Positions 1 through 64,000 of a stretch of 64,000 nucleotides of DNA are shown here, one piece after another; the first letter of the stretch is position 1, and each line of letters opens with the position of its first letter. The stretch spans positions 124,001 through 188,000 of the forward strand of contig JAHDCU010000002.1 in assembly GCA_020629715.1 (NCBI GenBank), written 5' to 3'. The position numbers and the translations under genes are program-made. The notes beneath the pieces were generated by a model. That model made no database searches, was not told where the DNA came from, and saw only the letters and a program-made list of their open reading frames with translations. The stretch is from Saprospiraceae bacterium. Its GTDB lineage: Bacteria; Bacteroidota; Bacteroidia; Chitinophagales; Saprospiraceae.

Positions 1-1204
1 CCGAAGCATCAAACCAGTCTTTCAATACGCTGGCGTAAATAGATCTGAAATCATATTGCATGGCAACGCCTTCTTGACTATCTACCGTTTCTGCAATTTC
101 AGGATTATCTCCTATTATATTGGGATTGATACACTTTCCAAAAATGAATAAAGGAGCCGCACTACCATGATCAGTACCGTTACTGAAATTGGAGGCGATA
201 CGCCTTCCAAACTCCGAAAAAGTCATGCTCAACACTCGTTCTTCGCAACCCAGTATTTTGAGATCCTTCTGAAAACTGTAGGCGGCATCACTTAGGGTTT
301 TAAGCAGGTCGGCATGTATTCCTGTTGTCGTATCTCCATCTACTACTTGCTCCGCATGGGTATCAAAACCACCTAGAGAAACCACGTAGATTTTAGTTTT
401 TGAACCACCACTGATCAGTTTTGCAACAATCTTGAGCTGTCTTGCAAGCGGATTGTTCTCATCATAAACTGCAATATTGTTACCCTGATCATAGGCTGTA
501 GATACAGACTCAGAGTAAGCATTGGTCTGCTTGATAGAATCACGGATAAATTTTAACTCTATCCCGTAACAGGTGCTATCTTCACTTCCCTCTATGGTCT
601 CTTCTATCTGCGTTAGCTCTTCTGGGTTGTTCAAAGCAATGCTATAATTAGAGCTGATACCTTGACAAGTTTCTGATACGATATACCCTAAAGTAATCGC
701 AAAGGGATCAGGATTTTCATCATCAGGATAGCCCTCTGGGTATCCAGGATATCGAAGATTCATAAAACGCCCCAGCCAACCCGAAGTCAAAAATTCATCC
801 GATGAGGAACCTGTAGTCCAGATATCTGTGCTCCTAAAGTGAGATCTATTTTGGTCAGGATACCCTACGCCTTGGACAAGAGACATTCTAGCATCATCAT
901 ACAATGCTTTCATACCTCCAAGATTGGGATGCAGACCATTCGTTTCCGTAAATGGAAGTATACTATTTTCTGGAATAATTACATTAGGTCTTGCATTCAC
1001 CAGTCGATCATATTGGTCTAGCGGGATCACTGTATTTAGTCCATCGTTACCTCCATTAAGTTGAATCAATACGAGGACCTTATCACTATCGCCATTGATA
1101 ATATTGAATAAACCAGAATTGGTCAATGCCGAAACTTCCATACCACCAAGCATAAGCGGCAGCGTCAATATCGAACCAGACTGCAAAAACTTCCTTCTTT
1201 TCAT
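1..1204 (-). CDS. DUF1501 family protein, C-terminus cut by window edge
   Basis: This is an open frame of 401 codons running from an ATG at 1204 off the left edge with no stop seen. The N-terminus MKRRKFLQ followed by a hydrophobic stretch looks like a twin-arginine (Tat) signal. The body carries DUF1501 hallmarks: VLIQLNGGNDGLNT near the N-terminus, GLHPNLGGMKALYDD, QGVGYPDQNRSHF, SLGGFDTHAEQ, and TFSEFGRRIASN followed by GTDHGSA. DUF1501 proteins are related to the sulfatase/alkaline phosphatase fold, and I know of no assigned role. The DUF1800 gene lies immediately upstream on the same strand with a 15-base gap, so the two are probably co-transcribed. The identity is secure; the function is unknown. 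Confidence 0.88.
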   Translation of the reverse strand, partial: MKRRKFLQSGSILTLPLMLGGMEVSALTNSGLFNIINGDSDKVLVLIQLNGGNDGLNTVIPLDQYDRLVNARPNVIIPENSILPFTETNGLHPNLGGMKALYDDARMSLVQGVGYPDQNRSHFRSTDIWTTGSSSDEFLTSGWLGRFMNLRYPGYPEGYPDDENPDPFAITLGYIVSETCQGISSNYSIALNNPEELTQIEETIEGSEDSTCYGIELKFIRDSIKQTNAYSESVSTAYDQGNNIAVYDENNPLARQLKIVAKLISGGSKTKIYVVSLGGFDTHAEQVVDGDTTTGIHADLLKTLSDAAYSFQKDLKILGCEERVLSMTFSEFGRRIASNFSNGTDHGSAAPLFIFGKCINPNIIGDNPEIAETVDSQEGVAMQYDFRSIYASVLKDWFDAS

Positions 1205-1219
1205 GTTTTAGTGGTTTTA

Positions 1220-2800
1220 CTAGCTTAGATAATATTCTGGCATACGGAGCATGGTAACCAAAACGAGTTTCAATTTATTTTCTATCGACAGCGCTAGCTC
1301 CTGATCATCAGGATTAGCGAGATGTTCTGAGTACTCTACCGTCCATTCAAAATCGGGTAAGCCTTGCAAAACATAAGCTTTCAGTACGGTTAATTGTTGA
1401 TCCGTCAATGTTTTTGGCATCAGAAGTTTATTCAGATCGCTAAGTATGACATTAATATCATAAGGATCTGAAAGTTCTGAGATTAATTTTAAACCACTCA
1501 CTTCAAATCGTTCATTCATGATATCAAAACCCACATAAGAAATTACATCGGTCAATGTTCTTCTCAATGGGATAGTCACAGAATTAATCCATAATTGATA
1601 GTAGGACGGCTCTTGATAATATGCCTTCCACCCCGCGACATTTGGTGGACTAAATATCTCTTGTTGCAATACTCCACAGTATGAAAATACTTGAGCCCAA
1701 AATGTATACTTATTTTCTAATGCCTCTGGAGATTTTATATCAAGCTGATTAAAAATAGCCATCATAAAATCGATTGGGCTTTTGATCATACAACCTATGC
1801 GCTCGGCATCATAGAAGTGTTGCGACCTAAATAGAGTATCCAATACTGGCATGATATCAAAATCACTTTCTCGCATAATCTGCGCTAAAGGTTGAATGAT
1901 ATTATTTTCGATTTCCTCGGTGATCTCGTAGTAAACAAACCACCTATATAGCTTTCTTACGATAAAGCTGGCAGGATCTCCATATTCAAAAATTGCATCT
2001 ATGAGATCGCTGTATTCTTCATTCCCATTATTGGAAATCTGTACATTATTAAATCTTGCAGAGAGCTTCTTCGTACTGGTATCATGCCGCAATGGTCTAA
2101 ATGTAGATCCAAAAGAATCAATAAGAGAATTTTGTCGCCCAAAGGTGATCCATCCCGTTAGCACTTTTGCTATGGCCTGCACATCTTCTTCTGTAAAAGT
2201 GGTATAGTCGCCGGATCCAGCTAATGCACCTTTTCCTACCGTAAATAACTCTAGTAGCTCTCTAGCATAATTCTCATTAGGTGCCTCAACCGTATTTTCA
2301 TCACCATTGAGATATTGTAACATCGCCGGGTCAATGGTAATTTGCTTTACTAAATCTCTAAAATTATGCAGTCCTGTAGTTTGTAAGGTATTGTAGTATC
2401 GATATAAGAATCGAGCATCTGGTATATCAGAAACTACAAAATGATTATGCCAAAACAACGTCAGCTTTTCTCTGATGCTGGGACTATCTCCAAGATACAA
2501 TCCTATCAACCATGCTCTGATGGATACGTGCCTATAGTTGTTGGTAAAATTGATAATGTTATATCCCTTATCTACCCAAGTCTCTCCAATTGCTACATCT
2601 GGATCCTCTGTGGTATTGTAGTTTAGAGGCGGCTCTGGAGGGTCTATTGATCTAAGTATAAAATCAACGGTTGTATTCATGCCCGCATTGATTACACTTG
2701 TAAGAGACTCGAAATTATGTCCAAAGACTGTTCGGCGTAAGAGGTGGCTTGCCTCTTTATCTGTCCATGGACCCGAGTATGGTTGGAGACTTGTATTCAT
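1220..2800 (-). CDS. DUF1800 family protein
   Basis: The protein has 526 residues, a normal length for DUF1800. Family motifs visible are HLLRRTVFGH near the N-terminus, REKLTLFWHNHFVVS around residue 115, PNENYARELLELFTVG around residue 180, EEDVQAIAKVLTGW, and PPNVAGWKAYYQEPSYY in the C-terminal half. There is no clear signal peptide. It is the first gene of a probable two-gene operon with the DUF1501 gene, a pairing seen widely in Bacteroidota and other phyla. The biochemical function is unknown. The ATG at 2800 lies about 20 residues before the first family motif, which suits the family. Confidence 0.88.
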   Translation of the reverse strand: MNTSLQPYSGPWTDKEASHLLRRTVFGHNFESLTSVINAGMNTTVDFILRSIDPPEPPLNYNTTEDPDVAIGETWVDKGYNIINFTNNYRHVSIRAWLIGLYLGDSPSIREKLTLFWHNHFVVSDIPDARFLYRYYNTLQTTGLHNFRDLVKQITIDPAMLQYLNGDENTVEAPNENYARELLELFTVGKGALAGSGDYTTFTEEDVQAIAKVLTGWITFGRQNSLIDSFGSTFRPLRHDTSTKKLSARFNNVQISNNGNEEYSDLIDAIFEYGDPASFIVRKLYRWFVYYEITEEIENNIIQPLAQIMRESDFDIMPVLDTLFRSQHFYDAERIGCMIKSPIDFMMAIFNQLDIKSPEALENKYTFWAQVFSYCGVLQQEIFSPPNVAGWKAYYQEPSYYQLWINSVTIPLRRTLTDVISYVGFDIMNERFEVSGLKLISELSDPYDINVILSDLNKLLMPKTLTDQQLTVLKAYVLQGLPDFEWTVEYSEHLANPDDQELALSIENKLKLVLVTMLRMPEYYLS

Positions 2801-2941
2801 TGCATGAATATTAGTGGATGATATATAAAACGCTATCCCTCTTTAGGATGTTACTTCATTCTGACTAAGATATTTGATTGAAGTTTAAAGAGATGCTAAG
2901 AATACTAAAAAAAAATTGTTGAACCTATGATTCTCTAAGAA

Positions 2942-3850
2942 TCATGCTTTAGCCCACAAGTCAGAAGGATACACTCCATTCTCTATCAACTTGGTCAGTT
3001 TAGCCATTACGATTGGTTTATCGTCTTGATAAGTAACACCAAACCAGTTGGCATCTGAACTGAGTACTTGGGTATCAATCGCTCCTTCGTTGATTAAATT
3101 ATCAATGACAAATGGGATAAAGAACTCTGACTTTAACTCCATACCTCGCTCTTCCAAAAAGTTGATGAACATGCGCTCGGCATGAGCAAAAAATCGTTCA
3201 TCGAATGCCCAAAGATTCATCGATACCAAGGTATCATCCTTAAGCTCATGTTTTGTGTCTCCATCTGGATATCGGACTACCCCATCCTCTTCACGCTGAA
3301 TATTGATACATTCGACCACTTTTTCTAAATTTCCATTAGTATCTGAATAACATACACCACGATTTACGGTACCATGATCAGAAAGCGTATTGGAAAGGCG
3401 GTATCCTACTACCGCAAAGTTCTTTTTAGAATCCTCTGATTTAAAAAAGTCTATCAATGTGCTATATGCATCTACACCGTAGTAATCATCTGCATTGATC
3501 ACCGCAAAAGGACCATCTACGACATCCGATGCCATCATCACAGCATGTGCAGTACCCCAAGGTTTTTGTCTTTCAGAGTGGACCTCTATACCCTCAGGAA
3601 TTTTGTGGAGTTCTTGCGTAACGAAAGCTAACTCTATTTTATCCGCGAACTTACCCTCAAAAAACTTCTCAAACTCTGCTCTAAAACTTTCTCTTATGAT
3701 GAATACTACCTTTGTGAATCCAGCATTGATGGCATCGTATATGCTGTAATCAATAATGGTTTCACCATTCGGTCCAAATGCATCCATCTGCTTTAGAGCT
3801 CCATATCTAGAACCCATTCCTGCCGCTAATACTACTAGTGTCGCTTTCAT
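2942..3850 (-). CDS. Sugar-phosphate nucleotidyltransferase family protein
   Basis: The protein opens MKATLVVLAAGMGSRYGALKQ, the glycine-rich signature of nucleotidyltransferases that activate sugar phosphates with UTP or another NTP. FAVINADDYYG (residues about 115-125) holds the metal-binding acidic pair. The exact sugar and nucleotide cannot be read from the sequence. I chose the ATG at 3850 rather than an upstream start at 3892, because the extra 14 residues are not family-like and that stretch overlaps a hairpin (3873-3899). It probably supplies activated sugar for envelope glycans. The neighbours do not specify a pathway. Confidence 0.82.
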   Translation of the reverse strand: MKATLVVLAAGMGSRYGALKQMDAFGPNGETIIDYSIYDAINAGFTKVVFIIRESFRAEFEKFFEGKFADKIELAFVTQELHKIPEGIEVHSERQKPWGTAHAVMMASDVVDGPFAVINADDYYGVDAYSTLIDFFKSEDSKKNFAVVGYRLSNTLSDHGTVNRGVCYSDTNGNLEKVVECINIQREEDGVVRYPDGDTKHELKDDTLVSMNLWAFDERFFAHAERMFINFLEERGMELKSEFFIPFVIDNLINEGAIDTQVLSSDANWFGVTYQDDKPIVMAKLTKLIENGVYPSDLWAKA

Positions 3851-3872
3851 TCTTTTTATATGATTACAGCAT

Positions 3873-3899
3873 GAAGCCCCTTGAAATCGCAAGAGGCTC
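3873..3899 (-). other. Imperfect hairpin ahead of the nucleotidyltransferase
   Basis: GAAGCCCCTTG at 3873-3883 pairs with CAAGAGGCTC at 3890-3899, leaving a six-base loop and one bulge. It lies between the barrel gene and the nucleotidyltransferase, both on the minus strand. No U-tract follows, so it may be a weak terminator, an mRNA 3' end or a leader structure. Confidence 0.3.
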
Positions 3900-3968
3900 C
3901 ATCCACTTTATTTTATATTAAGACTTCAATCAGCATCAGAAGTCTCTTTTATTAGATTAATGATATGA

Positions 3969-4697
3969 TTAAAATCTCATTAATTTTGATCGTTCTCCAC
4001 ATGCAGCTTGACCAAAATAACCAATACCCCAGTTCAATTCAAATACGATCCCTGCAAAAACAGGATTTGTACTACTTGCGCCATCTAAATTGAGATTAAC
4101 ATTCCCTACTGGAGCTCCTAATGTTGCACCACTATCACTGACTACATCGGTAAATCCATACTCAAACCGCAATCCTAAAATTCCACTAAAGGCACCATCA
4201 CTACCTATGACATAAGCTCCGAAGCCAAGTACTCCAGCGAAGTTGGTGCTATTGTAATTATCAGTAACAGAAACAGGACTTGCAAGCCCTTCTCCTGATC
4301 GATCAACTTCACTCCAAAGTGAAACTTTAGGTCCAATTTCGAAATAACCTAGATTCTTGCTCGTACGGAAAAGAGCATAGACATCAACAGATGAATAATC
4401 TACATCAATATTGGTAATACTAGCGCCAGTTTTATCTTCATAGACTGCTGTGGAACTTCTAAACATGGCTTCCAGAGCTAGCCCTGTATATCCATAATTG
4501 ATACCAATTTTACCACCATAAGCCAATCCATTTCCTACCTCGTATGCATAATCACCACTATCAGATATATTTTGATTGATCATACCAGTATAGCCATATT
4601 GCGCCTTTATACCTGCATCAAACCACCATACATCATTACGCTGTGCATAACTAGAAATAAATATAAGACATCCAAAAAGGGTGAAAAATTGTTTCAT
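3969..4697 (-). CDS. Predicted outer-membrane beta-barrel protein
   Basis: The protein has 242 residues with a clear signal peptide (MKQFFTLFGCLIFISSYAQ, cleavage after AYAQ-like residues). Alternating hydrophobic strands rich in Gly, Tyr and Asn follow, typical of an 8-stranded barrel. Examples are GGKIGINYGYTGLALEAMF, GYFEIGPKVSLWSEV and GILGLRFEYGFTDV. The C-terminus is not a classic barrel ending (it ends KLMRF). No specific family is recognised. It stands alone between the sterol-desaturase gene and the nucleotidyltransferase. The barrel call rests on the signal peptide plus strand pattern. Confidence 0.65.
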   Translation of the reverse strand: MKQFFTLFGCLIFISSYAQRNDVWWFDAGIKAQYGYTGMINQNISDSGDYAYEVGNGLAYGGKIGINYGYTGLALEAMFRSSTAVYEDKTGASITNIDVDYSSVDVYALFRTSKNLGYFEIGPKVSLWSEVDRSGEGLASPVSVTDNYNSTNFAGVLGFGAYVIGSDGAFSGILGLRFEYGFTDVVSDSGATLGAPVGNVNLNLDGASSTNPVFAGIVFELNWGIGYFGQAACGERSKLMRF

Positions 4698-4789
4698 ATG
4701 AATTAAGTGAAAGTTATCAATGACGCTAATTTACATATAATGTTTCACTAGCATATGTCTTAGTAGAAAAAATTGTGTTTGCTTTGCAT

Positions 4790-5824
4790 TTAATGATCCT
4801 TAGTCCTAGAGCTAATCCCATAACTTGCTTGTGAAATAAAGGAAGATGGAAACTGCTCTACCCCTTCAAAACCAAGTTTAATATCTCTTCCTGAATAAGG
4901 TATATATGCTGTGTCAAAGGTGTAATCCCATATTGCTAAACTTAAACCAAAATTGACACCATATTGATGATCATCTGGCAATGCCCTACTGTGGTGCCAA
5001 ATATGCATCTCTGGACTATTAAAAAGATAAGGCATAATCCGTGATAAAATGAAATAACCAAAAAATGCCATCCCAATAACGAAGCTTATATGTAACCAAA
5101 CTGGAGATGCCGACAGAAAGCTAATATCTGCGATACCTAATATACAGGCTAATGCTATAGCCATCGATAAAATCAAACCTGTCCACTTAGGACCAATAGA
5201 AATATTACTATGATTGTAATGTCCAACGGCAATAGTAAATATATGTATGATGAAAAAATCATGAAGATTCAACCCTAGTAATGCCAAAGGGATGTACTCC
5301 ATAGAACGGTATACTACCGTCTCCATCCAATGATATCTTAGATGCGCCGCAAAACCCATCTCTTGGACACTATGATGTACCTTGTGAAAATTCCACAGAA
5401 AAGGAATTCTATGTAATAATCTATGCGTCCACCATTGTACAAAGTCCCTTACTACGAATCCTACAAGTAGTATTACCCACATAGGTGACGAGACTAATGG
5501 ATTGGTTGTTTGTAAATCAATACCAGTCCACGAAAGCACTACATCATTAAAAAACATAACCACCACATCACTCGCGGCATGATATATCAATAGCCAAAAG
5601 AGAAAAAAATTAAAAAACATATAAAAGAAATCCAACCAAAAATCCTTTCGAAATTTCGGCTGATTTTTACGCCACGGTTTTACCCATTCTAATGTCAAAA
5701 AAAATAGAGATATTATGATCAACCACCAGAAATATGATCTAAACCCATTCTGAAATATTTCTTGATACAGGTGACTGGCATAGCCACTATAGGAGTTCCA
5801 AATGCTTTCTTGCAAAGAATTCAT
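4790..5824 (-). CDS. Sterol desaturase / fatty acid hydroxylase family membrane protein
   Basis: This integral membrane protein of 344 residues carries the histidine clusters that bind a di-iron centre in the fatty acid hydroxylase superfamily: HRLLH, then HKVHHS about residue 150, and HIWHHSRALPDDH about residue 275. Several hydrophobic segments flank the clusters. It probably hydroxylates or desaturates a lipid or terpenoid, and the substrate cannot be told. Its ATG shares one base with the stop codon of the upstream rhodanese gene (TAATG at 5826-5822), so the two are translationally coupled. Confidence 0.85.
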   Translation of the reverse strand: MNSLQESIWNSYSGYASHLYQEIFQNGFRSYFWWLIIISLFFLTLEWVKPWRKNQPKFRKDFWLDFFYMFFNFFLFWLLIYHAASDVVVMFFNDVVLSWTGIDLQTTNPLVSSPMWVILLVGFVVRDFVQWWTHRLLHRIPFLWNFHKVHHSVQEMGFAAHLRYHWMETVVYRSMEYIPLALLGLNLHDFFIIHIFTIAVGHYNHSNISIGPKWTGLILSMAIALACILGIADISFLSASPVWLHISFVIGMAFFGYFILSRIMPYLFNSPEMHIWHHSRALPDDHQYGVNFGLSLAIWDYTFDTAYIPYSGRDIKLGFEGVEQFPSSFISQASYGISSRTKDH

Positions 5825-6225
5825 TATTCGATACTTTTCATTTCTTTATAAGCAAGATAGCCTCCTTTGATATTTGTCAAATTTTTAAAACCTACCTCGT
5901 GCATGATCTCAGAGGCCTTTACCGACCTACGACCAGAACGACAATATATGAGGTAATCTGCATCCTTATCCATATTCTGAATCATAGTTGCAAAGTCATT
6001 AGATTTCACATCTATATTAATCGAACCTGCTATAGTACCATCACCAAATTCTTGTGGAGTACGTACATCTAGAAGTATAGTTTCATCAGTCATTCTTCCT
6101 TCAAGCTCTGACATTTCTATATTATCATACTTCTCCTTATTTACTGATTTTTGCTTGCAAGCAGATATTGATATTATGAAAAATGCAATAAGAATGATTA
6201 GTATTGTAGCATGTTGAAGCTTCAT
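5824..6225 (-). CDS. Rhodanese-like lipoprotein
   Basis: The protein has 133 residues. A hydrophobic N-terminus ends in a lipobox (SISAC, lipid-accepting Cys23), so it should be membrane-anchored outside the cytoplasm. A single rhodanese domain covers about residues 38-130, with LLDVRTPQEF and the active-site loop YCRSGRRS with Cys95. Such proteins transfer or relay sulfane sulfur. The start codon at 6225 lies inside the first codons of the divergent gene starting at 6211. The gene is coupled by TAATG to the sterol-desaturase gene. Confidence 0.85.
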   Translation of the reverse strand: MKLQHATILIILIAFFIISISACKQKSVNKEKYDNIEMSELEGRMTDETILLDVRTPQEFGDGTIAGSINIDVKSNDFATMIQNMDKDADYLIYCRSGRRSVKASEIMHEVGFKNLTNIKGGYLAYKEMKSIE

Positions 6226-6747
6226 TGGATATTATTTATTTCGTTGATATCAAGTTTGGGATCTCTATATTCCCAAATCCAATTTACACAACATATTGAT
6301 AAGGAAATAGATCAGCTAGGTGTAAATGTAAGTTTACCGACTGATACTTTTCTTAAAATGTATTCTACCAAAGAAGATGATGATCCAAAATATGATCTGG
6401 TATTAAGGGCTGATAATGAGCAATATGAGGTACGACTGCTCATGGATGCAATTCATCAAAAAGATGATTTCAAAAACTATCTCAACCTTGAGCTCCAAAG
6501 AACACTTTGGCATATCGCGAAGAATGACGATCACATTATTGAAATCATGGAGCTGACATCAACACAAAAGAAACGATTGAATGCAGAATGGGGAATGAAA
6601 ACTACTTTTAATCCTAAAGCGGACTTTACCATTTATAGTAAAGCCCGTATGTATAGTTTATATAAGGATAGCCGTGGCTACCTGCAAATTGTTTATCTAT
6701 ACGATGATCCTAGAGCTGTTCCTGACAATCCTATTTTTAGTTTCTAG
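6211..6747 (+). CDS. Secreted hypothetical protein
   Basis: The protein has 178 residues and I do not recognise the family. The N-terminus MLKLHWILFISLISSLGSLYSQ is a good signal peptide, so the product is exported. The mature part is charged and mixed alpha/beta, with no cysteines or obvious catalytic motif. Its first 15 bases overlap, on the opposite strand, the start of the rhodanese gene. The signal peptide would be lost with any later start, so the overlap seems genuine. The gene ends one base from the convergent lipoprotein gene. Confidence 0.6.
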   Translation: MLKLHWILFISLISSLGSLYSQIQFTQHIDKEIDQLGVNVSLPTDTFLKMYSTKEDDDPKYDLVLRADNEQYEVRLLMDAIHQKDDFKNYLNLELQRTLWHIAKNDDHIIEIMELTSTQKKRLNAEWGMKTTFNPKADFTIYSKARMYSLYKDSRGYLQIVYLYDDPRAVPDNPIFSF

Positions 6748-6748
6748 A

Positions 6749-7090
6749 TTAGTCTTTGACCCAGATCGTGCCAGTACGTGTAGCGTTAGTACCCCAATCA
6801 AAACCTAAGCAAGTACTAACACCAGCAGAACCTCCTAAAGTGCAGAGCAATACACAGTTTTCATCATAAATGTCTGCGGTATCATCATCCGTACTACAAT
6901 TTTGGTATGCAAAACAATAGACTTCGTCACCATTAAAATCCCAAGTAGAAAGGTCGTCTCCTGTACAAGCGACAGCCTTATAATCCGTCAAAATATCGTC
7001 AATACACTGTGGGATATCGTTGTCATCTCCACAAGAATTTAAACCCACTAATACGATACTGAGAAATAATAATCTTTGAATCATAGTCAT
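6749..7090 (-). CDS. Small cysteine-rich lipoprotein, DUF6970-like
   Basis: The protein has 113 residues. A signal with lipobox (VGLNSC) is followed by an acidic, cysteine-rich mature part. The order Y-x-G-x-x-V-Y, then a Cys pair, then a YDxNC-LLC-GG segment, resembles the small Bacteroidota family DUF6970, but this is recalled by eye only. Extracytoplasmic, function unknown. The start may be the second Met (7084) instead of 7090. Confidence 0.6.
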   Translation of the reverse strand: MTMIQRLLFLSIVLVGLNSCGDDNDIPQCIDDILTDYKAVACTGDDLSTWDFNGDEVYCFAYQNCSTDDDTADIYDENCVLLCTLGGSAGVSTCLGFDWGTNATRTGTIWVKD

Positions 7091-7344
7091 AATATTTTAC
7101 GCTAATAACGGACAAAACATAGCATTTGCTATGCTCACTGCCTGTAATTAAGTTAGAATTAACGCTTACTTAGAAAATATTAAGTTTCTAAATATATACT
7201 AGACTAAAAATCATCAACGTTATTTCCGCATTACATCATAAATACAAGTCCTTATACGAAGCTATCTACGTTGCAATAGTCCAATCTGAGATCTAACCTA
7301 TCACCATTGTGGTAGGTATTCACTCACAACCAAACAACTATACT

Positions 7345-8721
7345 ATGCGCATCGTAATTCTGCTATCTGTCTTGTCGATTATTTCTTCATCCTCTTTTGG
7401 CCAGGAAGCTTCTGGTCTTTTTAGTGGAAGGTATTCAGGTATCAACGCCACTAAATTTAATCCTGCATTTTCAAGTCGAAATCAAAATCAATGGGATTTA
7501 CAACTTGTGGGAGCTCATTCATTTTTCCAAACGAACTACGCTTTCTTACCTACCAGCAATACCATAGAATTTGTAAGAAATATCAATAACATTGATATCC
7601 CAGATACACAAGGTGATGTACCAATAGGACAATATGATTATCCTCTAATTTTCAAAACATCTAGTGACTTGAGTTTTGTCGATATTAAATCCGAAGTAAG
7701 AGGTCCGGGACTATTGTATGCCTTAAAACCAAATCTACGTATCGGAGCTTCTTATAGTGAGCGAGCATATATTACTGGACGAAAAATACCATCTGCATTG
7801 AACTATGCAACAATATCTAACCTTCAATCCGATACCAGTTATATTGCTACTCCATTCGCTATTAATGCTTTGGCATGGTCAGAATATAGTTTTCATGCTG
7901 CATACTTAGATGAAGCTAATCATAGCTGGGGTATCAATGCAAAGATTCTTAGAGGTAGATCTCATGCATCTTTCACTAATAACGGAACGGTAAGCTATAC
8001 TAATCCTAATGATAACATCGCTGCAATTCAACAAGGTGGGGATATACAGTTTTCCTATCGAAATGACTATGAGTCCTATAATAATCGAGGACTAGGAGTT
8101 GCTATGGATCTAGGATGGTCTAGTGCTCCGACAGGCTACAATAAACGTCAATTCTCTCTAGCTCTGATCGACCTTGGAGTGATCAAATTTAATGATCAAA
8201 ATTATGCCCTCAACTTTGCGAACAATCAAAATATTGATCTTGATAATTACCAAGACCTTGAAGATGACGAAGCCTTACTTAATCAGTTGAGTCAAGATTT
8301 TATCACATTAGACAGTACCTCAGGAAGTAGCTATATCCTTCCGACAGCAATCACCGCACAGTATAGACAATCATTTGGAAATCATTTTTCGATGGAACTC
8401 AACGCTGTTCAAAGAGTGGCTTTTAATGATAATCAGTTGTCACGATCTAATCTAGCCAATGCCACGTTTATGTATGACAGAAAGCATTTCTCAGCATTTC
8501 TGCCAGTAAGTATGTATGATTATCAAGATCTACGAGTCGGAGCTGCCATTAGGCTATTTTTTGTCACCATTGGATCTGATCATCTCGGTAGTCTAGTGGG
8601 ATCTAATCAAGAATTTAATGGCAGTGATATCTACGTAAATGTTAGATTTTATCCTTTCCAATCGAGTAATGAGATTTCAAAATTGAATAAAGCAAAGTGC
8701 TACTATTGGGTCAATGAGTAG
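7345..8721 (+). CDS. DUF5723-like outer-membrane protein
   Basis: The protein has 458 residues from the ATG at 7345, which starts a good signal peptide (MRIVILLSVLSIISSSSFGQ). An upstream in-frame start at 7309 would spoil it. The start of the mature protein, SGINATKFNPAFSSRN, and the later stretches of amphipathic strands resemble the DUF5723 group of Bacteroidota outer-membrane proteins. The function is unknown. The 3' end overlaps the convergent FAD oxidoreductase gene by 19 bases. Confidence 0.65.
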   Translation: MRIVILLSVLSIISSSSFGQEASGLFSGRYSGINATKFNPAFSSRNQNQWDLQLVGAHSFFQTNYAFLPTSNTIEFVRNINNIDIPDTQGDVPIGQYDYPLIFKTSSDLSFVDIKSEVRGPGLLYALKPNLRIGASYSERAYITGRKIPSALNYATISNLQSDTSYIATPFAINALAWSEYSFHAAYLDEANHSWGINAKILRGRSHASFTNNGTVSYTNPNDNIAAIQQGGDIQFSYRNDYESYNNRGLGVAMDLGWSSAPTGYNKRQFSLALIDLGVIKFNDQNYALNFANNQNIDLDNYQDLEDDEALLNQLSQDFITLDSTSGSSYILPTAITAQYRQSFGNHFSMELNAVQRVAFNDNQLSRSNLANATFMYDRKHFSAFLPVSMYDYQDLRVGAAIRLFFVTIGSDHLGSLVGSNQEFNGSDIYVNVRFYPFQSSNEISKLNKAKCYYWVNE

Positions 8722-9782
8722 AGTTGAGCATACTTATCAATATTACATTCCTCTATGTCAAATGCTTGACCGCCTTCAAGCGATTCCAAAAACCGATTAC
8801 ACAGATAGGGTGCTAAAGATGTTCCTTTAGCACCCATCCCGTTACATATATATAGCGATTTATGCACTGGATGTTGTCCTATCAAAGGTTTTCGGGTTTT
8901 AGTAGCTGGTCTGATACCTGCACGATGATCGATGATCTTGTAATCACATTTTATCACTTTAGCTAATATCTCAGCAATACGATCGTACTCTGATTGACTA
9001 GGATTGTCATCAATCCATTGTTTATTATATCCAGCACCACACCAGAAGGTATCATCGCCGAGTGGGCTGATAAAGATGCTATCTCGATAATTGACGTTAA
9101 GTTTTAAATCAGGAGCATATATGATCAATGCCTCACCTTTGACGGGATCAAATGGAAGGTATTTGAAGAAAGGGTTATTAATGACAGTATGCCCTTCTGC
9201 AAAAATTAACTTATCGGCAGATCGATTATGATACGAAATATAGTCAGCTTGCATTACCAATTGCTCATGATCAAATTGCTTCGATAAGTATGAATCAGAA
9301 GATTCCAAAAAATGTCTTACTTTTTTTAAAAACAATCTGGTATCTAATTGTCCACCGCCTAGGACAGTGCCAAGAGATCCTTGATTATGAATCACATCAG
9401 ATCTATAATTTATCTCAATGTTTTCGGACATGTAATTTCTATATTCTATTTGTCCATATCTTGCTAACCAAGCATTTTCATTTTTCACAGAAAAGAGAAC
9501 TCTCTTTACCTCTCGATTGTGAAATATATTCACATCTAGCTTTTTAGCTATACTGGAGTAAGTATTTTTGACGGACTGTAGTAAGGTATCGATCATCCAT
9601 GATTTCACATAGGATCTACCTGTGATTGGGTTTACAATACCAGCAGCGATAGTACTTGAACTCGTCTTATGACCATCATCTATGACTAATATGCGTTTGT
9701 TCCTATTTAAAAGATTCAGGGCAAGAATAGAGCCTACTAAACCCTGCCCTACAATTATATAATCATATTTTTGTACTTCCAT
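8703..9782 (-). CDS. FAD-dependent oxidoreductase (glycine/D-amino acid oxidase family)
   Basis: The protein has 359 residues. YDYIIVGQGLVGSILALNLL is an N-terminal Rossmann dinucleotide-binding motif (GxGxxG), followed by LVIDDG with the acidic residue that binds the FAD ribose. DAO-family features include TIAAGIVNPITGR around residue 46, FWCGAGYNKQW, and the C-terminal FAD contact NGMGAKGTSLAPYL. It should oxidise an amino acid or amine, and the substrate is unclear. The start codon interlocks with that of the divergent methyltransferase gene: both read from the palindrome CATG at 9780-9783. Confidence 0.83.
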   Translation of the reverse strand: MEVQKYDYIIVGQGLVGSILALNLLNRNKRILVIDDGHKTSSSTIAAGIVNPITGRSYVKSWMIDTLLQSVKNTYSSIAKKLDVNIFHNREVKRVLFSVKNENAWLARYGQIEYRNYMSENIEINYRSDVIHNQGSLGTVLGGGQLDTRLFLKKVRHFLESSDSYLSKQFDHEQLVMQADYISYHNRSADKLIFAEGHTVINNPFFKYLPFDPVKGEALIIYAPDLKLNVNYRDSIFISPLGDDTFWCGAGYNKQWIDDNPSQSEYDRIAEILAKVIKCDYKIIDHRAGIRPATKTRKPLIGQHPVHKSLYICNGMGAKGTSLAPYLCNRFLESLEGGQAFDIEECNIDKYAQLYSLTQ

Positions 9783-10296
9783 GAAAGCACTAAGCTACTA
9801 CGAAATTAAGAGCATTCAACAAAGCTTAAGTAAGAATTCTGCATCCATCAGTATTCTATTGGATCGTCTCGAAATAGAGGAGAATATTGCTCATATATTT
9901 AGATTATCTGATGCATTTTCAGTGGACAAGGTCTTTATCCTAAAATCAGAAAGAAGCATAAATTGGCAAAAAGTCAAAAAAATATCTCGGCAGTGTACGG
10001 AGCAAGTTAGATATGAAGTCATAGAATCAATTGACCAAATCGATAAAGATATGTACTATAAAGTCGCTGTAGAGTGGACCGATGAGAGTAAGAGTGTAAT
10101 AGAATATAGTCTAGCTAAAGTTCCAATACTGCTTGTTGCAGGCAATGAAAAACATGGATGCTCTCAGAAAATATTGGACTGGTGTGATGATAGTATACAT
10201 ATCGACATGTATGGTCAAAATAGTAGTATGAATGTGGCCATGGCCGCTGGGATAGTTGTGCATAGTATTAGAAGTAAAAGTGCCCCGAGAAAGTAG
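9781..10296 (+). CDS. TrmH/SpoU-family RNA 2'-O-methyltransferase
   Basis: The protein has 171 residues, the short single-domain SpoU form. Motif 1 is ILLDRLEIEENIAHIFRLSDAF. Motif 2 is LLVAGNEKHGCS. Motif 3 is NSSMNVAMAAGIVVHSI, which builds the trefoil-knot AdoMet site. It should methylate a ribose in tRNA or rRNA, and the site cannot be assigned. There is no room for a leader with its own promoter, because its start codon shares bases with the divergent oxidoreductase start. Confidence 0.82.
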   Translation: MKALSYYEIKSIQQSLSKNSASISILLDRLEIEENIAHIFRLSDAFSVDKVFILKSERSINWQKVKKISRQCTEQVRYEVIESIDQIDKDMYYKVAVEWTDESKSVIEYSLAKVPILLVAGNEKHGCSQKILDWCDDSIHIDMYGQNSSMNVAMAAGIVVHSIRSKSAPRK

Positions 10297-10316
10297 TTAT
10301 TTCTTCTCAAGGGCAC
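10280..10316 (+). other. Hairpin spanning the methyltransferase stop codon
   Basis: GTGCCC (10280-10285) pairs with GGGCAC (10311-10316), with an inner GAGAA/TTCTC stem after a small internal loop. The stop codon at 10294-10296 sits in the loop. No U-run follows. It could protect the mRNA 3' end. Confidence 0.35.
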
Positions 10317-10484
10317 CAGAAAGTCCATAGGATATGGTTAATCATAATTCATGATTTCAGTTCATCATATTTCAATTCTGATGCCACAGAGAGATTTTTC
10401 CATGGACAAATTACGTACCTAATCGTAATTAAATATTTCATATACAAATAACATCTATTTCTAATCTAGAATATATCAAAACGT

Positions 10485-10525
10485 AAAAGAGGTCAAGCAA
10501 ACTACTGTTTACTTGACCTCTTTTT
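10485..10525. terminator. Bidirectional intrinsic terminator
   Basis: There is a perfect 13-bp stem (AAAAGAGGTCAAG at 10485-10497 with its complement at 10512-10524), a 14-base loop and T-runs on both strands. It lies 22 bases beyond the stop of the DUF4412 gene on the minus strand and about 190 bases after the methyltransferase gene. The rest of the 250-base gap (10297-10546) shows only the 10280-10316 hairpin. Confidence 0.85.
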
Positions 10526-10546
10526 ATAAATTATGAACGTAAAGGA

Positions 10547-11266
10547 TTAGAATCCCATGCCGCCCATGCCACCCATGGCATCCATGAATTCTTTAAAAGT
10601 CATTTTTTTATAACCTTCATCACTTATATTGAATACGGAGTCATCTAACTTATCACTGATTTCCACAGTAGTGGTTGTCATCGTCATTGGCCCCATATTT
10701 ACAGTTAGTTCAAGTGGAAATCCAGGTAACTCAACATACTGAAGATTTTGAATCAGCCTTGGATCAGCTTTCACATCTTCAGAGATATAGGCAGTCATGC
10801 TCATACCTTTTTCACCATCAGGCATAGCGATGGTTGCTTTATAACAAGAATAACCTAAGATCTCTTTTTTGTCTTCTTTGTCTAAAGTTACTTGCATATT
10901 TTTAAGCGCTTCGGCTTGATCTCCTGCTTCAGCTTCCATTTCTGCTTTGTTACTTTGTACTAGCATCTTTTGTCCCATGGCATTGAAATAAAGGTCAATT
11001 TTTTCACCTTCTACCGTATACAATGTCTTTACTTCTACCATACCACCCATCATTGACATGCTCATAAGATTTTTGGCGTCATTGAAGTGATAGTTAGTCG
11101 TAGATCCTTTCATCATTTCCAACTGCATTGCCACTTGATCATCATCAGAAGCAACATCCGTGATTTCTTGTTTGATATGTCCTTTGCTCAGATCAGTTTG
11201 TGCCTGAATAGATAAGACAAACATGACCATGATAGCCAATAATGATAGACATTTAAAATTTTTCAT
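10547..11266 (-). CDS. DUF4412-like exported protein
   Basis: The protein has 239 residues with a signal peptide ending IQAQ. The mature part is methionine-rich. Repeated statements of the type MxYHFNDAKNLMSMSMMGG, EKIDLYFNAMGQK and EILGYSCYKATIAMPDG match my memory of DUF4412 proteins, which are exported and of unknown function. The C-terminus is a glycine-methionine tail (MGGMGGMGF). It is followed by a strong intrinsic terminator. Confidence 0.7.
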   Translation of the reverse strand: MKNFKCLSLLAIMVMFVLSIQAQTDLSKGHIKQEITDVASDDDQVAMQLEMMKGSTTNYHFNDAKNLMSMSMMGGMVEVKTLYTVEGEKIDLYFNAMGQKMLVQSNKAEMEAEAGDQAEALKNMQVTLDKEDKKEILGYSCYKATIAMPDGEKGMSMTAYISEDVKADPRLIQNLQYVELPGFPLELTVNMGPMTMTTTTVEISDKLDDSVFNISDEGYKKMTFKEFMDAMGGMGGMGF

Positions 11267-11371
11267 TTATTCAAAGTTTAGTTTAATTATAATATCTAAT
11301 TCGCATGACGAAGATATGGTTTCTTGAGTTATCAGATCATCGACGAATTAACGCAATTTTAAGACTAAGCT

Positions 11372-11923
11372 TTACACTACCCAATCATCAAGGTATTTGA
11401 TAAATATTTTAGCCAGATTCTCTGCATCGGCTATGGCTCGGTGATGTATACCGTCAAACTCAAAACCTTCTTTTTTGACAGTAGCTTTGAGACCACCATG
11501 CTTCCTCATATTTTTAAGTTGATGGTATTGAGTTTTTATATCAGCATGCCTCTCCAGCCAATCATATTCTAGTTTATGCAAATTATGATCATTGATAAGG
11601 AGCTGCTTATCAAACTTCCCCCAAGCGCAAAGTGCATATTCTTCCTCCTCATCTTCTTCATCATTGATCCAATCCTGAAATTGATTCACGACTACATCAA
11701 ATAATTTTGCACTATCTACCTGCTCCTGTGTAATAGAAGTCAAGTAAGTACAAAAAGACGATAATACTGGATTGACTAAGGGTTTTATAAATTTATCGAA
11801 AGCTGAAACTACTTCACCGTATCTATTCACTTTTACAGCTCCAATTTCAATGATTTCATTGACTCCTTTGGGTGGTCTACCACGCCAGCATGTAGCTTCT
11901 AGATCATAGATAATATATTTCAC
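11372..11923 (-). CDS. DEDDh 3'-5' exonuclease family protein
   Basis: The protein has 183 residues. The catalytic acidic set of DEDDh exonucleases is visible: D7 and E9 in YDLEAT, D105 in WGKFDKQ, and H161 and D166 in HHRAIADAENLAKIF. The family (ERI-1/KapD-like) trims RNA or single-stranded DNA. An acidic run occurs at residues 88-95. The start is GTG at 11923, two bases after the TAA of the acyltransferase gene, so translation is likely coupled. No Met lies before the first motif. Confidence 0.83.
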   Translation of the reverse strand: MKYIIYDLEATCWRGRPPKGVNEIIEIGAVKVNRYGEVVSAFDKFIKPLVNPVLSSFCTYLTSITQEQVDSAKLFDVVVNQFQDWINDEEDEEEEYALCAWGKFDKQLLINDHNLHKLEYDWLERHADIKTQYHQLKNMRKHGGLKATVKKEGFEFDGIHHRAIADAENLAKIFIKYLDDWVV

Positions 11924-11924
11924 C

Positions 11925-13604
11925 TTATACTTTTTGATTTGATATTTGAAATCTTACTCTTTCTTCGATTTTATATCCATCTAGCTTATTCCTGTAATAA
12001 TATAACAGTGTAAGGTCTTGAGTTTTGACAATATCTTTTTTAAGATACAATACCTTATTTGCATGATACAGACCTAGATTTCTCAGACCATGGAATATCA
12101 ATTGATCTATATCAGTACTCTTGACATGCTCTGACAGCTTGATTTCTTTATATTCTTTTAACTCTTCAAGATACTCGACACATTGTTTTAGGATGGATTT
12201 AAATTCATCCAATGGTAATACAAGCTCGTCCAATGGAGTAACCAAAAACGTATAAAAGTCTGATTTTTGATAAACACTTCTGTACAGTTCAAATGCTGCA
12301 AAAGCAAGAATATTGCTAGATAATGCAATGTTATTTCTTCGATAACTAGTGACTAATTTATCTCCCAACAATCTGGTGTAGATTTTTTCTCTTTGGTTAT
12401 TTCGCTCAATATCATTCGCCTCTCCAGAGAAATATCCAGTAAAGTCGATCACTTCATTTTTTTCATCAATACTCTCTCCCTGAAGATTGACTTCATTACC
12501 CATGACATCCAATGGCTGACCAAAGCTGATCACCACTTCCGATTGTTTATTGTACAGTGCTTTTAAAAATCTGAAATTTGCTCTTATCCCTTTGACCGCA
12601 GTTTTGGGTCTGACATAGTTTTCTTTGCCTTCTATCTTGAGATGCTGATTGATCAGACTCTTTGCCTCTAACACAAAATGATAATCCAAAATCATTGGAA
12701 CCATAAAGATCTTTTTATCATCACCATACTCGATATGACGTCTTTGTGCCTGTACTACTGACCCCACTAGCCCCAGCTTGAGTCGACTTTCGATTTTTCC
12801 ACTACGAGATCTGGTACCTCCAGGAAAGAAAATGCTATTGACTCCTTGATATATGGAAAGACTATTCATCGCTTTCAAACACTCGAGATAAATTGGATTT
12901 TTCTTTCGTCGATCTAGTCGATATGCACCGAGGCGATTCATGAAATAAGCAGGGATCTCGTAATCAAAGAGATTAAGTCCTGCTCCATAAGTAAAAGGAG
13001 GTATACCGCAAATATTATCCAAGGTATAACCAACCATGATACTATCCAGATTGCTAAAATGTGTGGGAAGTACGATGACAGTACCTTTTTTATACAATTC
13101 TCGAATATGCTCTACGGGCCCACTGACCTTGATTTTATCAAATAATTGATCCTTAGTCCCCCAAAATCTCCAAGTACCTCTCACGATCATTTTATTGAAT
13201 AATCGCTTGAAAAAAGCGGTCAGAAATTTACGGATAAAAAAGAAAGTCTTCGGTTTGAAGTCTCCGACGATCTCAACATTATACCTGTTGATGATACGCT
13301 TAATAATTTTCTGATAGCGCTCATCATGTGGATCATCCGTATTGATATCTCTAAGCTCTGAACGTATACTATCCCAATATTTTTTATCATCTGCAGGATC
13401 TACTTTCCAAGGATTATTTTTTACCCTTTGTCCTTCTTGATACACCGTCATATTGAGCAAGCGCTCCAAGTCTTTTTGATTATTAATGACCCTGTTAAAG
13501 GTAAAATTATTGAGGGTACCAATAAAAGAAGATCTATTCTTTGCCTGCTTGTATATAGGCCAGTCTTCAGGATTGGGTATTATATGAGGATATGCTTTAC
13601 TCAA
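11925..13604 (-). CDS. Glycerol-3-phosphate/lysophosphatidate acyltransferase (PlsC-like)
   Basis: The protein has 559 residues. The central acyltransferase domain has the HX4D motif (H182, D187 in LPTHFSNLDSIMVG) and the phosphate-binding FFPGGTRSRSGK at about 259-270. Long N- and C-terminal extensions make it larger than simple PlsC, as in the PlsB-type enzymes. It should acylate glycerol phosphate in membrane lipid synthesis. The only plausible start is TTG at 13604, since the next Met falls well inside the protein. It lies between engB and the exonuclease gene in a probable three-gene operon. Confidence 0.82.
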   Translation of the reverse strand: MSKAYPHIIPNPEDWPIYKQAKNRSSFIGTLNNFTFNRVINNQKDLERLLNMTVYQEGQRVKNNPWKVDPADDKKYWDSIRSELRDINTDDPHDERYQKIIKRIINRYNVEIVGDFKPKTFFFIRKFLTAFFKRLFNKMIVRGTWRFWGTKDQLFDKIKVSGPVEHIRELYKKGTVIVLPTHFSNLDSIMVGYTLDNICGIPPFTYGAGLNLFDYEIPAYFMNRLGAYRLDRRKKNPIYLECLKAMNSLSIYQGVNSIFFPGGTRSRSGKIESRLKLGLVGSVVQAQRRHIEYGDDKKIFMVPMILDYHFVLEAKSLINQHLKIEGKENYVRPKTAVKGIRANFRFLKALYNKQSEVVISFGQPLDVMGNEVNLQGESIDEKNEVIDFTGYFSGEANDIERNNQREKIYTRLLGDKLVTSYRRNNIALSSNILAFAAFELYRSVYQKSDFYTFLVTPLDELVLPLDEFKSILKQCVEYLEELKEYKEIKLSEHVKSTDIDQLIFHGLRNLGLYHANKVLYLKKDIVKTQDLTLLYYYRNKLDGYKIEERVRFQISNQKV

Positions 13605-13654
13605 AGCTGCGTAAATTTGATTAAAAAGGATCAGATATCATAGCATTGGCAATC

Positions 13655-14242
13655 CTAAATATAGGAACGTACGAATGCCAAGATCTCTTCTTTACCTTCT
13701 TTTAGTACTGTACTTGTTATAAAATGCTGTGGCAATTCCGTCCAGCTCTCAAGCATATCTTGGCGTATTGCTTCTACCTTCTCATCTCTTTTTGCGGGTT
13801 TGACTCCGTCTATCTTGGTAAATACGATCACAAAAGGTATTCTCCTTTCTCCTAACCAAGACATAAATTCACGATCTACTTTTTGGTGATCGATCCGGCT
13901 GTCAATAAGTAAAAAAACACAATGAAGGTTAGATCTCACCAGCAAATATCGCTCAAGCATTTGTTCCCATTTTGCTCTCTGCTTTTTAGATCGTCTAGCA
14001 TATCCATATCCTGGTAGATCTACAATGTACCACGAGTTATCAACCTTAAAATAGTTCATCATGGTGGTCTTACCCGGAGTCTTCGAGACTCTTGCGAGAT
14101 CTTTACGATCACATAGGTAGTTAATCAATGATGATTTACCCACATTGGATCGACCGATGAAAGCATACTCTGGCAAGCCATCCATGGGACACTGCCCTTC
14201 TCTCTCAAAACTTCCTATGTAATGTACCTCTTGAATATCCAT
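13655..14242 (-). CDS. engB: EngB/YsxC/YihA ribosome-biogenesis GTPase
   Basis: The protein has 195 residues from the ATG at 14242. The P-loop is GRSNVGKSS (residues 30-38), G3 is DLPGYG, G4 is TKID, and the G5 region is STVLKEGKEE. These match EngB, which helps assemble the large ribosomal subunit. A longer frame to 14326 adds 28 residues unlike the family, so the internal ATG was preferred. It is the first gene of the engB-acyltransferase-exonuclease run. Confidence 0.92.
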   Translation of the reverse strand: MDIQEVHYIGSFEREGQCPMDGLPEYAFIGRSNVGKSSLINYLCDRKDLARVSKTPGKTTMMNYFKVDNSWYIVDLPGYGYARRSKKQRAKWEQMLERYLLVRSNLHCVFLLIDSRIDHQKVDREFMSWLGERRIPFVIVFTKIDGVKPAKRDEKVEAIRQDMLESWTELPQHFITSTVLKEGKEEILAFVRSYI

Positions 14243-14426
14243 ATTACGGCATCTTTTTTGCTCATTGGTATAAAGAAGAATAATCATGTATGATCTAACC
14301 TGATAAGGGTAAACCATTAAAAACATGGAATCCTAGGTTAATCATAGGTTAAAAGAAGAGTTTAAAGCCACTAGCTTGTCTTTACTCTTCGTTTCTATTC
14401 AACTCTAACCAATTGTTGCAAGTATC

Positions 14427-15065
14427 ATGAAAAATCTTTTGAAATCCATCTTCGTATCCTCTTTTTTATTCTTTAGTATATCAAGTTATTCTCAATTTGA
14501 AGCAGGTCTTAAATTTGGGATCAGTTCTATAGATGTCGTATCTAATGGAATCAATGTTGACAACGGTATACATAATCTCAAAATCAATCTTGGCGAAGCC
14601 GAATATGGTTACCATTTTGGATTATATACAAGATTGTCTTTTTTAGGGATCTATCTAGAACCAGCCGTTCTTTTTAATAGTAATAGTGTCAATTATCAAA
14701 TAGATAATTTCGGGGAGTCACCGATCGTCGGTGAAATACTGAGTGAGAAATACCAAAACTTATCGGTGCCTGTACTTATAGGTATCAAGGCAGGCTTTTT
14801 ACGTCTTAGCTTGGGTCCTGTAGCGCATGTTCATATTGATAGTTCCTCTGATCTCTTTAATATTGACGGATACGAGCAACGATTTAAAGATGCTAGTTAT
14901 GGAATCATTGGCGGGATAGGACTCGATATATGGAAATTAAGACTTGACTTACAATATGAAGCCAACCTATCTGAGTTTGGAGATCACATCGTGATCAATG
15001 GTGAAGAATATTCTTTTGGTGATCAAGCATCGAGAGTACTAGGAACTGTTTCTTGGAGATTCTAA
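14427..15065 (+). CDS. PorT-like outer-membrane beta-barrel protein
   Basis: The protein has 212 residues. After a signal peptide (to about SSYSQ) the strands run FEAGLKFGISSIDV, YGYHFGLYTRLSFLGIYLEPAVLF, NLSVPVLIGIKAGFLRLSLGPVAHV and YGIIGGIGLDIWKLRLDLQYE. This pattern is the PorT/outer membrane beta-barrel family of Bacteroidota. Its C-terminus LGTVSWRF ends in aromatic-x-Phe form. A terminator follows at 15141. Confidence 0.72.
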   Translation: MKNLLKSIFVSSFLFFSISSYSQFEAGLKFGISSIDVVSNGINVDNGIHNLKINLGEAEYGYHFGLYTRLSFLGIYLEPAVLFNSNSVNYQIDNFGESPIVGEILSEKYQNLSVPVLIGIKAGFLRLSLGPVAHVHIDSSSDLFNIDGYEQRFKDASYGIIGGIGLDIWKLRLDLQYEANLSEFGDHIVINGEEYSFGDQASRVLGTVSWRF

Positions 15066-15140
15066 GCTTAAATTTTAACACTTGGCATCATATTTGAAAT
15101 ATATCTAATACGTGTATAACTGCACTGTTAAAACCGACAT

Positions 15141-15171
15141 AAAGGTCCGAGCTTGCTTGGACCTTTTTTTT
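15141..15171 (+). terminator. Intrinsic terminator after the barrel gene
   Basis: AAAGGTCC (15141-15148) pairs with GGACCTTT (15159-15166), with some pairing inside the ten-base loop, followed by a T8 run. It separates the barrel gene from the convergent smc gene. Confidence 0.88.
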
Positions 15172-15206
15172 GTTAAGAGCTTAAAAAATCAATTAGATTT
15201 TAAAAA

Positions 15207-18200
15207 TTATACAGCCCCTTGCAGCACCGCCTCATGATCATAGTTCCTAAAATCAACCGGCGCAACTCCCGATACTCCTTGCTCTTGCATATAGACTCCA
15301 TATAACACATCTACATCAGCCATAGTGCTCTTGTTATGCGTCACAATGATAAATTGGGAGTCTTTACTAAACTTTTGGATGATCTTATTGAACTTCTGGA
15401 TATTGGCATCATCTAGTGGTGCATCGACCTCATCGAATACACAGAACGGTGCTGGCTTGAGCAAGTATAATCCAAACAATAATGCAATCGCCGTAAGTGT
15501 CTTTTCACCTCCTGAGAGTTGGCTAAGTGACTTTGGTCGTTTTCCTTTGGGTTTGGCAATGATATCGATTTGAGATTCGACAGGATGCTCTGGATCGAGT
15601 AATACAAGATCACAATCATCATCCTCCGTAAAAAGACTGCGAAATACCTCTCTAAAGTTATTTCTTACTTCATTGAATGCTGATAGATAACGTTCCGTAG
15701 CATTCTTTTGAATCTCATCGATGGTATCCATGAGAGATTCTTTGGCTTCGATGATATCATCTCTTTGTGATGTAATACTTTCGTGCCGCTTTTGCATTTC
15801 AGCATATGCTTCTACCGCCATAGGATTGACCTCTCCGTAGTTGTATAGTCTAGACCGCAGTCGCTCAACTTTCATTTTGAGTTCTTCGTTGTACTCAGGA
15901 GGTTCTTCTTCAAAAGAATATTGATGTAGATCAATTTTAAACTCAATATTGATACGTTCCGATACTGAGTTCATTTTCAACTTATAATCGGTAAACTGAT
16001 CTTTCAGATTATTAATCAAAAGCTGCGACTGATTTTGAGATCTTACCAGTTTCTTTATCGAATCTTCTAAGGTGGTAATCGCCTCTCTTTCTTTATGGAA
16101 TTCCGCTTCTATTTTAGAGAATGACTCTGATTTTTCAGTCTTTTGACCATAGAGCTCTAGAAGCTCTGCTTCTGCATTTTTACTTTTAGTAAGATAGTCT
16201 TTTAATTCGTTGTCTTGACGACTTTTGTCCTGCTTATAATTTTGAATTCTACGTTCTAGTTCTTGTATCCTATTCTGTTCAAATGCGAGATCTTTCTTCT
16301 TAGATTGGATTATACCCTTATCCTGAATTTCCTTTAGCTGCAGCTTGTTATATGCCTCATAAAGCTTGCTCAACTCTTCCGAAAATGCGGAAAGGTATTG
16401 ATCACTACCCTCTTCTGAAAGCATCTTAGATCGGTTAGCATCCATCTCTTTATAGGACTGAATTAGCGCCAGATTTTGCTCTTGGAGATCTTTTATTCTA
16501 GACTCTTCTCGCTCTATTTGTTCTTTAGCGCTGGACTTTCTTTGTTCTCCTGCTTTTATTTTTTCTAATGTATATTCATTATTACGGATATGATCATTGA
16601 GTGCTTGACGCGATTCATTGATTTGCTGAGCGATCGATTTAAATTCTATTTTGGATTTTTGAAGTTCTAGCTCTTGTAAAGACTCTTCAAAAGAAACGAT
16701 ATCCCGAGATATTTGCTCTAGAGAATCATCAAGAGATTTCAATTTACTCTTTCGACCTAACTTACTTCCTTCAAAGAGGCCAATAGATCCACCATAAATC
16801 TCTGTCCCACGATCTACGAAAACACCTGTCTTAGCCAATATGGTAGTGCCCTCCTCATACTTAAGAGAAGCGCTATCGACTTCGCCACTATCTAAAATAT
16901 AACAATGAGAAAATAGACTCTCTAGTAGTTTATGATATTTAGTATCACAGCTTACCACTTCCATGGCAGAGATGATACGTGGGTCTTCTGCATAAGGGCT
17001 GTTATTAGAGGCTTTTTCTTCAATGCGGTCTAATACAAAAAAGTTGGCCTTTCCTTTTTGGGCTTCATTGAGCACTTCTATGGCTTTGTAAGCTTCTTTT
17101 TCTGATCGGACTACATAATGATTGAGAAATGGCTCCAAATATTGCTCGATACAAAGTTTAAAATCATCTTTTACAGATATGACATCGGATAATAATTCCA
17201 AATTGTGATCCCATTCAGTTTTTAAAAACTTCAGAGAATCTGGATAGCCCTCAAATGACTCAATCATGCTATGTATCAATTCTCTTTCATTACGGATAGC
17301 ATCTTGCTTACGCAATATAATATCGAGGTGCTTTTTCTTATCCTCTATTGATTTCGATATAGATTGTAAAGATTCTTCTGCTTGCTGGCGTTGTTGTTCT
17401 AGTGTTTCTACGATCTTTTGTAACCTTGATATTTCTACTCCGGCTGTCTCACTTTGTTTTTGAGCACCGATGATCTGTTCATCATATTCTCTCAGCTCTG
17501 ATCTTCTTGACTGAATACCCGATTCTATATTTTCAATATTTAATTTGATCAGAGCTTGATTTTTCTCGTTATCTATCAATCGGGTATTTAGCTTTTCTAG
17601 CTCCGCAGTCTTTTGATCACTTTTAGTTTTTAAATTTTCAAATTCACTCTTCTTGAGGTCATATTTCTGTTTGGAAGAGTTGATATCTTCCATTAAGCTT
17701 TGGTACTTTGATTGTAAATTTTCGATAGCGTTTTGCCCAAGATTTACCGATGATTTGTGATCATCCAGTTTGGTCTGATCTTGGATAATATTGTTGTCTA
17801 AATATTGGATTCGTTCCTCTAAGAATTGAGTCTTTTGAATAGCAAGACTTTTAGTATTCTCCAAAGATCGAATGGTTTCTAATTGTCTATTCTGTTCTTT
17901 TTGAAACTCACTGAGTTGTTGCTCTTTCAATAAATGATCCTTCTTCTCTTTAGCTAATTTCGCTTCATCTTCAATAATCTTAGTATCCAGAGATCGATAC
18001 AAGTCTTGCTCCTCTCTTATTTTTGTTTTTAAGGTCTCATAGCTTTCTTTAAGTTTCTCTAGCTCAAGCTTTGCACATACAATGCTTTTGTATTGATAAT
18101 CCTCTTTAAGTTTGAGATACTTTTCTGCTTTTTTGGCTTGTTTTTCTAAAGCTTTTAAGTTCTCAGAAATTTCATGCAATAGATCTTCTACTCGATCAAG

Positions 18201-18761
18201 ATCCGCATTCGTCAACTTCAATTTATTGACCGTTTCTCTTTTTCTAATTTTAAATTTTGATATACCAGCAGCCTGTTCAAACATCTTACGACGTGCTTGT
18301 TCTTTATCCTGAAGTATATCATCAACCATCCCAAGTGCGATGATAGCATAGGAGTTAGAACCAATACCTGTATCCATCAGCAGACTCTTGATATCTTTGA
18401 GCCTACAAGAGACACTATTGAGTCTATACTCAGAGTCACCATTTCGATAAAGAAGCCTACTTACCGTAAGTTGATTATACTCTGTTGGGAGTATCCCCTT
18501 ATCATTATCAAAGGTCAGAGACACTTGAGCCACTCCACCAGCTTTACGTGATTTGGTACCATTAAAAATCACATCTGACATCTGATCCAATCTGAGCTCT
18601 TTTCCCTTTTGCTCTCCGAGTACCCAGCGAATAGCATCAACGATATTGGACTTTCCACTTCCATTGGGACCTACGACTCCTGTTACCTGCTCATTGAAAT
18701 TGAGTATGGTCTGGTTGGCAAAACTTTTGAAGCCTTTGATCTCTATATTCTGGAGCCTCAT
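15207..18761 (-). CDS. smc: Chromosome segregation ATPase SMC
   Basis: The protein has 1184 residues, the normal SMC length. The Walker A is GPNGSGKS at 31-38. A long coiled coil follows, a hinge lies at about 505-660, and a second coiled coil returns to the ABC signature LSGGEKTLTA at 1082 and Walker B CVFDEVDAPLDD at about 1107. It forms the condensin ring that compacts and segregates the chromosome; its ScpA/ScpB partners are not in this window. I chose the ATG at 18761, because MRLQNIEIKGFKSF is the standard N-terminus and a -7 element (18774-18767) lies just upstream, which rules out the in-frame start at 18788. Confidence 0.96.
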   Translation of the reverse strand: MRLQNIEIKGFKSFANQTILNFNEQVTGVVGPNGSGKSNIVDAIRWVLGEQKGKELRLDQMSDVIFNGTKSRKAGGVAQVSLTFDNDKGILPTEYNQLTVSRLLYRNGDSEYRLNSVSCRLKDIKSLLMDTGIGSNSYAIIALGMVDDILQDKEQARRKMFEQAAGISKFKIRKRETVNKLKLTNADLDRVEDLLHEISENLKALEKQAKKAEKYLKLKEDYQYKSIVCAKLELEKLKESYETLKTKIREEQDLYRSLDTKIIEDEAKLAKEKKDHLLKEQQLSEFQKEQNRQLETIRSLENTKSLAIQKTQFLEERIQYLDNNIIQDQTKLDDHKSSVNLGQNAIENLQSKYQSLMEDINSSKQKYDLKKSEFENLKTKSDQKTAELEKLNTRLIDNEKNQALIKLNIENIESGIQSRRSELREYDEQIIGAQKQSETAGVEISRLQKIVETLEQQRQQAEESLQSISKSIEDKKKHLDIILRKQDAIRNERELIHSMIESFEGYPDSLKFLKTEWDHNLELLSDVISVKDDFKLCIEQYLEPFLNHYVVRSEKEAYKAIEVLNEAQKGKANFFVLDRIEEKASNNSPYAEDPRIISAMEVVSCDTKYHKLLESLFSHCYILDSGEVDSASLKYEEGTTILAKTGVFVDRGTEIYGGSIGLFEGSKLGRKSKLKSLDDSLEQISRDIVSFEESLQELELQKSKIEFKSIAQQINESRQALNDHIRNNEYTLEKIKAGEQRKSSAKEQIEREESRIKDLQEQNLALIQSYKEMDANRSKMLSEEGSDQYLSAFSEELSKLYEAYNKLQLKEIQDKGIIQSKKKDLAFEQNRIQELERRIQNYKQDKSRQDNELKDYLTKSKNAEAELLELYGQKTEKSESFSKIEAEFHKEREAITTLEDSIKKLVRSQNQSQLLINNLKDQFTDYKLKMNSVSERINIEFKIDLHQYSFEEEPPEYNEELKMKVERLRSRLYNYGEVNPMAVEAYAEMQKRHESITSQRDDIIEAKESLMDTIDEIQKNATERYLSAFNEVRNNFREVFRSLFTEDDDCDLVLLDPEHPVESQIDIIAKPKGKRPKSLSQLSGGEKTLTAIALLFGLYLLKPAPFCVFDEVDAPLDDANIQKFNKIIQKFSKDSQFIIVTHNKSTMADVDVLYGVYMQEQGVSGVAPVDFRNYDHEAVLQGAV

Positions 18762-18766
18762 GCAGG

Positions 18767-18774
18767 CAAAGATA
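18767..18774 (-). promoter_or_regulatory. -7 element before smc
   Basis: TATCTTTG on the minus strand matches the Bacteroidota -7 consensus TAnnTTTG and ends five bases before the smc ATG. No good -33 TTTG was found at the usual distance. It would give a leaderless or nearly leaderless mRNA. Confidence 0.4.
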
Positions 18775-18902
18775 TAGAAATATAGCACTATAAATAGCTA
18801 ATATTCAAGCTCTAAGAGTGAATGATTACAGTGCCCTAATAGAGAGCAACTTTTATATAATAAGCTGCTTACATATGAGCAAAAGACCTATCATTAAAAC
18901 GA

Positions 18903-20252
18903 TTAAACACTAAATGAATACCAAGACTTTTTATGGATATAGATATAGCAAAGCAGAAGAATAAATCCCCAGTAAACAAGCTCTACGCTCCAAGCCACTG
19001 CAGTGGATGATGAAAATACAACTATGCTTAAATATGCAAATAACATATAGACACAAGTGGCCGCCAGTTGTATATACATCACTTTTTTGGTAACCCCTAT
19101 ACCCATCATCCCATTCATCATAATGGATCCACATCCAAATATGATCATGATAGGCACCAACATAATCAAGGTATCATGTGCATGTGCGATCATACTCATG
19201 TCCTCCTTTCCAAATATGGGATACAACAATACTTCTGGCCATAAGGCTACAGGAATGGCAAAAGCTAGGGTAATCAAAATATTTAAAAATGCTGTTCTCT
19301 TAATGATAGGTAAAACTGCTTGTCTTTTTTGTTGACCTATAAAATTACTGACCAGGGTATTTATACCTGCAGAAAAACCCCAACACGGAATGGATAATAA
19401 TAGATAAACATTCCTCACCAAATTAGAAGCATCTAATGACTCAGCACCCATATATTGCTCTATAAGGGCAAAGAATAGAAACCAACTTCCAAGGCCAAAA
19501 ATCGACTGAATTACAATAGGCATGGATCTATCGTAGACTTGCCTGATAATAGAAAGATCAATCTTGGTGAATTGAAAAATATTAATCGCTCGCTTACGCT
19601 GATCAATAATCACATAGCCTACGAATACAATAAATGCAATCACCTCGGCAATAGTGGATGCAAGACCTGCACCTCGAATACCCATTGGTTCAATTTCTCC
19701 AAAACCGAATATTAGAATGTAATTTAAAATCACATTGGTCAATACCAGTACTATAGTATCAATGAGGATAAACTTTGTCCTGGCAATACCCGTATACAAA
19801 GCAATCAAACTTACCCCGAGGTAGCTAAAGAAAATACCATACGATCTAGGATAAATATATTCAAGGCATCGCTGATAATATTCTTCTGATTCAACGAATA
19901 GATCAAAGAGATAAGGTGATCCAAATTGTAACAAAAGGAACAATATAAGAGCTAAAATAAATTCAAAAGCGAATAGTGAATGAAAGCTCTTACGCAGTCC
20001 ATCGTAATCACTTTCACCATATCGTCGAGCAATAATAATCTGACCTCCACGGCTAAAACCATAACCAATAGAAGCTATCACTAGGTAGAAAACGCCAACC
20101 AATGCAATAGCGCCAAAATCATAAGAGTTTACACCACCGTAGTGATATAAAAATACATTATCACATAAAACAATGATGTTTTGAGCAGCACTACCAATCA
20201 TAATCGGTAGTGAAATAGATAATATCTGCCAGTAGCTCGTATTTAATTTCAT
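18903..20252 (-). CDS. MATE family efflux transporter
   Basis: The protein has 449 residues with about 12 hydrophobic segments in two similar halves. Family signs are the N-terminal SLPIMIGSAAQNIIVLCDNVFL, GFSRGGQIIIARRYGE and GAGLASTIAEVIAF. The second half has IPCWGFSAGINTLVSNFIGQ. MATE proteins export drugs or metabolites using a Na+ or H+ gradient; the substrate is not predictable. It is divergent from the S9 peptidase gene. Confidence 0.88.
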   Translation of the reverse strand: MKLNTSYWQILSISLPIMIGSAAQNIIVLCDNVFLYHYGGVNSYDFGAIALVGVFYLVIASIGYGFSRGGQIIIARRYGESDYDGLRKSFHSLFAFEFILALILFLLLQFGSPYLFDLFVESEEYYQRCLEYIYPRSYGIFFSYLGVSLIALYTGIARTKFILIDTIVLVLTNVILNYILIFGFGEIEPMGIRGAGLASTIAEVIAFIVFVGYVIIDQRKRAINIFQFTKIDLSIIRQVYDRSMPIVIQSIFGLGSWFLFFALIEQYMGAESLDASNLVRNVYLLLSIPCWGFSAGINTLVSNFIGQQKRQAVLPIIKRTAFLNILITLAFAIPVALWPEVLLYPIFGKEDMSMIAHAHDTLIMLVPIMIIFGCGSIMMNGMMGIGVTKKVMYIQLAATCVYMLFAYLSIVVFSSSTAVAWSVELVYWGFILLLCYIYIHKKSWYSFSV

Positions 20253-20395
20253 GGGGCCCTTCTGTCAGGAGCGAAGATAGTATTCTAGTCGATAATCTGT
20301 AGTAGCTCATCCATAATCTCTATTCGATACGATGGTTTTAACTATCTTTCCATTCTAGAAATTTGGCGATAATAAATCAACTTTAAACCATAACG

Positions 20396-22585
20396 ATGAT
20401 CAAACCAATAAGCTTACTTTTTTTCGCAACTTTGCTGCTCGTACAGTGCAGTACGGATACCAAAAATGTAACTCAAACTATGAGTCAAATAGCTGAAAAA
20501 GCAAAAACTACAAAAGCTCCATCTCCTGAGATGAAAGCACATGAGATGACTATCCATGGCGATACACGAGTAGATAATTATTATTGGATGAAGCTTTCAG
20601 ATGAACAAAAATTGAAAGAAACTCCAGATGCTCAAACTCAACAGGTCATCGATTATTTAGAAAGTGAAAATGAATATCTCGATACCTTGATGTCTCATAC
20701 CAAGGATCTACAGTCCTCTCTTTACGATGAAATCGTAGGTCGTATCAAGCAGACCGATATGTCGGTTCCATATAAGGACAATGGTTATTATTATATCACG
20801 AGATATGAAGAAGGAAAAGAGTATCCTATTCATAGTCGAAAAAAAGAGAATTTAAAGGCAGATGAAGAAGTCATGCTAGATGTCAATGTACTAGCAGAAC
20901 CATTTGAATACTACGCAGTTGGAGGCCGTAGTGTAAGTCCAAGTAATAAGATTTTAGCTTATGGAGTAGATACACTTAGTAGAAGAATCTACACTGTGAA
21001 GTTTAAAAATCTTGAAACCGGAGAACTCTTGTCCGATGAGATCGAAAATACAACTGGTGGTGTCACATGGGCCAATGATAATAAGACCGTTTTCTATACC
21101 AGAAAAGATGATGCTCTAAGAAGCTATAAAATATTTAAACATACACTTGGCACTGACTCCTCTAAAGATGTGGAAGTCTTTCATGAAAAAGATGAAACCT
21201 TTGGAACATTCGTATATAAGACTAAGAGCAAGCAATACATCGTTATAGGATCTTACGCAACAGTTAGTAACGAGTATAGATTTGTAAATGCGGATACTCC
21301 AAATGAACCGTTTACGATATTTCAGGCAAGAGAGCGTGACTTAGAGTACGGCATCTCACATTATCAAGATAAATGGTACATAACTACTAACAAGGACGGA
21401 GCAAAAAACTTCAAATTGATGACTTGTCCTTTGGATAAAACCAGTAAAGAATACTGGCAAGATGAAATAGCGCATCGACCTGAAGTATTACTAGAAGGGA
21501 TAGACATCTTCAAAGATCATATGGTATTGACAGAGCGTATCAATGGTATATCTAATATCCGAATTAAGTCGTGGGATGGAAATGATGATCATTATATTGA
21601 TTTCGGTGAGGATGCCTACCTAGCTTACACGTCTATCAATCCTGATTTTGACACCAAAACGCTACGAGTAGGGTTTACATCCTTGACAACTCCTAATAGT
21701 ACTTATGACTATGATATCTCTAGCAAAAAACTGAATCTTTTAAAGCAGCAAGAGGTAGTAGGTGGTTTCAACCCTGATGAATATACCTCAGAACGTATAT
21801 CTGTAAAAGCTCGTGATGGCATCGAAGTACCCGTTTCTATTGTATATAAAAAGACTACACCAAAAGATGGTAGTGCTCCTCTACTACTCTATGGATATGG
21901 ATCTTATGGCGCCAGTATGGAGCCATACTTCAGCTCTGTAAGATTGAGTCTTTTGGATAGAGGATTTATCTACGCTATAGCACATATAAGAGGTGGTCAA
22001 GAATTAGGTAGAAAGTGGTATGAAGATGGAAAGTTATTAAACAAGAAAAATACATTTACCGACTTTATAGACTGTGGTAAAGCACTTGTAGATCGAAACT
22101 ATACCAACAATGATAAGCTGTTTGCATTAGGAGGAAGCGCAGGTGGATTACTTATGGGAGCTGTGATCAATATGGAACCTAACATGTGGAAAGGAGTTAT
22201 AGCAGCCGTACCATTCGTAGATGTAGTGACTACCATGCTGGATGAAACTATACCATTGACTACTGGAGAGTATGATGAGTGGGGAAATCCAAACGAACAG
22301 GAATATTATGAATATATCAAAGAGTATAGCCCATATGACCAAGTGGAAGCCAAAGACTACCCTGCACTTATGATCACTACTGGATATCATGATAGTCAAG
22401 TGCAATATTGGGAGCCAGCTAAATGGGCTGCCAAATTACGCGAACTCAAGACTGATGATAATGCTTTAGTCATGTATTGCAATATGGATACTGGTCATGG
22501 TGGTGCTTCTGGGAGATTCAAAAGGTATAAAGAGACCGCTATGGAATACGCATTCTTTTTAGACCTTGCAGGTATTAGCGAATAA
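20396..22585 (+). CDS. S9 family prolyl oligopeptidase, lipoprotein
   Basis: The protein has 729 residues. The N-terminus has a lipobox-like LLLVQC, so the enzyme is probably anchored in the envelope. A beta-propeller spans about 100-470. The alpha/beta-hydrolase domain carries the triad: Ser581 in GGSAGG, Asp666 in GYHDSQV and His701 in DTGHGGASG. RGGQELGRKWYEDGKLLNKKNTF is typical of the oligopeptidase B/PtrB branch, which cleaves after basic residues in short peptides. It is the only gene on its strand between two minus-strand runs and ends seven bases from the convergent glycosyltransferase gene. Confidence 0.92.
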   Translation: MIKPISLLFFATLLLVQCSTDTKNVTQTMSQIAEKAKTTKAPSPEMKAHEMTIHGDTRVDNYYWMKLSDEQKLKETPDAQTQQVIDYLESENEYLDTLMSHTKDLQSSLYDEIVGRIKQTDMSVPYKDNGYYYITRYEEGKEYPIHSRKKENLKADEEVMLDVNVLAEPFEYYAVGGRSVSPSNKILAYGVDTLSRRIYTVKFKNLETGELLSDEIENTTGGVTWANDNKTVFYTRKDDALRSYKIFKHTLGTDSSKDVEVFHEKDETFGTFVYKTKSKQYIVIGSYATVSNEYRFVNADTPNEPFTIFQARERDLEYGISHYQDKWYITTNKDGAKNFKLMTCPLDKTSKEYWQDEIAHRPEVLLEGIDIFKDHMVLTERINGISNIRIKSWDGNDDHYIDFGEDAYLAYTSINPDFDTKTLRVGFTSLTTPNSTYDYDISSKKLNLLKQQEVVGGFNPDEYTSERISVKARDGIEVPVSIVYKKTTPKDGSAPLLLYGYGSYGASMEPYFSSVRLSLLDRGFIYAIAHIRGGQELGRKWYEDGKLLNKKNTFTDFIDCGKALVDRNYTNNDKLFALGGSAGGLLMGAVINMEPNMWKGVIAAVPFVDVVTTMLDETIPLTTGEYDEWGNPNEQEYYEYIKEYSPYDQVEAKDYPALMITTGYHDSQVQYWEPAKWAAKLRELKTDDNALVMYCNMDTGHGGASGRFKRYKETAMEYAFFLDLAGISE

Positions 22586-22592
22586 GCAAAAT

Positions 22593-23678
22593 TTAGCGAT
22601 ATATAGAAAGCAGCTTGGGTATTTCATTTTCCCAATGATATACTTCGGCTGCTTTTTTTGTATTTGCCTTTAAGCGATCATAGATTATATTATTTCCTTT
22701 CAAAGTTTCTATAGCTTTGACAATGGTATCATCGTCTATATCATCTATCAAGATACTAGTTTCATACTCAATATTAAGTGCTTGGTATGCAGGGGTGTTC
22801 ATACTTATACAGGGGATGGCTGATTGCATATAATCAAAGTATTTATTAGCCAGAGAATAGTAATAGTTTTTATTAGAAATATCGAGTAAATTGATACCAA
22901 TCCATGCTTTTTTTGTGAATGCACGAAGTGTATTAGGCTCTTGTTTCTCAATAAATACCACATTAGCCAAATTCTGAATTTCTACATTATTCTTCAATCT
23001 GTCAGTTATATCACCATCTCCTATTATCATAAGCTTTGCCCATGGCAATCTTGGCATCACATTGATCATCTCCTCGAGCCCCCTACCCATATTAATCACC
23101 CCTTGATACAATATGATATAATCTTCTTGTTGCTTATCAATATCGGTACGATCACTAACTTTCCACGGGACATTCTTTATAACATCAAAAGACCTACTAT
23201 ATCTACGATCCAGTTCTTTCGCCAATGATTCATTGACCGTATAAGCCATATCTGCTCTTGGAATGATAAATCTAGCTATTCCTCTCCAAATCAATTGAAT
23301 TAGCTTTCTATCGGTGATTTCTGGACTTTCTACATAATATTCGTGAGCATCATAGATCAATGGCTTATCTGATAGTTTTGAAACAATCCAGTTGGGTAAA
23401 GCAGTATCGAGATCCACGAAAGAATATTTATCCGCACGTCTCATGAATAATTTTAGAAGCAACCGAAAATTGAATTCGGCATATGCTAAAAAACCCTGAT
23501 GAAAGAAGCAATTGATAGGAGTTACGCGGTAGTCATCGGAGCTATAAACTGTAGATCTCGAAAATACACTAAGCTTATAGCCATTGGCAGATAATGCATC
23601 GCATATCTTTCTCATTCTCTGATCATATTGAAGATCAGAAAAAACGGATATACAGATATTTCCTTTATCGTTTTTCAA
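22593..23678 (-). CDS. Glycosyltransferase, probable GT4 family
   Basis: The protein has 361 residues. The N-terminal domain holds QRMRKICDALSANGYKLSVF and PLIYDAHEYYVESPEI. The C-terminal domain has LYQGVINMGRGLEEMI and KLMIIGDGD, the typical GT-B donor-site pattern (GxGxxG-like and IIGDGD). It should transfer an activated sugar to a cell-surface glycan. The start appears to be TTG at 23678, 18 bases after the recQ stop, so the two genes may be co-transcribed. Confidence 0.8.
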   Translation of the reverse strand: MKNDKGNICISVFSDLQYDQRMRKICDALSANGYKLSVFSRSTVYSSDDYRVTPINCFFHQGFLAYAEFNFRLLLKLFMRRADKYSFVDLDTALPNWIVSKLSDKPLIYDAHEYYVESPEITDRKLIQLIWRGIARFIIPRADMAYTVNESLAKELDRRYSRSFDVIKNVPWKVSDRTDIDKQQEDYIILYQGVINMGRGLEEMINVMPRLPWAKLMIIGDGDITDRLKNNVEIQNLANVVFIEKQEPNTLRAFTKKAWIGINLLDISNKNYYYSLANKYFDYMQSAIPCISMNTPAYQALNIEYETSILIDDIDDDTIVKAIETLKGNNIIYDRLKANTKKAAEVYHWENEIPKLLSIYR

Positions 23679-23696
23679 TCGTGTGGTACTGTTCTA

Positions 23697-25532
23697 CTAA
23701 ATTGATTTTAATATTTCCATAGCGAGTCGGCGTTTGTTGAATGGTACCGTTTTCAAAATCTCCGTAAAACTATAACCATCATTTTGCTTTTGCTTTACTA
23801 TGTTTTCTAATCGTGATTTTTGTTCAAGCGAAATACCATTGATCAGACAGCTATCACAAATCCCACAGTCAGATGATTTTTCTCCAAAATATGTAAGTAT
23901 AGTCTTTTGCCTACATTCATTCGTATTGATAAGATCATGTATACTTTTCAATCTATTTTTTTTGGATTGAAATGTACGAGTTATGCGTTCTGCAAGAGTT
24001 AGAAAAACATCTCGACGTATCCGGCTATGTGCCAAATATAACTTGGGGTTATTTGATTTTTCAATGTATGAAATTAGCTTTTTAGCAGTCATATCAATTA
24101 ATAGCTTCTTAAATACATCTTGTGGCACCTTTAAAACAGAAGCTATTTTTAGTTCCTCCACCTTAACATAGGCATGCAGTACATTTTGAAATCGTCGCAA
24201 TAAATATTGAATCAATTTATGTTGTAATGATTCTTTATCCATAGATCGAATGACTGCTGTAGATGCCAATACTTTCATAGATGATGACGACTCAAAATGC
24301 TTGGAAAGCTCCCAAAGTCCCAATCTTTGTATGGCCTCCAATATTTTTTCAATTCTTGTAGCATTGATATTAAATTTTGTCGCTAACAACCCTATATCCA
24401 CGGACAATACGCGGTCTACACCATCGTGTATAGCCACATCATTTAGCCTCATTACGTAATCATAAACATCATATAATTCTTTGGATTTAAGTCTATGATA
24501 GTCCAAAGAATCCAGTGATTTTGCGAGATCATGATTATTTAATAAAGAAACGGCATAGGATTTCAATCCATCCCTGCCTGCTCGACCTATTTCTTGATAA
24601 TACTCTTCTATACTAGGAGCTACGTCAAGATGTATCACAAGCCGCACATTAGACTTATCGATCCCCATACCAAAAGCATTAGTACATACAATCAGCCTCA
24701 CCTCATTAGTGATCCATTTATATTGGGCTTGATCTCTTCGTTCAGTTGATAGTCCTGCATGATAGTAATCTACCGATATTCCTCTGGCTTTTATTCTTTT
24801 GGCATACTTTTCTACTCCAAGTCTATTTCTAAGGTATAAAATTGCGGATCCATCAACATGATTCAATAAATGTATAACATCCTCTAATTTTTGCTCAGAA
24901 TGTTGGATAGTGATCGATATATTATCTCTCAAAAATGACTTGGTAAATAACTTTTTTTGATCGAAAAGCAATATGTCATTAATATCGTCAATCACCCTAG
25001 GTGTTGCAGTAGCTGTAACTGCAATGATAGGCTTCCTAAGCAATTCTACTAGTCCTGAAATTTGCAAATATGAGGGTCTAAAATCAAATCCCCACTGAGA
25101 AATACAATGTGCCTCATCTACAGCAATGTACTTGACATTCCAATGTATTATCGACTCTAATATCCTAGAAGAGCTAAGACGTTCTGGTGATAGATATACG
25201 ATCCTATAAGCACCGTTAATTATATTATCCAGCTCTATGGTAAAAGATCGTTTATTGAGCTTTGAACTAAGCGCTATGGCTTTGATATTTCGTTTTTTCA
25301 ACTGATGAACTTGATCTTCCATCAGGGCAATTAATGGTGATATTACGACCGCGACACCAGCATGATGGCATAGTATAGGTATTTGAAAACAAATGGACTT
25401 ACCTCCTCCTGTAGGCAGTAATGCAACAGTATTACTGCCCGCTAAAACAGAATCAATGATATCTTCTTGTAAAGGACGAAAATCATTGTATCCCCAATAT
25501 TTGGATAATATTTCTTTCGGTTTATAATCCAC
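23697..25532 (-). CDS. recQ: RecQ family ATP-dependent DNA helicase, short form
   Basis: The protein has 611 residues. The Walker A is LLPTGGGKS, the DEAH box is VDEAHCISQWGFDFR and motif VI is QEIGRAGRDG. The four zinc-binding cysteines lie near the C-terminus (540, 556, 559, 562), after a helical/winged-helix-like part. In E. coli RecQ they directly follow the helicase core. No HRDC domain is seen. It should unwind DNA 3' to 5' in repair and recombination. The start is GTG at 25532, since the next Met is far inside. Confidence 0.9.
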   Translation of the reverse strand: MDYKPKEILSKYWGYNDFRPLQEDIIDSVLAGSNTVALLPTGGGKSICFQIPILCHHAGVAVVISPLIALMEDQVHQLKKRNIKAIALSSKLNKRSFTIELDNIINGAYRIVYLSPERLSSSRILESIIHWNVKYIAVDEAHCISQWGFDFRPSYLQISGLVELLRKPIIAVTATATPRVIDDINDILLFDQKKLFTKSFLRDNISITIQHSEQKLEDVIHLLNHVDGSAILYLRNRLGVEKYAKRIKARGISVDYYHAGLSTERRDQAQYKWITNEVRLIVCTNAFGMGIDKSNVRLVIHLDVAPSIEEYYQEIGRAGRDGLKSYAVSLLNNHDLAKSLDSLDYHRLKSKELYDVYDYVMRLNDVAIHDGVDRVLSVDIGLLATKFNINATRIEKILEAIQRLGLWELSKHFESSSSMKVLASTAVIRSMDKESLQHKLIQYLLRRFQNVLHAYVKVEELKIASVLKVPQDVFKKLLIDMTAKKLISYIEKSNNPKLYLAHSRIRRDVFLTLAERITRTFQSKKNRLKSIHDLINTNECRQKTILTYFGEKSSDCGICDSCLINGISLEQKSRLENIVKQKQNDGYSFTEILKTVPFNKRRLAMEILKSI

Positions 25533-25537
25533 AAACT

Positions 25538-25568
25538 AAAAATGGCTGCCCTGAAGCTAGCCATTTTA
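25538..25568 (-). terminator. Intrinsic terminator after the DUF6089 gene
   Basis: AAAATGGCT (25539-25547) pairs with AGCCATTTT (25559-25567), with a T5 run on the minus strand. It separates the DUF6089 gene from recQ. Confidence 0.75.
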
Positions 25569-25591
25569 TATAATCTTAAGCTAATTGATTC

Positions 25592-26449
25592 TTAAAAAGT
25601 TGGGCAACCTAGTTGATCACCTGAACCACCAAATCCACCCTCAAAACGGTAGTTTATTCCAACCATTCCAGAAAAATAATAATCCTTTATACTAGCCTTC
25701 CCACGTTGATCTCCAGTGAGTCTTCTTTCGGGGTCAAATATACCCGTGACTTCACCCGTTCTATCGCTCAATATTGCGGAGAGTTCACCATTACCAGCTT
25801 CTAACTCTGAATAATTGACATATGATTTACTCAAATCATCTAAATGATCAGTAAACGTTCTTCTTCCTAATAATTCTAAAGATAAGGTTAGGTTATTATT
25901 TAAGCCAATCTTCAGCCCCCCACCAAAAGGAATACTTATTTGATGCAAACTATACTTTTCCTCAAATCCAGGCATTCCTTGACCCTCTGTACCTAAGGGC
26001 TGTAACTCTATTAATTGTCCTTGATATAGCGCCTTAGGATTATGCTTATAATAAGCAACACCACCTACCAGATATGGAGTAAAAGATCTCCCCGATCTGC
26101 CATCTGGACTAAAACTCAGTAAATTATACTCTACCAATCCAGCAAGCTCAGTAACATTATTTTGAAAGCTCAGATTTCTCAGTTTTTGCCAATCTTGTGA
26201 TGACATACTATCATTACCAACTATCTTTAGAAATGAAAGATTACCTCTGAATGATAATTTTGGACTCAAAATGTAAGATGCATTCAATGCAAATCCAAAT
26301 CTCAAATTCTTCAAATTAGTAGATAATTCAGGAGCATCCATATCTCCAGTGTAATACGATCCACCTAGCTGAAGACCAAATTCCAACTGTTGACTAAAAA
26401 CTGTCGATGTAGAAAGAACAATAATTAATGATAATAAGAACCCTTTCAT
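25592..26449 (-). CDS. DUF6089 family outer-membrane protein
   Basis: The protein has 285 residues with a signal peptide ending VFSQQ. ELGLQLGGSYYTGDMDAPEL, the ASYILSPKLSFRGNLSF strand pair, TPYLVGGVAYYKHNPKA and LELLGRRTFTDHLDDLS fit the DUF6089 group of Bacteroidota. These are exported barrel-like proteins of unknown function. A -7 element lies 34 bases upstream of its start. A tandem triple TTGAG occurs in its leader. Confidence 0.8.
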   Translation of the reverse strand: MKGFLLSLIIVLSTSTVFSQQLEFGLQLGGSYYTGDMDAPELSTNLKNLRFGFALNASYILSPKLSFRGNLSFLKIVGNDSMSSQDWQKLRNLSFQNNVTELAGLVEYNLLSFSPDGRSGRSFTPYLVGGVAYYKHNPKALYQGQLIELQPLGTEGQGMPGFEEKYSLHQISIPFGGGLKIGLNNNLTLSLELLGRRTFTDHLDDLSKSYVNYSELEAGNGELSAILSDRTGEVTGIFDPERRLTGDQRGKASIKDYYFSGMVGINYRFEGGFGGSGDQLGCPTF

Positions 26450-26483
26450 AGGTTTTGATTGAGTTGAGTTGAGTAAATGAATT

Positions 26484-26491
26484 CAAATATA
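26484..26491 (-). promoter_or_regulatory. -7 element before the DUF6089 gene
   Basis: TATATTTG on the minus strand fits TAnnTTTG and would give a leader of about 25-30 bases. A -33 box is not clear. Confidence 0.4.
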
Positions 26492-26632
26492 CATTAAAAT
26501 AAATTTTAATATGTTTTTTTTTCTACAATAATTGTCTTGTAATCAAGGACGACAGAATGAATTGAAACTATAAAGGGCTCTTAATCTCACAGCCTCAATT
26601 ATAATAACCAATCATACATCGGGTTTATTACA

Positions 26633-26679
26633 TTTGGAGTGTCAAATAGATAGCATTAAGATCTATCTTGGCATTCAAA
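26633..26679 (+). other. Imperfect hairpin in the subtilase leader
   Basis: TTTGGA, TGTCAA and GATAG (26633-26661) pair in order with CTATC, TTGGCA and TTCAAA (26663-26679), leaving small bulges, about 50 bases before the S8 peptidase ATG. It may be a leader regulatory structure. The 279-base gap 26450-26728 otherwise shows only the DUF6089 promoter element. Confidence 0.3.
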
Positions 26680-26728
26680 TTGTTACCTTACTATTACAAA
26701 CTTCAAATATTTATAAAAACGTACATAT

Positions 26729-28396
26729 ATGAGACACATATTTTTCCTTTTTACCCTCCTTTTATCCACCTCTCTTTTGGCTCAGGATACCCCAACTGAT
26801 TGGTACCATCGAGATATGGGAGATGGATTCAATGGAATTTCTCTTAATAAGACTTACAAAGAATTACTTCAAGGTAAAAGCTCTGAGCCTGTAATTGTTG
26901 CCATTATTGACTCTGGAGTCGATACCGAGCATGAAGATCTAGCATCAGTCATGTGGGTCAATGAAGACGAGATACCAGGTAACGGAATAGACGATGATAA
27001 AAATGGATACATCGATGATATCCACGGATGGAATTTCATTGGTGGCAGTGATGGTCAAAATGTAGGCGCGGATACATATGAAGTTACTAGACTCTATGGC
27101 AAATATCATTATAAGTATAAAGATGCTAATCCACTTTTACTTAACGACTCTCAGAAAAAGGAATATGCAGCATATATGAAGTACAAAGAAGAAGTAGAAA
27201 GCAAAAGAACTAATGCTTCAGAAAAGCTTGCTAACCTAGACACTCAAGAAGAACAAATTATCGGTTCAATCAAAGCAGCTGAAAAGCTGATGATGGATCA
27301 AAGTATTTCTATCGAAAGCCTAGATTCGCTCGACTTGTCTTCCAACCCAGAGGCTGAATATGGTTATGGTATACTCAAAAGAGTTAAAGCAAAAGGAGAA
27401 TTGGAAAGCATTACAGGACTTATCGAAGAAGTAAAAGAATCTATTGACGGCGGCAGAGATTATTATAACAACCAGCTAGAATATGCTTATAATCATGAAT
27501 TCAACCCTAGAACTATGGTCGGCGATGATTATAGCGATCCTAATGATACTGATTATGGGAATAATGATTACGAGGGGCCGGATGCATTGCACGGTACACA
27601 TGTAGCAGGTATAGTAGCCGCTGCTCGTAATAATGGTATAGGAATGGATGGTGTTGCCGACAATGTACTTATTATGACTGTAAGAGCAGTACCCGATGGT
27701 GATGAAAGAGATAAAGATGTTGCCAATGCCATCAGATATGCAGTAGATAACGGAGCTTCTATCATCAACATGAGTTTTGGTAAAGGATTTTCTTGGGATA
27801 AAAATACAGTGGATAAAGCGGTACACTATGCTCAGCAAAAAGACGTACTCTTAGTACATGCAGCCGGTAATAGTGCTCAGAATAATGATACTACTGACAA
27901 TTTTCCAAATGATAAATTTGATAAAAAGCAAGGTAAGTTTCTTAGAAAAAAGAAAGAGGCTAAAAACTGGTTAGAGGTAGGAGCATTGTCTCACAAAACT
28001 GGAGAAGAAAGTGTTGCTTCATTTTCCAATTACGGAGCTGCGAATGTTGATGTATTTGCACCTGGACAACAGATATATTCCACCCTACCTGACAACGAAT
28101 ATAGATACCTACAAGGTACTAGTATGGCTTCACCTGTGGTAGCAGGAGTTGCAGCGATTTTGAGATCTTACTTCCCTAGCTTGAAGGCAGAGCAGGTAAG
28201 ACAAATCATTATGGATTCTGCTACCAAGCCAGATCTACAAGTGAAAAGACCTGGTGATAAAGAGCTTGTACCTTTTAGTTCATTAAGTGCATCGGCTGGA
28301 ATGATCAACGCATATGAGGCTGTTAAGAAAGCCAGCATGACTAAAGGAAAAAAGAAAGTCAAAAAGAAAAAACAGACTAAAAACGGAAACGCTTAA
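26729..28396 (+). CDS. S8 family subtilisin-like serine peptidase
   Basis: The protein has 555 residues with a signal peptide ending LLAQ. The catalytic triad is Asp61 (AIIDSGVDTEHEDL), His288 (HGTHVAG) and Ser465 (GTSMASPVVAG), with oxyanion Asn381 in AAGNSA. The Asp-His interval of about 227 residues is far longer than the 30-40 usual in subtilisins. It holds a charged, helical, probably coiled-coil insert (about 140-255). The C-terminus is a lysine-rich tail with no T9SS sorting domain. It is an exported protease, with the exact site unknown. Confidence 0.92.
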   Translation: MRHIFFLFTLLLSTSLLAQDTPTDWYHRDMGDGFNGISLNKTYKELLQGKSSEPVIVAIIDSGVDTEHEDLASVMWVNEDEIPGNGIDDDKNGYIDDIHGWNFIGGSDGQNVGADTYEVTRLYGKYHYKYKDANPLLLNDSQKKEYAAYMKYKEEVESKRTNASEKLANLDTQEEQIIGSIKAAEKLMMDQSISIESLDSLDLSSNPEAEYGYGILKRVKAKGELESITGLIEEVKESIDGGRDYYNNQLEYAYNHEFNPRTMVGDDYSDPNDTDYGNNDYEGPDALHGTHVAGIVAAARNNGIGMDGVADNVLIMTVRAVPDGDERDKDVANAIRYAVDNGASIINMSFGKGFSWDKNTVDKAVHYAQQKDVLLVHAAGNSAQNNDTTDNFPNDKFDKKQGKFLRKKKEAKNWLEVGALSHKTGEESVASFSNYGAANVDVFAPGQQIYSTLPDNEYRYLQGTSMASPVVAGVAAILRSYFPSLKAEQVRQIIMDSATKPDLQVKRPGDKELVPFSSLSASAGMINAYEAVKKASMTKGKKKVKKKKQTKNGNA

Positions 28397-28401
28397 ATAG
28401 T

Positions 28402-28430
28402 AAGGAGCTTATTGCAAAATAAGCTCCTTT
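28402..28430. terminator. Bidirectional terminator with GCAA tetraloop
   Basis: The 12-bp perfect stem AAGGAGCTTATT (28402-28413) pairs with 28418-28429, closing a GCAA (GNRA) loop. It lies between the convergent subtilase and DUF721 genes and includes the DUF721 stop codon. The T-tracts are short. Confidence 0.7.
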
Positions 28431-28726
28431 ATCTTTTTCTCACCTAGTCGATCGTTTAATTTATCAATCATGAGCTGCTTTGACATAGACAATTCTTCTC
28501 TTAATGCTGAAGATGACAACTGTACTCTGAGAGTACCGCGGTGATAATGAAGCTGTGATGTATATTTCTCTATAGTACTACCGAATAATAACCCCCAACA
28601 TTCCTTGATCTTTTCTGCAGTGAGGCCTTTATCAAGACGAGGATTAGCAGATACTAAATCACCTAAAACTTCCTTAATACTTTGATCATTTTTAGATATC
28701 GTAACTATTTTGGATAAGTCCTTCAT
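28409..28726 (-). CDS. DUF721 (DciA-like) protein
   Basis: The protein has 105 residues. Family pattern: W-x-x-L-x-G near residue 42 (ECWGLLFGSTIEKYT), then LRVQLSSSALREELSMSKQLMIDKLN, the KH-like fold of DUF721/DciA. In other bacteria DciA helps load the replicative helicase. The start at ATG 28726 overlaps the 3' end of recF by 35 bases; an alternative TTG at 28735 adds three residues. Pairing with recF fits a replication/repair role. Confidence 0.8.
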   Translation of the reverse strand: MKDLSKIVTISKNDQSIKEVLGDLVSANPRLDKGLTAEKIKECWGLLFGSTIEKYTSQLHYHRGTLRVQLSSSALREELSMSKQLMIDKLNDRLGEKKIKELILQ

Positions 28727-29813
28727 GCACCACAATGATACGAGCTTTTTGCTGCTTGTTTTTTAATATTCCTGGAATTCTTTCTTCACTAGTATCAGAT
28801 ATAAAAACTTGACCAATATGATCTCCCAAAACAATTTCTAATAAGTCTTCTACCCTGTATTTATCAAGCTTATCAAATACATCATCTAGAATCAAAATAG
28901 GTTGTATACCTAAATTAGTTTTTAAACATTCATATTGAGCCAACTTGAGAGACATAATAAATGATTTCAATTGTCCTTGAGACGCAAATGGCTTCAATTT
29001 TTCATCATTGATTATAAAATTTAAATCATCCTTATGAATGCCGCTTGACGTCCGACCTAGTACCTTATCCTTTTCTAGATCCCTACGAAAAAGTTCCATT
29101 AGTGAATACTCTTCCAACTGTGATAAGTAAGAGCAACTACAACTTTCGTTTGCACTAGAAAATTTTTGATAATGAGCCTCAAAATTTTTTGATAATTCAG
29201 CTGTGAAAGACTTTCTTCTCTCAAAAATATCCATAGCCAACGGATACATCCTTTCTGAGATACTATCCAGCACAATCGTATTGAGGAAGCCTTTTTCTTT
29301 ACTCGACTTAAGCAAACTATTTCGTTGCTTCAATAGATGATTATACTCTATGATTTGTTTGAGATATGATGGACTACATTGGCTTATACTCCTATCTATC
29401 AATTTTCTACGTTCATCACTCGTATTTAAAAGCAAAAGCGTATCGTTAGGTGCAACCACCACTATAGGAAAATTTCCTAGATGATCCGAAAGTCTATCAT
29501 GTACTTTATCATTGATAGATAAAGATTTCTTGGTAGTTTTTTTACAAATAACCTTTACAAGACTATCGGCTTGACCAACAGAAATCTTAGAAATCAAACT
29601 AAAGTCTGGAGAAGAGTCCTTAAAAATATATCTATCACCTGAGGAGAAATAACTTTTACCAATACAAACGTAGTGTATACTATCTAGTAAATTGGTTTTG
29701 CCCATTCCATTTCTACCAACTACTACATTTAACTTAGCATCAAAACCGAGCTTTACATTGTCGAAATTTCGATATTGATATAGTCTAGTATCCTTAATAG
29801 CTATCTCTTCCAA
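28692..29813 (-). CDS. recF: DNA replication and repair protein RecF
   Basis: The protein has 373 residues. The Walker A is VVVGRNGMGKTNLLDSIHYV, a signature region is FASQGQLKSFIMSLKLAQYE, and Walker B is PILILDDVFDKLD. RecF binds gapped DNA and guides RecR/RecO to load RecA. The start codon is TTG at 29813, since no Met lies before the conserved LYQYRNF region and the family needs only a few residues ahead of it. DUF721 follows with overlap. Confidence 0.92.
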   Translation of the reverse strand: MEEIAIKDTRLYQYRNFDNVKLGFDAKLNVVVGRNGMGKTNLLDSIHYVCIGKSYFSSGDRYIFKDSSPDFSLISKISVGQADSLVKVICKKTTKKSLSINDKVHDRLSDHLGNFPIVVVAPNDTLLLLNTSDERRKLIDRSISQCSPSYLKQIIEYNHLLKQRNSLLKSSKEKGFLNTIVLDSISERMYPLAMDIFERRKSFTAELSKNFEAHYQKFSSANESCSCSYLSQLEEYSLMELFRRDLEKDKVLGRTSSGIHKDDLNFIINDEKLKPFASQGQLKSFIMSLKLAQYECLKTNLGIQPILILDDVFDKLDKYRVEDLLEIVLGDHIGQVFISDTSEERIPGILKNKQQKARIIVVHEGLIQNSYDI

Positions 29814-29871
29814 AAAATGAAATGATTTTATTCTATAGTTTATTGAATCTGAAAATGAATTTCAATTGTTA

Positions 29872-29879
29872 TATATTTG
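29872..29879 (+). promoter_or_regulatory. -7 element before pdhA
   Basis: TATATTTG fits TAnnTTTG, with no -33 box at the right spacing. It would give a leader of about 65 bases to the ATG at 29953. Confidence 0.33.
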
Positions 29880-29952
29880 CGAAGTTAATTAAGTATTGCA
29901 AGCTTTTTACTCGGAATACGATAATAGTAAAGAACATCTAATCAGATTGAAT

Positions 29953-30987
29953 ATGGCGGCTGTAGTTGAGGCAAAACCTAAAGCAAAGAAAAAAAGTACT
30001 TCAAAAAAGTATTCAAAAGCAACATATCTGAAATGGTATGAAACCATGCTTAGGATCAGAAAATTTGAAGAGGCTACTCTGAAAGCATATTCAAAGCAAA
30101 AAATCAGAGGATTTTGTCACGTCTATATTGGACAAGAAGCTATCGCTGCTGGTCTCGTGAGTGCAATCACGCCTGATGATAAGATCGTAACTGCCTACCG
30201 ACAGCATGGTATCGCACTATGTAGAGGATTAGATTCTAATTCTTGTATGGCTGAGCTCTTTGGTAAAGAAACAGGATGTGTCAAAGGTAAAGGTGGATCC
30301 ATGCACTTTTTCTCCAAAGAGCACAATTACTTCGGTGGAAATGGAATCGTAGGAGCACAAATTCCGATAGGTACAGGAATTGCCTTTGCTGAACATTACC
30401 GAAATACTAAGAATCTATGCGTCACTATGTTTGGTGATGGTGCAGCACGACAAGGTGCATTATATGAATCTTACAATATGGCGATGACTTGGAATCTTCC
30501 AGTATTGTATATATGTGAGAATAATGGCTATGCCATGGGAACCTCTGTGTCTAGAACAAGTAACGTACAAAGTATCGCTACGGTAGGTTCAGCTTTCAAT
30601 ATGCCGAGCGAATCTGTAAATGGTATGAGTCCTGAAGAAGTACATGAAGCCCTATCTCGTGCAGCTAAGCATATTAGAGACGGAAAAGGACCATACTTCC
30701 TAGAAATAAACACTTATCGCTATAGAGGTCATAGTGTAAGTGACCCTGGTAAATATCGATCCAAGGAAGAAGTTCAAGAATATAAGGATATCGATCCTAT
30801 CAAAGTAACTGAAAATAAAATACTAGATCAAAAAATTGCTAGTAAGGCAGAAATCGATAAGATAAAAGACAGTATTACCGCTGAAATAGAGGCGGCCGTT
30901 AAATTTGCAGAAGAGTCTGATTATCCTATATCATCAGAGCTCTATGAAGACAATTATCTACAAAAGGACTACCCTTTCTTGACTTAG
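29953..30987 (+). CDS. pdhA: Pyruvate dehydrogenase E1 component, alpha subunit
   Basis: The protein has 344 residues from the ATG at 29953. An upstream TTG at 29896 would add 19 residues not found in the family. A lysine-rich leader of about 25 residues precedes YLKWYETMLRIRKFEE. The thiamine diphosphate motif runs GDGAARQGALYES to CENNGYAMGT. The phosphorylation-loop-like TYRYRGHSVSDPGKYR is present. It forms the E1 heterotetramer that decarboxylates pyruvate; the beta subunit and E2 are not adjacent, as in many Bacteroidota. Confidence 0.92.
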   Translation: MAAVVEAKPKAKKKSTSKKYSKATYLKWYETMLRIRKFEEATLKAYSKQKIRGFCHVYIGQEAIAAGLVSAITPDDKIVTAYRQHGIALCRGLDSNSCMAELFGKETGCVKGKGGSMHFFSKEHNYFGGNGIVGAQIPIGTGIAFAEHYRNTKNLCVTMFGDGAARQGALYESYNMAMTWNLPVLYICENNGYAMGTSVSRTSNVQSIATVGSAFNMPSESVNGMSPEEVHEALSRAAKHIRDGKGPYFLEINTYRYRGHSVSDPGKYRSKEEVQEYKDIDPIKVTENKILDQKIASKAEIDKIKDSITAEIEAAVKFAEESDYPISSELYEDNYLQKDYPFLT

Positions 30988-31040
30988 AAAATATAATTAG
31001 CTAAAGCCAACTTTATAAATTATCAACTCATATGTTGCGT

Positions 31041-31074
31041 TTTGATAATAATAACAACGATTTTTATATTTTTG
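31041..31074 (+). promoter_or_regulatory. Bacteroidota-type promoter for the TPR gene
   Basis: TTTG at 31041-31044 and TATTTTTG at 31067-31074 have start-to-start spacing of 26, the expected -33/-7 layout. The transcript would begin near 31080, about 17 bases before the ATG. Confidence 0.55.
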
Positions 31075-31096
31075 CGTTCGTTTTAAGAAAAGCATT

Positions 31097-31774
31097 ATGG
31101 CAAGAAGAAGACAAACAAAACGAGAGCAAGACGAAACGCTCATAGATTTAGTAGAAGCTAAAGAAAATGCTCAAAGTTTTTTTGAGAAAAATCAAATGGC
31201 TATCATAGGTATCGCGGCTGCACTTGCGATCGTAATCGGAGGATATTTTATTTGGAAAGTACTCATAAGTGAACCAGCAGAAAAAGAAGCAATGGCTTCG
31301 CTCACCAAAGCACAGCAACAGTTCGAGGTTGATTCATTTGCGCTTGCATTAGAAAGTCCAGGAGCTGGATTCGATGGTTTTTTGGATATTATTGATAACT
31401 ATGGTGGCACTAAAGCTGGAAACTTAGCTAATTACTATGCAGGAATCAGTTATCTAAACTTAGGTAACTATGAAGTTGCTGTTGAGTATTTATCGGATTT
31501 CAGCCCTAGCGGAAACGTTAGCCCAATTATGAAATTCGGTGCATTAGGTGATGCTTATTCCGAACTAAATGAAACTGACAAGGCACTATCTAGCTATAAA
31601 AAAGCTGCATACAACTCAGACAATACTCTATTGACTCCGTATTATCTGAAAAAATATGGAATGCTATCAAGTGTTCAAGGAAAAACAGAACAGGCGAATG
31701 ATGCATTCAATAAGATCAAAAAAGATTATCCTAATTCAACGCAAGCAAAGGATATAGAAAAATATTTACGTTAA
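31097..31774 (+). CDS. Membrane-anchored tetratricopeptide repeat protein
   Basis: The protein has 225 residues. A basic N-terminus (MARRRQTKREQ) is followed by one transmembrane helix at about 34-54, then TPR-like helices. Examples are GTKAGNLANYYAGISYLNLGNYEVAVEYLSDF and MKFGALGDAYSELNETDKALSSYKKAA. The layout resembles the YfgM/TPR_21 group, which works with envelope chaperones. The gene precedes ribH, with a terminator between them. The TPR call is good, the role uncertain. Confidence 0.8.
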   Translation: MARRRQTKREQDETLIDLVEAKENAQSFFEKNQMAIIGIAAALAIVIGGYFIWKVLISEPAEKEAMASLTKAQQQFEVDSFALALESPGAGFDGFLDIIDNYGGTKAGNLANYYAGISYLNLGNYEVAVEYLSDFSPSGNVSPIMKFGALGDAYSELNETDKALSSYKKAAYNSDNTLLTPYYLKKYGMLSSVQGKTEQANDAFNKIKKDYPNSTQAKDIEKYLR

Positions 31775-31798
31775 TAACTTCTGGAGACAACAGATGTT

Positions 31799-31841
31799 AA
31801 AATAGGTAGAATGGCTAGATCGTTCTACCTATTTTTTTTTG
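31799..31841 (+). terminator. Intrinsic terminator after the TPR gene
   Basis: AATAGGTAGAA (31801-31811) pairs perfectly with 31823-31833, followed by a run of about ten T. It separates the TPR gene from ribH, which must therefore have its own promoter or rely on read-through. Confidence 0.9.
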
Positions 31842-31866
31842 AATCAATTCTAATCAAATAACATAT

Positions 31867-32382
31867 ATGTCAAGCGCTGAAAAATCTTTGTCACAAGCAA
31901 AACATGAGAAGTTACCCTCAGGTAAAGGAAAAAAAATTGCTATAGTCGTGAGCGAATGGAATCATCAAATAAATTCTTCAATGCTGCAAGCTTGCAAAGA
32001 AATACTCATAGAAAATGAAGTACCCGACGATGATATCTTGGAATTTTGGGTACCTGGAGCATTTGAATTGCCCGCAGCGGCCAAAATGATAAACGCCAAA
32101 CATTCACCCGATGCAATCATATGCCTGGGTTGTGTAATTACTGGTGAGACCAAACATGATGAATATATATCAAATGCTGTAGCCAGCGGTATAATGTCAT
32201 TAAGTATAGGCTTAAATAAACCCGTAATCTTTGGAGTAATCACCCCTAGAAATAAAGAGCAGGCAGAGGCTAGAGCGGGTGGAATATATGGTAATAAGGG
32301 AGTAGAAGCTGCGGCAACTGCATTGAAAATGCTCAACTTAAAGAATCAGCTAGACTCTAAGAAAAAATCAATAGGCTTTTAA
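31867..32382 (+). CDS. ribH: 6,7-dimethyl-8-ribityllumazine synthase
   Basis: The protein has 171 residues. Riboflavin synthase beta-chain signatures are VSEWNHQINSSML, VPGAFELPAAAK, CVITGETKHDEY with the catalytic His, and the phosphate-site region NKEQAEARAGG. It joins the pyrimidine and butanone phosphate precursors in riboflavin synthesis. The common GVLTTEN segment reads GVITPRN here. No FMN riboswitch is seen in the 92-base gap before it. It is followed one base later by the metallo-hydrolase gene. Confidence 0.94.
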   Translation: MSSAEKSLSQAKHEKLPSGKGKKIAIVVSEWNHQINSSMLQACKEILIENEVPDDDILEFWVPGAFELPAAAKMINAKHSPDAIICLGCVITGETKHDEYISNAVASGIMSLSIGLNKPVIFGVITPRNKEQAEARAGGIYGNKGVEAAATALKMLNLKNQLDSKKKSIGF

Positions 32383-32383
32383 A

Positions 32384-33247
32384 ATGCTAAGGAATATACA
32401 TCTTATTGAACAAGGTAGATTCAAACTTGATGGCGGTGCCATGTATGGGGTCGTGCCTAAAAGTATATGGAATAATCTAAATCCAAGTGACGAAAATAAT
32501 ATGTGTACCTGGACAATGCGATCTATGATTATTGAAGAGGATGACAAGATAATTCTAATCGATACAGGTATAGGAAATAAACAAGACGATAAATTTCGTT
32601 CACACTTCTACCCTTCTCGAGATGAGCGCTACCTTTCAGAATTAAATGCATTAGGCTTTACGAAAGAAGATATTACGGATGTATTTATTACTCATCTGCA
32701 TTTTGACCATGTAGGAGGTGCTTTAGAAAAAAATACCAGAGGCGAAATTGTACCAACTTATCCGAATGCCACATATTGGATAGGTGAAGAGCAATGGAAA
32801 GAAGCTATGAATCCAAATCCAAGAGAAAAAGCTTCATTTTTAAAAGAGAATTTATTGCCATTAGCTGATATGGGACTTGTCAAATTTATCGATAGCCATA
32901 AGGAGGTTGTGTCATTCACTGAACACATTGATATGAAATTTCTTCATGGTCATACTGCAGGCATGATACTACCCATAATAAAGTGTAATCATCAAAAAAT
33001 CATTTATGCTGCAGATTTGATACCTTCTAGTGGCCATATAGGTATGCCTTATGTAATGAGTTATGACCTCAATCCCTTGGACACCATGAGAGAAAAGAAA
33101 TGGTTATATGAATTTATGAACCAAGATGATATTATCGTATTTGAGCACGGTCCAAGTATCGAAGCTGCAACTCTTAAAAAAAATAGTAAAGGCAGAACCC
33201 AAATAGATAAGTCAGGTAAGCTTGATATATTACTCCAGAATACTTGA
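32384..33247 (+). CDS. MBL-fold metallo-hydrolase
   Basis: The protein has 287 residues. The metal-binding set is HLHFDHVGG (around residue 105), with a second His in HGHTAGMI, an Asp in YAADLIPSSGHIG, and a further His in VFEHGPSIE. Members include lactonases and similar hydrolases. The substrate cannot be assigned. It starts one base after the ribH stop, so the two are probably co-transcribed. Its 3' end overlaps the convergent YjbR gene by 18 bases. Confidence 0.85.
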   Translation: MLRNIHLIEQGRFKLDGGAMYGVVPKSIWNNLNPSDENNMCTWTMRSMIIEEDDKIILIDTGIGNKQDDKFRSHFYPSRDERYLSELNALGFTKEDITDVFITHLHFDHVGGALEKNTRGEIVPTYPNATYWIGEEQWKEAMNPNPREKASFLKENLLPLADMGLVKFIDSHKEVVSFTEHIDMKFLHGHTAGMILPIIKCNHQKIIYAADLIPSSGHIGMPYVMSYDLNPLDTMREKKWLYEFMNQDDIIVFEHGPSIEAATLKKNSKGRTQIDKSGKLDILLQNT

Positions 33248-33583
33248 TTTTATTTTAGCGGGGAGTGAATTGAACACAAGCTCATAAGAGTGAACTAACT
33301 GCTCCATAATTAAACTGTCCGCTAATTTTTCAATAAAAAGAGTGTTCCAATGCCTTTTATTCATATGATAACCACCAATAATCAGATCTGGAAATGATTC
33401 ACGTAATTCTTGAGCCAACTCAGGATCACATTTAAGATTAACACTTAAGTTAATTGGTTCTAGTCTGAGCAAAGCAAACATTTTGTTACCTACCTTATAG
33501 ACTATTGCACCGTCACCGAAAGGCATAGACTCTGTCGCTCCCTTCAGATTTAAACAATGAAATCTAAATAATTCAATATCCAT
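33230..33583 (-). CDS. MmcQ/YjbR family protein
   Basis: The protein has 117 residues, the usual size. The pattern FHCLNLKGATESMPFGDGAIVYKVGNKMFALL and HMNKRHWNTLFI is that of YjbR, a small protein with a CyaY-like fold and reported DNA binding. The function is not settled. Confidence 0.82.
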   Translation of the reverse strand: MDIELFRFHCLNLKGATESMPFGDGAIVYKVGNKMFALLRLEPINLSVNLKCDPELAQELRESFPDLIIGGYHMNKRHWNTLFIEKLADSLIMEQLVHSYELVFNSLPAKIKSSILE

Positions 33584-33752
33584 TATCTTAATTTTACAAA
33601 AGATAAGATAATTAAGATCTTATTCACAGAAAGATGGTTTTTATATATAATTTTGAGGAAGCTGACAAAAACATACTCAATTAATGTTAAGCGTATTACA
33701 TATTAAATATTTATTTAATATATTTGAGAAGCATAAAAGTGTAGCACGAAAT

Positions 33753-35090
33753 ATGAGAAATTTTATTTGCCTTTTTGTTATTGTTACTTGTCTTTCAGCA
33801 TGTACGAAAGATAAAATGCCTAGGCTCGTAGAATTAGATAATCAATTGAGATTAAATATACAAGCTGTAAGCCCTGATAATACTGTTGATTATTATATTA
33901 TTGACGATGAAAACGATCTCGCAAATATTCCCCAAGACCCCTTAAATCCACTTACCCCGGAAAAAGTAAAATTAGGAAAATTGATGTTTTACGAAACAGG
34001 GTTAGGAGTAGATTCTAAATTTGAATTTGGTTCAGGAACTTATTCTTGCGCCACTTGCCATATACCAGAAGCGGGATTCAGACCAGGAACTTTCCAAGGA
34101 ATAGCGGATGGTGGTGAAGGATTTGGCGTCAATGGTGAAGACAGAACTAAGCACCCGAGCTATGCACCCGAAGATCTTGATATACAGAGTGCAAGACCAC
34201 TGAGTTTAGTAAATGTAGCATACGTCACGAATACTTTTTGGAATGGAGCATTTGGTGCTACGGGAGCAAATGAAGGAACCGAACATCTTTGGAATGAAGA
34301 AGATGGAACACATTTTAATAGATTGGGGCATCTTGGAATAGAAGCTCAAAACATGGAAGGACTCCATGTACATAGAATACGAATTGATGAGGAAATCCTT
34401 GACCAATATGGTTATACCAAAATGTTTGATGAAGCATTCCCTGATATACCGGCTACCCAACGATATACACAGGCAACGGCATCTTTAGCTTATTCAGCAT
34501 ATATAAGAACAATCCTTTCTACTAAGGCACCTTTTCAAAATTGGCTCAAAGGTGATAGCTATGCCATGTCTTACGAGCAAAAGCAAGGAGCAATACTATT
34601 TTTTGGGAAAGCTCAATGCTATCAATGTCACTATGAAGAAAATCTAGGAAGTCAAGAATTTCATGCACTTGGAGTTAATGATATGTTTATGAGACCTAGC
34701 TTTAATACAAGCCCGAGTGATAAAAGAAACTTAGGTAGAGGCGGATTTACATTGAATTCAGAAGATAACTACAAGTTTAAAGTACCAGGAATCTATAACA
34801 TGAGTGATACACCATTTTATTTTCATGGAGCCTCTAAGGAAAGCCTTTATGATCTTATTGAGTACAAGGATAAAGCCCTTAAAGAAAATCCAAATGTACC
34901 GGATAGTCAAATGTCTGATAAATTCAATCCCGTTAATCTAACAGAAGAGGAAAAAGCTCATTTGGTAGAATTCCTAGCCGATGGTCTGAGAGATCCTGAT
35001 CTTACTAGATATGCACCTACGTCTCTTCCTTCAGGATTGTGTTTTCCAAACAATGATCCACTTTCTAGAATTGACTTAGGCTGCGACTAA
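33753..35090 (+). CDS. Dihaem cytochrome-c peroxidase family lipoprotein
   Basis: The protein has 445 residues. The ATG at 33753 begins MRNFICLFVIVTCLSAC, a lipoprotein signal with Cys17. An upstream start at 33684 would put 23 extra residues before it. Two haem-c sites are CATCH at 99-103 and CYQCH at 289-293. The pattern resembles the MauG/CcpA dihaem enzymes that reduce peroxide or oxidise proteins. It is extracytoplasmic, and I see no adjacent partner gene. Confidence 0.87.
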   Translation: MRNFICLFVIVTCLSACTKDKMPRLVELDNQLRLNIQAVSPDNTVDYYIIDDENDLANIPQDPLNPLTPEKVKLGKLMFYETGLGVDSKFEFGSGTYSCATCHIPEAGFRPGTFQGIADGGEGFGVNGEDRTKHPSYAPEDLDIQSARPLSLVNVAYVTNTFWNGAFGATGANEGTEHLWNEEDGTHFNRLGHLGIEAQNMEGLHVHRIRIDEEILDQYGYTKMFDEAFPDIPATQRYTQATASLAYSAYIRTILSTKAPFQNWLKGDSYAMSYEQKQGAILFFGKAQCYQCHYEENLGSQEFHALGVNDMFMRPSFNTSPSDKRNLGRGGFTLNSEDNYKFKVPGIYNMSDTPFYFHGASKESLYDLIEYKDKALKENPNVPDSQMSDKFNPVNLTEEEKAHLVEFLADGLRDPDLTRYAPTSLPSGLCFPNNDPLSRIDLGCD

Positions 35091-35195
35091 GTATTTCAAC
35101 CTTAAAAGCCTTTAATTCCAAATTGTAAGGAATAATTCGATTAACAAAATAATTTAATTTCCAATAAACATACTAAGAGGTATTAAAGAATATTT

Positions 35196-36278
35196 TTAAT
35201 ACTCCACATCTAATTCGGGCGATAGATACCAACTCGAATCAGAATAACTATTACGTATGTCCCTGAGAATGCTAGGAAGGTCTGAATCATTATTGCAATC
35301 GATATAAAGTCCCACTCTAGTATAGCCTATATTATTTGGCTCTTTAAATACCTTATGACCATCTCTTCTTATTCGTGTAAGCATGGCTTCGGCATTATTA
35401 GAACTTTTATAAGATCCGACGACTATAATACAACCCTCTTTTATAATATCCTCTGACAAGTTGTAATTATACACCAATGCTTCTTCAGTTTGGGTTTTAG
35501 TATTTGACACTTCATTTGCGGGTTCAGTTCTTTCATCCTCCTCACCATCAAAAGAGGTACCTTTTTGTGTCATAGGATCTACCGATTGTACAACCGTATC
35601 ACTAATACCCGAAACAGGATATGTTCTATTTCTAAGCTCATTTTGTTTATAAAGTTGGGAGCATTGGGAAATCAATAAAATGATTGCCGCAATCAATATA
35701 GCGCATAGCAAATAATCACGCCATCCCGAACTAGTTATGCTTTGATCAATATAGTGACGTTGAGCTAAGCTATTTTTAGATGTCGGTTTAAAATCTTCTG
35801 CATAGCTCTTATTACTCTCAAGCTTTGACAAAATAATTTCCTCCTTAGAAGAATTCTGTCGGATGACAGGATTCAATTGTAAAGTAGGCAAAAGAGTGCT
35901 AGAACCTGCTTGCAATGTCGGATCAGGGATAAATTGAATAGTTCTATCCTCATTTTGCTTCAATTCCCCTATGCCAGATAACTTTGCCATCCTATAATTT
36001 AAAAGCCTATTCAAAACCTGCTCAGAGAATGCTCTTATTTTTTCTTCTGCTTTCTTCTTTGAAATATGAAGCATACCACATACGTAATCAATAAACCCTG
36101 AATCACTAAAGAAACTATCATCAAAACTATATTGACAAGTAGAAGGACTTATATTTTTGGAAACTACGTGAAGCGAAGACGAAATGTATTCTTCTTTAAT
36201 TCTTCCTAAGCCAGGTACTATGACCTCACCATGGGTAAGTAAGTAATTTTTGATGAGGGTATTTATCTTTTTGCTCAT
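35196..36278 (-). CDS. HU-like/CCDC81-type domain protein with SPOR domain
   Basis: The protein has 360 residues. The N-terminal part (about 1-125) has two small domains of the prokaryotic HU/CCDC81 kind (MSKKINTLIKNYLLTHGEVIVPGLGRI and KLSGIGELKQNEDRTIQF). A single transmembrane helix spans about 187-204. A low-complexity linker follows. The C-terminal SPOR domain at about 280-358 binds denuded peptidoglycan. The arrangement suggests a cytoplasmic DNA- or protein-binding head tethered to the cell wall, perhaps at the division site. Confidence 0.8.
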   Translation of the reverse strand: MSKKINTLIKNYLLTHGEVIVPGLGRIKEEYISSSLHVVSKNISPSTCQYSFDDSFFSDSGFIDYVCGMLHISKKKAEEKIRAFSEQVLNRLLNYRMAKLSGIGELKQNEDRTIQFIPDPTLQAGSSTLLPTLQLNPVIRQNSSKEEIILSKLESNKSYAEDFKPTSKNSLAQRHYIDQSITSSGWRDYLLCAILIAAIILLISQCSQLYKQNELRNRTYPVSGISDTVVQSVDPMTQKGTSFDGEEDERTEPANEVSNTKTQTEEALVYNYNLSEDIIKEGCIIVVGSYKSSNNAEAMLTRIRRDGHKVFKEPNNIGYTRVGLYIDCNNDSDLPSILRDIRNSYSDSSWYLSPELDVEY

Positions 36279-36466
36279 AGAACATTCAGCAGTGCCTCAA
36301 AAATACTAAACTATGAAGCTAAACTATTGTATATCAAGTATAAAAACAGTGAAGAAGACAGATAGAAAATATCTGTATACATAAGCTATTAGTATTCAAA
36401 ATTATGCTTGAAAACAATTGAGTAATAATATTTCAAAAATATGACCTAATCAGATGGGCAAGCACG

Positions 36467-36474
36467 TATTTTTG
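36467..36474 (+). promoter_or_regulatory. -7 element before hemL
   Basis: TATTTTTG ends four bases before the hemL ATG (36479), predicting a leaderless or almost leaderless mRNA. No -33 TTTG is clear. Confidence 0.4.
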
Positions 36475-36478
36475 TCAT

Positions 36479-37765
36479 ATGAAAAGAATAAAATCGGCAG
36501 AACTATTCGAAGAGGCTAAAACACTTTTTCCAGGAGGGGTAAATTCTCCTGTACGTGCATTTAAATCAGTAAGTGGACCTCCTCTATTTATAAAAAAAGG
36601 CAATGGATGTATCATTACCGATGAAGATGATAATGACTTTATTGATTTCTGCTGTTCATGGGGGCCACTCATTTTAGGTCATAATAATGACCGTATTAGA
36701 GAATCCATAACTGAAACTATTTCACATGGAACTTCATTCGGAACTCCGACTAAACTAGGTAATAAGATTGGAAAATTAATTATTGAAAACCATCGGTATC
36801 TAGACAAAATTCGCTTTGTATCTTCTGGTACCGAGGCAGTTATGTCAGCCATTAGACTAGCAAGAGGATATACTGGTCGCGATAAAGTTGTAAAATTTGA
36901 AGGTTGTTATCATGGCCACGTCGACTCTCTACTTGTAAAAGCGGGTTCTGGACTGGCAACCTTCGGAGTAAGTACATCTGCTGGAATTCCAAAATCTTTG
37001 ACAGATGATACTTATGTGTTAGGGTTAAATGATCTAGCTGGGCTGGAAAAACTATTAGAAGAAAAAAGTCATGAAATATCATGTGTAATCATAGAACCGA
37101 TCCCTGCAAATAACGGCCTATTAATACAAGACAATAACTTTTTAGCTTGGGTAAGACAGCTTTGTGACCGTTATAATGTATTGCTTATTTTTGATGAGGT
37201 GATCTCCGGATTTAGAGTAGGATTTGAAGGGGCAGCAGGTTATTACCACATACAGCCAGATATCATCACTTTTGGCAAGATAATCGGTGGAGGTATGCCT
37301 GTGGGTGCATATGGAGGAAGCCACGAAATCATGAGTCACATAGCACCTGATGGCGATGTATATCAGGCTGGTACTCTCTCTGCTAATCCAGTAGCTATAT
37401 CTGCAGGAATCGCTGCAATAGAGCAATTGTTAGAAGAGGGATTTTATGAACAACTAGAAGAAAAAACAAGTTATTTCCTCGATCAAATACGGTCTCATAT
37501 AACTGAACACAAACTCCCAGTCAAAATTCAGAGTATAGGGTCCATTTTCTGGTTTGCATTTTCGAAAGATAGGATCGCTACATCAGATGAGATAGATGCT
37601 GACTCTATGCAGTATTTCAGAACAATGCATCACGAGCTATTGCAACGTGGAGTATATCTAGGTCCATCAGGATATGAGGTAGGATTCGTTTCCGCAGCAC
37701 ATGACATTCAGCACCTTGATAAAGCAGCATCTCATATCAATGAAGTTTTAAGCCATATATTCTAA
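36479..37765 (+). CDS. hemL: Glutamate-1-semialdehyde 2,1-aminomutase
   Basis: The protein has 428 residues. Class III aminotransferase features are FPGGVNSPVRAFKSV at the N-terminus, RFVSSGTEAVMSAIRLARGYT, DEVISGFRVG, and the pyridoxal-phosphate lysine K267 in TFGKIIGGGMPVGAYGG. It converts glutamate-1-semialdehyde to 5-aminolevulinate in haem synthesis. A histidine kinase and response regulator follow closely on the same strand. Confidence 0.95.
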   Translation: MKRIKSAELFEEAKTLFPGGVNSPVRAFKSVSGPPLFIKKGNGCIITDEDDNDFIDFCCSWGPLILGHNNDRIRESITETISHGTSFGTPTKLGNKIGKLIIENHRYLDKIRFVSSGTEAVMSAIRLARGYTGRDKVVKFEGCYHGHVDSLLVKAGSGLATFGVSTSAGIPKSLTDDTYVLGLNDLAGLEKLLEEKSHEISCVIIEPIPANNGLLIQDNNFLAWVRQLCDRYNVLLIFDEVISGFRVGFEGAAGYYHIQPDIITFGKIIGGGMPVGAYGGSHEIMSHIAPDGDVYQAGTLSANPVAISAGIAAIEQLLEEGFYEQLEEKTSYFLDQIRSHITEHKLPVKIQSIGSIFWFAFSKDRIATSDEIDADSMQYFRTMHHELLQRGVYLGPSGYEVGFVSAAHDIQHLDKAASHINEVLSHIF

Positions 37766-37777
37766 TTATCTAGACTC

Positions 37778-38752
37778 GTGCATAAAACCAAAATAGTATC
37801 TATTGTCGTAGCCATTTATCTACTTTTAGCGTTGGCTTGGTGGTCTATTTTGTTACTCCGTAAGAATGATCAAATAGAGTCTCTGCGGATAGAAAACTTA
37901 AAGCTATACCAAGAAAAGCAACTAGGTATTGCTAATTATACTGTTCTCGATGATCCTGATTACTCTCCCATTATATCCGATGCACAGAAGCAGAGATTTA
38001 TGATCTATGGAGAGTCCGCATTCTTTTGTATATCATTGATTATTGGCCTTTGGATTATCTGGTCCAGTGCAAACCGTATCATCAAAACCAACAAACAACA
38101 AAACAATTTTTTACTTGCCATAACACATGAGTTAAAGACACCCGTAGCCTCGATCAAACTCATCCTACAAACTATAATCAAACGCGATTTATCTCCTGTC
38201 AAAATAAAAGAATTGAGCGAAAAAGCTCATTCCGAAAATAAACGTCTTGATTCTTTAATCAATAATGTACTATTATCAACAAGGTTAATCGATGGATATG
38301 AATTTAACCTAGAGAACATCTCTCTCGATGGAGTACTAGAAAAAAGTATAGAAAAGGTTTCTACTCGATACCCTGATAAGCATATTCAACTCAAATTTGA
38401 TCAGAGTAAAATCTCTGTCAAGGGTGATAAAATTGCTCTTGATATTTGTTTCTGCAATCTTATAGACAATGCATGTAAGTATGCAGATCATGATGTGGTC
38501 ATAGAAACTAAACTAGCGGAAAGTCAAGCTAAAATAATAATTGAAAATGATGGATCAACTATAGCAAAAGCTGATCGTGAATCAATCTTTCAGAAATTTT
38601 TCAGAGGGGGGGATGAACTTCATCGGACAACCAAAGGAACAGGTTTGGGGTTATATATCGTAAAAGAAATATTAAGCAATCATTTTGGTACGATCCAATA
38701 TAGTGTCGCAGATCGTAAAAATAGATTCAGTATAAGCTTACCTATTGTATGA
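37778..38752 (+). CDS. Sensor histidine kinase
   Basis: The protein has 324 residues. Two transmembrane helices at about 7-27 and 79-97 enclose a small extracytoplasmic loop. The H-box is AITHELKTPVASIKL with His117. The ATPase domain has NLIDNACKYA (N box), then FRGGDEL and TGTGLGLYIVKEI. The start is GTG at 37778, 12 bases after hemL. Its stop overlaps the response regulator ATG (ATGA at 38749). The signal sensed is unknown. Confidence 0.9.
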   Translation: MHKTKIVSIVVAIYLLLALAWWSILLLRKNDQIESLRIENLKLYQEKQLGIANYTVLDDPDYSPIISDAQKQRFMIYGESAFFCISLIIGLWIIWSSANRIIKTNKQQNNFLLAITHELKTPVASIKLILQTIIKRDLSPVKIKELSEKAHSENKRLDSLINNVLLSTRLIDGYEFNLENISLDGVLEKSIEKVSTRYPDKHIQLKFDQSKISVKGDKIALDICFCNLIDNACKYADHDVVIETKLAESQAKIIIENDGSTIAKADRESIFQKFFRGGDELHRTTKGTGLGLYIVKEILSNHFGTIQYSVADRKNRFSISLPIV

Positions 38753-39441
38753 AGAGAATATTGATCATAGAAGATGAAGAACAGATAAGATCCATTCTCA
38801 AAATGAACCTTGAATTGGAAGGTTATGATGTGGTTGATGCTGAAAATGGTATGATAGGAGTTGAATTATATAAGAATCAACATTTTGACCTGGTTATCCT
38901 TGATATTATGCTACCTAATACCAGTGGATACGAAATCTGTGAACAAATCAAAGTGACAGGTGACACCACGCCGATACTAATGCTTTCAGCAAAAGACAGT
39001 CCTAAAGATCGAGTGCAAGGTTTAAAATTAGGGGCTGATGATTATGTTACCAAACCTTTTGATCTAGAAGAGCTATTGCTCCGAGTAAAAAATCTTCTCC
39101 ACAGAGCTAAACCAAAAGAATCAGCCGAAATCTATACTTATAGCTTTGATGATATTACTATAGAATTTTCAAAGTTTCAGGCAACAACTTCTAATGGTCT
39201 CATTAATCTTACCAATAAAGAGACTTACCTATTAAAAATGCTCATCGAGCATAAGAATGAAGTAGTATCTCGCCAAAGTATCTTAAATACCGTTTGGGGT
39301 TATGATGTATATCCTAGTACTCGGACAATTGATAACTTTATTTTGGCCTATCGAAAATATTTTGAGAAAGATCCTAAAAAGCCAAGATACTTCAAATCTA
39401 TAAGAGGAATAGGATATATGTTTCAGGAAAATGGAGAGTAG
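38749..39441 (+). CDS. OmpR-family response regulator
   Basis: The protein has 230 residues. The receiver domain has the phospho-acceptor Asp52 in VILDIMLPN, acidic residues IEDE at 7-10, and KPF. The winged-helix DNA-binding domain is at about 130-228 (NTVWGYDVYPSTRTIDNFILAYRKY). It is coupled to the upstream kinase by a four-base overlap. It ends four bases from the convergent ABC-F gene. Confidence 0.92.
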   Translation: MKRILIIEDEEQIRSILKMNLELEGYDVVDAENGMIGVELYKNQHFDLVILDIMLPNTSGYEICEQIKVTGDTTPILMLSAKDSPKDRVQGLKLGADDYVTKPFDLEELLLRVKNLLHRAKPKESAEIYTYSFDDITIEFSKFQATTSNGLINLTNKETYLLKMLIEHKNEVVSRQSILNTVWGYDVYPSTRTIDNFILAYRKYFEKDPKKPRYFKSIRGIGYMFQENGE

Positions 39442-39445
39442 ATTT

Positions 39446-41356
39446 TTAATCTTCAAGATGGCTCGCTAGATCATCCCATTCAGCCATTTTTAGATCCACT
39501 TGTTCTTTGAGATCGGTATGTTCCTTACTGAGACTTACACTATCTTCTCTCATATAAAATTTGGGATCAGCCATCTGATTTTCTATTTCTATGATCCGAC
39601 TTTCGTACTTTTCGATATCACGCTCTACGTATCTAAGCTTTCGCCTAAGTTTCTTTTCTTCGTCACGAGACAATTTCTTTTCATCGCTCCTTGATTGACT
39701 AGCCTTGTTTTTGACGACAGTAGCCTTCTCTATTTCTCTAAAAGTATCTGTTTCTCTAGAGTTTAAAAATTCATTAACATCACCGATATGATATTTGATA
39801 TTTCTATTCTTAAATTCTACAGTCTTATTGGTGAGCCCTTGTAGAAAACTACGATCATGGCTTACAACGAGTAGAGTCCCATCATACTGCATGAGAGCAT
39901 CCTTTAAACGTTGTTTAGATATAATATCCAAGTGATTAGTAGGCTCATCAAGTACTAAAAAATTATTTTCTTGCATTATCAAACAAGCCAATGCTAATCG
40001 AGATCGTTCACCTCCTGAAAGGACTTTAACCTTTTTATCAACGTCTTCACCAGAAAATAAAAAGGAACCTAAAATATTTCTTGCCTTGCTTCTGAGCTCC
40101 GGAGGTGCTTTACCTTCTACTACTTCAAGTAGCGTACGATCCCCATCGAGTTGCTCTGGTTGGTCTTGTGCAAAATAACCTATCGATACGTTATGACCAG
40201 TCGTGACTTTTCCTTGAGTAGCTTCGATCTCATCAGTGAGCAATTTTGCCAAAGTAGACTTCCCCTGTCCATTTTGTCCAACGAAAGCTAATCGCTCTCC
40301 CCTTTCTATTTGAAAATTGACTTGGTCCAATACTAGATTATCTCCATAGGATTTTGTGAGCGACTCAGCCTTACTTACGATTTGTCCAGATCTTCCCGCT
40401 GGCGGAAATCTGAGATTCATCGCTTTCGTATCTGTTGCAAACTCTTCCAATCTATCCATCTTATCCAACTGCTTGATGAGTGACTGCGCAAATTTTGCTT
40501 TATTGGCCTTGGCTCTAAACTTTTCTATCAATCTTTCTTTTTCCGCAATCTCCTTTTGCTGATTTTTTATGGTAGACTCCATGACCTGGCGTTGGAGTTC
40601 TTTCTCTACCATAAAACCACTGTAGTTAGATTTTACATCAAATACTCGAGATAGTTCGAGCTCAACTATTCTGTTACAAACATTATCCAGAAACTCCTGA
40701 TCATGTGAAATAACTACTACTATACCGTCATAATCCTTAATATACTGCTCCAACCATATGATAGATTCGATATCTAAGTGATTAGTAGGCTCATCGAGCA
40801 TTAAGATATTAGGCTCACGTAATAACAGTTTTGCAAGCTCTATTCTCATTTTCCATCCACCACTAAATGTAGAAACTGCATTATTGATATTTGAATCTTT
40901 GAATCCAAGTCCTTTCAATAATTTGACCGCAGTGGCTTCTACTGTATTGACATCATAGTGACCTAGCTGCTCCGTCATTCCAGTGATCCTATCTATCAAT
41001 CGCATGTAGTTATCTGATTCGTAATCTATCCGGCTACCTAGCTCTTCATTCAATTTCTCTAATTCAGCTTCTATCTTATTGAGATCCTCAAAAGCGGTCA
41101 AAGCCTCTTGTAGGACAGAATTTTCCTCATTGACATATAGATCTTGGGTCAAAAATCCCATAGTCATACCATTTGGGATATCTATGCTACCACTATCAGC
41201 AGAAATATGATTGGCAATGATTTTTAGCAAAGTAGATTTTCCAGCTCCATTACGACCAATCAAACCAATTCGCTCTTGATCTTTAAAGGTCAAATTGAGA
41301 TTCTTGAAAATATGACGATCTCCGTATTTGAGATTAATGCCTCTTAAATCGATCAT
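39446..41356 (-). CDS. ABC-F family ATP-binding protein
   Basis: The protein has 636 residues with two nucleotide-binding domains. Walker A is LIGRNGAGKSTLL and FVGQNGQGKSTLA. The signatures are STFSGGWKMRIELA and VLSGGERSRLALA. The Walker B segments are LMLDEPTNHLDIE and LVLDEPTNHLDII. The linker and a C-terminal coiled coil are present, and membrane segments are absent, as in ribosome-acting ABC-F proteins (Uup/EttA type). It starts nine bases after yqgE. Confidence 0.9.
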   Translation of the reverse strand: MIDLRGINLKYGDRHIFKNLNLTFKDQERIGLIGRNGAGKSTLLKIIANHISADSGSIDIPNGMTMGFLTQDLYVNEENSVLQEALTAFEDLNKIEAELEKLNEELGSRIDYESDNYMRLIDRITGMTEQLGHYDVNTVEATAVKLLKGLGFKDSNINNAVSTFSGGWKMRIELAKLLLREPNILMLDEPTNHLDIESIIWLEQYIKDYDGIVVVISHDQEFLDNVCNRIVELELSRVFDVKSNYSGFMVEKELQRQVMESTIKNQQKEIAEKERLIEKFRAKANKAKFAQSLIKQLDKMDRLEEFATDTKAMNLRFPPAGRSGQIVSKAESLTKSYGDNLVLDQVNFQIERGERLAFVGQNGQGKSTLAKLLTDEIEATQGKVTTGHNVSIGYFAQDQPEQLDGDRTLLEVVEGKAPPELRSKARNILGSFLFSGEDVDKKVKVLSGGERSRLALACLIMQENNFLVLDEPTNHLDIISKQRLKDALMQYDGTLLVVSHDRSFLQGLTNKTVEFKNRNIKYHIGDVNEFLNSRETDTFREIEKATVVKNKASQSRSDEKKLSRDEEKKLRRKLRYVERDIEKYESRIIEIENQMADPKFYMREDSVSLSKEHTDLKEQVDLKMAEWDDLASHLED

Positions 41357-41365
41357 TACTCAACG

Positions 41366-41932
41366 TTAGTTTAGACTGATAAATTCTGGAATCTGAGCGA
41401 GCACCGTATATGTATTACCCATATTATGTAATACTTGGCTCCAGAGCGAGATTTCATTTTTATTAAAAATATAGTTGATATCAAAGTCCGCGGTTAGCCA
41501 AGATCCATAGTTTAATTCTTCATACAATTGTCCCGCTGACCAACCACTATAACCAATATAGAACCTTATATTTTTAGGTTTAATGAGCTTATTCCTGACA
41601 AGAAATTTTAGCTTATCAAAGTTTCCTCCCCAATATAAACCCGATTGAATTTCAATACTTTCTTCTAGTATATCGCCACAATCATGTATATAATGAATGG
41701 TATCTGTCGCTACAGGTCCTCCATAATACACCGTGGCATCAAATTCTGGAAAATCACCAATGAGCTCATTAATACTCATATGAATTTTCTTGTTGAGAAC
41801 AAATCCTAGAGAGCCATCACTATCGTCATGATCAGTTATAAGTATTACCGACCTTTTAAAGTTTGAATCCACCATGAAAGGCTGAGATACCAATAAACTT
41901 CCCACTTCTATATTTCTAGAAATACTAGTCAT
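41366..41932 (-). CDS. YqgE/AlgH family protein
   Basis: The protein has 188 residues. GSLLVSQPFMVDSNFKRSVILITDHD, SLGFVLNK, VYYGGPV and FYIGYSGWSAGQLYEEL are the family landmarks. The role is unknown. It overlaps fabD by eight bases and precedes the ABC-F gene, so it belongs to a three-gene operon. Confidence 0.88.
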   Translation of the reverse strand: MTSISRNIEVGSLLVSQPFMVDSNFKRSVILITDHDDSDGSLGFVLNKKIHMSINELIGDFPEFDATVYYGGPVATDTIHYIHDCGDILEESIEIQSGLYWGGNFDKLKFLVRNKLIKPKNIRFYIGYSGWSAGQLYEELNYGSWLTADFDINYIFNKNEISLWSQVLHNMGNTYTVLAQIPEFISLN

Positions 41933-42806
41933 TTAAAGGACGAGTTACGATAGACCTATCCAATTTTTTAAACATGCCGCTGATTACCTTACCATTTCCT
42001 CCTACCTCTACTACTTCAGAAAGTCCGTTTTCCTTTAAATTTTTCATTGTCTGTGTCCAAAGCACAGATGAAGTTAATTGCTGAACAAGGTTATCCTTAA
42101 TTTTTAGAGCATCAGTATGTGCTTGACCATCTACATTTTGAAAAATTGGGCATGTCGGATTACTAAATGCGGCCTTCCCTATCGCCTCCGCTAGCTCATC
42201 TCTTGCTGGTTGCATGAGCGGCGAATGAAATGCTCCTCCCACGGGCAACATCAGTGCCCTTCTTGCACCTTTTCCCTTGAGAATATCGCAAGATTTAATC
42301 ACTGCATCTCGTTCGCCTGATATTACTAATTGACCAGGACAGTTATAATTAGCTGCCACTACCGTTCCTTGTACAGCATGACAAACTTCCTCGACAATCT
42401 CATCATCTAATCCGACTATAGCCGCCATGGTACCATCGGCTAAATCACAAGCCTTTTGCATAGCATTAGCTCTAATCTGCACCAGTTTCAAGCCAGCTTC
42501 AAAACTCAATACCCCAGCTGCTACTAGCGCAGAAAACTCTCCTAATGAATGACCTGCCACTGCATCTGGAGATAAATTATCCTTAATCAAATAACCTATG
42601 ACCGAATGACAAAATATTGCAGGTTGAGCATACTTGGTGGATTTCAATTCCTCAGCTGTTCCATCAAACATGACATTAGCTAGATTAAATCCTAGAATCT
42701 GATTGGCCTCTTCAAAGAGCTGCTTAGCCTTATTACCAGACTCATAAATATCTTTGCCCATACCTGGGAATTGACTCCCTTGACCTGGAAATACGTATGC
42801 TATCAT
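41925..42806 (-). CDS. fabD: Malonyl-CoA:ACP transacylase
   Basis: The protein has 293 residues. MIAYVFPGQGSQFPGMGKD starts the protein. The active-site Ser87 is in GHSLGEFSALVAAG, with the catalytic His in GGAFHSPLM. It loads malonate onto acyl carrier protein for fatty acid synthesis. A -7 element lies 18 bases before the ATG. Confidence 0.95.
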   Translation of the reverse strand: MIAYVFPGQGSQFPGMGKDIYESGNKAKQLFEEANQILGFNLANVMFDGTAEELKSTKYAQPAIFCHSVIGYLIKDNLSPDAVAGHSLGEFSALVAAGVLSFEAGLKLVQIRANAMQKACDLADGTMAAIVGLDDEIVEEVCHAVQGTVVAANYNCPGQLVISGERDAVIKSCDILKGKGARRALMLPVGGAFHSPLMQPARDELAEAIGKAAFSNPTCPIFQNVDGQAHTDALKIKDNLVQQLTSSVLWTQTMKNLKENGLSEVVEVGGNGKVISGMFKKLDRSIVTRPLND

Positions 42807-42824
42807 CTAAATATAATTTGGATG

Positions 42825-42832
42825 CAAAACTA
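42825..42832 (-). promoter_or_regulatory. -7 element before fabD
   Basis: TAGTTTTG on the minus strand matches TAnnTTTG, 18 bases before the fabD ATG. No -33 box is evident. It lies in the 73-base folE-fabD gap. Confidence 0.4.
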
Positions 42833-42879
42833 GCAGGAAAAAACTAGTAATTGGAGAAATCCTAGCTCCGAATTAAGTA

Positions 42880-43476
42880 CTACCTCAAGTTTGCATTGAT
42901 CAGATTCAAAAATTCACTTCTCGTTTCAACATTTTTGAATTCACCAGTAAATGCTGAGGTTGTGGTTACAGAGTTTTGCTTTTGTACTCCTCTCATCATC
43001 ATACACATATGTGCAGCCTCTATCACAACTGCAACCCCTAATGGTTTCAGCGCTTTATCTATACAATTCAGGATCTCATGTGTCAGCCTTTCTTGTACTT
43101 GTAGCCTTCTAGCAAAAACATCTACGACTCTCGGTATTTTACTTAATCCAACCACATATCCATTAGGTATGTATGCAATATGCGCCTTTCCATAAAACGG
43201 TAATATATGATGCTCACATAACGAATACACCTCTATATCTTTTACAATGACCATATTATTATAATCCTCTTTAAACAAAGCAGAATTTAAAATCTTATCT
43301 GCATCAAGAGAATACCCTTGTGTAAGAAACTGCATAGCCTTTGCCGCTCGCTCGGGAGTCTTGACTAGACCTTCCCGATCCTTATTCTCACCCAACTTTT
43401 CTAGTATAGCAGAATACCTAGACTTTAACTCTTCGGTAGTTTCTGCACTATAAACTTCAGTTTTATTGTAGCTCAT
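42880..43476 (-). CDS. folE: GTP cyclohydrolase I
   Basis: The protein has 198 residues. Zinc and active-site residues are in [20 protein letters not shown] and in [38 protein letters not shown] is diagnostic. It makes dihydroneopterin triphosphate for folate or other pterins. Confidence 0.95.
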
Positions 43477-43622
43477 TAATAATTTTTAATAAGTATAAGC
43501 AATAAACAGCATTCCAACTTGAATGTTTTTGCCTAAGGACAAAAATAAGATTAATCAATGTATCTTGATACTTTATCGAAATAATTGAAGAATAAGAAAA
43601 TTTAGAGTGAATATTGGATGGA

Positions 43623-44687
43623 ATGAAAGATACTAAGCGAAGTTTATCTAAGGGATTAAAAGCTTTCACCCAGAATGAATATTTCGGGCATTTCATATTT
43701 TGGACACTGCTATACATTCTCTTTTTACGTTTACATGATTTTACTAATTCTATTCCAGCTGGACTAATTGAAGAGCTTCTTAATATTTTATTCTTTGCTG
43801 TTATAGTATATTTCAATATTCTTTACCTCATACCAAAATACCTCAAAAAGCATAAGGTATTTCAATACGTATCGCTTCTTGTTTTTTCTTGTCTACTTAT
43901 TACACCAATAAAGGCGGTTGTATTTTCTATTTGGAATAATAACAACCCAGATATCAAGATGGCATTTAGTGAAATGTCCGTTTTACAATCTTTCTTTTTG
44001 AGTAGTTTTTTTCTGGGTGGCGCAAGTACCATTTATCAAATTATTAATGATTGGGTCGTACATCAACGTGAAAAACAAGAACTAGAAAATAGAAATTTAG
44101 AGTCAGAACTCAATTTTTTGAAATCTCAGATAAACCCTCATTTCTTATTCAATACTTTGAATAATCTATATGCACTTACGCTAAAAAAGAGCGACGAAGC
44201 TCCTGCCACTGTGCTGAAGTTATCAGAAATGATGCGATATATGCTATACGAGTGTAATGAAGATAGAGTTCCGCTGTACAAGGAAGTAACGTATTTAAGA
44301 AATTACTTGGAGCTAGAAAAACTTAGACAAGGAAAAAATATTGAGATAGATTTTGAACTTCAAGGTGAAATTGGCACTCAAATGATTGCACCTTTAATGT
44401 TTATTCCTTTTATCGAAAACAGCTTTAAACACGGAGTAAGCAATCATCTCTCCAGTGGGTATATCGATATAAAAATGAATATAGAAGACTCTCGTATCCA
44501 GTTAGATGTCGAAAACTCAAAGGCTAGTTCGATGCCAACAGGACACCTCAATGGTAAAAAGAGCGGTGGCATAGGACTATCCAATATTAAAAAAAGGCTA
44601 TCATTATTATACCCCAAAAAATATAATTTGGACATTGATGATCAACCAAATAAATACAGAGTATCTCTAAACTTAAACCTAAACTAA
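43623..44687 (+). CDS. LytS/YehU-type sensor histidine kinase
   Basis: The protein has 354 residues from the ATG at 43623; an upstream TTG at 43614 would add three residues. About four transmembrane helices occupy residues 20-140. The His_kinase domain starts SQINPHFLFNTLNNLYALT with His173, and the ATPase part has GIGLSNIKKRL. The response regulator starts on the next base after its stop. Confidence 0.9.
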   Translation: MKDTKRSLSKGLKAFTQNEYFGHFIFWTLLYILFLRLHDFTNSIPAGLIEELLNILFFAVIVYFNILYLIPKYLKKHKVFQYVSLLVFSCLLITPIKAVVFSIWNNNNPDIKMAFSEMSVLQSFFLSSFFLGGASTIYQIINDWVVHQREKQELENRNLESELNFLKSQINPHFLFNTLNNLYALTLKKSDEAPATVLKLSEMMRYMLYECNEDRVPLYKEVTYLRNYLELEKLRQGKNIEIDFELQGEIGTQMIAPLMFIPFIENSFKHGVSNHLSSGYIDIKMNIEDSRIQLDVENSKASSMPTGHLNGKKSGGIGLSNIKKRLSLLYPKKYNLDIDDQPNKYRVSLNLNLN

Positions 44688-45407
44688 ATGATAAAAGCAA
44701 TCATAGTGGATGATGAACCGTTAGCTCTCGATGTGATGGAAACATATATCGATCAAGTACCCGAAATGGAGCTCGTTGCTAGATGTGAAAATGCATTTAA
44801 AGCTAACGAAGCATTAAAAAATAACCATGTCGATGTCATGTTTCTTGATATACAAATGCCACAGCTCACAGGAATTGAGTTTCTTAAAACCTTAAGTGAT
44901 CCACCTGAGGTTATATTTACCACGGCTTATCCCGATTATGCAGTCGAGGGCTTTGAGCTAAATGCCATGGATTACCTCTTAAAACCCATATCAATGGAGA
45001 GGTTTATGAAATGTGTCAATAAGATTTCTGATCGATTAAGCTCAAAATCTAATGAAGTAGAGTTTAATCCTGAAGATGAAGACTATTTTTTCGTTAAAGC
45101 AGACAAAAAGTTAGTCAAAGTGAGTTACAGTGAGATTCTGTATATAGAGGGTTTAAAAGATTACGTGATCATAAGGAAAGAAGGTGGTCGAGTTATTACA
45201 CTACAGACCATGAAAAGTCTTGAGACTAAAATGCCTTCAAAACAATTTATGAGAGTTCATAGGTCCTATATCGTAAACGTGCAAAAAATCAATGCAATCG
45301 TAGGAAATATGATAGAAATCACAGAGAAGGGACAGACTAAGCATTTACCCATCGGCAAGAATTATCGTGATGCTTTACTTACAGCTATTCAGAATAAGCG
45401 ACTCTAG
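44688..45407 (+). CDS. LytTR-family response regulator
   Basis: The protein has 239 residues. The receiver has Asp54 in FLDIQMPQ and LLKPI at about 102-106. The C-terminal LytTR DNA-binding domain (about 135-237) has FMRVHRSYIVNVQKI and LPIGKNYRDAL. It is immediately adjacent to its kinase. Targets are unknown. Confidence 0.92.
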   Translation: MIKAIIVDDEPLALDVMETYIDQVPEMELVARCENAFKANEALKNNHVDVMFLDIQMPQLTGIEFLKTLSDPPEVIFTTAYPDYAVEGFELNAMDYLLKPISMERFMKCVNKISDRLSSKSNEVEFNPEDEDYFFVKADKKLVKVSYSEILYIEGLKDYVIIRKEGGRVITLQTMKSLETKMPSKQFMRVHRSYIVNVQKINAIVGNMIEITEKGQTKHLPIGKNYRDALLTAIQNKRL

Positions 45408-45480
45408 CTAGATGCTTATTTACCCTAGATTGTAATTCTTCGTAATAGTTTCATTCTCCGTATAGTAATAGTATATGAAG

Positions 45481-45526
45481 TAATAAACATTGGTTAATCA
45501 ACGATTGGTTAGATTAACGTTTATTA
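45481..45526. repeat. Inverted repeat between convergent genes
   Basis: TAATAAAC (45481-45488) pairs with GTTTATTA (45519-45526), and GTTAATC (45493-45499) with GATTAAC (45512-45518), separated by a four-base bulge on one side. ATTGGTTA also occurs twice as a direct repeat, 15 bases apart. It lies beyond the 3' ends of the LytTR gene and the T9SS gene, so it is probably a weak bidirectional terminator or 3' structure. Confidence 0.4.
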
Positions 45527-45587
45527 TCCTTTCATTAGGACTAAAACCCATATAGACATTTGAATAATTTATACGATAACCAGTGAT

Positions 45588-48041
45588 TTACTTGATCACT
45601 TCTAGTCGACTACTATATGTATACCCGTCATTGCTTTGAATTTGGACTATATACAGTCCTGTAGGAAGCTCGTCGATATCTATTATAAAGTATGATTGTA
45701 TTGATTCATCCGAAAATGAATTCGATTTGACCAATTTACCCATGATATCGAATACTACTATAGACTCAACAAGCCTATCTGAGTTATTGAAAATAGTCAC
45801 CTGACTCGAGGCTGGGTTAGGATATAAAATTAATTCATCATCGTTTTCATCAGATTCTGATGATGAATCTAATCTCAGACTTACCGTTGACTTACTCGAT
45901 TCTAAACCGATACTGTTTCCGTTTATATCCATAGACCGCACATTTGTGCTTCTTATTTCAAAATCAAAATATTCTTGGTCTTCTCCAATTCTAAATCCAT
46001 TAAGTTCATCTTCCACGATGAATCCTAATGTACCTATAATACCTTCTCCTATTACACCTTGATTACCCGTCCTTGTAAACGAAGTATGTATCTGTCCTTC
46101 TATAGGTTGGAATGTAGTCTCTAGTGTTGGACTTTGATTAGTAAACCAGCCATTTTGATCATAATCGATAAATAAACTACTAGAATCAATTAGGTAGTGA
46201 GGAATGTTTAATTGAAAGCTTATACCCTGAATATCGCTTATCAAGTTTTGTTCGTTTCCTAAAACGATATCTACTAATAACCAATCTCCAGAATCAACCA
46301 CAGTAGACCGAGGCACGAAACTCAATGGTATATTGGACAAATCAGGAGCTTCATCACTGATGATATTATGAGTTTGCCCGAAATTTTGATTTATCAATGA
46401 AACATCATCAAAATTAAGTACCCCGTCGCCGTTGGCATCCACATATTTTGCATTGACACTACTTGCCATAAAGTCTTGTAGCCAGTCATCACTATATGTA
46501 CCCTGCCAATCATTACTAATATCTCTGGAAGAACCCGTACTACCTATACAATAACCTAACGGTAATAGATCAAATTCGTCAACAACTCCATCATTATTAC
46601 TATCACCAGACCAGACACAATCGTTGGCAATACAGTCACATGACTCTTCCTCGTTATCTATACTCATGTTGACTTTTACTACTCTACAGGCATTAGAAAT
46701 ATTACCACAAAATCTTAACTCGAAATAATCCTCTCCAAAATAATTTGGATTTGGGCGATATTCTATAGAATAATTGGAATCATAATAACCGCAATCACTG
46801 TCTATAACAGCTGAATGACCTTCAATAAATAGTTGTCCATGAGCAGGAACTGAAGCTATTGAATATTCATATTCACTAACCGGAACATCGTAATCAATAA
46901 AATATGAGAGGTTTTTAGATGTCTCAAAACGATAGATTTCTGATACCCTAGGTGCAAACTCATCAATCTTGAGTACAATGTTAGCACTTTGGTGCTCGAA
47001 TCCATTATAGGCTGTATATTCGAAAACCTTATAACCAGTCTCCCATGGAAATGGAGCATAAGAGAATATTCCCGGACTTATGACCATAAGTTGAGGTGAA
47101 TATGAGACTATAAAAGCATCATCCAAAATATCATTTTCTGTTACGTCAATGATCATTTCTTCTCCAACCATGACATAAGCAAGATCATCCGATACAAAGG
47201 CTAAACCATCATCAAGATCTCGAGAATTCAAAATAATGTGATAATCTTCCAATCCATTATTAAATACTAGAGTATCAACTCCTTCAACACTTGAAATATA
47301 TTTATATCTACCTTGTCCTTGTAATTCTAAAGACCCATATAACGGTAAATTATAACTGTAAGATTCATTTTTAAGAGTGATCTCATATGATTCTCCAGTT
47401 TCTAAATATTGATATATCGTATCAAGAGGAACGTAATCAGAGTGTCTCACTTTTATCAATCCTAGAGAAGAAGTTCCCAACGAATCTTCAACTATATATT
47501 GAATGAGTCCAAGACGTTCTGTGTCGATCACTTCGTTGACCGCAATAGTATCAACAGAATGTATATATGATATAATATTTTTTTGATTGGCTATACCTGC
47601 AAGATTGACCTCATGAATACTTAATTCATCATTTCCTAAAGGATTCAAAGTAAATGAAGTACTCTGAACATCTATAAAATCATCTTTTGCAGTTATGATG
47701 CTATTGCCCATCAAAAACGACACCTCTGTATAATGCGTAGGCCATAATCCAGGCACAGCGCTATCACCATAATATTGAATTACAGTCTTGTCTAATCCTA
47801 CAAAAGCCTGATCAGATATATATTGAAAGGAGTAAACGTTACTCCCTAAATAATCTGTTTCAAGCTTTCCGTTATCAACAACTTTGAGAATTTGAGGGGT
47901 ATTATTTGATATAATGTTGAAATGAATGGTATCACCCTTAACTCCTTTAAAATTATACTCACTATCATTTTGCTGACCTGTGAGGTCTACTGACATGACT
48001 GTCAGACAAATAAACATTATTATCAAATAATATCTGTACAT
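45588..48041 (-). CDS. Secreted adhesin-like protein with dockerin-type repeats and T9SS sorting domain
   Basis: The protein has 817 residues from the ATG at 48041; a longer frame to 48092 would place basic residues before the hydrophobic signal. The first half shows cadherin-like segments (DDFIDVQS, NDILDDAFI). A dockerin-like block near residue 495 has calcium-binding loops DSNNDGVVDEFD and DANGDGVLNFDD. A cohesin-like part follows. The last 80 residues (YPNPASSQVTIFN, PTGLYIVQIQS) form a type IX sorting domain, so the protein should be delivered to the cell surface. Confidence 0.85.
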   Translation of the reverse strand: MYRYYLIIMFICLTVMSVDLTGQQNDSEYNFKGVKGDTIHFNIISNNTPQILKVVDNGKLETDYLGSNVYSFQYISDQAFVGLDKTVIQYYGDSAVPGLWPTHYTEVSFLMGNSIITAKDDFIDVQSTSFTLNPLGNDELSIHEVNLAGIANQKNIISYIHSVDTIAVNEVIDTERLGLIQYIVEDSLGTSSLGLIKVRHSDYVPLDTIYQYLETGESYEITLKNESYSYNLPLYGSLELQGQGRYKYISSVEGVDTLVFNNGLEDYHIILNSRDLDDGLAFVSDDLAYVMVGEEMIIDVTENDILDDAFIVSYSPQLMVISPGIFSYAPFPWETGYKVFEYTAYNGFEHQSANIVLKIDEFAPRVSEIYRFETSKNLSYFIDYDVPVSEYEYSIASVPAHGQLFIEGHSAVIDSDCGYYDSNYSIEYRPNPNYFGEDYFELRFCGNISNACRVVKVNMSIDNEEESCDCIANDCVWSGDSNNDGVVDEFDLLPLGYCIGSTGSSRDISNDWQGTYSDDWLQDFMASSVNAKYVDANGDGVLNFDDVSLINQNFGQTHNIISDEAPDLSNIPLSFVPRSTVVDSGDWLLVDIVLGNEQNLISDIQGISFQLNIPHYLIDSSSLFIDYDQNGWFTNQSPTLETTFQPIEGQIHTSFTRTGNQGVIGEGIIGTLGFIVEDELNGFRIGEDQEYFDFEIRSTNVRSMDINGNSIGLESSKSTVSLRLDSSSESDENDDELILYPNPASSQVTIFNNSDRLVESIVVFDIMGKLVKSNSFSDESIQSYFIIDIDELPTGLYIVQIQSNDGYTYSSRLEVIK

Positions 48042-48175
48042 GAGTTTTGCTTTCACTACAAATAACGTGATTTTTTTTGGAAAGATCCTCATATAGAGAA
48101 AATAAATATATTTAAATAGATGAATTATATTACTTTTATAACCATTATGTTACTCCTTGACAGAGATCAAAATCA

Positions 48176-49594
48176 ATGGAAATCAAAGCTGTACATGTTA
48201 TCAAAAACTTCACAAAAGTTGAACGAAATCGATTGACGAAATTTATTGATTCACCATATTTTAATAGCAATGAAAATCTCTCTAATTACTACCATAGTTT
48301 CATCAATAGTATTAATTCTGTAAATGAGAGCACTCTTCTTGTAAATGCATCCGTAGCGTATGACAAAAAGCTAAATAAAGATGGATTCAATAAAATCAAT
48401 CATGCACTACTAGAATTAGTCATGCAATTTTTACAACAGGAAAATTTAAAAACCAAAAAATTATTACTTGAAAACCTCCTTGTCAATGAGGTTAATAAAA
48501 GAAAAATTGAATCATTAAGAAAACAAGTATTTAAGCAGGCTGAGCGGTCAAAAAAAAGAACTCTAGAACGCTCGTTTGATCATCATTTGGAATCCTACCG
48601 TCTTGAACACTATCGTTTTATGAACACCAGTGAGTTTGAACGAAAAGTCAAGTCAAAAAGAAATTATTCAGGTGATGAAATTAACTCGATAAATCAATCT
48701 CTCAACGATCTATTTGCCACTGAAAAACTACGAGTTTATTGTATCTATTTGAGCTGGAACAGAGTAGTTGACTTAAATATAGAATTCCCCTTAATCAAGT
48801 ACGTTGAGCGATGGATAAAAAATAACGAGACTAAGCCATTAACCAAGATTTACTATCTAGTTTCTAAAACATTTACTGATTTTGAGAATGATACTCATTA
48901 TTACGAGTTAAAAAAATTACTGCAAAAGAATAAAGATACTTTCGGTGTAAATGAGGGCAGGATTATTTATGATGCGATTTTAAATTATTGTATTCAAAAA
49001 ACTAATATCGGTGAGGCATCCTTTCAAGAGGAACTATTGGATGCATATATGTCTTCATTGAATAGTGGTTTTCTATTAAACCAGGGATACTTAAACCCGA
49101 CTTCATTTAGGAATATCTGCTTCATAGCGATGAGACTAAGAAAATATGAATGGGTAAGTTCTTTTATGGATGAATATGCTCCTATGATAAAACCTGAGAA
49201 TCGAGATAATGCTCTTACATTTAATAAAGCTCGGTTATCATTTTATCAAAAAGATTATCCCAAAGTACTTGAATTATTAAATCAGGTTGAATATCAAGAT
49301 GCGTTTTACAATCTCAATTCAAAAACTCTCATGCTTGCATCGTACTATGAGCTTGATGAATATCTATCACTCAATTCACTAATTGAGAGTTTTAGGGCAT
49401 ATATAAGAAGATTAAAAGGAACTACTAAAGAAAGGAAATCCTTTTACATGGACCTTTTGAAATACACTCAAAAACTCATGAGAATCGATCATAGAGATCA
49501 TAATGCATTGGAAAAGCTTAAAAAGGAAGTTATAGCTAAAAAAGGTGTCGTCAACAAACAATGGCTACTCGAAAAAATAGATGAACTTCTTTAA
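48176..49594 (+). CDS. Conserved hypothetical protein, Bacteroidota type
   Basis: The protein has 472 residues and I do not recognise a named family. There is no signal peptide or transmembrane segment, so it should be cytosolic. It is lysine- and asparagine-rich, mostly helical by composition, and perhaps TPR-like. The N-terminal pattern F-x(4)-R-x(3)-KFIDSPYFNSNE looks like one I have seen in other Bacteroidota hypotheticals (recollection only). It overlaps the convergent DUF5686 gene by four bases. Confidence 0.6.
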   Translation: MEIKAVHVIKNFTKVERNRLTKFIDSPYFNSNENLSNYYHSFINSINSVNESTLLVNASVAYDKKLNKDGFNKINHALLELVMQFLQQENLKTKKLLLENLLVNEVNKRKIESLRKQVFKQAERSKKRTLERSFDHHLESYRLEHYRFMNTSEFERKVKSKRNYSGDEINSINQSLNDLFATEKLRVYCIYLSWNRVVDLNIEFPLIKYVERWIKNNETKPLTKIYYLVSKTFTDFENDTHYYELKKLLQKNKDTFGVNEGRIIYDAILNYCIQKTNIGEASFQEELLDAYMSSLNSGFLLNQGYLNPTSFRNICFIAMRLRKYEWVSSFMDEYAPMIKPENRDNALTFNKARLSFYQKDYPKVLELLNQVEYQDAFYNLNSKTLMLASYYELDEYLSLNSLIESFRAYIRRLKGTTKERKSFYMDLLKYTQKLMRIDHRDHNALEKLKKEVIAKKGVVNKQWLLEKIDELL

Positions 49595-52164
49595 AACTCT
49601 ACCTGAGCTCTAGCCCGTACCGCAAGTCCTTTCTGACCCCAAAGTGAGGGAACATCCGGGTTATCTAAATATGTAAATCGCTTTATGAGATCTAATCGCA
49701 AAAATTTTAAAATATTACTAAACCCAAGGCTTGCTTCTACATAGGGTTTTCCATCAAAAGCAAAGGTTCTTTGATTTCCTTCTCCGTCAATAGGAAATTG
49801 AACTAGACCCTGATCTACATCTGGGTTGTTGCTATCGCGGGTAGAGCCATAATAGGCTTTCAATGCAACTATCTCTCTCAGTTTTAAATGTTTGAGCAAG
49901 GGAATATTATTCATAAAATATCCATAGAAATAGTGTTCCATTTGAAAACTAGCAAACTGATCTGCACTAAACTCCAAAAAATTCATCAGATTGTAAGAGG
50001 TCAATTGATATATGTAGGTTTGATTTCCCCTTGGAAGCCAACGCAGGATATATGGTATATTACCCCAGAGTTTCCCAGCTTCTATATTAAAATTAGTAGT
50101 CCCGAGCTCAGTCCACTCTATTTGCTTAAATAGTGTTGCGTATAGCTTGTGATAATCGTATTCGCCTCCAAATAATCCAGAAATACCTCGTGCATATTGA
50201 AGCGTAATGATTGGGAATTCATTTTGCAACTGAACGCGAGCATCTTTTCCTTGTAAAAACTGTTCGTTAGGCGCATATCTGAATCGCAAAAAAGGCTCAG
50301 ATGTACGAATACTCTCAATATTAACCAAGTCCTCCATAGATTCACTATATCGCTCAAAAGATAGAGTACCAATGGCCTCTCGATCTCTAAATCTGGCACC
50401 TATCTCAATCGAAAATGGGCTACGATCACTCTCTCTCAAATAACTAAATTCTAATCTACGTGTCAGCAACATCCTTGTTGCTTCTCCCCTTCTGAATGAT
50501 AAAAAGATATTCTCTGGATTAAAGTTTTCTAGCTCTTGACCAGGGAACGAACTTGCCTCTTCTGCGGAAATAGAAAACTGATGCTTTGGACTCTGAAACC
50601 AGTCTTTATTAAAGCTATAGATTGCTCTACCAAACCACTTTACATTTTCTGTTTGAGTAGCATAAGATATGTCACCTATTAGGCGTAATTTTTTAGAAAA
50701 CTTAAATTTAGTACTTATACCAAATCGTAAAGTCCAGGCTTCTACCTGATTATAGTTAGCAAAATTAGCTACTTTACCAATTTCAAAATATTTCAATGGT
50801 ATATAGCCTGTAGTAGCTATATTTAGCAAGGTGATATATGTCTGATATCGACGATTGTGCCGTAGAATATCCATCATTTGATACAACTCAAGATCACTTT
50901 TTGCTAAAGGTGCTAATCGATTCACATTCCAGAATTCAGCACTTTGCTCCAGTCCTTGACTACTTACAATAATCTCCTCCGTACCATTAAAAATGTTAGG
51001 ATCATCAGGTTTTTCAAATGAAAAATTACTTCGGTGCAAACTGCGATTTCCAAAAAATCCAATTCCATTTTTTGATAATGAATAATCAATTACAACCTCA
51101 TCTTTGGTGATCAAAAATTTACCATCATATTCCTTAAATTCTTGTTCAATACTCAAATCTCTGACGAAATTGAGATTGATACCATTGATAATCCCCATTT
51201 CTACCTTGAGTATCGAGTATCTATCGTCATTGGAAATATATAGATTGCCGGTAAAGCCCATATCTCCCTTATCTTCAGGTATAAATGCTAAATTGATTGC
51301 ACTTTTCCCATTGATATAGGTCGTATCTTGTATATAGTATCTATAGAAGTTTACACCATTGGAACTGATCGGACTTACAAAGTTATTTTCAATAAGTTGA
51401 ATCTCATCTTCATATATATCGACGTCGGTATACAATAAGTCTATTATATCATTGAGGCTATTGGCATCCACTTGATCATTTACTTTAGAATAATTTATAC
51501 CATGCCTATACTCACGATTGATATTACCTTTCTTTTTATGATACTTGGTACTGGAAATTTCACGTATAAAGACGGGTAGATAAGTACGACCATTGACATC
51601 ACTTGTATCGATAAAATCCCATAGGAAATCAAAATCTCTGATAAATCTCCTATTTTTAAACTTATCGGTAATATTATTGATATCTAGCCTAACCTTATCG
51701 TATTGTGAAAAAGAATAATATTCTTCAGCTTTTAGGTGATTTTGCCCCTTATTCGCAAGCACCTTTTTCATAAGCTCGAGGGAAGGATTATTTTTTTTAG
51801 AGTATTTACCTTTATCAGCAGTGATACTGACTACGTCTAATTTCAATCCCTCTGGTTCTAAATAAAAATCTCTTTTATCTCTTGTTCCTGCTTTGATCAG
51901 AACTTTAAGATCTCGATATCCAATATAATCGATCAATAGTGTATCACTCGGAAATCTAGTATCGAGCTTAAATTTACCATCTAAGTCGCTAGAAGTACCT
52001 ACGGAAGTTCCTATGTAACTAATATTAACAAACGCCAATGGCTCTTTAGTGTCTTTGGCAAATACCCGACCTTCTATACTAGTGACATCTTGAGCTTCCA
52101 CATGTATAGCCGTTGAAAAAAGAATACTAAAGCAGGTAAGATAGAAAAAAGAAAAATGATTCAC
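49591..52164 (-). CDS. DUF5686 and carboxypeptidase-regulatory-like domain outer-membrane protein
   Basis: The protein has 857 residues. The signal peptide ends VEAQ. A carboxypeptidase-regulatory-like beta-sandwich spans about 27-112 (IEGRVFAKDTKEPLAFVNI). The long DUF5686 region follows, ending in barrel-like strands near the C-terminus (VRARAQVEF). The start is GTG at 52164. These proteins sit in the outer membrane and their function is unknown. No SusC/D pair or TonB box is seen. Confidence 0.83.
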   Translation of the reverse strand: MNHFSFFYLTCFSILFSTAIHVEAQDVTSIEGRVFAKDTKEPLAFVNISYIGTSVGTSSDLDGKFKLDTRFPSDTLLIDYIGYRDLKVLIKAGTRDKRDFYLEPEGLKLDVVSITADKGKYSKKNNPSLELMKKVLANKGQNHLKAEEYYSFSQYDKVRLDINNITDKFKNRRFIRDFDFLWDFIDTSDVNGRTYLPVFIREISSTKYHKKKGNINREYRHGINYSKVNDQVDANSLNDIIDLLYTDVDIYEDEIQLIENNFVSPISSNGVNFYRYYIQDTTYINGKSAINLAFIPEDKGDMGFTGNLYISNDDRYSILKVEMGIINGINLNFVRDLSIEQEFKEYDGKFLITKDEVVIDYSLSKNGIGFFGNRSLHRSNFSFEKPDDPNIFNGTEEIIVSSQGLEQSAEFWNVNRLAPLAKSDLELYQMMDILRHNRRYQTYITLLNIATTGYIPLKYFEIGKVANFANYNQVEAWTLRFGISTKFKFSKKLRLIGDISYATQTENVKWFGRAIYSFNKDWFQSPKHQFSISAEEASSFPGQELENFNPENIFLSFRRGEATRMLLTRRLEFSYLRESDRSPFSIEIGARFRDREAIGTLSFERYSESMEDLVNIESIRTSEPFLRFRYAPNEQFLQGKDARVQLQNEFPIITLQYARGISGLFGGEYDYHKLYATLFKQIEWTELGTTNFNIEAGKLWGNIPYILRWLPRGNQTYIYQLTSYNLMNFLEFSADQFASFQMEHYFYGYFMNNIPLLKHLKLREIVALKAYYGSTRDSNNPDVDQGLVQFPIDGEGNQRTFAFDGKPYVEASLGFSNILKFLRLDLIKRFTYLDNPDVPSLWGQKGLAVRARAQVEF

Positions 52165-52240
52165 GAGATCGTCAAAAATTTTATTGGAGGTTTATAATGA
52201 TTGACAAAAATGATATCTATTATTCAAAATCTTTATCAAT

Positions 52241-52272
52241 AAAAAAGGCATAAAGCTAATTAGCTTTATTGC
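52241..52272 (-). terminator. Intrinsic terminator after the DUF2461 gene
   Basis: The perfect 20-base palindrome at 52250-52269 is followed on the minus strand by GCC and a T6 run (52246-52241). The palindrome core is AGCTAATTAGCT. Confidence 0.65.
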
Positions 52273-52335
52273 ATCCATAGAACCAAAATGGTAATAAATG
52301 ATAAACCGGTAAAAAAAGACGTTGGACTGTCCTTT

Positions 52336-53028
52336 CTAGTCTATCAATGATACTCCATTAGTATCCGTGGTAAGGACATCACTCATGAGATTAAACCATG
52401 GACGTAAGCTGCGATAATCAGTAATTATAGAGTCTAGAAAAGATTCTTGAAGTACCTCAGCATCAGTATAGTTTTTTCCAAAATAATAGGACTTGAACCG
52501 TAGCAAATCAATTGCTGGATCATCTTTTTTATAACCTTTTGGTGCAGTTTTCACCTGCTCACCTTGCAACTCTCCAAATCTCGATTGAAGATTTTTATCC
52601 GCAAATATTGATCTAAAAGCATCAGTATCATGAGCGATCTCGTGCCTTATTCTAGTGAGATCTTTGGATTCAGGTTTCCAAAATCCGCCTCCAATAAAAG
52701 TTTGTCCATTCGGTTGTATGAAGAAATAATATCCTCCTCGCAGCTTTGCTGTCTCTCTCCTGAGCTGTCCAGAAAAGCCATTTTTGTATGGTGTTTTATC
52801 TTTTGAGAAGCGAATATCTCTGTAAATTCTGAATAAGATTTTTTTGCCAGTTTGATCTACGATATCATCGTACTTCGACATTTCATTTTTCAGGTCTTCG
52901 GCAAAGGCAATCATATTTTCATGTGCAAGTGTATATCTGGATTTGTTTTCTGCAAACCATGGCTTACTATTATTCTTAGAAAGATCTTTTAAAAATGATA
53001 AGGTCTCTTTTTTAATTGCTACTGCCAT
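52336..53028 (-). CDS. DUF2461 domain-containing protein
   Basis: The protein has 230 residues. FLKDLSKNNSKPWFAENKSRYTLAHENM, LFRIYRDIRFSKDKTPYKNGFSGQL and GYYFFIQPNGQTFIGGGFW are DUF2461 landmarks. The function is unknown. It follows the dihydroorotase gene on the same strand with a 56-base gap. Confidence 0.88.
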   Translation of the reverse strand: MAVAIKKETLSFLKDLSKNNSKPWFAENKSRYTLAHENMIAFAEDLKNEMSKYDDIVDQTGKKILFRIYRDIRFSKDKTPYKNGFSGQLRRETAKLRGGYYFFIQPNGQTFIGGGFWKPESKDLTRIRHEIAHDTDAFRSIFADKNLQSRFGELQGEQVKTAPKGYKKDDPAIDLLRFKSYYFGKNYTDAEVLQESFLDSIITDYRSLRPWFNLMSDVLTTDTNGVSLID

Positions 53029-53084
53029 GTTTTACTGATATTAAGAAGATTAAATTGATGCATAAAAGATTGGGATACCGACCT

Positions 53085-54422
53085 CTACACCACTACATCG
53101 AAAGAACACCGCTGACCTTTACCATGTTCAAAGAATTTTCCATTTTCAAATACCTTATGTCCATTCACATAAGTCGCTTGTACAGATCCTTTGAATGTTT
53201 TACCCTCTAGCGGAGACCATCCACATTTGTAAGCAATATTGGATTTATCAATAGTATAGTTTTGATTAGGGTCTACCAATACAATATCAGCATAATACCC
53301 TTCCCGGATGTATCCTCTCTTTTCTACATGAAAGCATTCCGCAGGGGCATGACACATTTTTTCAATAATTCGCTCTTTAGAGATCATACCTTTATGATAA
53401 AAATCCAACATAATATTGAGACTGTGTTGTACCAAAGGCAAACCACTCGGTGCTTGCATAAAGGGTTTTGATTTTTCCTCAGCAGTATGAGGGGCATGAT
53501 CTGTAGCAATAATATCCAAGCGATCATCCAATAATGCCTGAAATAGCGCTTCTTTATTAGATTTCTCTTTGATCGCTGGATTGCACTTGATTTTATTACC
53601 AAGCTCTCTGTATTGATCTGAATCAAAATACAAGTGATGAACACAAACTTCAGAAGTAATCCTTTTTTCCGTAAGAGGAATATCGTTAGTAAATAAGTCG
53701 ATTTCGTCTTGGGTAGAAATATGCAGTATATGTAAGCGAGTATTATATCTCTTGGCTAAATCTACCGCAAGACTAGAGGATAACAAACATCCTGTAGCAT
53801 TTCGAATAATAGGATGATAACTAGCATCCAATTGATCACCGAACTCTTTAGTATAAAACTCTATGTTTTGCTTAATCGTTTCTTCATCTTCACAATGTGT
53901 TGCTATCAACAATGGTACTTTCTTAAATAAAGACTCTAGTGCGGTCCGATTATCGACCAACATCTTTCCAGTGCTCGATCCCATAAAGATTTTGACTCCG
54001 CATACATCCTTTGAGCTAGTTTTAAGAACTTCTTCCAAGTTGTCATTGGATGCTCCCATAAAGAAAGAGTAATTTGCAAAAGAAGATTCATTAGCTATAT
54101 CATACTTATCCTGCAGTAATTCTTGGGTGAGGGCGGCTGGCTTAGTATTTGGCATTTCAAAAAATGTAGTCGTACCGCCAGCAACAGCTGCTCTTGACTC
54201 TGTATGAATATTTGCTTTATGTGTAAGACCCGGCTCTCTAAAATGTACCTGATCATCAATAATACCTGGCATCAACCAAAATCCTTCGCAATCTACTTCA
54301 TCCGCAGCTTGAGCATCGATAACAGGTGCTATCTTTTCGATCCTATCATTGACAACCAATACATCAGTTTCCTTAGTGATACCATCAGTGATTACTTGTG
54401 CATTACGAAAAATCGTTTTCAT
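53085..54422 (-). CDS. pyrC: Dihydroorotase
   Basis: The protein has 445 residues of the amidohydrolase superfamily. The metal-binding HxH variant is DDQVHFREPGLTHK at about residue 58. Later come GVKIFMGSSTG, HCEDEE, HILHISTQ and the catalytic ATDHAPHT. It closes carbamoyl-aspartate to dihydroorotate in pyrimidine synthesis. Allantoinase is a close relative, but the DDQVHFREPG form points to dihydroorotase. It is divergent from the 5-oxoproline cluster. Confidence 0.85.
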   Translation of the reverse strand: MKTIFRNAQVITDGITKETDVLVVNDRIEKIAPVIDAQAADEVDCEGFWLMPGIIDDQVHFREPGLTHKANIHTESRAAVAGGTTTFFEMPNTKPAALTQELLQDKYDIANESSFANYSFFMGASNDNLEEVLKTSSKDVCGVKIFMGSSTGKMLVDNRTALESLFKKVPLLIATHCEDEETIKQNIEFYTKEFGDQLDASYHPIIRNATGCLLSSSLAVDLAKRYNTRLHILHISTQDEIDLFTNDIPLTEKRITSEVCVHHLYFDSDQYRELGNKIKCNPAIKEKSNKEALFQALLDDRLDIIATDHAPHTAEEKSKPFMQAPSGLPLVQHSLNIMLDFYHKGMISKERIIEKMCHAPAECFHVEKRGYIREGYYADIVLVDPNQNYTIDKSNIAYKCGWSPLEGKTFKGSVQATYVNGHKVFENGKFFEHGKGQRCSFDVVV

Positions 54423-54541
54423 ATCATTGAATTTTCCACTAAGATGATGAATAATCTAGTTTCCATAATTTTATTGGTATGAAAATCCCATTACTCATTG
54501 TATTTTTTCTATTTGCCCACTACATTCTGTAATATTATACT

Positions 54542-55618
54542 ATGCGAATCATATTCTTAATCATTATTGGGGCTTCTTTACTTGCCTGCGGCACGAAGCA
54601 GCAAAACATACAATCCACAACGAATACTCCAAAACTTACTAAAGAATTAGCAGAGCACCTATTGAGTCTACCTCTCAAATGCGTTGAACAACAATTACCC
54701 TATAAGTCTGGAATTATCTTGTCTGATTCTAGTGACTTAAATTTACCCATCGTTCATCACCCGATATTTTATGGATGTTTCGATTGGCACTCAGCTGTAC
54801 ATGGCTATTGGTCTATGGTATTTTTACTCAAAGAATATCCAGATCTTGCTCGCAAAGAAGAGGTATTTAAAATTTTAGATAAGCATTTCACCAAAGAAAA
54901 TATCGATCAAGAAATTGCATATTTCAAACTCAATAAATATACCGCATCATTTGAACGGACCTATGGGTGGGCATGGTTATTAAAATTGCAAGAGGAGCTC
55001 AATACATGGGAGATAGATCGAGCAAAGTCATATGCTCAGACTCTTCAACCTCTCAGTAATTTGATTATTCAGAAATATCAAGAATATCTTCCCAAGCTAG
55101 TGTATCCCATTAGAGTGGGTGAACATACCAATACAGCATTTGGTTTGAGCTTTGCATTGGATTATGCCATACAGTCAGGCAATGAAACTTTTGCACAATC
55201 CATCAAAACCCATGCCCTACGTTTTTATGCTGAAGACAAAGGCTGTCCAATCGACTGGGAACCAAGTGGCTATGATTTCTTATCTCCATGTCTTTCTGAG
55301 CTAAGCCTAATGAACAAGGTACTATCCAAGGAAGACTTCAACACATGGAGCACTGATTTTTTACCTTCACTTTTCAATGGTACATTGTCACTAGAACCAG
55401 GAGAAGTAAAAGATAGATCTGATGGTAAACTTGTACATTTGGATGGTCTAAATTTTTCTAGAGCTTGGTGCTTATACGGGATGCAAGATGACTATGCTGA
55501 TCTATTAGCGGATCATCATATCAATCATTCCTTGGATAAGATCAAGGATGGTGACTATGCGGGAGAGCATTGGCTCGCAAGTTTTGCATTATATGCGCTA
55601 AAAACTGGTGCTCAATGA
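54542..55618 (+). CDS. DUF2891 family lipoprotein
   Basis: The protein has 358 residues. The signal MRIIFLIIIGASLLAC has the lipid-accepting Cys16. DUF2891 landmarks are HHPIFYGCFDWHSAVHGYW, FERTYGWAWLLKLQEEL, HTNTAFGLSFALDYA, CPIDWEPSGYDFLSPCLSE and HLDGLNFSRAWCLYG. The many conserved Trp, His, Asp and Glu residues in helical surroundings suggest an alpha/alpha-toroid hydrolase-like fold (inference). The stop overlaps the transporter ATG (ATGA at 55615). It is the first gene of the pxp operon. The exported location separates it from the cytosolic PxpABC. Confidence 0.85.
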   Translation: MRIIFLIIIGASLLACGTKQQNIQSTTNTPKLTKELAEHLLSLPLKCVEQQLPYKSGIILSDSSDLNLPIVHHPIFYGCFDWHSAVHGYWSMVFLLKEYPDLARKEEVFKILDKHFTKENIDQEIAYFKLNKYTASFERTYGWAWLLKLQEELNTWEIDRAKSYAQTLQPLSNLIIQKYQEYLPKLVYPIRVGEHTNTAFGLSFALDYAIQSGNETFAQSIKTHALRFYAEDKGCPIDWEPSGYDFLSPCLSELSLMNKVLSKEDFNTWSTDFLPSLFNGTLSLEPGEVKDRSDGKLVHLDGLNFSRAWCLYGMQDDYADLLADHHINHSLDKIKDGDYAGEHWLASFALYALKTGAQ

Positions 55619-56823
55619 TGTCTAAATTAAAGAAATACTTTGGACCTTCTATGCTGGTTACCGCTGCCTTTATTGGTCCTGGTACCCTGACTGTCTGCAC
55701 GATCGCAGGATATGAATTAGGGTATAGATTGTTATGGGTATTGCTATTCGCAATATTATCGACCGTAGTTCTACAGGAAATGTCTGCAAGGATTGGTTTA
55801 AAAACACAGCAAGGACTGGCAGAAGCATTACAAAGTTACATTCCAAATAAACTCATTAGGATCATTATTTTGGTTCTTTTAGTCACAGCTATATTGATTG
55901 GAAATACCGCCTATGAATCTGGCAACATCGCAGGAGCAAGCCTTGGATTGTCAGGCTTTTTTGGCGAAACATGGTGGTTCGCTATTCTTGTAGGTCTGTT
56001 GGCTATCGGTTTGTTAAGTATACCATCTATCAGATATTTTCAATTCATTATAAGTAGTATAGTACTCTTAATGGTTTGTTGTTTTTTAATTGCTGTTTGT
56101 ATGATAGCACCGAGCTGGACTGATATTTTATCGGGTATGAAGCCCAGTAGTATACCTCGCGATGATATATTTAATGCCGTTGCCTTGGTAGGTACTACAG
56201 TGGTTCCATACAATCTATTTTTGCATGCATCGCTGGTCTCAGAAAAATACGATCAAGACTACTCACTTAGAGATCTAAGGATTGAAAACATTATTGCTGT
56301 TTCACTAGGTGGATTGATTTCTATGATGATACTCATACTAGCCGCCGAGGTCAATCATATAGGAAGCTCTAATGAAGTAAGATCCATTTTAGATCTTGCT
56401 GATCTACTCGGTATGAGTTTTGGAAAGGGATCCATCATAATAATATCTATCGGTCTAATTGCAGCAGGGTTGAGCTCGGCTATTACAGCACCTTTAGCTG
56501 CAGCATATGTGGGCAAAGAGGTTTTTGGATTTTCTCGTAATGCATGGTCATTCCAATGGATTTGGATAGGAATCATAGTTGTGGGTGTTATAGTATCACT
56601 TTCAGGATATAGACCTATTTTGATCATTAAATTGGCTCAAGTAGCCAATGGGGTTATACTTCCATTACTTGCTGCTATACTTATATGGATGACTAATCAG
56701 AAGTCAATAGTTGGAAAAGATACCAATGGCATCTTATATAATATTCTTGGAGTTGTAGTCCTGACTGTTACCATATTTATCTCGTTACGTGCCTTGAATC
56801 ATGTATTTAGCTTTTATAATTGA
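55615..56823 (+). CDS. Nramp-family transporter with altered metal site
   Basis: The protein has 402 residues with about 11 transmembrane helices in the Nramp/LeuT fold. Helix 1 reads AAFIGPGTLTV where canonical Nramp has DPGN, so Asp becomes Gly21 and Asn becomes Thr24. Helix 6 reads TTVVPYNLFLHASL where canonical is MPHN, so Met becomes Val197 and His becomes Tyr199. The metal-ligand residues are therefore missing. B. subtilis ycsG, next to the PxpA homologue ycsF, has an equivalent position. I infer import of 5-oxoproline or a similar solute rather than Mn/Fe. Confidence 0.85.
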   Translation: MMSKLKKYFGPSMLVTAAFIGPGTLTVCTIAGYELGYRLLWVLLFAILSTVVLQEMSARIGLKTQQGLAEALQSYIPNKLIRIIILVLLVTAILIGNTAYESGNIAGASLGLSGFFGETWWFAILVGLLAIGLLSIPSIRYFQFIISSIVLLMVCCFLIAVCMIAPSWTDILSGMKPSSIPRDDIFNAVALVGTTVVPYNLFLHASLVSEKYDQDYSLRDLRIENIIAVSLGGLISMMILILAAEVNHIGSSNEVRSILDLADLLGMSFGKGSIIIISIGLIAAGLSSAITAPLAAAYVGKEVFGFSRNAWSFQWIWIGIIVVGVIVSLSGYRPILIIKLAQVANGVILPLLAAILIWMTNQKSIVGKDTNGILYNILGVVVLTVTIFISLRALNHVFSFYN

Positions 56824-56824
56824 A

Positions 56825-57547
56825 GTGGTCAAACGTATACATATCAACTGTGATCTAGGAGAAGGAAATACCGATCTAGATCGAGAAATGATGCCGCTCA
56901 TCGATGCCTGTAATATCGCATGTGGTGGTCATTTTGGAGATGACGACTCTATATATCAAACGATCGAACTAGCACAACAACATCAAGTAGAAATCGGAGC
57001 TCACCCCTCCTATCCTGACAAGCAAAATTTTGGAAGAGTCAGTTTAGATCTTTTATGGACAGACTTATCAAAAGCATTGAATGAACAATGGAATTTATTT
57101 AAAACCATAGCAAAAAAACAAGATGCACAAGTATCTCATATCAAACCGCATGGAGCCCTATACAATGACTGTCAGCGCGATGACCACCTCAGGGGCTTAG
57201 TCTTTATGCTTTTTGAAAGTTGGGATGAAAAAATCCATATCTATACCAATGCTAGACTCAAAGAGACCAAGCTTCGAATAAAACAAGAATTATTTTTAGA
57301 TCGAAATTATAATGATGATCAATCACTCGTATCACGTACATACGACAATGCGCTTATCAGCGATCCCAATCAAGTAATTGAAAATCTAGATAGACTAATC
57401 TTCCATCAAGAATTATTAAGCATCACTGGAACTGTTTTGAGACCACAATTTCATACCCTCTGTGTCCATAGTGATAGTCCTAATGCCCTGAAAATATTAG
57501 AAAGCATACAGCGATATTGTGAATCCAAAAAAATAGCACGTGTTTAG
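56825..57547 (+). CDS. pxpA: 5-oxoprolinase subunit A (LamB/YcsF family)
   Basis: The protein has 240 residues from a GTG at 56825, one base after the transporter stop. An ATG at 56801 overlapping the transporter is possible, but its extra residues precede the family's usual start. Landmarks are NCDLGEG, NIACGGHFGD, GAHPSYPDKQNFGR, HIKPHGALYND and LCVHSDSP. With PxpB and PxpC it opens 5-oxoproline to L-glutamate using ATP. Confidence 0.92.
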   Translation: MVKRIHINCDLGEGNTDLDREMMPLIDACNIACGGHFGDDDSIYQTIELAQQHQVEIGAHPSYPDKQNFGRVSLDLLWTDLSKALNEQWNLFKTIAKKQDAQVSHIKPHGALYNDCQRDDHLRGLVFMLFESWDEKIHIYTNARLKETKLRIKQELFLDRNYNDDQSLVSRTYDNALISDPNQVIENLDRLIFHQELLSITGTVLRPQFHTLCVHSDSPNALKILESIQRYCESKKIARV

Positions 57548-58181
57548 ATCACTTGGAGATATCATGGATATTCAGCTTTTTGATCAATTCGTTTTCGGAC
57601 GTACAAAAGCAGATTACGAATACATCGATATTCCACTACTTGCACAACACCTTTATAAAGCTCAAATTGATTGCCTAGTAGACTGTCATGCTACCAATGC
57701 AGAAATCTGTATCCAACTTACAACAGCCTCAAGACTCCGTGAATTACTAGAGACACAGATAGATTTAGCTAACATTCATGCAAGCTATCAAGAAAAAATA
57801 ATAATAAACTTCGACCCTGATCATGGAACGGAATGGGATCATATCGAAGCTCATATCAAAATCACCAAACAACAATATATAGACCTACTAGAGAGAATAG
57901 ATTTCAGATTGAGTATGTACGGATTCCTACCTGGCTTTTGTTATTTGACAGGGCTTCCTACATCCATGCAAATACCTAGATCGAGTAAACCTAAGCGTAA
58001 AATCAAGGCTAATACGCTTGCCCTAGGAGGTGAATATATCGGGATATATGGTATCCACAGTCCAGGCGGTTGGGTAGAAATAGGAAAATGTGATCATGCA
58101 CTCTTAGACTTTAGTAACCAACAAATACATAGTCTATCAATAGGTCAAATCATCAATTTTAAATCCATACATCATGGATGA
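57540..58181 (+). CDS. pxpB: 5-oxoprolinase subunit B (KipI-like)
   Basis: The protein has 213 residues. The GTG start at 57540 overlaps pxpA by eight bases and keeps the FRSLGDIMDIQLF segment, which matches the family's GDxA start. The ATG at 57564 would cut it. Later landmarks are YGFLPGFCYLTGLP, ANTLALGGEYIGIYGIHSPGGW. It is the partner of PxpA/PxpC. Confidence 0.87.
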   Translation: MFRSLGDIMDIQLFDQFVFGRTKADYEYIDIPLLAQHLYKAQIDCLVDCHATNAEICIQLTTASRLRELLETQIDLANIHASYQEKIIINFDPDHGTEWDHIEAHIKITKQQYIDLLERIDFRLSMYGFLPGFCYLTGLPTSMQIPRSSKPKRKIKANTLALGGEYIGIYGIHSPGGWVEIGKCDHALLDFSNQQIHSLSIGQIINFKSIHHG

Positions 58182-59049
58182 TAAAATAACAGGATTTGAA
58201 ATTACTAATGCTGGCCTATACAGCACTATCCAAGATTTTGGTAGAAATAGAAGTAGATTTTTTGCAGTGCCCAGTTCTGGAGTCATGGATCATAACGCCG
58301 CTACCTATGCCAACCAAATTCTATCAAATCTCATAGATCATCCTATTATAGAATGTAACTTATCAGGTATGGGATTACAGTTTCATCACGAAATGAATAT
58401 TGCTCTTACAGGAGCAGACTTCGGATGGAAACTAAATGGAAATACCGTAGATCTAAACACGAAAATATTAGTAATTAGAGGTGATAAGCTTACTGGAGGT
58501 TTCAGTCATGATAAAGCACGAGGCTACATTGCATTTGATAAAGAGCTCCAGGAAAATAAAGTTTTAGGGTCATATTCTACTTATCCATTGGCCAAGATAG
58601 GCGCTAATCAAGGTCGAATACTTCGGAAAGGAGATATCATCAAAATATCCGAAAAGAAGTCTTTGAGTCTAGCTCAAGCTGCGCCAGTTATAATAAAAGA
58701 CAAAAATCAAGATATTATTAAAATACAAAAAGGCCCTGAGTGGGATTTATTGAGTCCCTCATCCAAACGAAAATTTTGCATGCTAGAGTATCAAATCTCC
58801 AGTCGAAGTGATCGCATGGCCGCTCACTTAAAAACCACTGAACAACTAGATCTTCAAGAGTATCCTAAGTATTCCAATTGTATTATTCCTGGTATGATTC
58901 AACTTAATTATCATGGTGAACTCATGGTCATCCTTCGTGATGGACAAACCACCGGTGGATATCCCAGAGTAGTATATATCACACATGACAACCTCAATCT
59001 TTTTAATCAAATACTTCCTCACCGAAACTTTAAGTTTGAACTACAATAA
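58174..59049 (+). CDS. pxpC: 5-oxoprolinase subunit C (KipA-like)
   Basis: The protein has 291 residues. NAGLYSTIQDFGRNRSRFFAVPSSGVMDHNAATYANQI opens the domain; IALTGADFGWKLNG, YQISSRSDRMAAHLK and GMIQLNYHGELMVILRDGQTTGGYPRV follow. It overlaps pxpB by eight bases and ends the operon, 38 bases before purK. Confidence 0.92.
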   Translation: MDDKITGFEITNAGLYSTIQDFGRNRSRFFAVPSSGVMDHNAATYANQILSNLIDHPIIECNLSGMGLQFHHEMNIALTGADFGWKLNGNTVDLNTKILVIRGDKLTGGFSHDKARGYIAFDKELQENKVLGSYSTYPLAKIGANQGRILRKGDIIKISEKKSLSLAQAAPVIIKDKNQDIIKIQKGPEWDLLSPSSKRKFCMLEYQISSRSDRMAAHLKTTEQLDLQEYPKYSNCIIPGMIQLNYHGELMVILRDGQTTGGYPRVVYITHDNLNLFNQILPHRNFKFELQ

Positions 59050-59056
59050 TTCGCTG

Positions 59057-59083
59057 TTGTTGACTGACCATTTTATAACTTTG
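59057..59083 (+). promoter_or_regulatory. Promoter for purK
   Basis: TTG at 59057-59059 and TAACTTTG at 59076-59083 have a 16-base gap, slightly short of the usual. The -7 element ends four bases before the purK ATG, predicting a leaderless or nearly leaderless mRNA separate from the pxp operon. Confidence 0.45.
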
Positions 59084-59087
59084 TGTT

Positions 59088-60239
59088 ATGTCAAATATAT
59101 TAAAGCAAAAAGTAGGAATACTAGGTGGAGGTCAATTAGGTAAAATGCTTGTACAAGCTGGAAGTAAGTTGGGTTACCCGCTTTATATTTTAGAAAAAAA
59201 TAAAGACTTCCCTACTCCCAAAATATGGCCAAATGTAATCTACGGTGATTTTACTAGATATGAAGACGTGATGGCTTTTGGTAGTGAAATGGATATCATT
59301 ACCGTTGAAATTGAAGCAGTCAATACCCAAGCACTTCATGACCTAGTTGCTCAAGGTAAGAAAGTATATCCTCAGCCAGATATTTTGGATACCATTAAGG
59401 ACAAAGGGCTCCAAAAGTCATTTTATCAAGACTCAGGTTTTCCAACTAGTGATTTCATACTATCTGCAGATAAGTCCGAGGTGCTAAGCTTGATCGAATC
59501 AGGAAACATAAAACTTCCATTTGTACAAAAATCAAGAACTGATGGTTATGATGGCAAAGGTGTTACGATCATCAAAGCTGAATCTGATTTCGATCAAATA
59601 TTTGATGTTCCTTCAGTGATTGAAGACTTAGTAGACATTGAAACAGAAATATCCATCATAGTAGCTCGGAATCCGAAAGGAGAAGTGCAGTCCTTTCCTG
59701 CAGTAGAAATGATGTTTCACCCTACCGCCAACTTAGTAGAATTTCTAATAAGCCCTTCAAAAATAAGTGAAGATCTCCAAGAAAGGTGCAAAAGAATATC
59801 AGAAGCATTAGTACAGAAAATGGGTATTGTAGGGTTGCTTGCCGTCGAGTTATTTGTAACTAAGTCTGGAGAAGTATTGATCAATGAAGTTGCACCACGC
59901 CCCCATAATAGTGGTCATCATACTATAGAGGCCAATGCTACCTCTCAATATGAACAACATATCAGGGCTATCATGAATCTTCCATTGGGTAAGACAGATA
60001 TCTTATCGCCAGTCGCTATGGTCAATATACTTGGACATCCTGATCATACTGGAGACGCCAGTTATGATGGTTTAGAGGAGTGTCTTCAAATACCTGAGGC
60101 GCATATACATCTCTATGGTAAAACCACAACCAAACCTTTTAGAAAAATGGGGCATGCTACGGTGGTAGCTCGATCATTAGAAGATGCTATCAAAAGAGCG
60201 AGAATACTTAAAGATCGATTACACGTAATATCTAAATAA
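59088..60239 (+). CDS. purK: N5-carboxyaminoimidazole ribonucleotide synthase
   Basis: The protein has 383 residues of the ATP-grasp superfamily. GILGGGQLGKMLVQAG near the N-terminus, KSRTDGYDGKGV, EVAPRPHNSGHHTIEA and ASQYEQHIRAI-type spacing identify PurK. It carboxylates aminoimidazole ribonucleotide with ATP and bicarbonate; PurE, the next gene, rearranges the product. Confidence 0.94.
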   Translation: MSNILKQKVGILGGGQLGKMLVQAGSKLGYPLYILEKNKDFPTPKIWPNVIYGDFTRYEDVMAFGSEMDIITVEIEAVNTQALHDLVAQGKKVYPQPDILDTIKDKGLQKSFYQDSGFPTSDFILSADKSEVLSLIESGNIKLPFVQKSRTDGYDGKGVTIIKAESDFDQIFDVPSVIEDLVDIETEISIIVARNPKGEVQSFPAVEMMFHPTANLVEFLISPSKISEDLQERCKRISEALVQKMGIVGLLAVELFVTKSGEVLINEVAPRPHNSGHHTIEANATSQYEQHIRAIMNLPLGKTDILSPVAMVNILGHPDHTGDASYDGLEECLQIPEAHIHLYGKTTTKPFRKMGHATVVARSLEDAIKRARILKDRLHVISK

Positions 60240-60250
60240 ATGGATTTAAT

Positions 60251-60349
60251 TCGGGCATCGAGAGTCGGTAATCGGGAGTCGCTGGTCGGATCTAGGTTCA
60301 AGAACAGAGATCAAGGTAACACGATCATCGAACAACGAAAAACGAAACA
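60251..60349. repeat. Degenerate 7-base tandem repeat array in the purK-purE gap
   Basis: The dinucleotide CG falls at 60252, 60259, 60266, 60273, 60280 and 60287, and again at 60322, 60329, 60336 and 60343, all in one 7-base phase. The intervening units keep the G (AG, AG, AG, GG). The first block has the form TCGGNNN, the last ACGAAAA-like. Fourteen units fill most of the 116-base gap. The period is not a multiple of three, so it is not a coding repeat. Confidence 0.7.
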
Positions 60350-60355
60350 AAAATT

Positions 60356-60850
60356 ATGAGTAAAGTAGGAATTATCATGGGATCAGATTCTGATCTACCC
60401 GTAATGAAATCAGCAGCCGTTGTACTGAAAGAACTAGGTATTGAATATGAAATGACGGTCGTCTCTGCCCATCGAACACCACAACGAATGATGGAATATG
60501 CTGAAAATGCATATGATCAAGGAATACGAGTCATCATCGCAGGTGCAGGTGGAGCAGCTCACTTACCAGGGATGGTCGCTTCTTTGGTTCCTTTGCCCGT
60601 GATAGGTGTACCTATCAAATCAAGCAATTCTATTGACGGATGGGATTCTATATTATCTATTTTACAAATGCCTAATGGAATACCTGTCGCTACTGTAGCC
60701 CTTAACGGAGCCAAAAACGCAGGAATACTAGCTGCTCATATCTTAGCGACTAGTGATCCATCGTTATATCAAAAACTATTGAAATACAAGGAAGATATGA
60801 AAGCTGCTGTATTGGTAAAAGCTGAGAATGTGGAAAATACTGACTTTTAA
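60356..60850 (+). CDS. purE: N5-carboxyaminoimidazole ribonucleotide mutase
   Basis: The protein has 164 residues. [34 protein letters not shown] and [16 protein letters not shown] are the PurE signatures. It pairs with PurK in purine synthesis. The stop codon lies in a small inverted repeat (TGACTTTT/AAAAGTCA at 60841-60857). Confidence 0.95.
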
Positions 60851-60929
60851 AAAGTCATAAAAACTGAACAATTCACTTGAATCATAGGCTTTATCAAGTA
60901 AAATACTATTCAAACGATACAACTCATAG

Positions 60930-60953
60930 TTAGACAGTCTTCCACTTGTCTAA
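60930..60953. repeat. Short inverted repeat downstream of purE
   Basis: TTAGACA (60930-60936) pairs with TGTCTAA (60947-60953) around a ten-base loop. No U-run follows, so its role is unknown. The 212-base gap 60851-61062 otherwise shows only the ompA terminator. Confidence 0.3.
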
Positions 60954-61003
60954 AGTGTAATTTTAAGAAATCGGAAGAACTTTTAGCTTCTACATAAAGA
61001 AAT

Positions 61004-61037
61004 AAAAAAAGGGAAACCAACCGTAGTCAATTTCCCT
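61004..61037 (-). terminator. Intrinsic terminator after the OmpA gene
   Basis: AGGGAAA (61010-61016) pairs with TTTCCCT (61031-61037), followed on the minus strand by a run of seven T. Confidence 0.85.
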
Positions 61038-61062
61038 AGTATTATATTGTTTTATCTCTTGC

Positions 61063-62595
61063 TTAGTTTCTTGGCACAAGGTTGAACTCTGTACGTCTAT
61101 TCAAGGCTCTACCTCTTAATGTACTGTTATCAGAGATCGGAGTACTTTCTCCATAACCTGTGTAGTTCATTCTAGATATAGATATTCCTTGACGAGATAG
61201 ATAATCATAACATGACTTAGCACGGCGCTCTGACAGTTGCTGATTAGCCCTTGCACTACCTGTGTTATCCGTGTGACCGTTGATACTTAGATTGAAATCA
61301 GGATATTTATTCATTATACTAGCGATCTGTTGCAATACTCTAAGAGAAGCAGGTTTGAGTGTTGCCCTACCGGTGTCAAATTGCACGGCTCTCATCGCGG
61401 TCTCTAAGAATTCAACATCTGCCTTATCTATCTCAGGACAGCCCTGAGTCGAAACAGGACCCGCACTATTAGGACATTTGTCTCTACCGTCATCTATACC
61501 ATCTCCATCAGTATCTGGACAACCACTATATACACTTAAGCCAGCCTTATTAGGACATTTATCTGCAAAGTCAGCTATACCATCACCATCCGCATCTGGA
61601 CAACCTCCAGCTGAGATACTTCCTCTGTCATTAGGACATTTATCTTCAGCATCAGGGATACCATCTCTATCAGAATCTTCTGTAGGACAACCATTATTGG
61701 CTGCCGAACCCGCAATATTTGGACACTTATCTAAAGCGTCTGGGATACCATCCTCATCCGCATCATTATCTGGACATCCTTTATTAGTACTCAATCCAGC
61801 CATATTAGGGCACTCATCTTCATTGTCTGAAATACCATCTCCATCACTATCAGGACAACCTTTAAATACTTTCAAACCAGCATATTCGGGACAAGCATCT
61901 TCGTAGTCAGCTATTCCATCTCCATCTTTATCAGGACAACCATTGAGATCTCTAGATCCAAAGTCCTGAGGACATAAATCAATCTCATCTGCTAAGCCAT
62001 CACCATCACTATCAGGTCCCTCTTTTACTTCTTCTTTAGCCTTCATAGGTTGATCACCTCTTGCACCGAACAGATATACGAAACCCAGTCCATGATGCAG
62101 GTGATTCCTATCTTGCGAAAGAGAAAATCTGTATTCTGATTGAATATTAAAATAGGCATTATCAGCCATTTTAATATTGATCCCTGCCCCTACCGGTGCT
62201 TGTACATTTGTCTCACCCTCCGTCTCAGTATGAGCGCCTAATCCCCCCATGATATATGGAATGATTTTAGTTTCCGGCTTGAAAAATTGATATTGTAGTT
62301 GAGCATCTAATCCTGCAACGGTCTTATGGAAATTATCCAACTCAACGTGGCTCTTCACGACCCCTACTTTGACTGGAAATACTAAATTTACATTTTCTTG
62401 AAGGTTGTATAAAAATCCCAGTTCGAATCCATAATGATAACTCTTAAAATCTGAAATGGATCCACCGTCCTGTTGAGACTGATAATCCATAAATAGAGTC
62501 TTAGTAGTAAGACCATATTTATAACTAGGATTTTGAGCATAAGAGCTAGTCACCACGATGAAGGTAAATAGTAAAGCTGTCGCTAACTTTTTCAT
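61063..62595 (-). CDS. OmpA family protein with thrombospondin type 3 repeats
   Basis: The protein has 510 residues. The signal peptide is MKKLATALLFTFIVVTSSYAQ. An N-terminal beta-barrel of about 160 residues follows. Seven calcium-binding thrombospondin type 3 repeats span 195-388 (DSDGDG, DADEDG and CPN-type units). The OmpA peptidoglycan-binding domain is at about 395-508 (INGHTDNTGSARAN, LNRRTEF). It anchors the outer membrane to the cell wall, and the repeats act as a stiff calcium-loaded spacer. Confidence 0.93.
   Translation of the reverse strand: MKKLATALLFTFIVVTSSYAQNPSYKYGLTTKTLFMDYQSQQDGGSISDFKSYHYGFELGFLYNLQENVNLVFPVKVGVVKSHVELDNFHKTVAGLDAQLQYQFFKPETKIIPYIMGGLGAHTETEGETNVQAPVGAGINIKMADNAYFNIQSEYRFSLSQDRNHLHHGLGFVYLFGARGDQPMKAKEEVKEGPDSDGDGLADEIDLCPQDFGSRDLNGCPDKDGDGIADYEDACPEYAGLKVFKGCPDSDGDGISDNEDECPNMAGLSTNKGCPDNDADEDGIPDALDKCPNIAGSAANNGCPTEDSDRDGIPDAEDKCPNDRGSISAGGCPDADGDGIADFADKCPNKAGLSVYSGCPDTDGDGIDDGRDKCPNSAGPVSTQGCPEIDKADVEFLETAMRAVQFDTGRATLKPASLRVLQQIASIMNKYPDFNLSINGHTDNTGSARANQQLSERRAKSCYDYLSRQGISISRMNYTGYGESTPISDNSTLRGRALNRRTEFNLVPRN
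61432..62013 (-). repeat. Seven thrombospondin type 3 coding repeats
   Basis: There are seven tandem units of 81-87 bases in the OmpA gene, each encoding a D-x-D-x-D-G loop and a CPN and GCP pair. Units four and five are one codon pair longer than the rest (NDADEDG, EDSDRDG). Confidence 0.85.
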
Positions 62596-62647
62596 GAAAA
62601 AACGATTCTATATGATTAAGTCAATTGATTTTGGGATCAACATTCTA

Positions 62648-62655
62648 CAAATATA
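62648..62655 (-). promoter_or_regulatory. -7 element before the OmpA gene
   Basis: TATATTTG on the minus strand fits TAnnTTTG and implies a leader of about 45 bases. No clear -33 box. Confidence 0.4.
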
Positions 62656-62714
62656 AGAATATTTTATAATACGTTTGTAACTGCTTTTCAGACTTTAACC
62701 CTCGATAGTCTACA

Positions 62715-63209
62715 TTATCCATGTAAAGGCTCGAAATAACCCGTTTTAGTATTTTTCCTTACGTTATTCCAGTCAAAACATCTTCCATTCATACCAATAT
62801 AAACACCCTCATCTAAAGTCTGTACAAATGCTAATGCCGATCCAAGATTAAAAAATCCATCCGAACTACTTCCAAATGCATAAGGAACCATAGCTCCTGT
62901 TATGATAATAGTTTTTCCGTCTATGCTGGCATCGGCCAATACTCTGGCCGTCTCGACCATCGTATCAGTACCATGAGTTATGACTATTTGATTAGTCTTG
63001 GCGTTACGACAACTATGTATAATAATTTCACGATCAGCAGCCGTCATTTCTAGACTGTCTAGCATCATCAATGTTTTTACATCAATATCAAGGGTACTTC
63101 TACCCCTCTCAAACATTTTATTCAAGTGACTATCTTTGAAGTACAACTTACCTGTGATGTAATTATAGTCTTTATCAAAAGTGCCACCTGTTACATATAC
63201 TTGTATCAT
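62715..63209 (-). CDS. Single-domain asparaginase-like protein
   Basis: The protein has 164 residues. VYVTGGTFDKDYN carries the first catalytic Thr region and VITHGTDTMVETA the second; ITGAMVPYAFGSSDG-like and GVYIGMNGRCF follow. It covers only the N-terminal asparaginase domain (full enzymes have about 330 residues). Short forms like this exist in other bacteria, so it may be a functional homolog rather than a fragment. The start may be Met at 63215 or 63227. Confidence 0.78.
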   Translation of the reverse strand: MIQVYVTGGTFDKDYNYITGKLYFKDSHLNKMFERGRSTLDIDVKTLMMLDSLEMTAADREIIIHSCRNAKTNQIVITHGTDTMVETARVLADASIDGKTIIITGAMVPYAFGSSSDGFFNLGSALAFVQTLDEGVYIGMNGRCFDWNNVRKNTKTGYFEPLHG

Positions 63210-63297
63210 GCTCATGTATTGAGTCAAAAGATGAATTATTTTTCAAATATGAATGAAATATCTCATATAAATAAGCATGAATGCCAAATGCTACAAA

Positions 63298-63305
63298 TAT
63301 CTTTG
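63298..63305 (+). promoter_or_regulatory. -7 element before the aminotransferase
   Basis: TATCTTTG fits TAnnTTTG, 27 bases before the ATG at 63333. Confidence 0.4.
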
Positions 63306-63332
63306 TCGCAACATTTTAAATACTTAAAGTCT

Positions 63333-64000
63333 ATGCAAGATTTAGCTCAAAATATCCTCTCAGAAAAGATAAAATCACTTTCAGAGTCAGCAACTTTAAA
63401 AATGGCGCAAAAGGCACGTGATCTTAGATCTCATGGACATGATGTTATAAGCCTAAGTTTAGGAGAACCAGACTTTGATACTCCTGCTCACATAAAAGAA
63501 GCTGCTAAAAAAGCGCTAGATGATGGGCATACCAAATATACCCCCGTAGCTGGCCTTGCTGTCTTGAGGGAAGCTATAGTTACCAAATTTAAACGAGATA
63601 ATGATTTAGATTTTGACATCAATCAAATAGTCGTATCCAATGGTGCCAAGCAGAGCATTGCCAATATATGTGATGCTATACTCAATCCTGGTGATGAAGT
63701 CATCATCTTTACGCCATATTGGGTGTCTTATTTCGATATCGTAAGTTTAGCAGGAGGTGTCCCTGTAAATCTTGCCGCTACTATTGATAATGATTTTAAA
63801 GTAACTCCAGATCAGGTTAGAGCAGCAATTACAGATAAGACAAAAGCTATTTTATTCTCTTCTCCCTGTAATCCGACAGGATCGGTTTATCTTAAAGAGG
63901 AATTGGAAGCTATTGCAAAAGTGCTTGAAAATTATCCAAATATCATTGTGATCAGTGATGAAATATATGAATACATCAACTTTACTGGAAAGCATTTTAG
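63333..64000 (+). CDS. Class I pyridoxal-phosphate aminotransferase, cut by window edge
   Basis: The visible N-terminal 222 residues belong to a fold-type I aminotransferase of the aspartate aminotransferase group. SLSLGEPDFDTPAHIKEAAKKAL, KYTPVAGLAVLREAI, VVSNGAKQSIANICDAILNPGDEVI, FSSPCNPTGSVY and VISDEIYEYI are typical. The catalytic Lys lies beyond the right edge. The neighbouring asparaginase-like gene would supply aspartate if active. Confidence 0.9.
   Translation, partial: MQDLAQNILSEKIKSLSESATLKMAQKARDLRSHGHDVISLSLGEPDFDTPAHIKEAAKKALDDGHTKYTPVAGLAVLREAIVTKFKRDNDLDFDINQIVVSNGAKQSIANICDAILNPGDEVIIFTPYWVSYFDIVSLAGGVPVNLAATIDNDFKVTPDQVRAAITDKTKAILFSSPCNPTGSVYLKEELEAIAKVLENYPNIIVISDEIYEYINFTGKHF

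Follow-up and report, generated by a model that had tools for sequence, protein, structure and literature searches.

What does a protein of the DUF2891 family contribute at the head of a gene cluster for 5-oxoproline (pyroglutamate) metabolism? The question is raised by a window of 64,000 nucleotides from a Saprospiraceae bacterium (phylum Bacteroidota), in which the initial annotation recognized five consecutive open frames on the + strand, positions 54542-59049, in the order DUF2891-permease-pxpA-pxpB-pxpC. We checked the frames and confirmed this order through Pfam matches, all five of which (DUF2891, Nramp, LamB_YcsF, CT_C_D, and CT_A_B) score above their curated cut-offs. The features are as follows.

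54542..55618, + strand: DUF2891 protein (PF11199), 358 aa, exported; Pfam 417.8 bits; structure model pLDDT 87
54542..54589, + strand: signal sequence through the candidate lipid-bearing Cys16; lipobox identified by eye
55615..55618, + strand: ATGA shared by the end of the DUF2891 frame and the beginning of the permease frame, read from the sequence
55615..56823, + strand: PxpT-like permease of the Nramp family, 402 aa; Pfam Nramp 248.5 bits (scan from 55570)
56825..57547, + strand: pxpA, 5-oxoprolinase subunit A, GTG start; Pfam LamB_YcsF 229.5 bits
57564..58181, + strand: pxpB, 5-oxoprolinase subunit B; Pfam CT_C_D 106.3 bits; alternative start GTG 57540
58174..59049, + strand: pxpC, 5-oxoprolinase subunit C; Pfam CT_A_B 205.6 bits

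The close packing originally described for these genes holds for the 4-base DUF2891/PxpT overlap (a second permease ATG follows at 55618), for the single base between the PxpT stop and the pxpA GTG, and for the 8-base pxpB/pxpC overlap, but the 8-base pxpA/pxpB overlap depends on the GTG at 57540. A 16-base gap is likelier there because the ATG at 57564 has a GGAG directly upstream and yields an N terminus closer, by eye, to those of homologues. All three PxpABC subunits lie within one cluster. They miss the NCBIfam cut-offs (PxpA, 210 versus 213 bits; PxpB, 76 versus 145.6; PxpC equivalog, 158 versus 500), so these divergent copies are assigned by Pfam family and context.

The cluster is best explained as a 5-oxoproline scavenging operon. 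PxpTABC is a known system for the uptake and cleavage of 5-oxoproline, and both Corynebacterium glutamicum pxpTABC and Bacillus subtilis pxpA-ycsG-pxpBC encode an Nramp-family permease next to all three subunits of the ATP-dependent enzyme, as the window operon does; in C. glutamicum, this gene set is reported to be needed for growth on 5-oxoproline (PMC13274462). The window operon differs in being headed by an exported DUF2891 protein; a text search of PMC13274462 found no DUF protein for pxpTABC. Further, its adjoining frames resemble, by eye, dihydroorotase and purK and not a PxpR-type regulator.

A tie between DUF2891 and pxpABC, which the initial annotation proposed to seek across genomes, emerged from our survey and recurs in several forms. 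The five-gene order DUF2891-PxpT-PxpA-PxpB-PxpC is present in 36 of 100 loci, comprising 5 of 20 sampled loci and 31 of 80 that were picked for matching the window protein best, so that the share among the latter is biased. Another 9 show partial arrangements, and 1 has DUF2891 last. Where the genes are linked, the permease match nearly always starts within 30 bases of the end of the DUF2891 frame (41/44 loci). Six of the 10 Bacteroidota genomes possessing both DUF2891 and PxpA, the source genome included, have them in one cluster, for which uniform placement predicts about 0.002 per genome; as these genomes are related, the accompanying p-value is only a guide. The Bacteroidota neighborhoods cover 20 of the 24 other genomes and one more, with G277, G041, and G047 left out; one Bacteroidota locus has the order M14 peptidase-DUF2891-OPLAH-PxpT. 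Mapped onto the DUF2891 tree, linkage to PxpT requires 18 changes, of which starred branches force at least 9, and the tie has therefore been gained or lost many times. Simple co-occurrence with PxpA is modest in Bacteroidota (10 of 25 genomes with DUF2891 versus 47 of 271 without; p 0.014). In Pseudomonadota, PxpA or a frame sized like a fused Hydantoinase A/B is found in 34/35 DUF2891-bearing genomes versus 8/21 genomes without DUF2891, these controls being part of a set of 35; restricting them to at least 2.8 Mb leaves 8/13 with a 5-oxoprolinase candidate (p 0.004). As Hydantoinase_B also spans hydantoinases and caprolactamases, the frames counted were limited to those above 1,100 aa. As a control, the genome of the laboratory strain Caulobacter vibrioides gave matches to DUF2891, Hydantoinase_B, and, less certainly, DUF979.

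A second association involves a different transporter. Of 35 Pseudomonadota loci, 17 have the order DUF969-DUF979-DUF2891. OPLAH accompanies it in 6 of these (in one case on the opposite strand), and PxpBCA is in view in 1; in the remaining 10, a 5-oxoprolinase was not in view, which counts against a role in this pathway. DUF979 is found in 0/296 Bacteroidota genomes, and we accordingly rejected DUF969/979 as the partner in that phylum. Pseudomonadota frames of 637-677 aa were considered as possible DUF2891 fusions and likewise rejected: the extra 318-337 residues lack a Pfam match in the 2 frames scanned and DUF979 lies just upstream at both of these loci, so that we take them to be open frames extending upstream. 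The tie itself has a published precedent in Campylobacter jejuni, where the glutamine-downregulated operon cj0552-cj0554 encodes DUF969, DUF979, and DUF2891 and its mutant is reported not to grow on 5-oxoproline as a nitrogen source; the entire operon is missing from this mutant, and the authors call the growth test "preliminary" (PMC12795558). That operon differs from the window operon in its transporter family.

The two associations correspond to two forms of the protein. PxpT-linked DUF2891 is exported and has a cysteine pair, as in the window protein (Cys47/Cys79), whose lipobox-like signal sequence, MRIIFLIIIGASLLAC, places LLAC at residues 13-16 by eye. All 17 DUF969/979-linked versions look cytosolic, with neither signal peptide nor cysteine pair, export being judged from N-terminal hydrophobicity and not by a signal-peptide program. 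The C. jejuni protein Cj0554 also differs from the window protein in this region: in the solved chain (340 aa), the match begins at residue 17, leaving little room for a signal peptide in the construct as deposited. Among 67 unlinked sequences, 62 have both signal and cysteine pair, 4 have neither, and the last is L211, in which a plausible start is located downstream of the apparent signal. The tally omits two short matches and the weak L223 (under the E 1e-20 cut), and L080 ends at a contig edge. The earlier proposal that DUF2891 acts outside the membrane holds for one clade only and does not extend to the family in general. Although compartment and transporter match clearly when tabulated, we do not treat this as an independent correlation; it carries no statistical weight because the switch occurred once in the DUF2891 tree. 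This two-form pattern is absent from the literature that we found.

We then considered what the protein itself suggests. The Pfam match covers profile positions 2-325 of 325 and is its sole match at E 0.001. Eight polar residues, H83, H87, E138, R139, H195, E240, D294, and H299, are invariant in 133/133 DUF2891 sequences and in the structure model sit at or shortly before the starts of the inner helices. The modeled fold, a helical barrel of six hairpins, resembles that of Cj0554, the closest solved structure (8ieu and 8iev; Z 42, 39% identity); a structure has hence been solved, but we found no function assigned to the family in the literature. Foldseek recovered only the Campylobacter DUF2891 chains at E <0.001, and a profile search of PDB sequences yielded nothing convincing beyond 8ieu/8iev, the next match having an E of 0.12. 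A second fold comparison returned many helical barrels with near-equal scores, and no catalytic site came out of it. We therefore rejected assigning a function from the fold.

On the basis of genomic context, DUF2891 is probably an unrecognized part of the pyroglutamate pathway that travels with its genes in many bacteria. The linkage, its reappearance alongside a second transporter and a second oxoprolinase, the signal sequence, the fold, and the invariant residues were all computed here; we infer that the protein is an enzyme, that 5-oxoproline is its product, and what its substrate might be. That it is an enzyme acting one step ahead of 5-oxoprolinase is, in our judgment, an evenly balanced proposition. 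In such a scheme, the lipoprotein, an (alpha/alpha)6-barrel enzyme, would convert a 5-oxoproline compound to L-5-oxoproline outside the inner membrane, PxpT would import the product, and PxpABC would open it with ATP to give glutamate. The PxpABC chemistry has been demonstrated by others in relatives, and the need for PxpT has been reported in C. glutamicum (PMC13274462).

The likeliest substrate would be an N-terminal pyroglutamyl peptide, and we put forward the release of 5-oxoproline from peptides tentatively, as a specific version that is appreciably less secure. Exported Bacteroidota proteins are reported to start mostly with pyroglutamate, under what is termed the Q-rule (PMC5837995, PMC10653852), and the window sequence is consistent with this. 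Pyroglutamyl peptidase I (family C15), which would do the same job if this reading is right, is nearly absent from the phylum (1/296 genomes); the C15 profile found no match in the source genome, and the DUF2891 protein has no C15 match either. A suggestive observation is that peptidases make up 8 of 38 close same-strand neighbors of unlinked DUF2891 versus 1 of 30 control genes (two-sided p 0.067), in a test chosen after peptidases had been noticed by eye and with 30 of 40 drawn control genes scanned. As we read the Pfam matches, the eight are S41, M54, M24, M16, M14, M20, Lon, and PmbA/TldD, two of them flanking one locus; TsaD, a transglutaminase core, and an Mg-chelatase with a weak Lon_C match were excluded, as was a sub-cut-off S33 among the controls. 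Against peptide release, the cytosolic clade has no need of it outside the membrane. We know of no peptidase with the DUF2891 fold.

The main rival is a variant of the same one-step-ahead enzyme, namely, a 5-oxoproline racemase that would turn D-5-oxoproline, as from peptidoglycan D-glutamate, into the L form for PxpT or PxpABC. After the Campylobacter DUF2891 chains, the best fold match is indeed a cellobiose 2-epimerase (Z 15.8). Epimerases of this fold use paired histidines, and the invariant His and Arg residues would be appropriate for acid-base chemistry acting on a carboxylate; a racemase would also be useful on either side of the membrane, matching both compartments. However, glucuronyl hydrolases and complement C3d score nearly as well (Z 15.7 to 14), so the fold alone fails to choose a function. 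The resemblance to N-acylglucosamine and cellobiose 2-epimerases consists in the six-hairpin barrel (Z 13.9 to 15.8) at 7 to 9% identity, with no homology found at the profile level, the hhalign probability against the N-acylglucosamine 2-epimerases being 1.1%, and we set aside homology to sugar epimerases. Nor would a racemase have an evident use in those DUF2891-bearing Bacteroidota genomes that lack a known 5-oxoprolinase. We regard it as unlikely.

Those same genomes bear on another explanation, in which DUF2891 serves some general function in the periplasm, has nothing to do with 5-oxoproline, and shares an operon with these genes only in some lineages. Thirteen of the 25 DUF2891-bearing Bacteroidota genomes possess neither PxpA nor Hydantoinase_B, and in 54 of the 100 loci none of these genes is near DUF2891, some of the contigs being short; both observations count against a pathway role. 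The repeated linkage to PxpT-PxpABC, DUF969/979, and OPLAH and the co-occurrence in all but one of the Pseudomonadota genomes with DUF2891 nevertheless make a general role quite improbable. More doubtful still is a noncatalytic binding or docking protein that passes 5-oxoproline to the transporter. Its gene comes first, adjoins that of the permease with the tight spacing noted above, and encodes an exported product where linked to PxpT, but a cytosolic-looking form makes little sense for uptake, and the invariant set of acids, bases, and arginine exceeds the usual needs of binding. Secondary carriers of the Nramp type, moreover, normally work without a binding protein.

Returning to the permease, its description as an altered Nramp transporter is upheld by comparison with its best PDB match, an MntH chain: TM1 reads GPGT versus DPGN, and TM6 reads VVPY versus VMPH. 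We take DPGN (TM1) and MPH (TM6) to be the metal-site motifs of canonical Nramp/MntH proteins, and the TM1 Asp is absent from the window permease and 61/61 aligned relatives. It exceeds the cut-off of the NCBIfam model Nramp_1 ("Nramp family divalent metal transporter"; 91.8 versus 50) but falls far below those of stricter metal-transporter models (MntH, 159.5 versus 430; TIGR01197, 109.2 versus 272.5), and it is the sole Nramp match in its genome. Its suggested role as a 5-oxoproline importer gains support from this loss of TM1 metal-site residues and from C. glutamicum, in which pxpT deletion is reported to abolish growth on 5-oxoproline, with complementation, the authors leaving metal transport by PxpT possible (PMC13274462). 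Such transport by YcsG-type permeases is contested by the report that B. subtilis YcsG, renamed MntG, imports Mn2+ and on overexpression raises cellular Mn (PMC10448178). That finding, the lack of another Nramp match in the genome, and the Nramp_1 score would favor a manganese importer through which the cluster couples Mn2+ supply to nitrogen metabolism, with no import of 5-oxoproline, a reading made highly unlikely by the missing Asp, the low scores with the stricter models, and the pxpT deletion.

The cluster thus bears on the dispute over whether YcsG-type permeases carry 5-oxoproline or manganese. More broadly, the recurrent partnership of DUF2891 with two transporters and two 5-oxoprolinases narrows the search for its function to a handful of assays. 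It is possible, if somewhat short of an even prospect, that the family represents a new, fold-unrelated pyroglutamyl hydrolase (or the first 5-oxoproline racemase), with exported and cytosolic forms that pair with different transporters and 5-oxoprolinases and that, in Bacteroidota, would recycle the pyroglutamate caps laid down under the Q-rule. If DUF2891 does free pyroglutamate, it would fill a gap in a phylum whose exported proteins are reported to be mostly capped (PMC5837995) and in which C15 is confined to a single surveyed genome.

The five genes reported by the initial annotation are present, as judged from the sequence and Pfam matches; the genome is assembled in 15 contigs totaling 4.13 Mb.

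54542-59049, forward strand: DUF2891, PxpT-like Nramp permease, pxpA, pxpB and pxpC
62715-63227, reverse strand: short asparaginase-like frame of 170 aa near the window end, named by eye

A dihydroorotase-like frame upstream points away from DUF2891 and purK/purE-like frames lie downstream (all named by eye), so the set begins with DUF2891. The annotated 8-base overlap of pxpA and pxpB holds if the GTG start of pxpB is used, but an ATG at 57564 matches the homologues better. The closest DUF2891 relative found is from a Saprospiraceae (Bacteroidota) assembly (locus L049, 78% identity).

Among 296 Bacteroidota genomes, DUF2891 is present in 25, PxpA exceeds the cut-off in 57, and the two co-occur in 10 (p 0.014); in 6 of these 10, the window's included, their genes form one cluster. 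The association with pxpABC, for which a survey had been proposed, was recovered more widely. Among 100 loci (20 from the 296-genome sample and the 80 best matches to the window DUF2891), the order DUF2891-PxpT-PxpA-PxpB-PxpC recurs in 36 (5/20 sampled, 31/80 best matches), DUF2891 comes last in 1, the arrangement is partial in 9, and 54 have no PxpT or PxpABC genes in view. In 41 of the 44 linked loci, the DUF2891 frame ends within 30 bases of the point where the permease match starts, and PxpA occurs in 10 of 18 further genomes reached via best-match loci. PxpABC is commonly found without adjacent DUF2891, which was absent beside pxpA in all 36 neighborhoods read from the other 51 pxpA-bearing sampled genomes; hence, DUF2891 is an optional accessory of the operon. 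A third architecture is represented by the Bacteroidota locus L313 (5911-16715), where an M14 peptidase, a DUF2891 lipoprotein, an OPLAH-type (fused) oxoprolinase, and PxpT are consecutive on one strand. The DUF2891 gene also seems to decay at times, judging from fragmented copies in two Bacteroidota genomes, G047 (internal stops) and G057 (two matches), at loci L025/L026 and L022/L027.

DUF2891 is present in 36 of 299 Pseudomonadota genomes, and 17 of the 35 neighborhoods read show the order DUF969-DUF979-DUF2891. Six of these 17 have an OPLAH-type 5-oxoprolinase (one on the opposite strand), 1 has PxpBCA in view, and 10 have neither in view; of the remaining neighborhoods, one contains OPLAH but not the transporter and another contains PxpT-PxpABC. 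PxpA is found in 18/35 Pseudomonadota genomes with DUF2891 versus 4/35 without it. When Hydantoinase_B is also counted, only where its match falls in an open frame of >1,100 aa, the figures are 34/35 versus 8/21, or 34/35 versus 8/13 with controls restricted to genomes of at least 2.8 Mb. Together with L313, the Pseudomonadota loci reveal that both the transporter and the oxoprolinase partners are swapped while DUF2891 stays constant, the strongest evidence for a role in 5-oxoproline metabolism.

Matches to DUF2891 also occur in 55 plasmid records, with Klebsiella accounting for 35. In the one Klebsiella plasmid neighborhood read (NZ_CP097647.1; L260), the matches to DUF969 and to DUF979, both upstream of DUF2891, are each split in two, reflecting either duplicated or broken genes. 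A Burkholderia replicon (L261) carries DUF969-DUF979-DUF2891, and DUF2891 stands alone in L262 to L264; in L264 (Roseomonas plasmid NZ_CP061095.1, 6973-8993), a family S58 (P1) peptidase overlaps its start by four bases.

The window permease belongs to the Nramp family (Pfam) and is its genome's sole Nramp match. Its description as altered is borne out by alignment: residues marking the metal site are missing, with DPGN changed to GPGT and VMPH to VVPY relative to the best-matching MntH chain in the PDB. Across 62 aligned permeases, the window's included and two short sequences left out, the TM1 motif is GPGT in 55 and GPGF in 7, all 7 being pxp-only sequences, and none retains the TM1 aspartate. 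For the window permease, we infer 5-oxoproline as the likelier substrate. Import of Mn2+ is less favored: one NCBIfam metal-transporter model matches over its cut-off, and one group reported Mn2+ import by Bacillus subtilis YcsG, renaming it MntG and noting that polar effects were not fully ruled out in earlier 5-oxoproline evidence (PMC10448178, available in part), but the metal-site aspartate is lost throughout the alignment and Corynebacterium glutamicum PxpT is required for growth on 5-oxoproline, per deletion and complementation (PMC13274462, in part). In 7 Bacteroidota loci (L225, L226, L227, L231, L235, L236, and L255), pxpBCA adjoins a gene of another, distantly related Nramp type that shares 19-22% identity with the window permease.

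The proposed location of DUF2891 outside the membrane applies to one of its two forms. By hydrophobicity, a signal peptide is present in 44/45 PxpT-linked proteins, the exception being cut off by a contig end, but in none of the 17 DUF969/979-linked ones; a cysteine pair (positions 47 and 79) is likewise present in 45/45 and absent from 17/17. The switch happened once in the tree, making this a two-clade pattern rather than a repeated correlation. The core polar residues do not vary in either form, which argues for one chemistry that would operate on two membrane sides.

The DUF2891 structure model (pLDDT 87, pTM 0.86) matches Campylobacter jejuni Cj0554 (8ieu and 8iev; Z 42, 1.8 A over 322 residues). 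Helices 82-98, 140-155, 198-211, 249-260, 299-312, and 342-357 alternate with others, which we read as an (alpha/alpha)6 barrel-like arrangement with a putative inner set assigned from helix order. Among 133 sequences, D81, H83, H87, E138, R139, H195, E240, D294, and H299 are invariant and W82, R191, and H343 nearly so (132/133). In the model, they lie at the starts of these six helices or at most 9 residues before, with H87 one turn in; the active site of enzymes with this fold sits at the end where they cluster. Other fold matches (epimerases, glucuronyl hydrolases, and C3d) had tied scores and gave no decision on function.

PxpTABC is already known. A C. jejuni mutant in the DUF2891-containing operon does not grow on 5-oxoproline, a 2026 finding that its authors credit to the transporter subunits (PMC12795558, in part). 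In the available part of a halotolerance study, a Hydantoinase B/oxoprolinase cluster, DUF969, DUF979, and DUF2891 bear the near-consecutive cluster numbers 113, 115, 116, and 117 (PMC10040529). The partially available open-licence literature naming DUF2891 gives it no function. Porphyromonas gingivalis PG0768 (DUF2891) appears in an iron-dependent gene table with a 1.5-fold change and a value of 0.099 alongside (PMC10434189, in part).

Of the 18 signal-peptide-like frames in the window, a script picked out 10 in which Gln directly follows the probable cleavage site; one of these was read as a lipoprotein, leaving 9 that agree with the Bacteroidetes Q-rule (a pyroglutamate start on exported proteins).

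At roughly even odds, DUF2891 would act one step ahead of 5-oxoprolinase, which is the reading we prefer. One activity conceivable there is racemisation of 5-oxoproline, for which the open-licence literature searched names no racemase; it is less favored because 13 of the 25 Bacteroidota genomes with DUF2891 lack a known 5-oxoprolinase. This distribution instead favors release of 5-oxoproline, as does the rather high frequency of peptidases among close neighbors of unlinked DUF2891 (8/38 versus 1/30 for control genes), a count prompted by peptidases already noticed by eye. Moreover, most exported Bacteroidota proteins are pyroglutamate-capped (PMC5837995 and PMC10653852, in part), yet the known pyroglutamyl peptidase family, C15, is nearly absent (1/296 Bacteroidota genomes). 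Short of proof, we therefore lean toward DUF2891 as a protein that would release 5-oxoproline from pyroglutamyl compounds.
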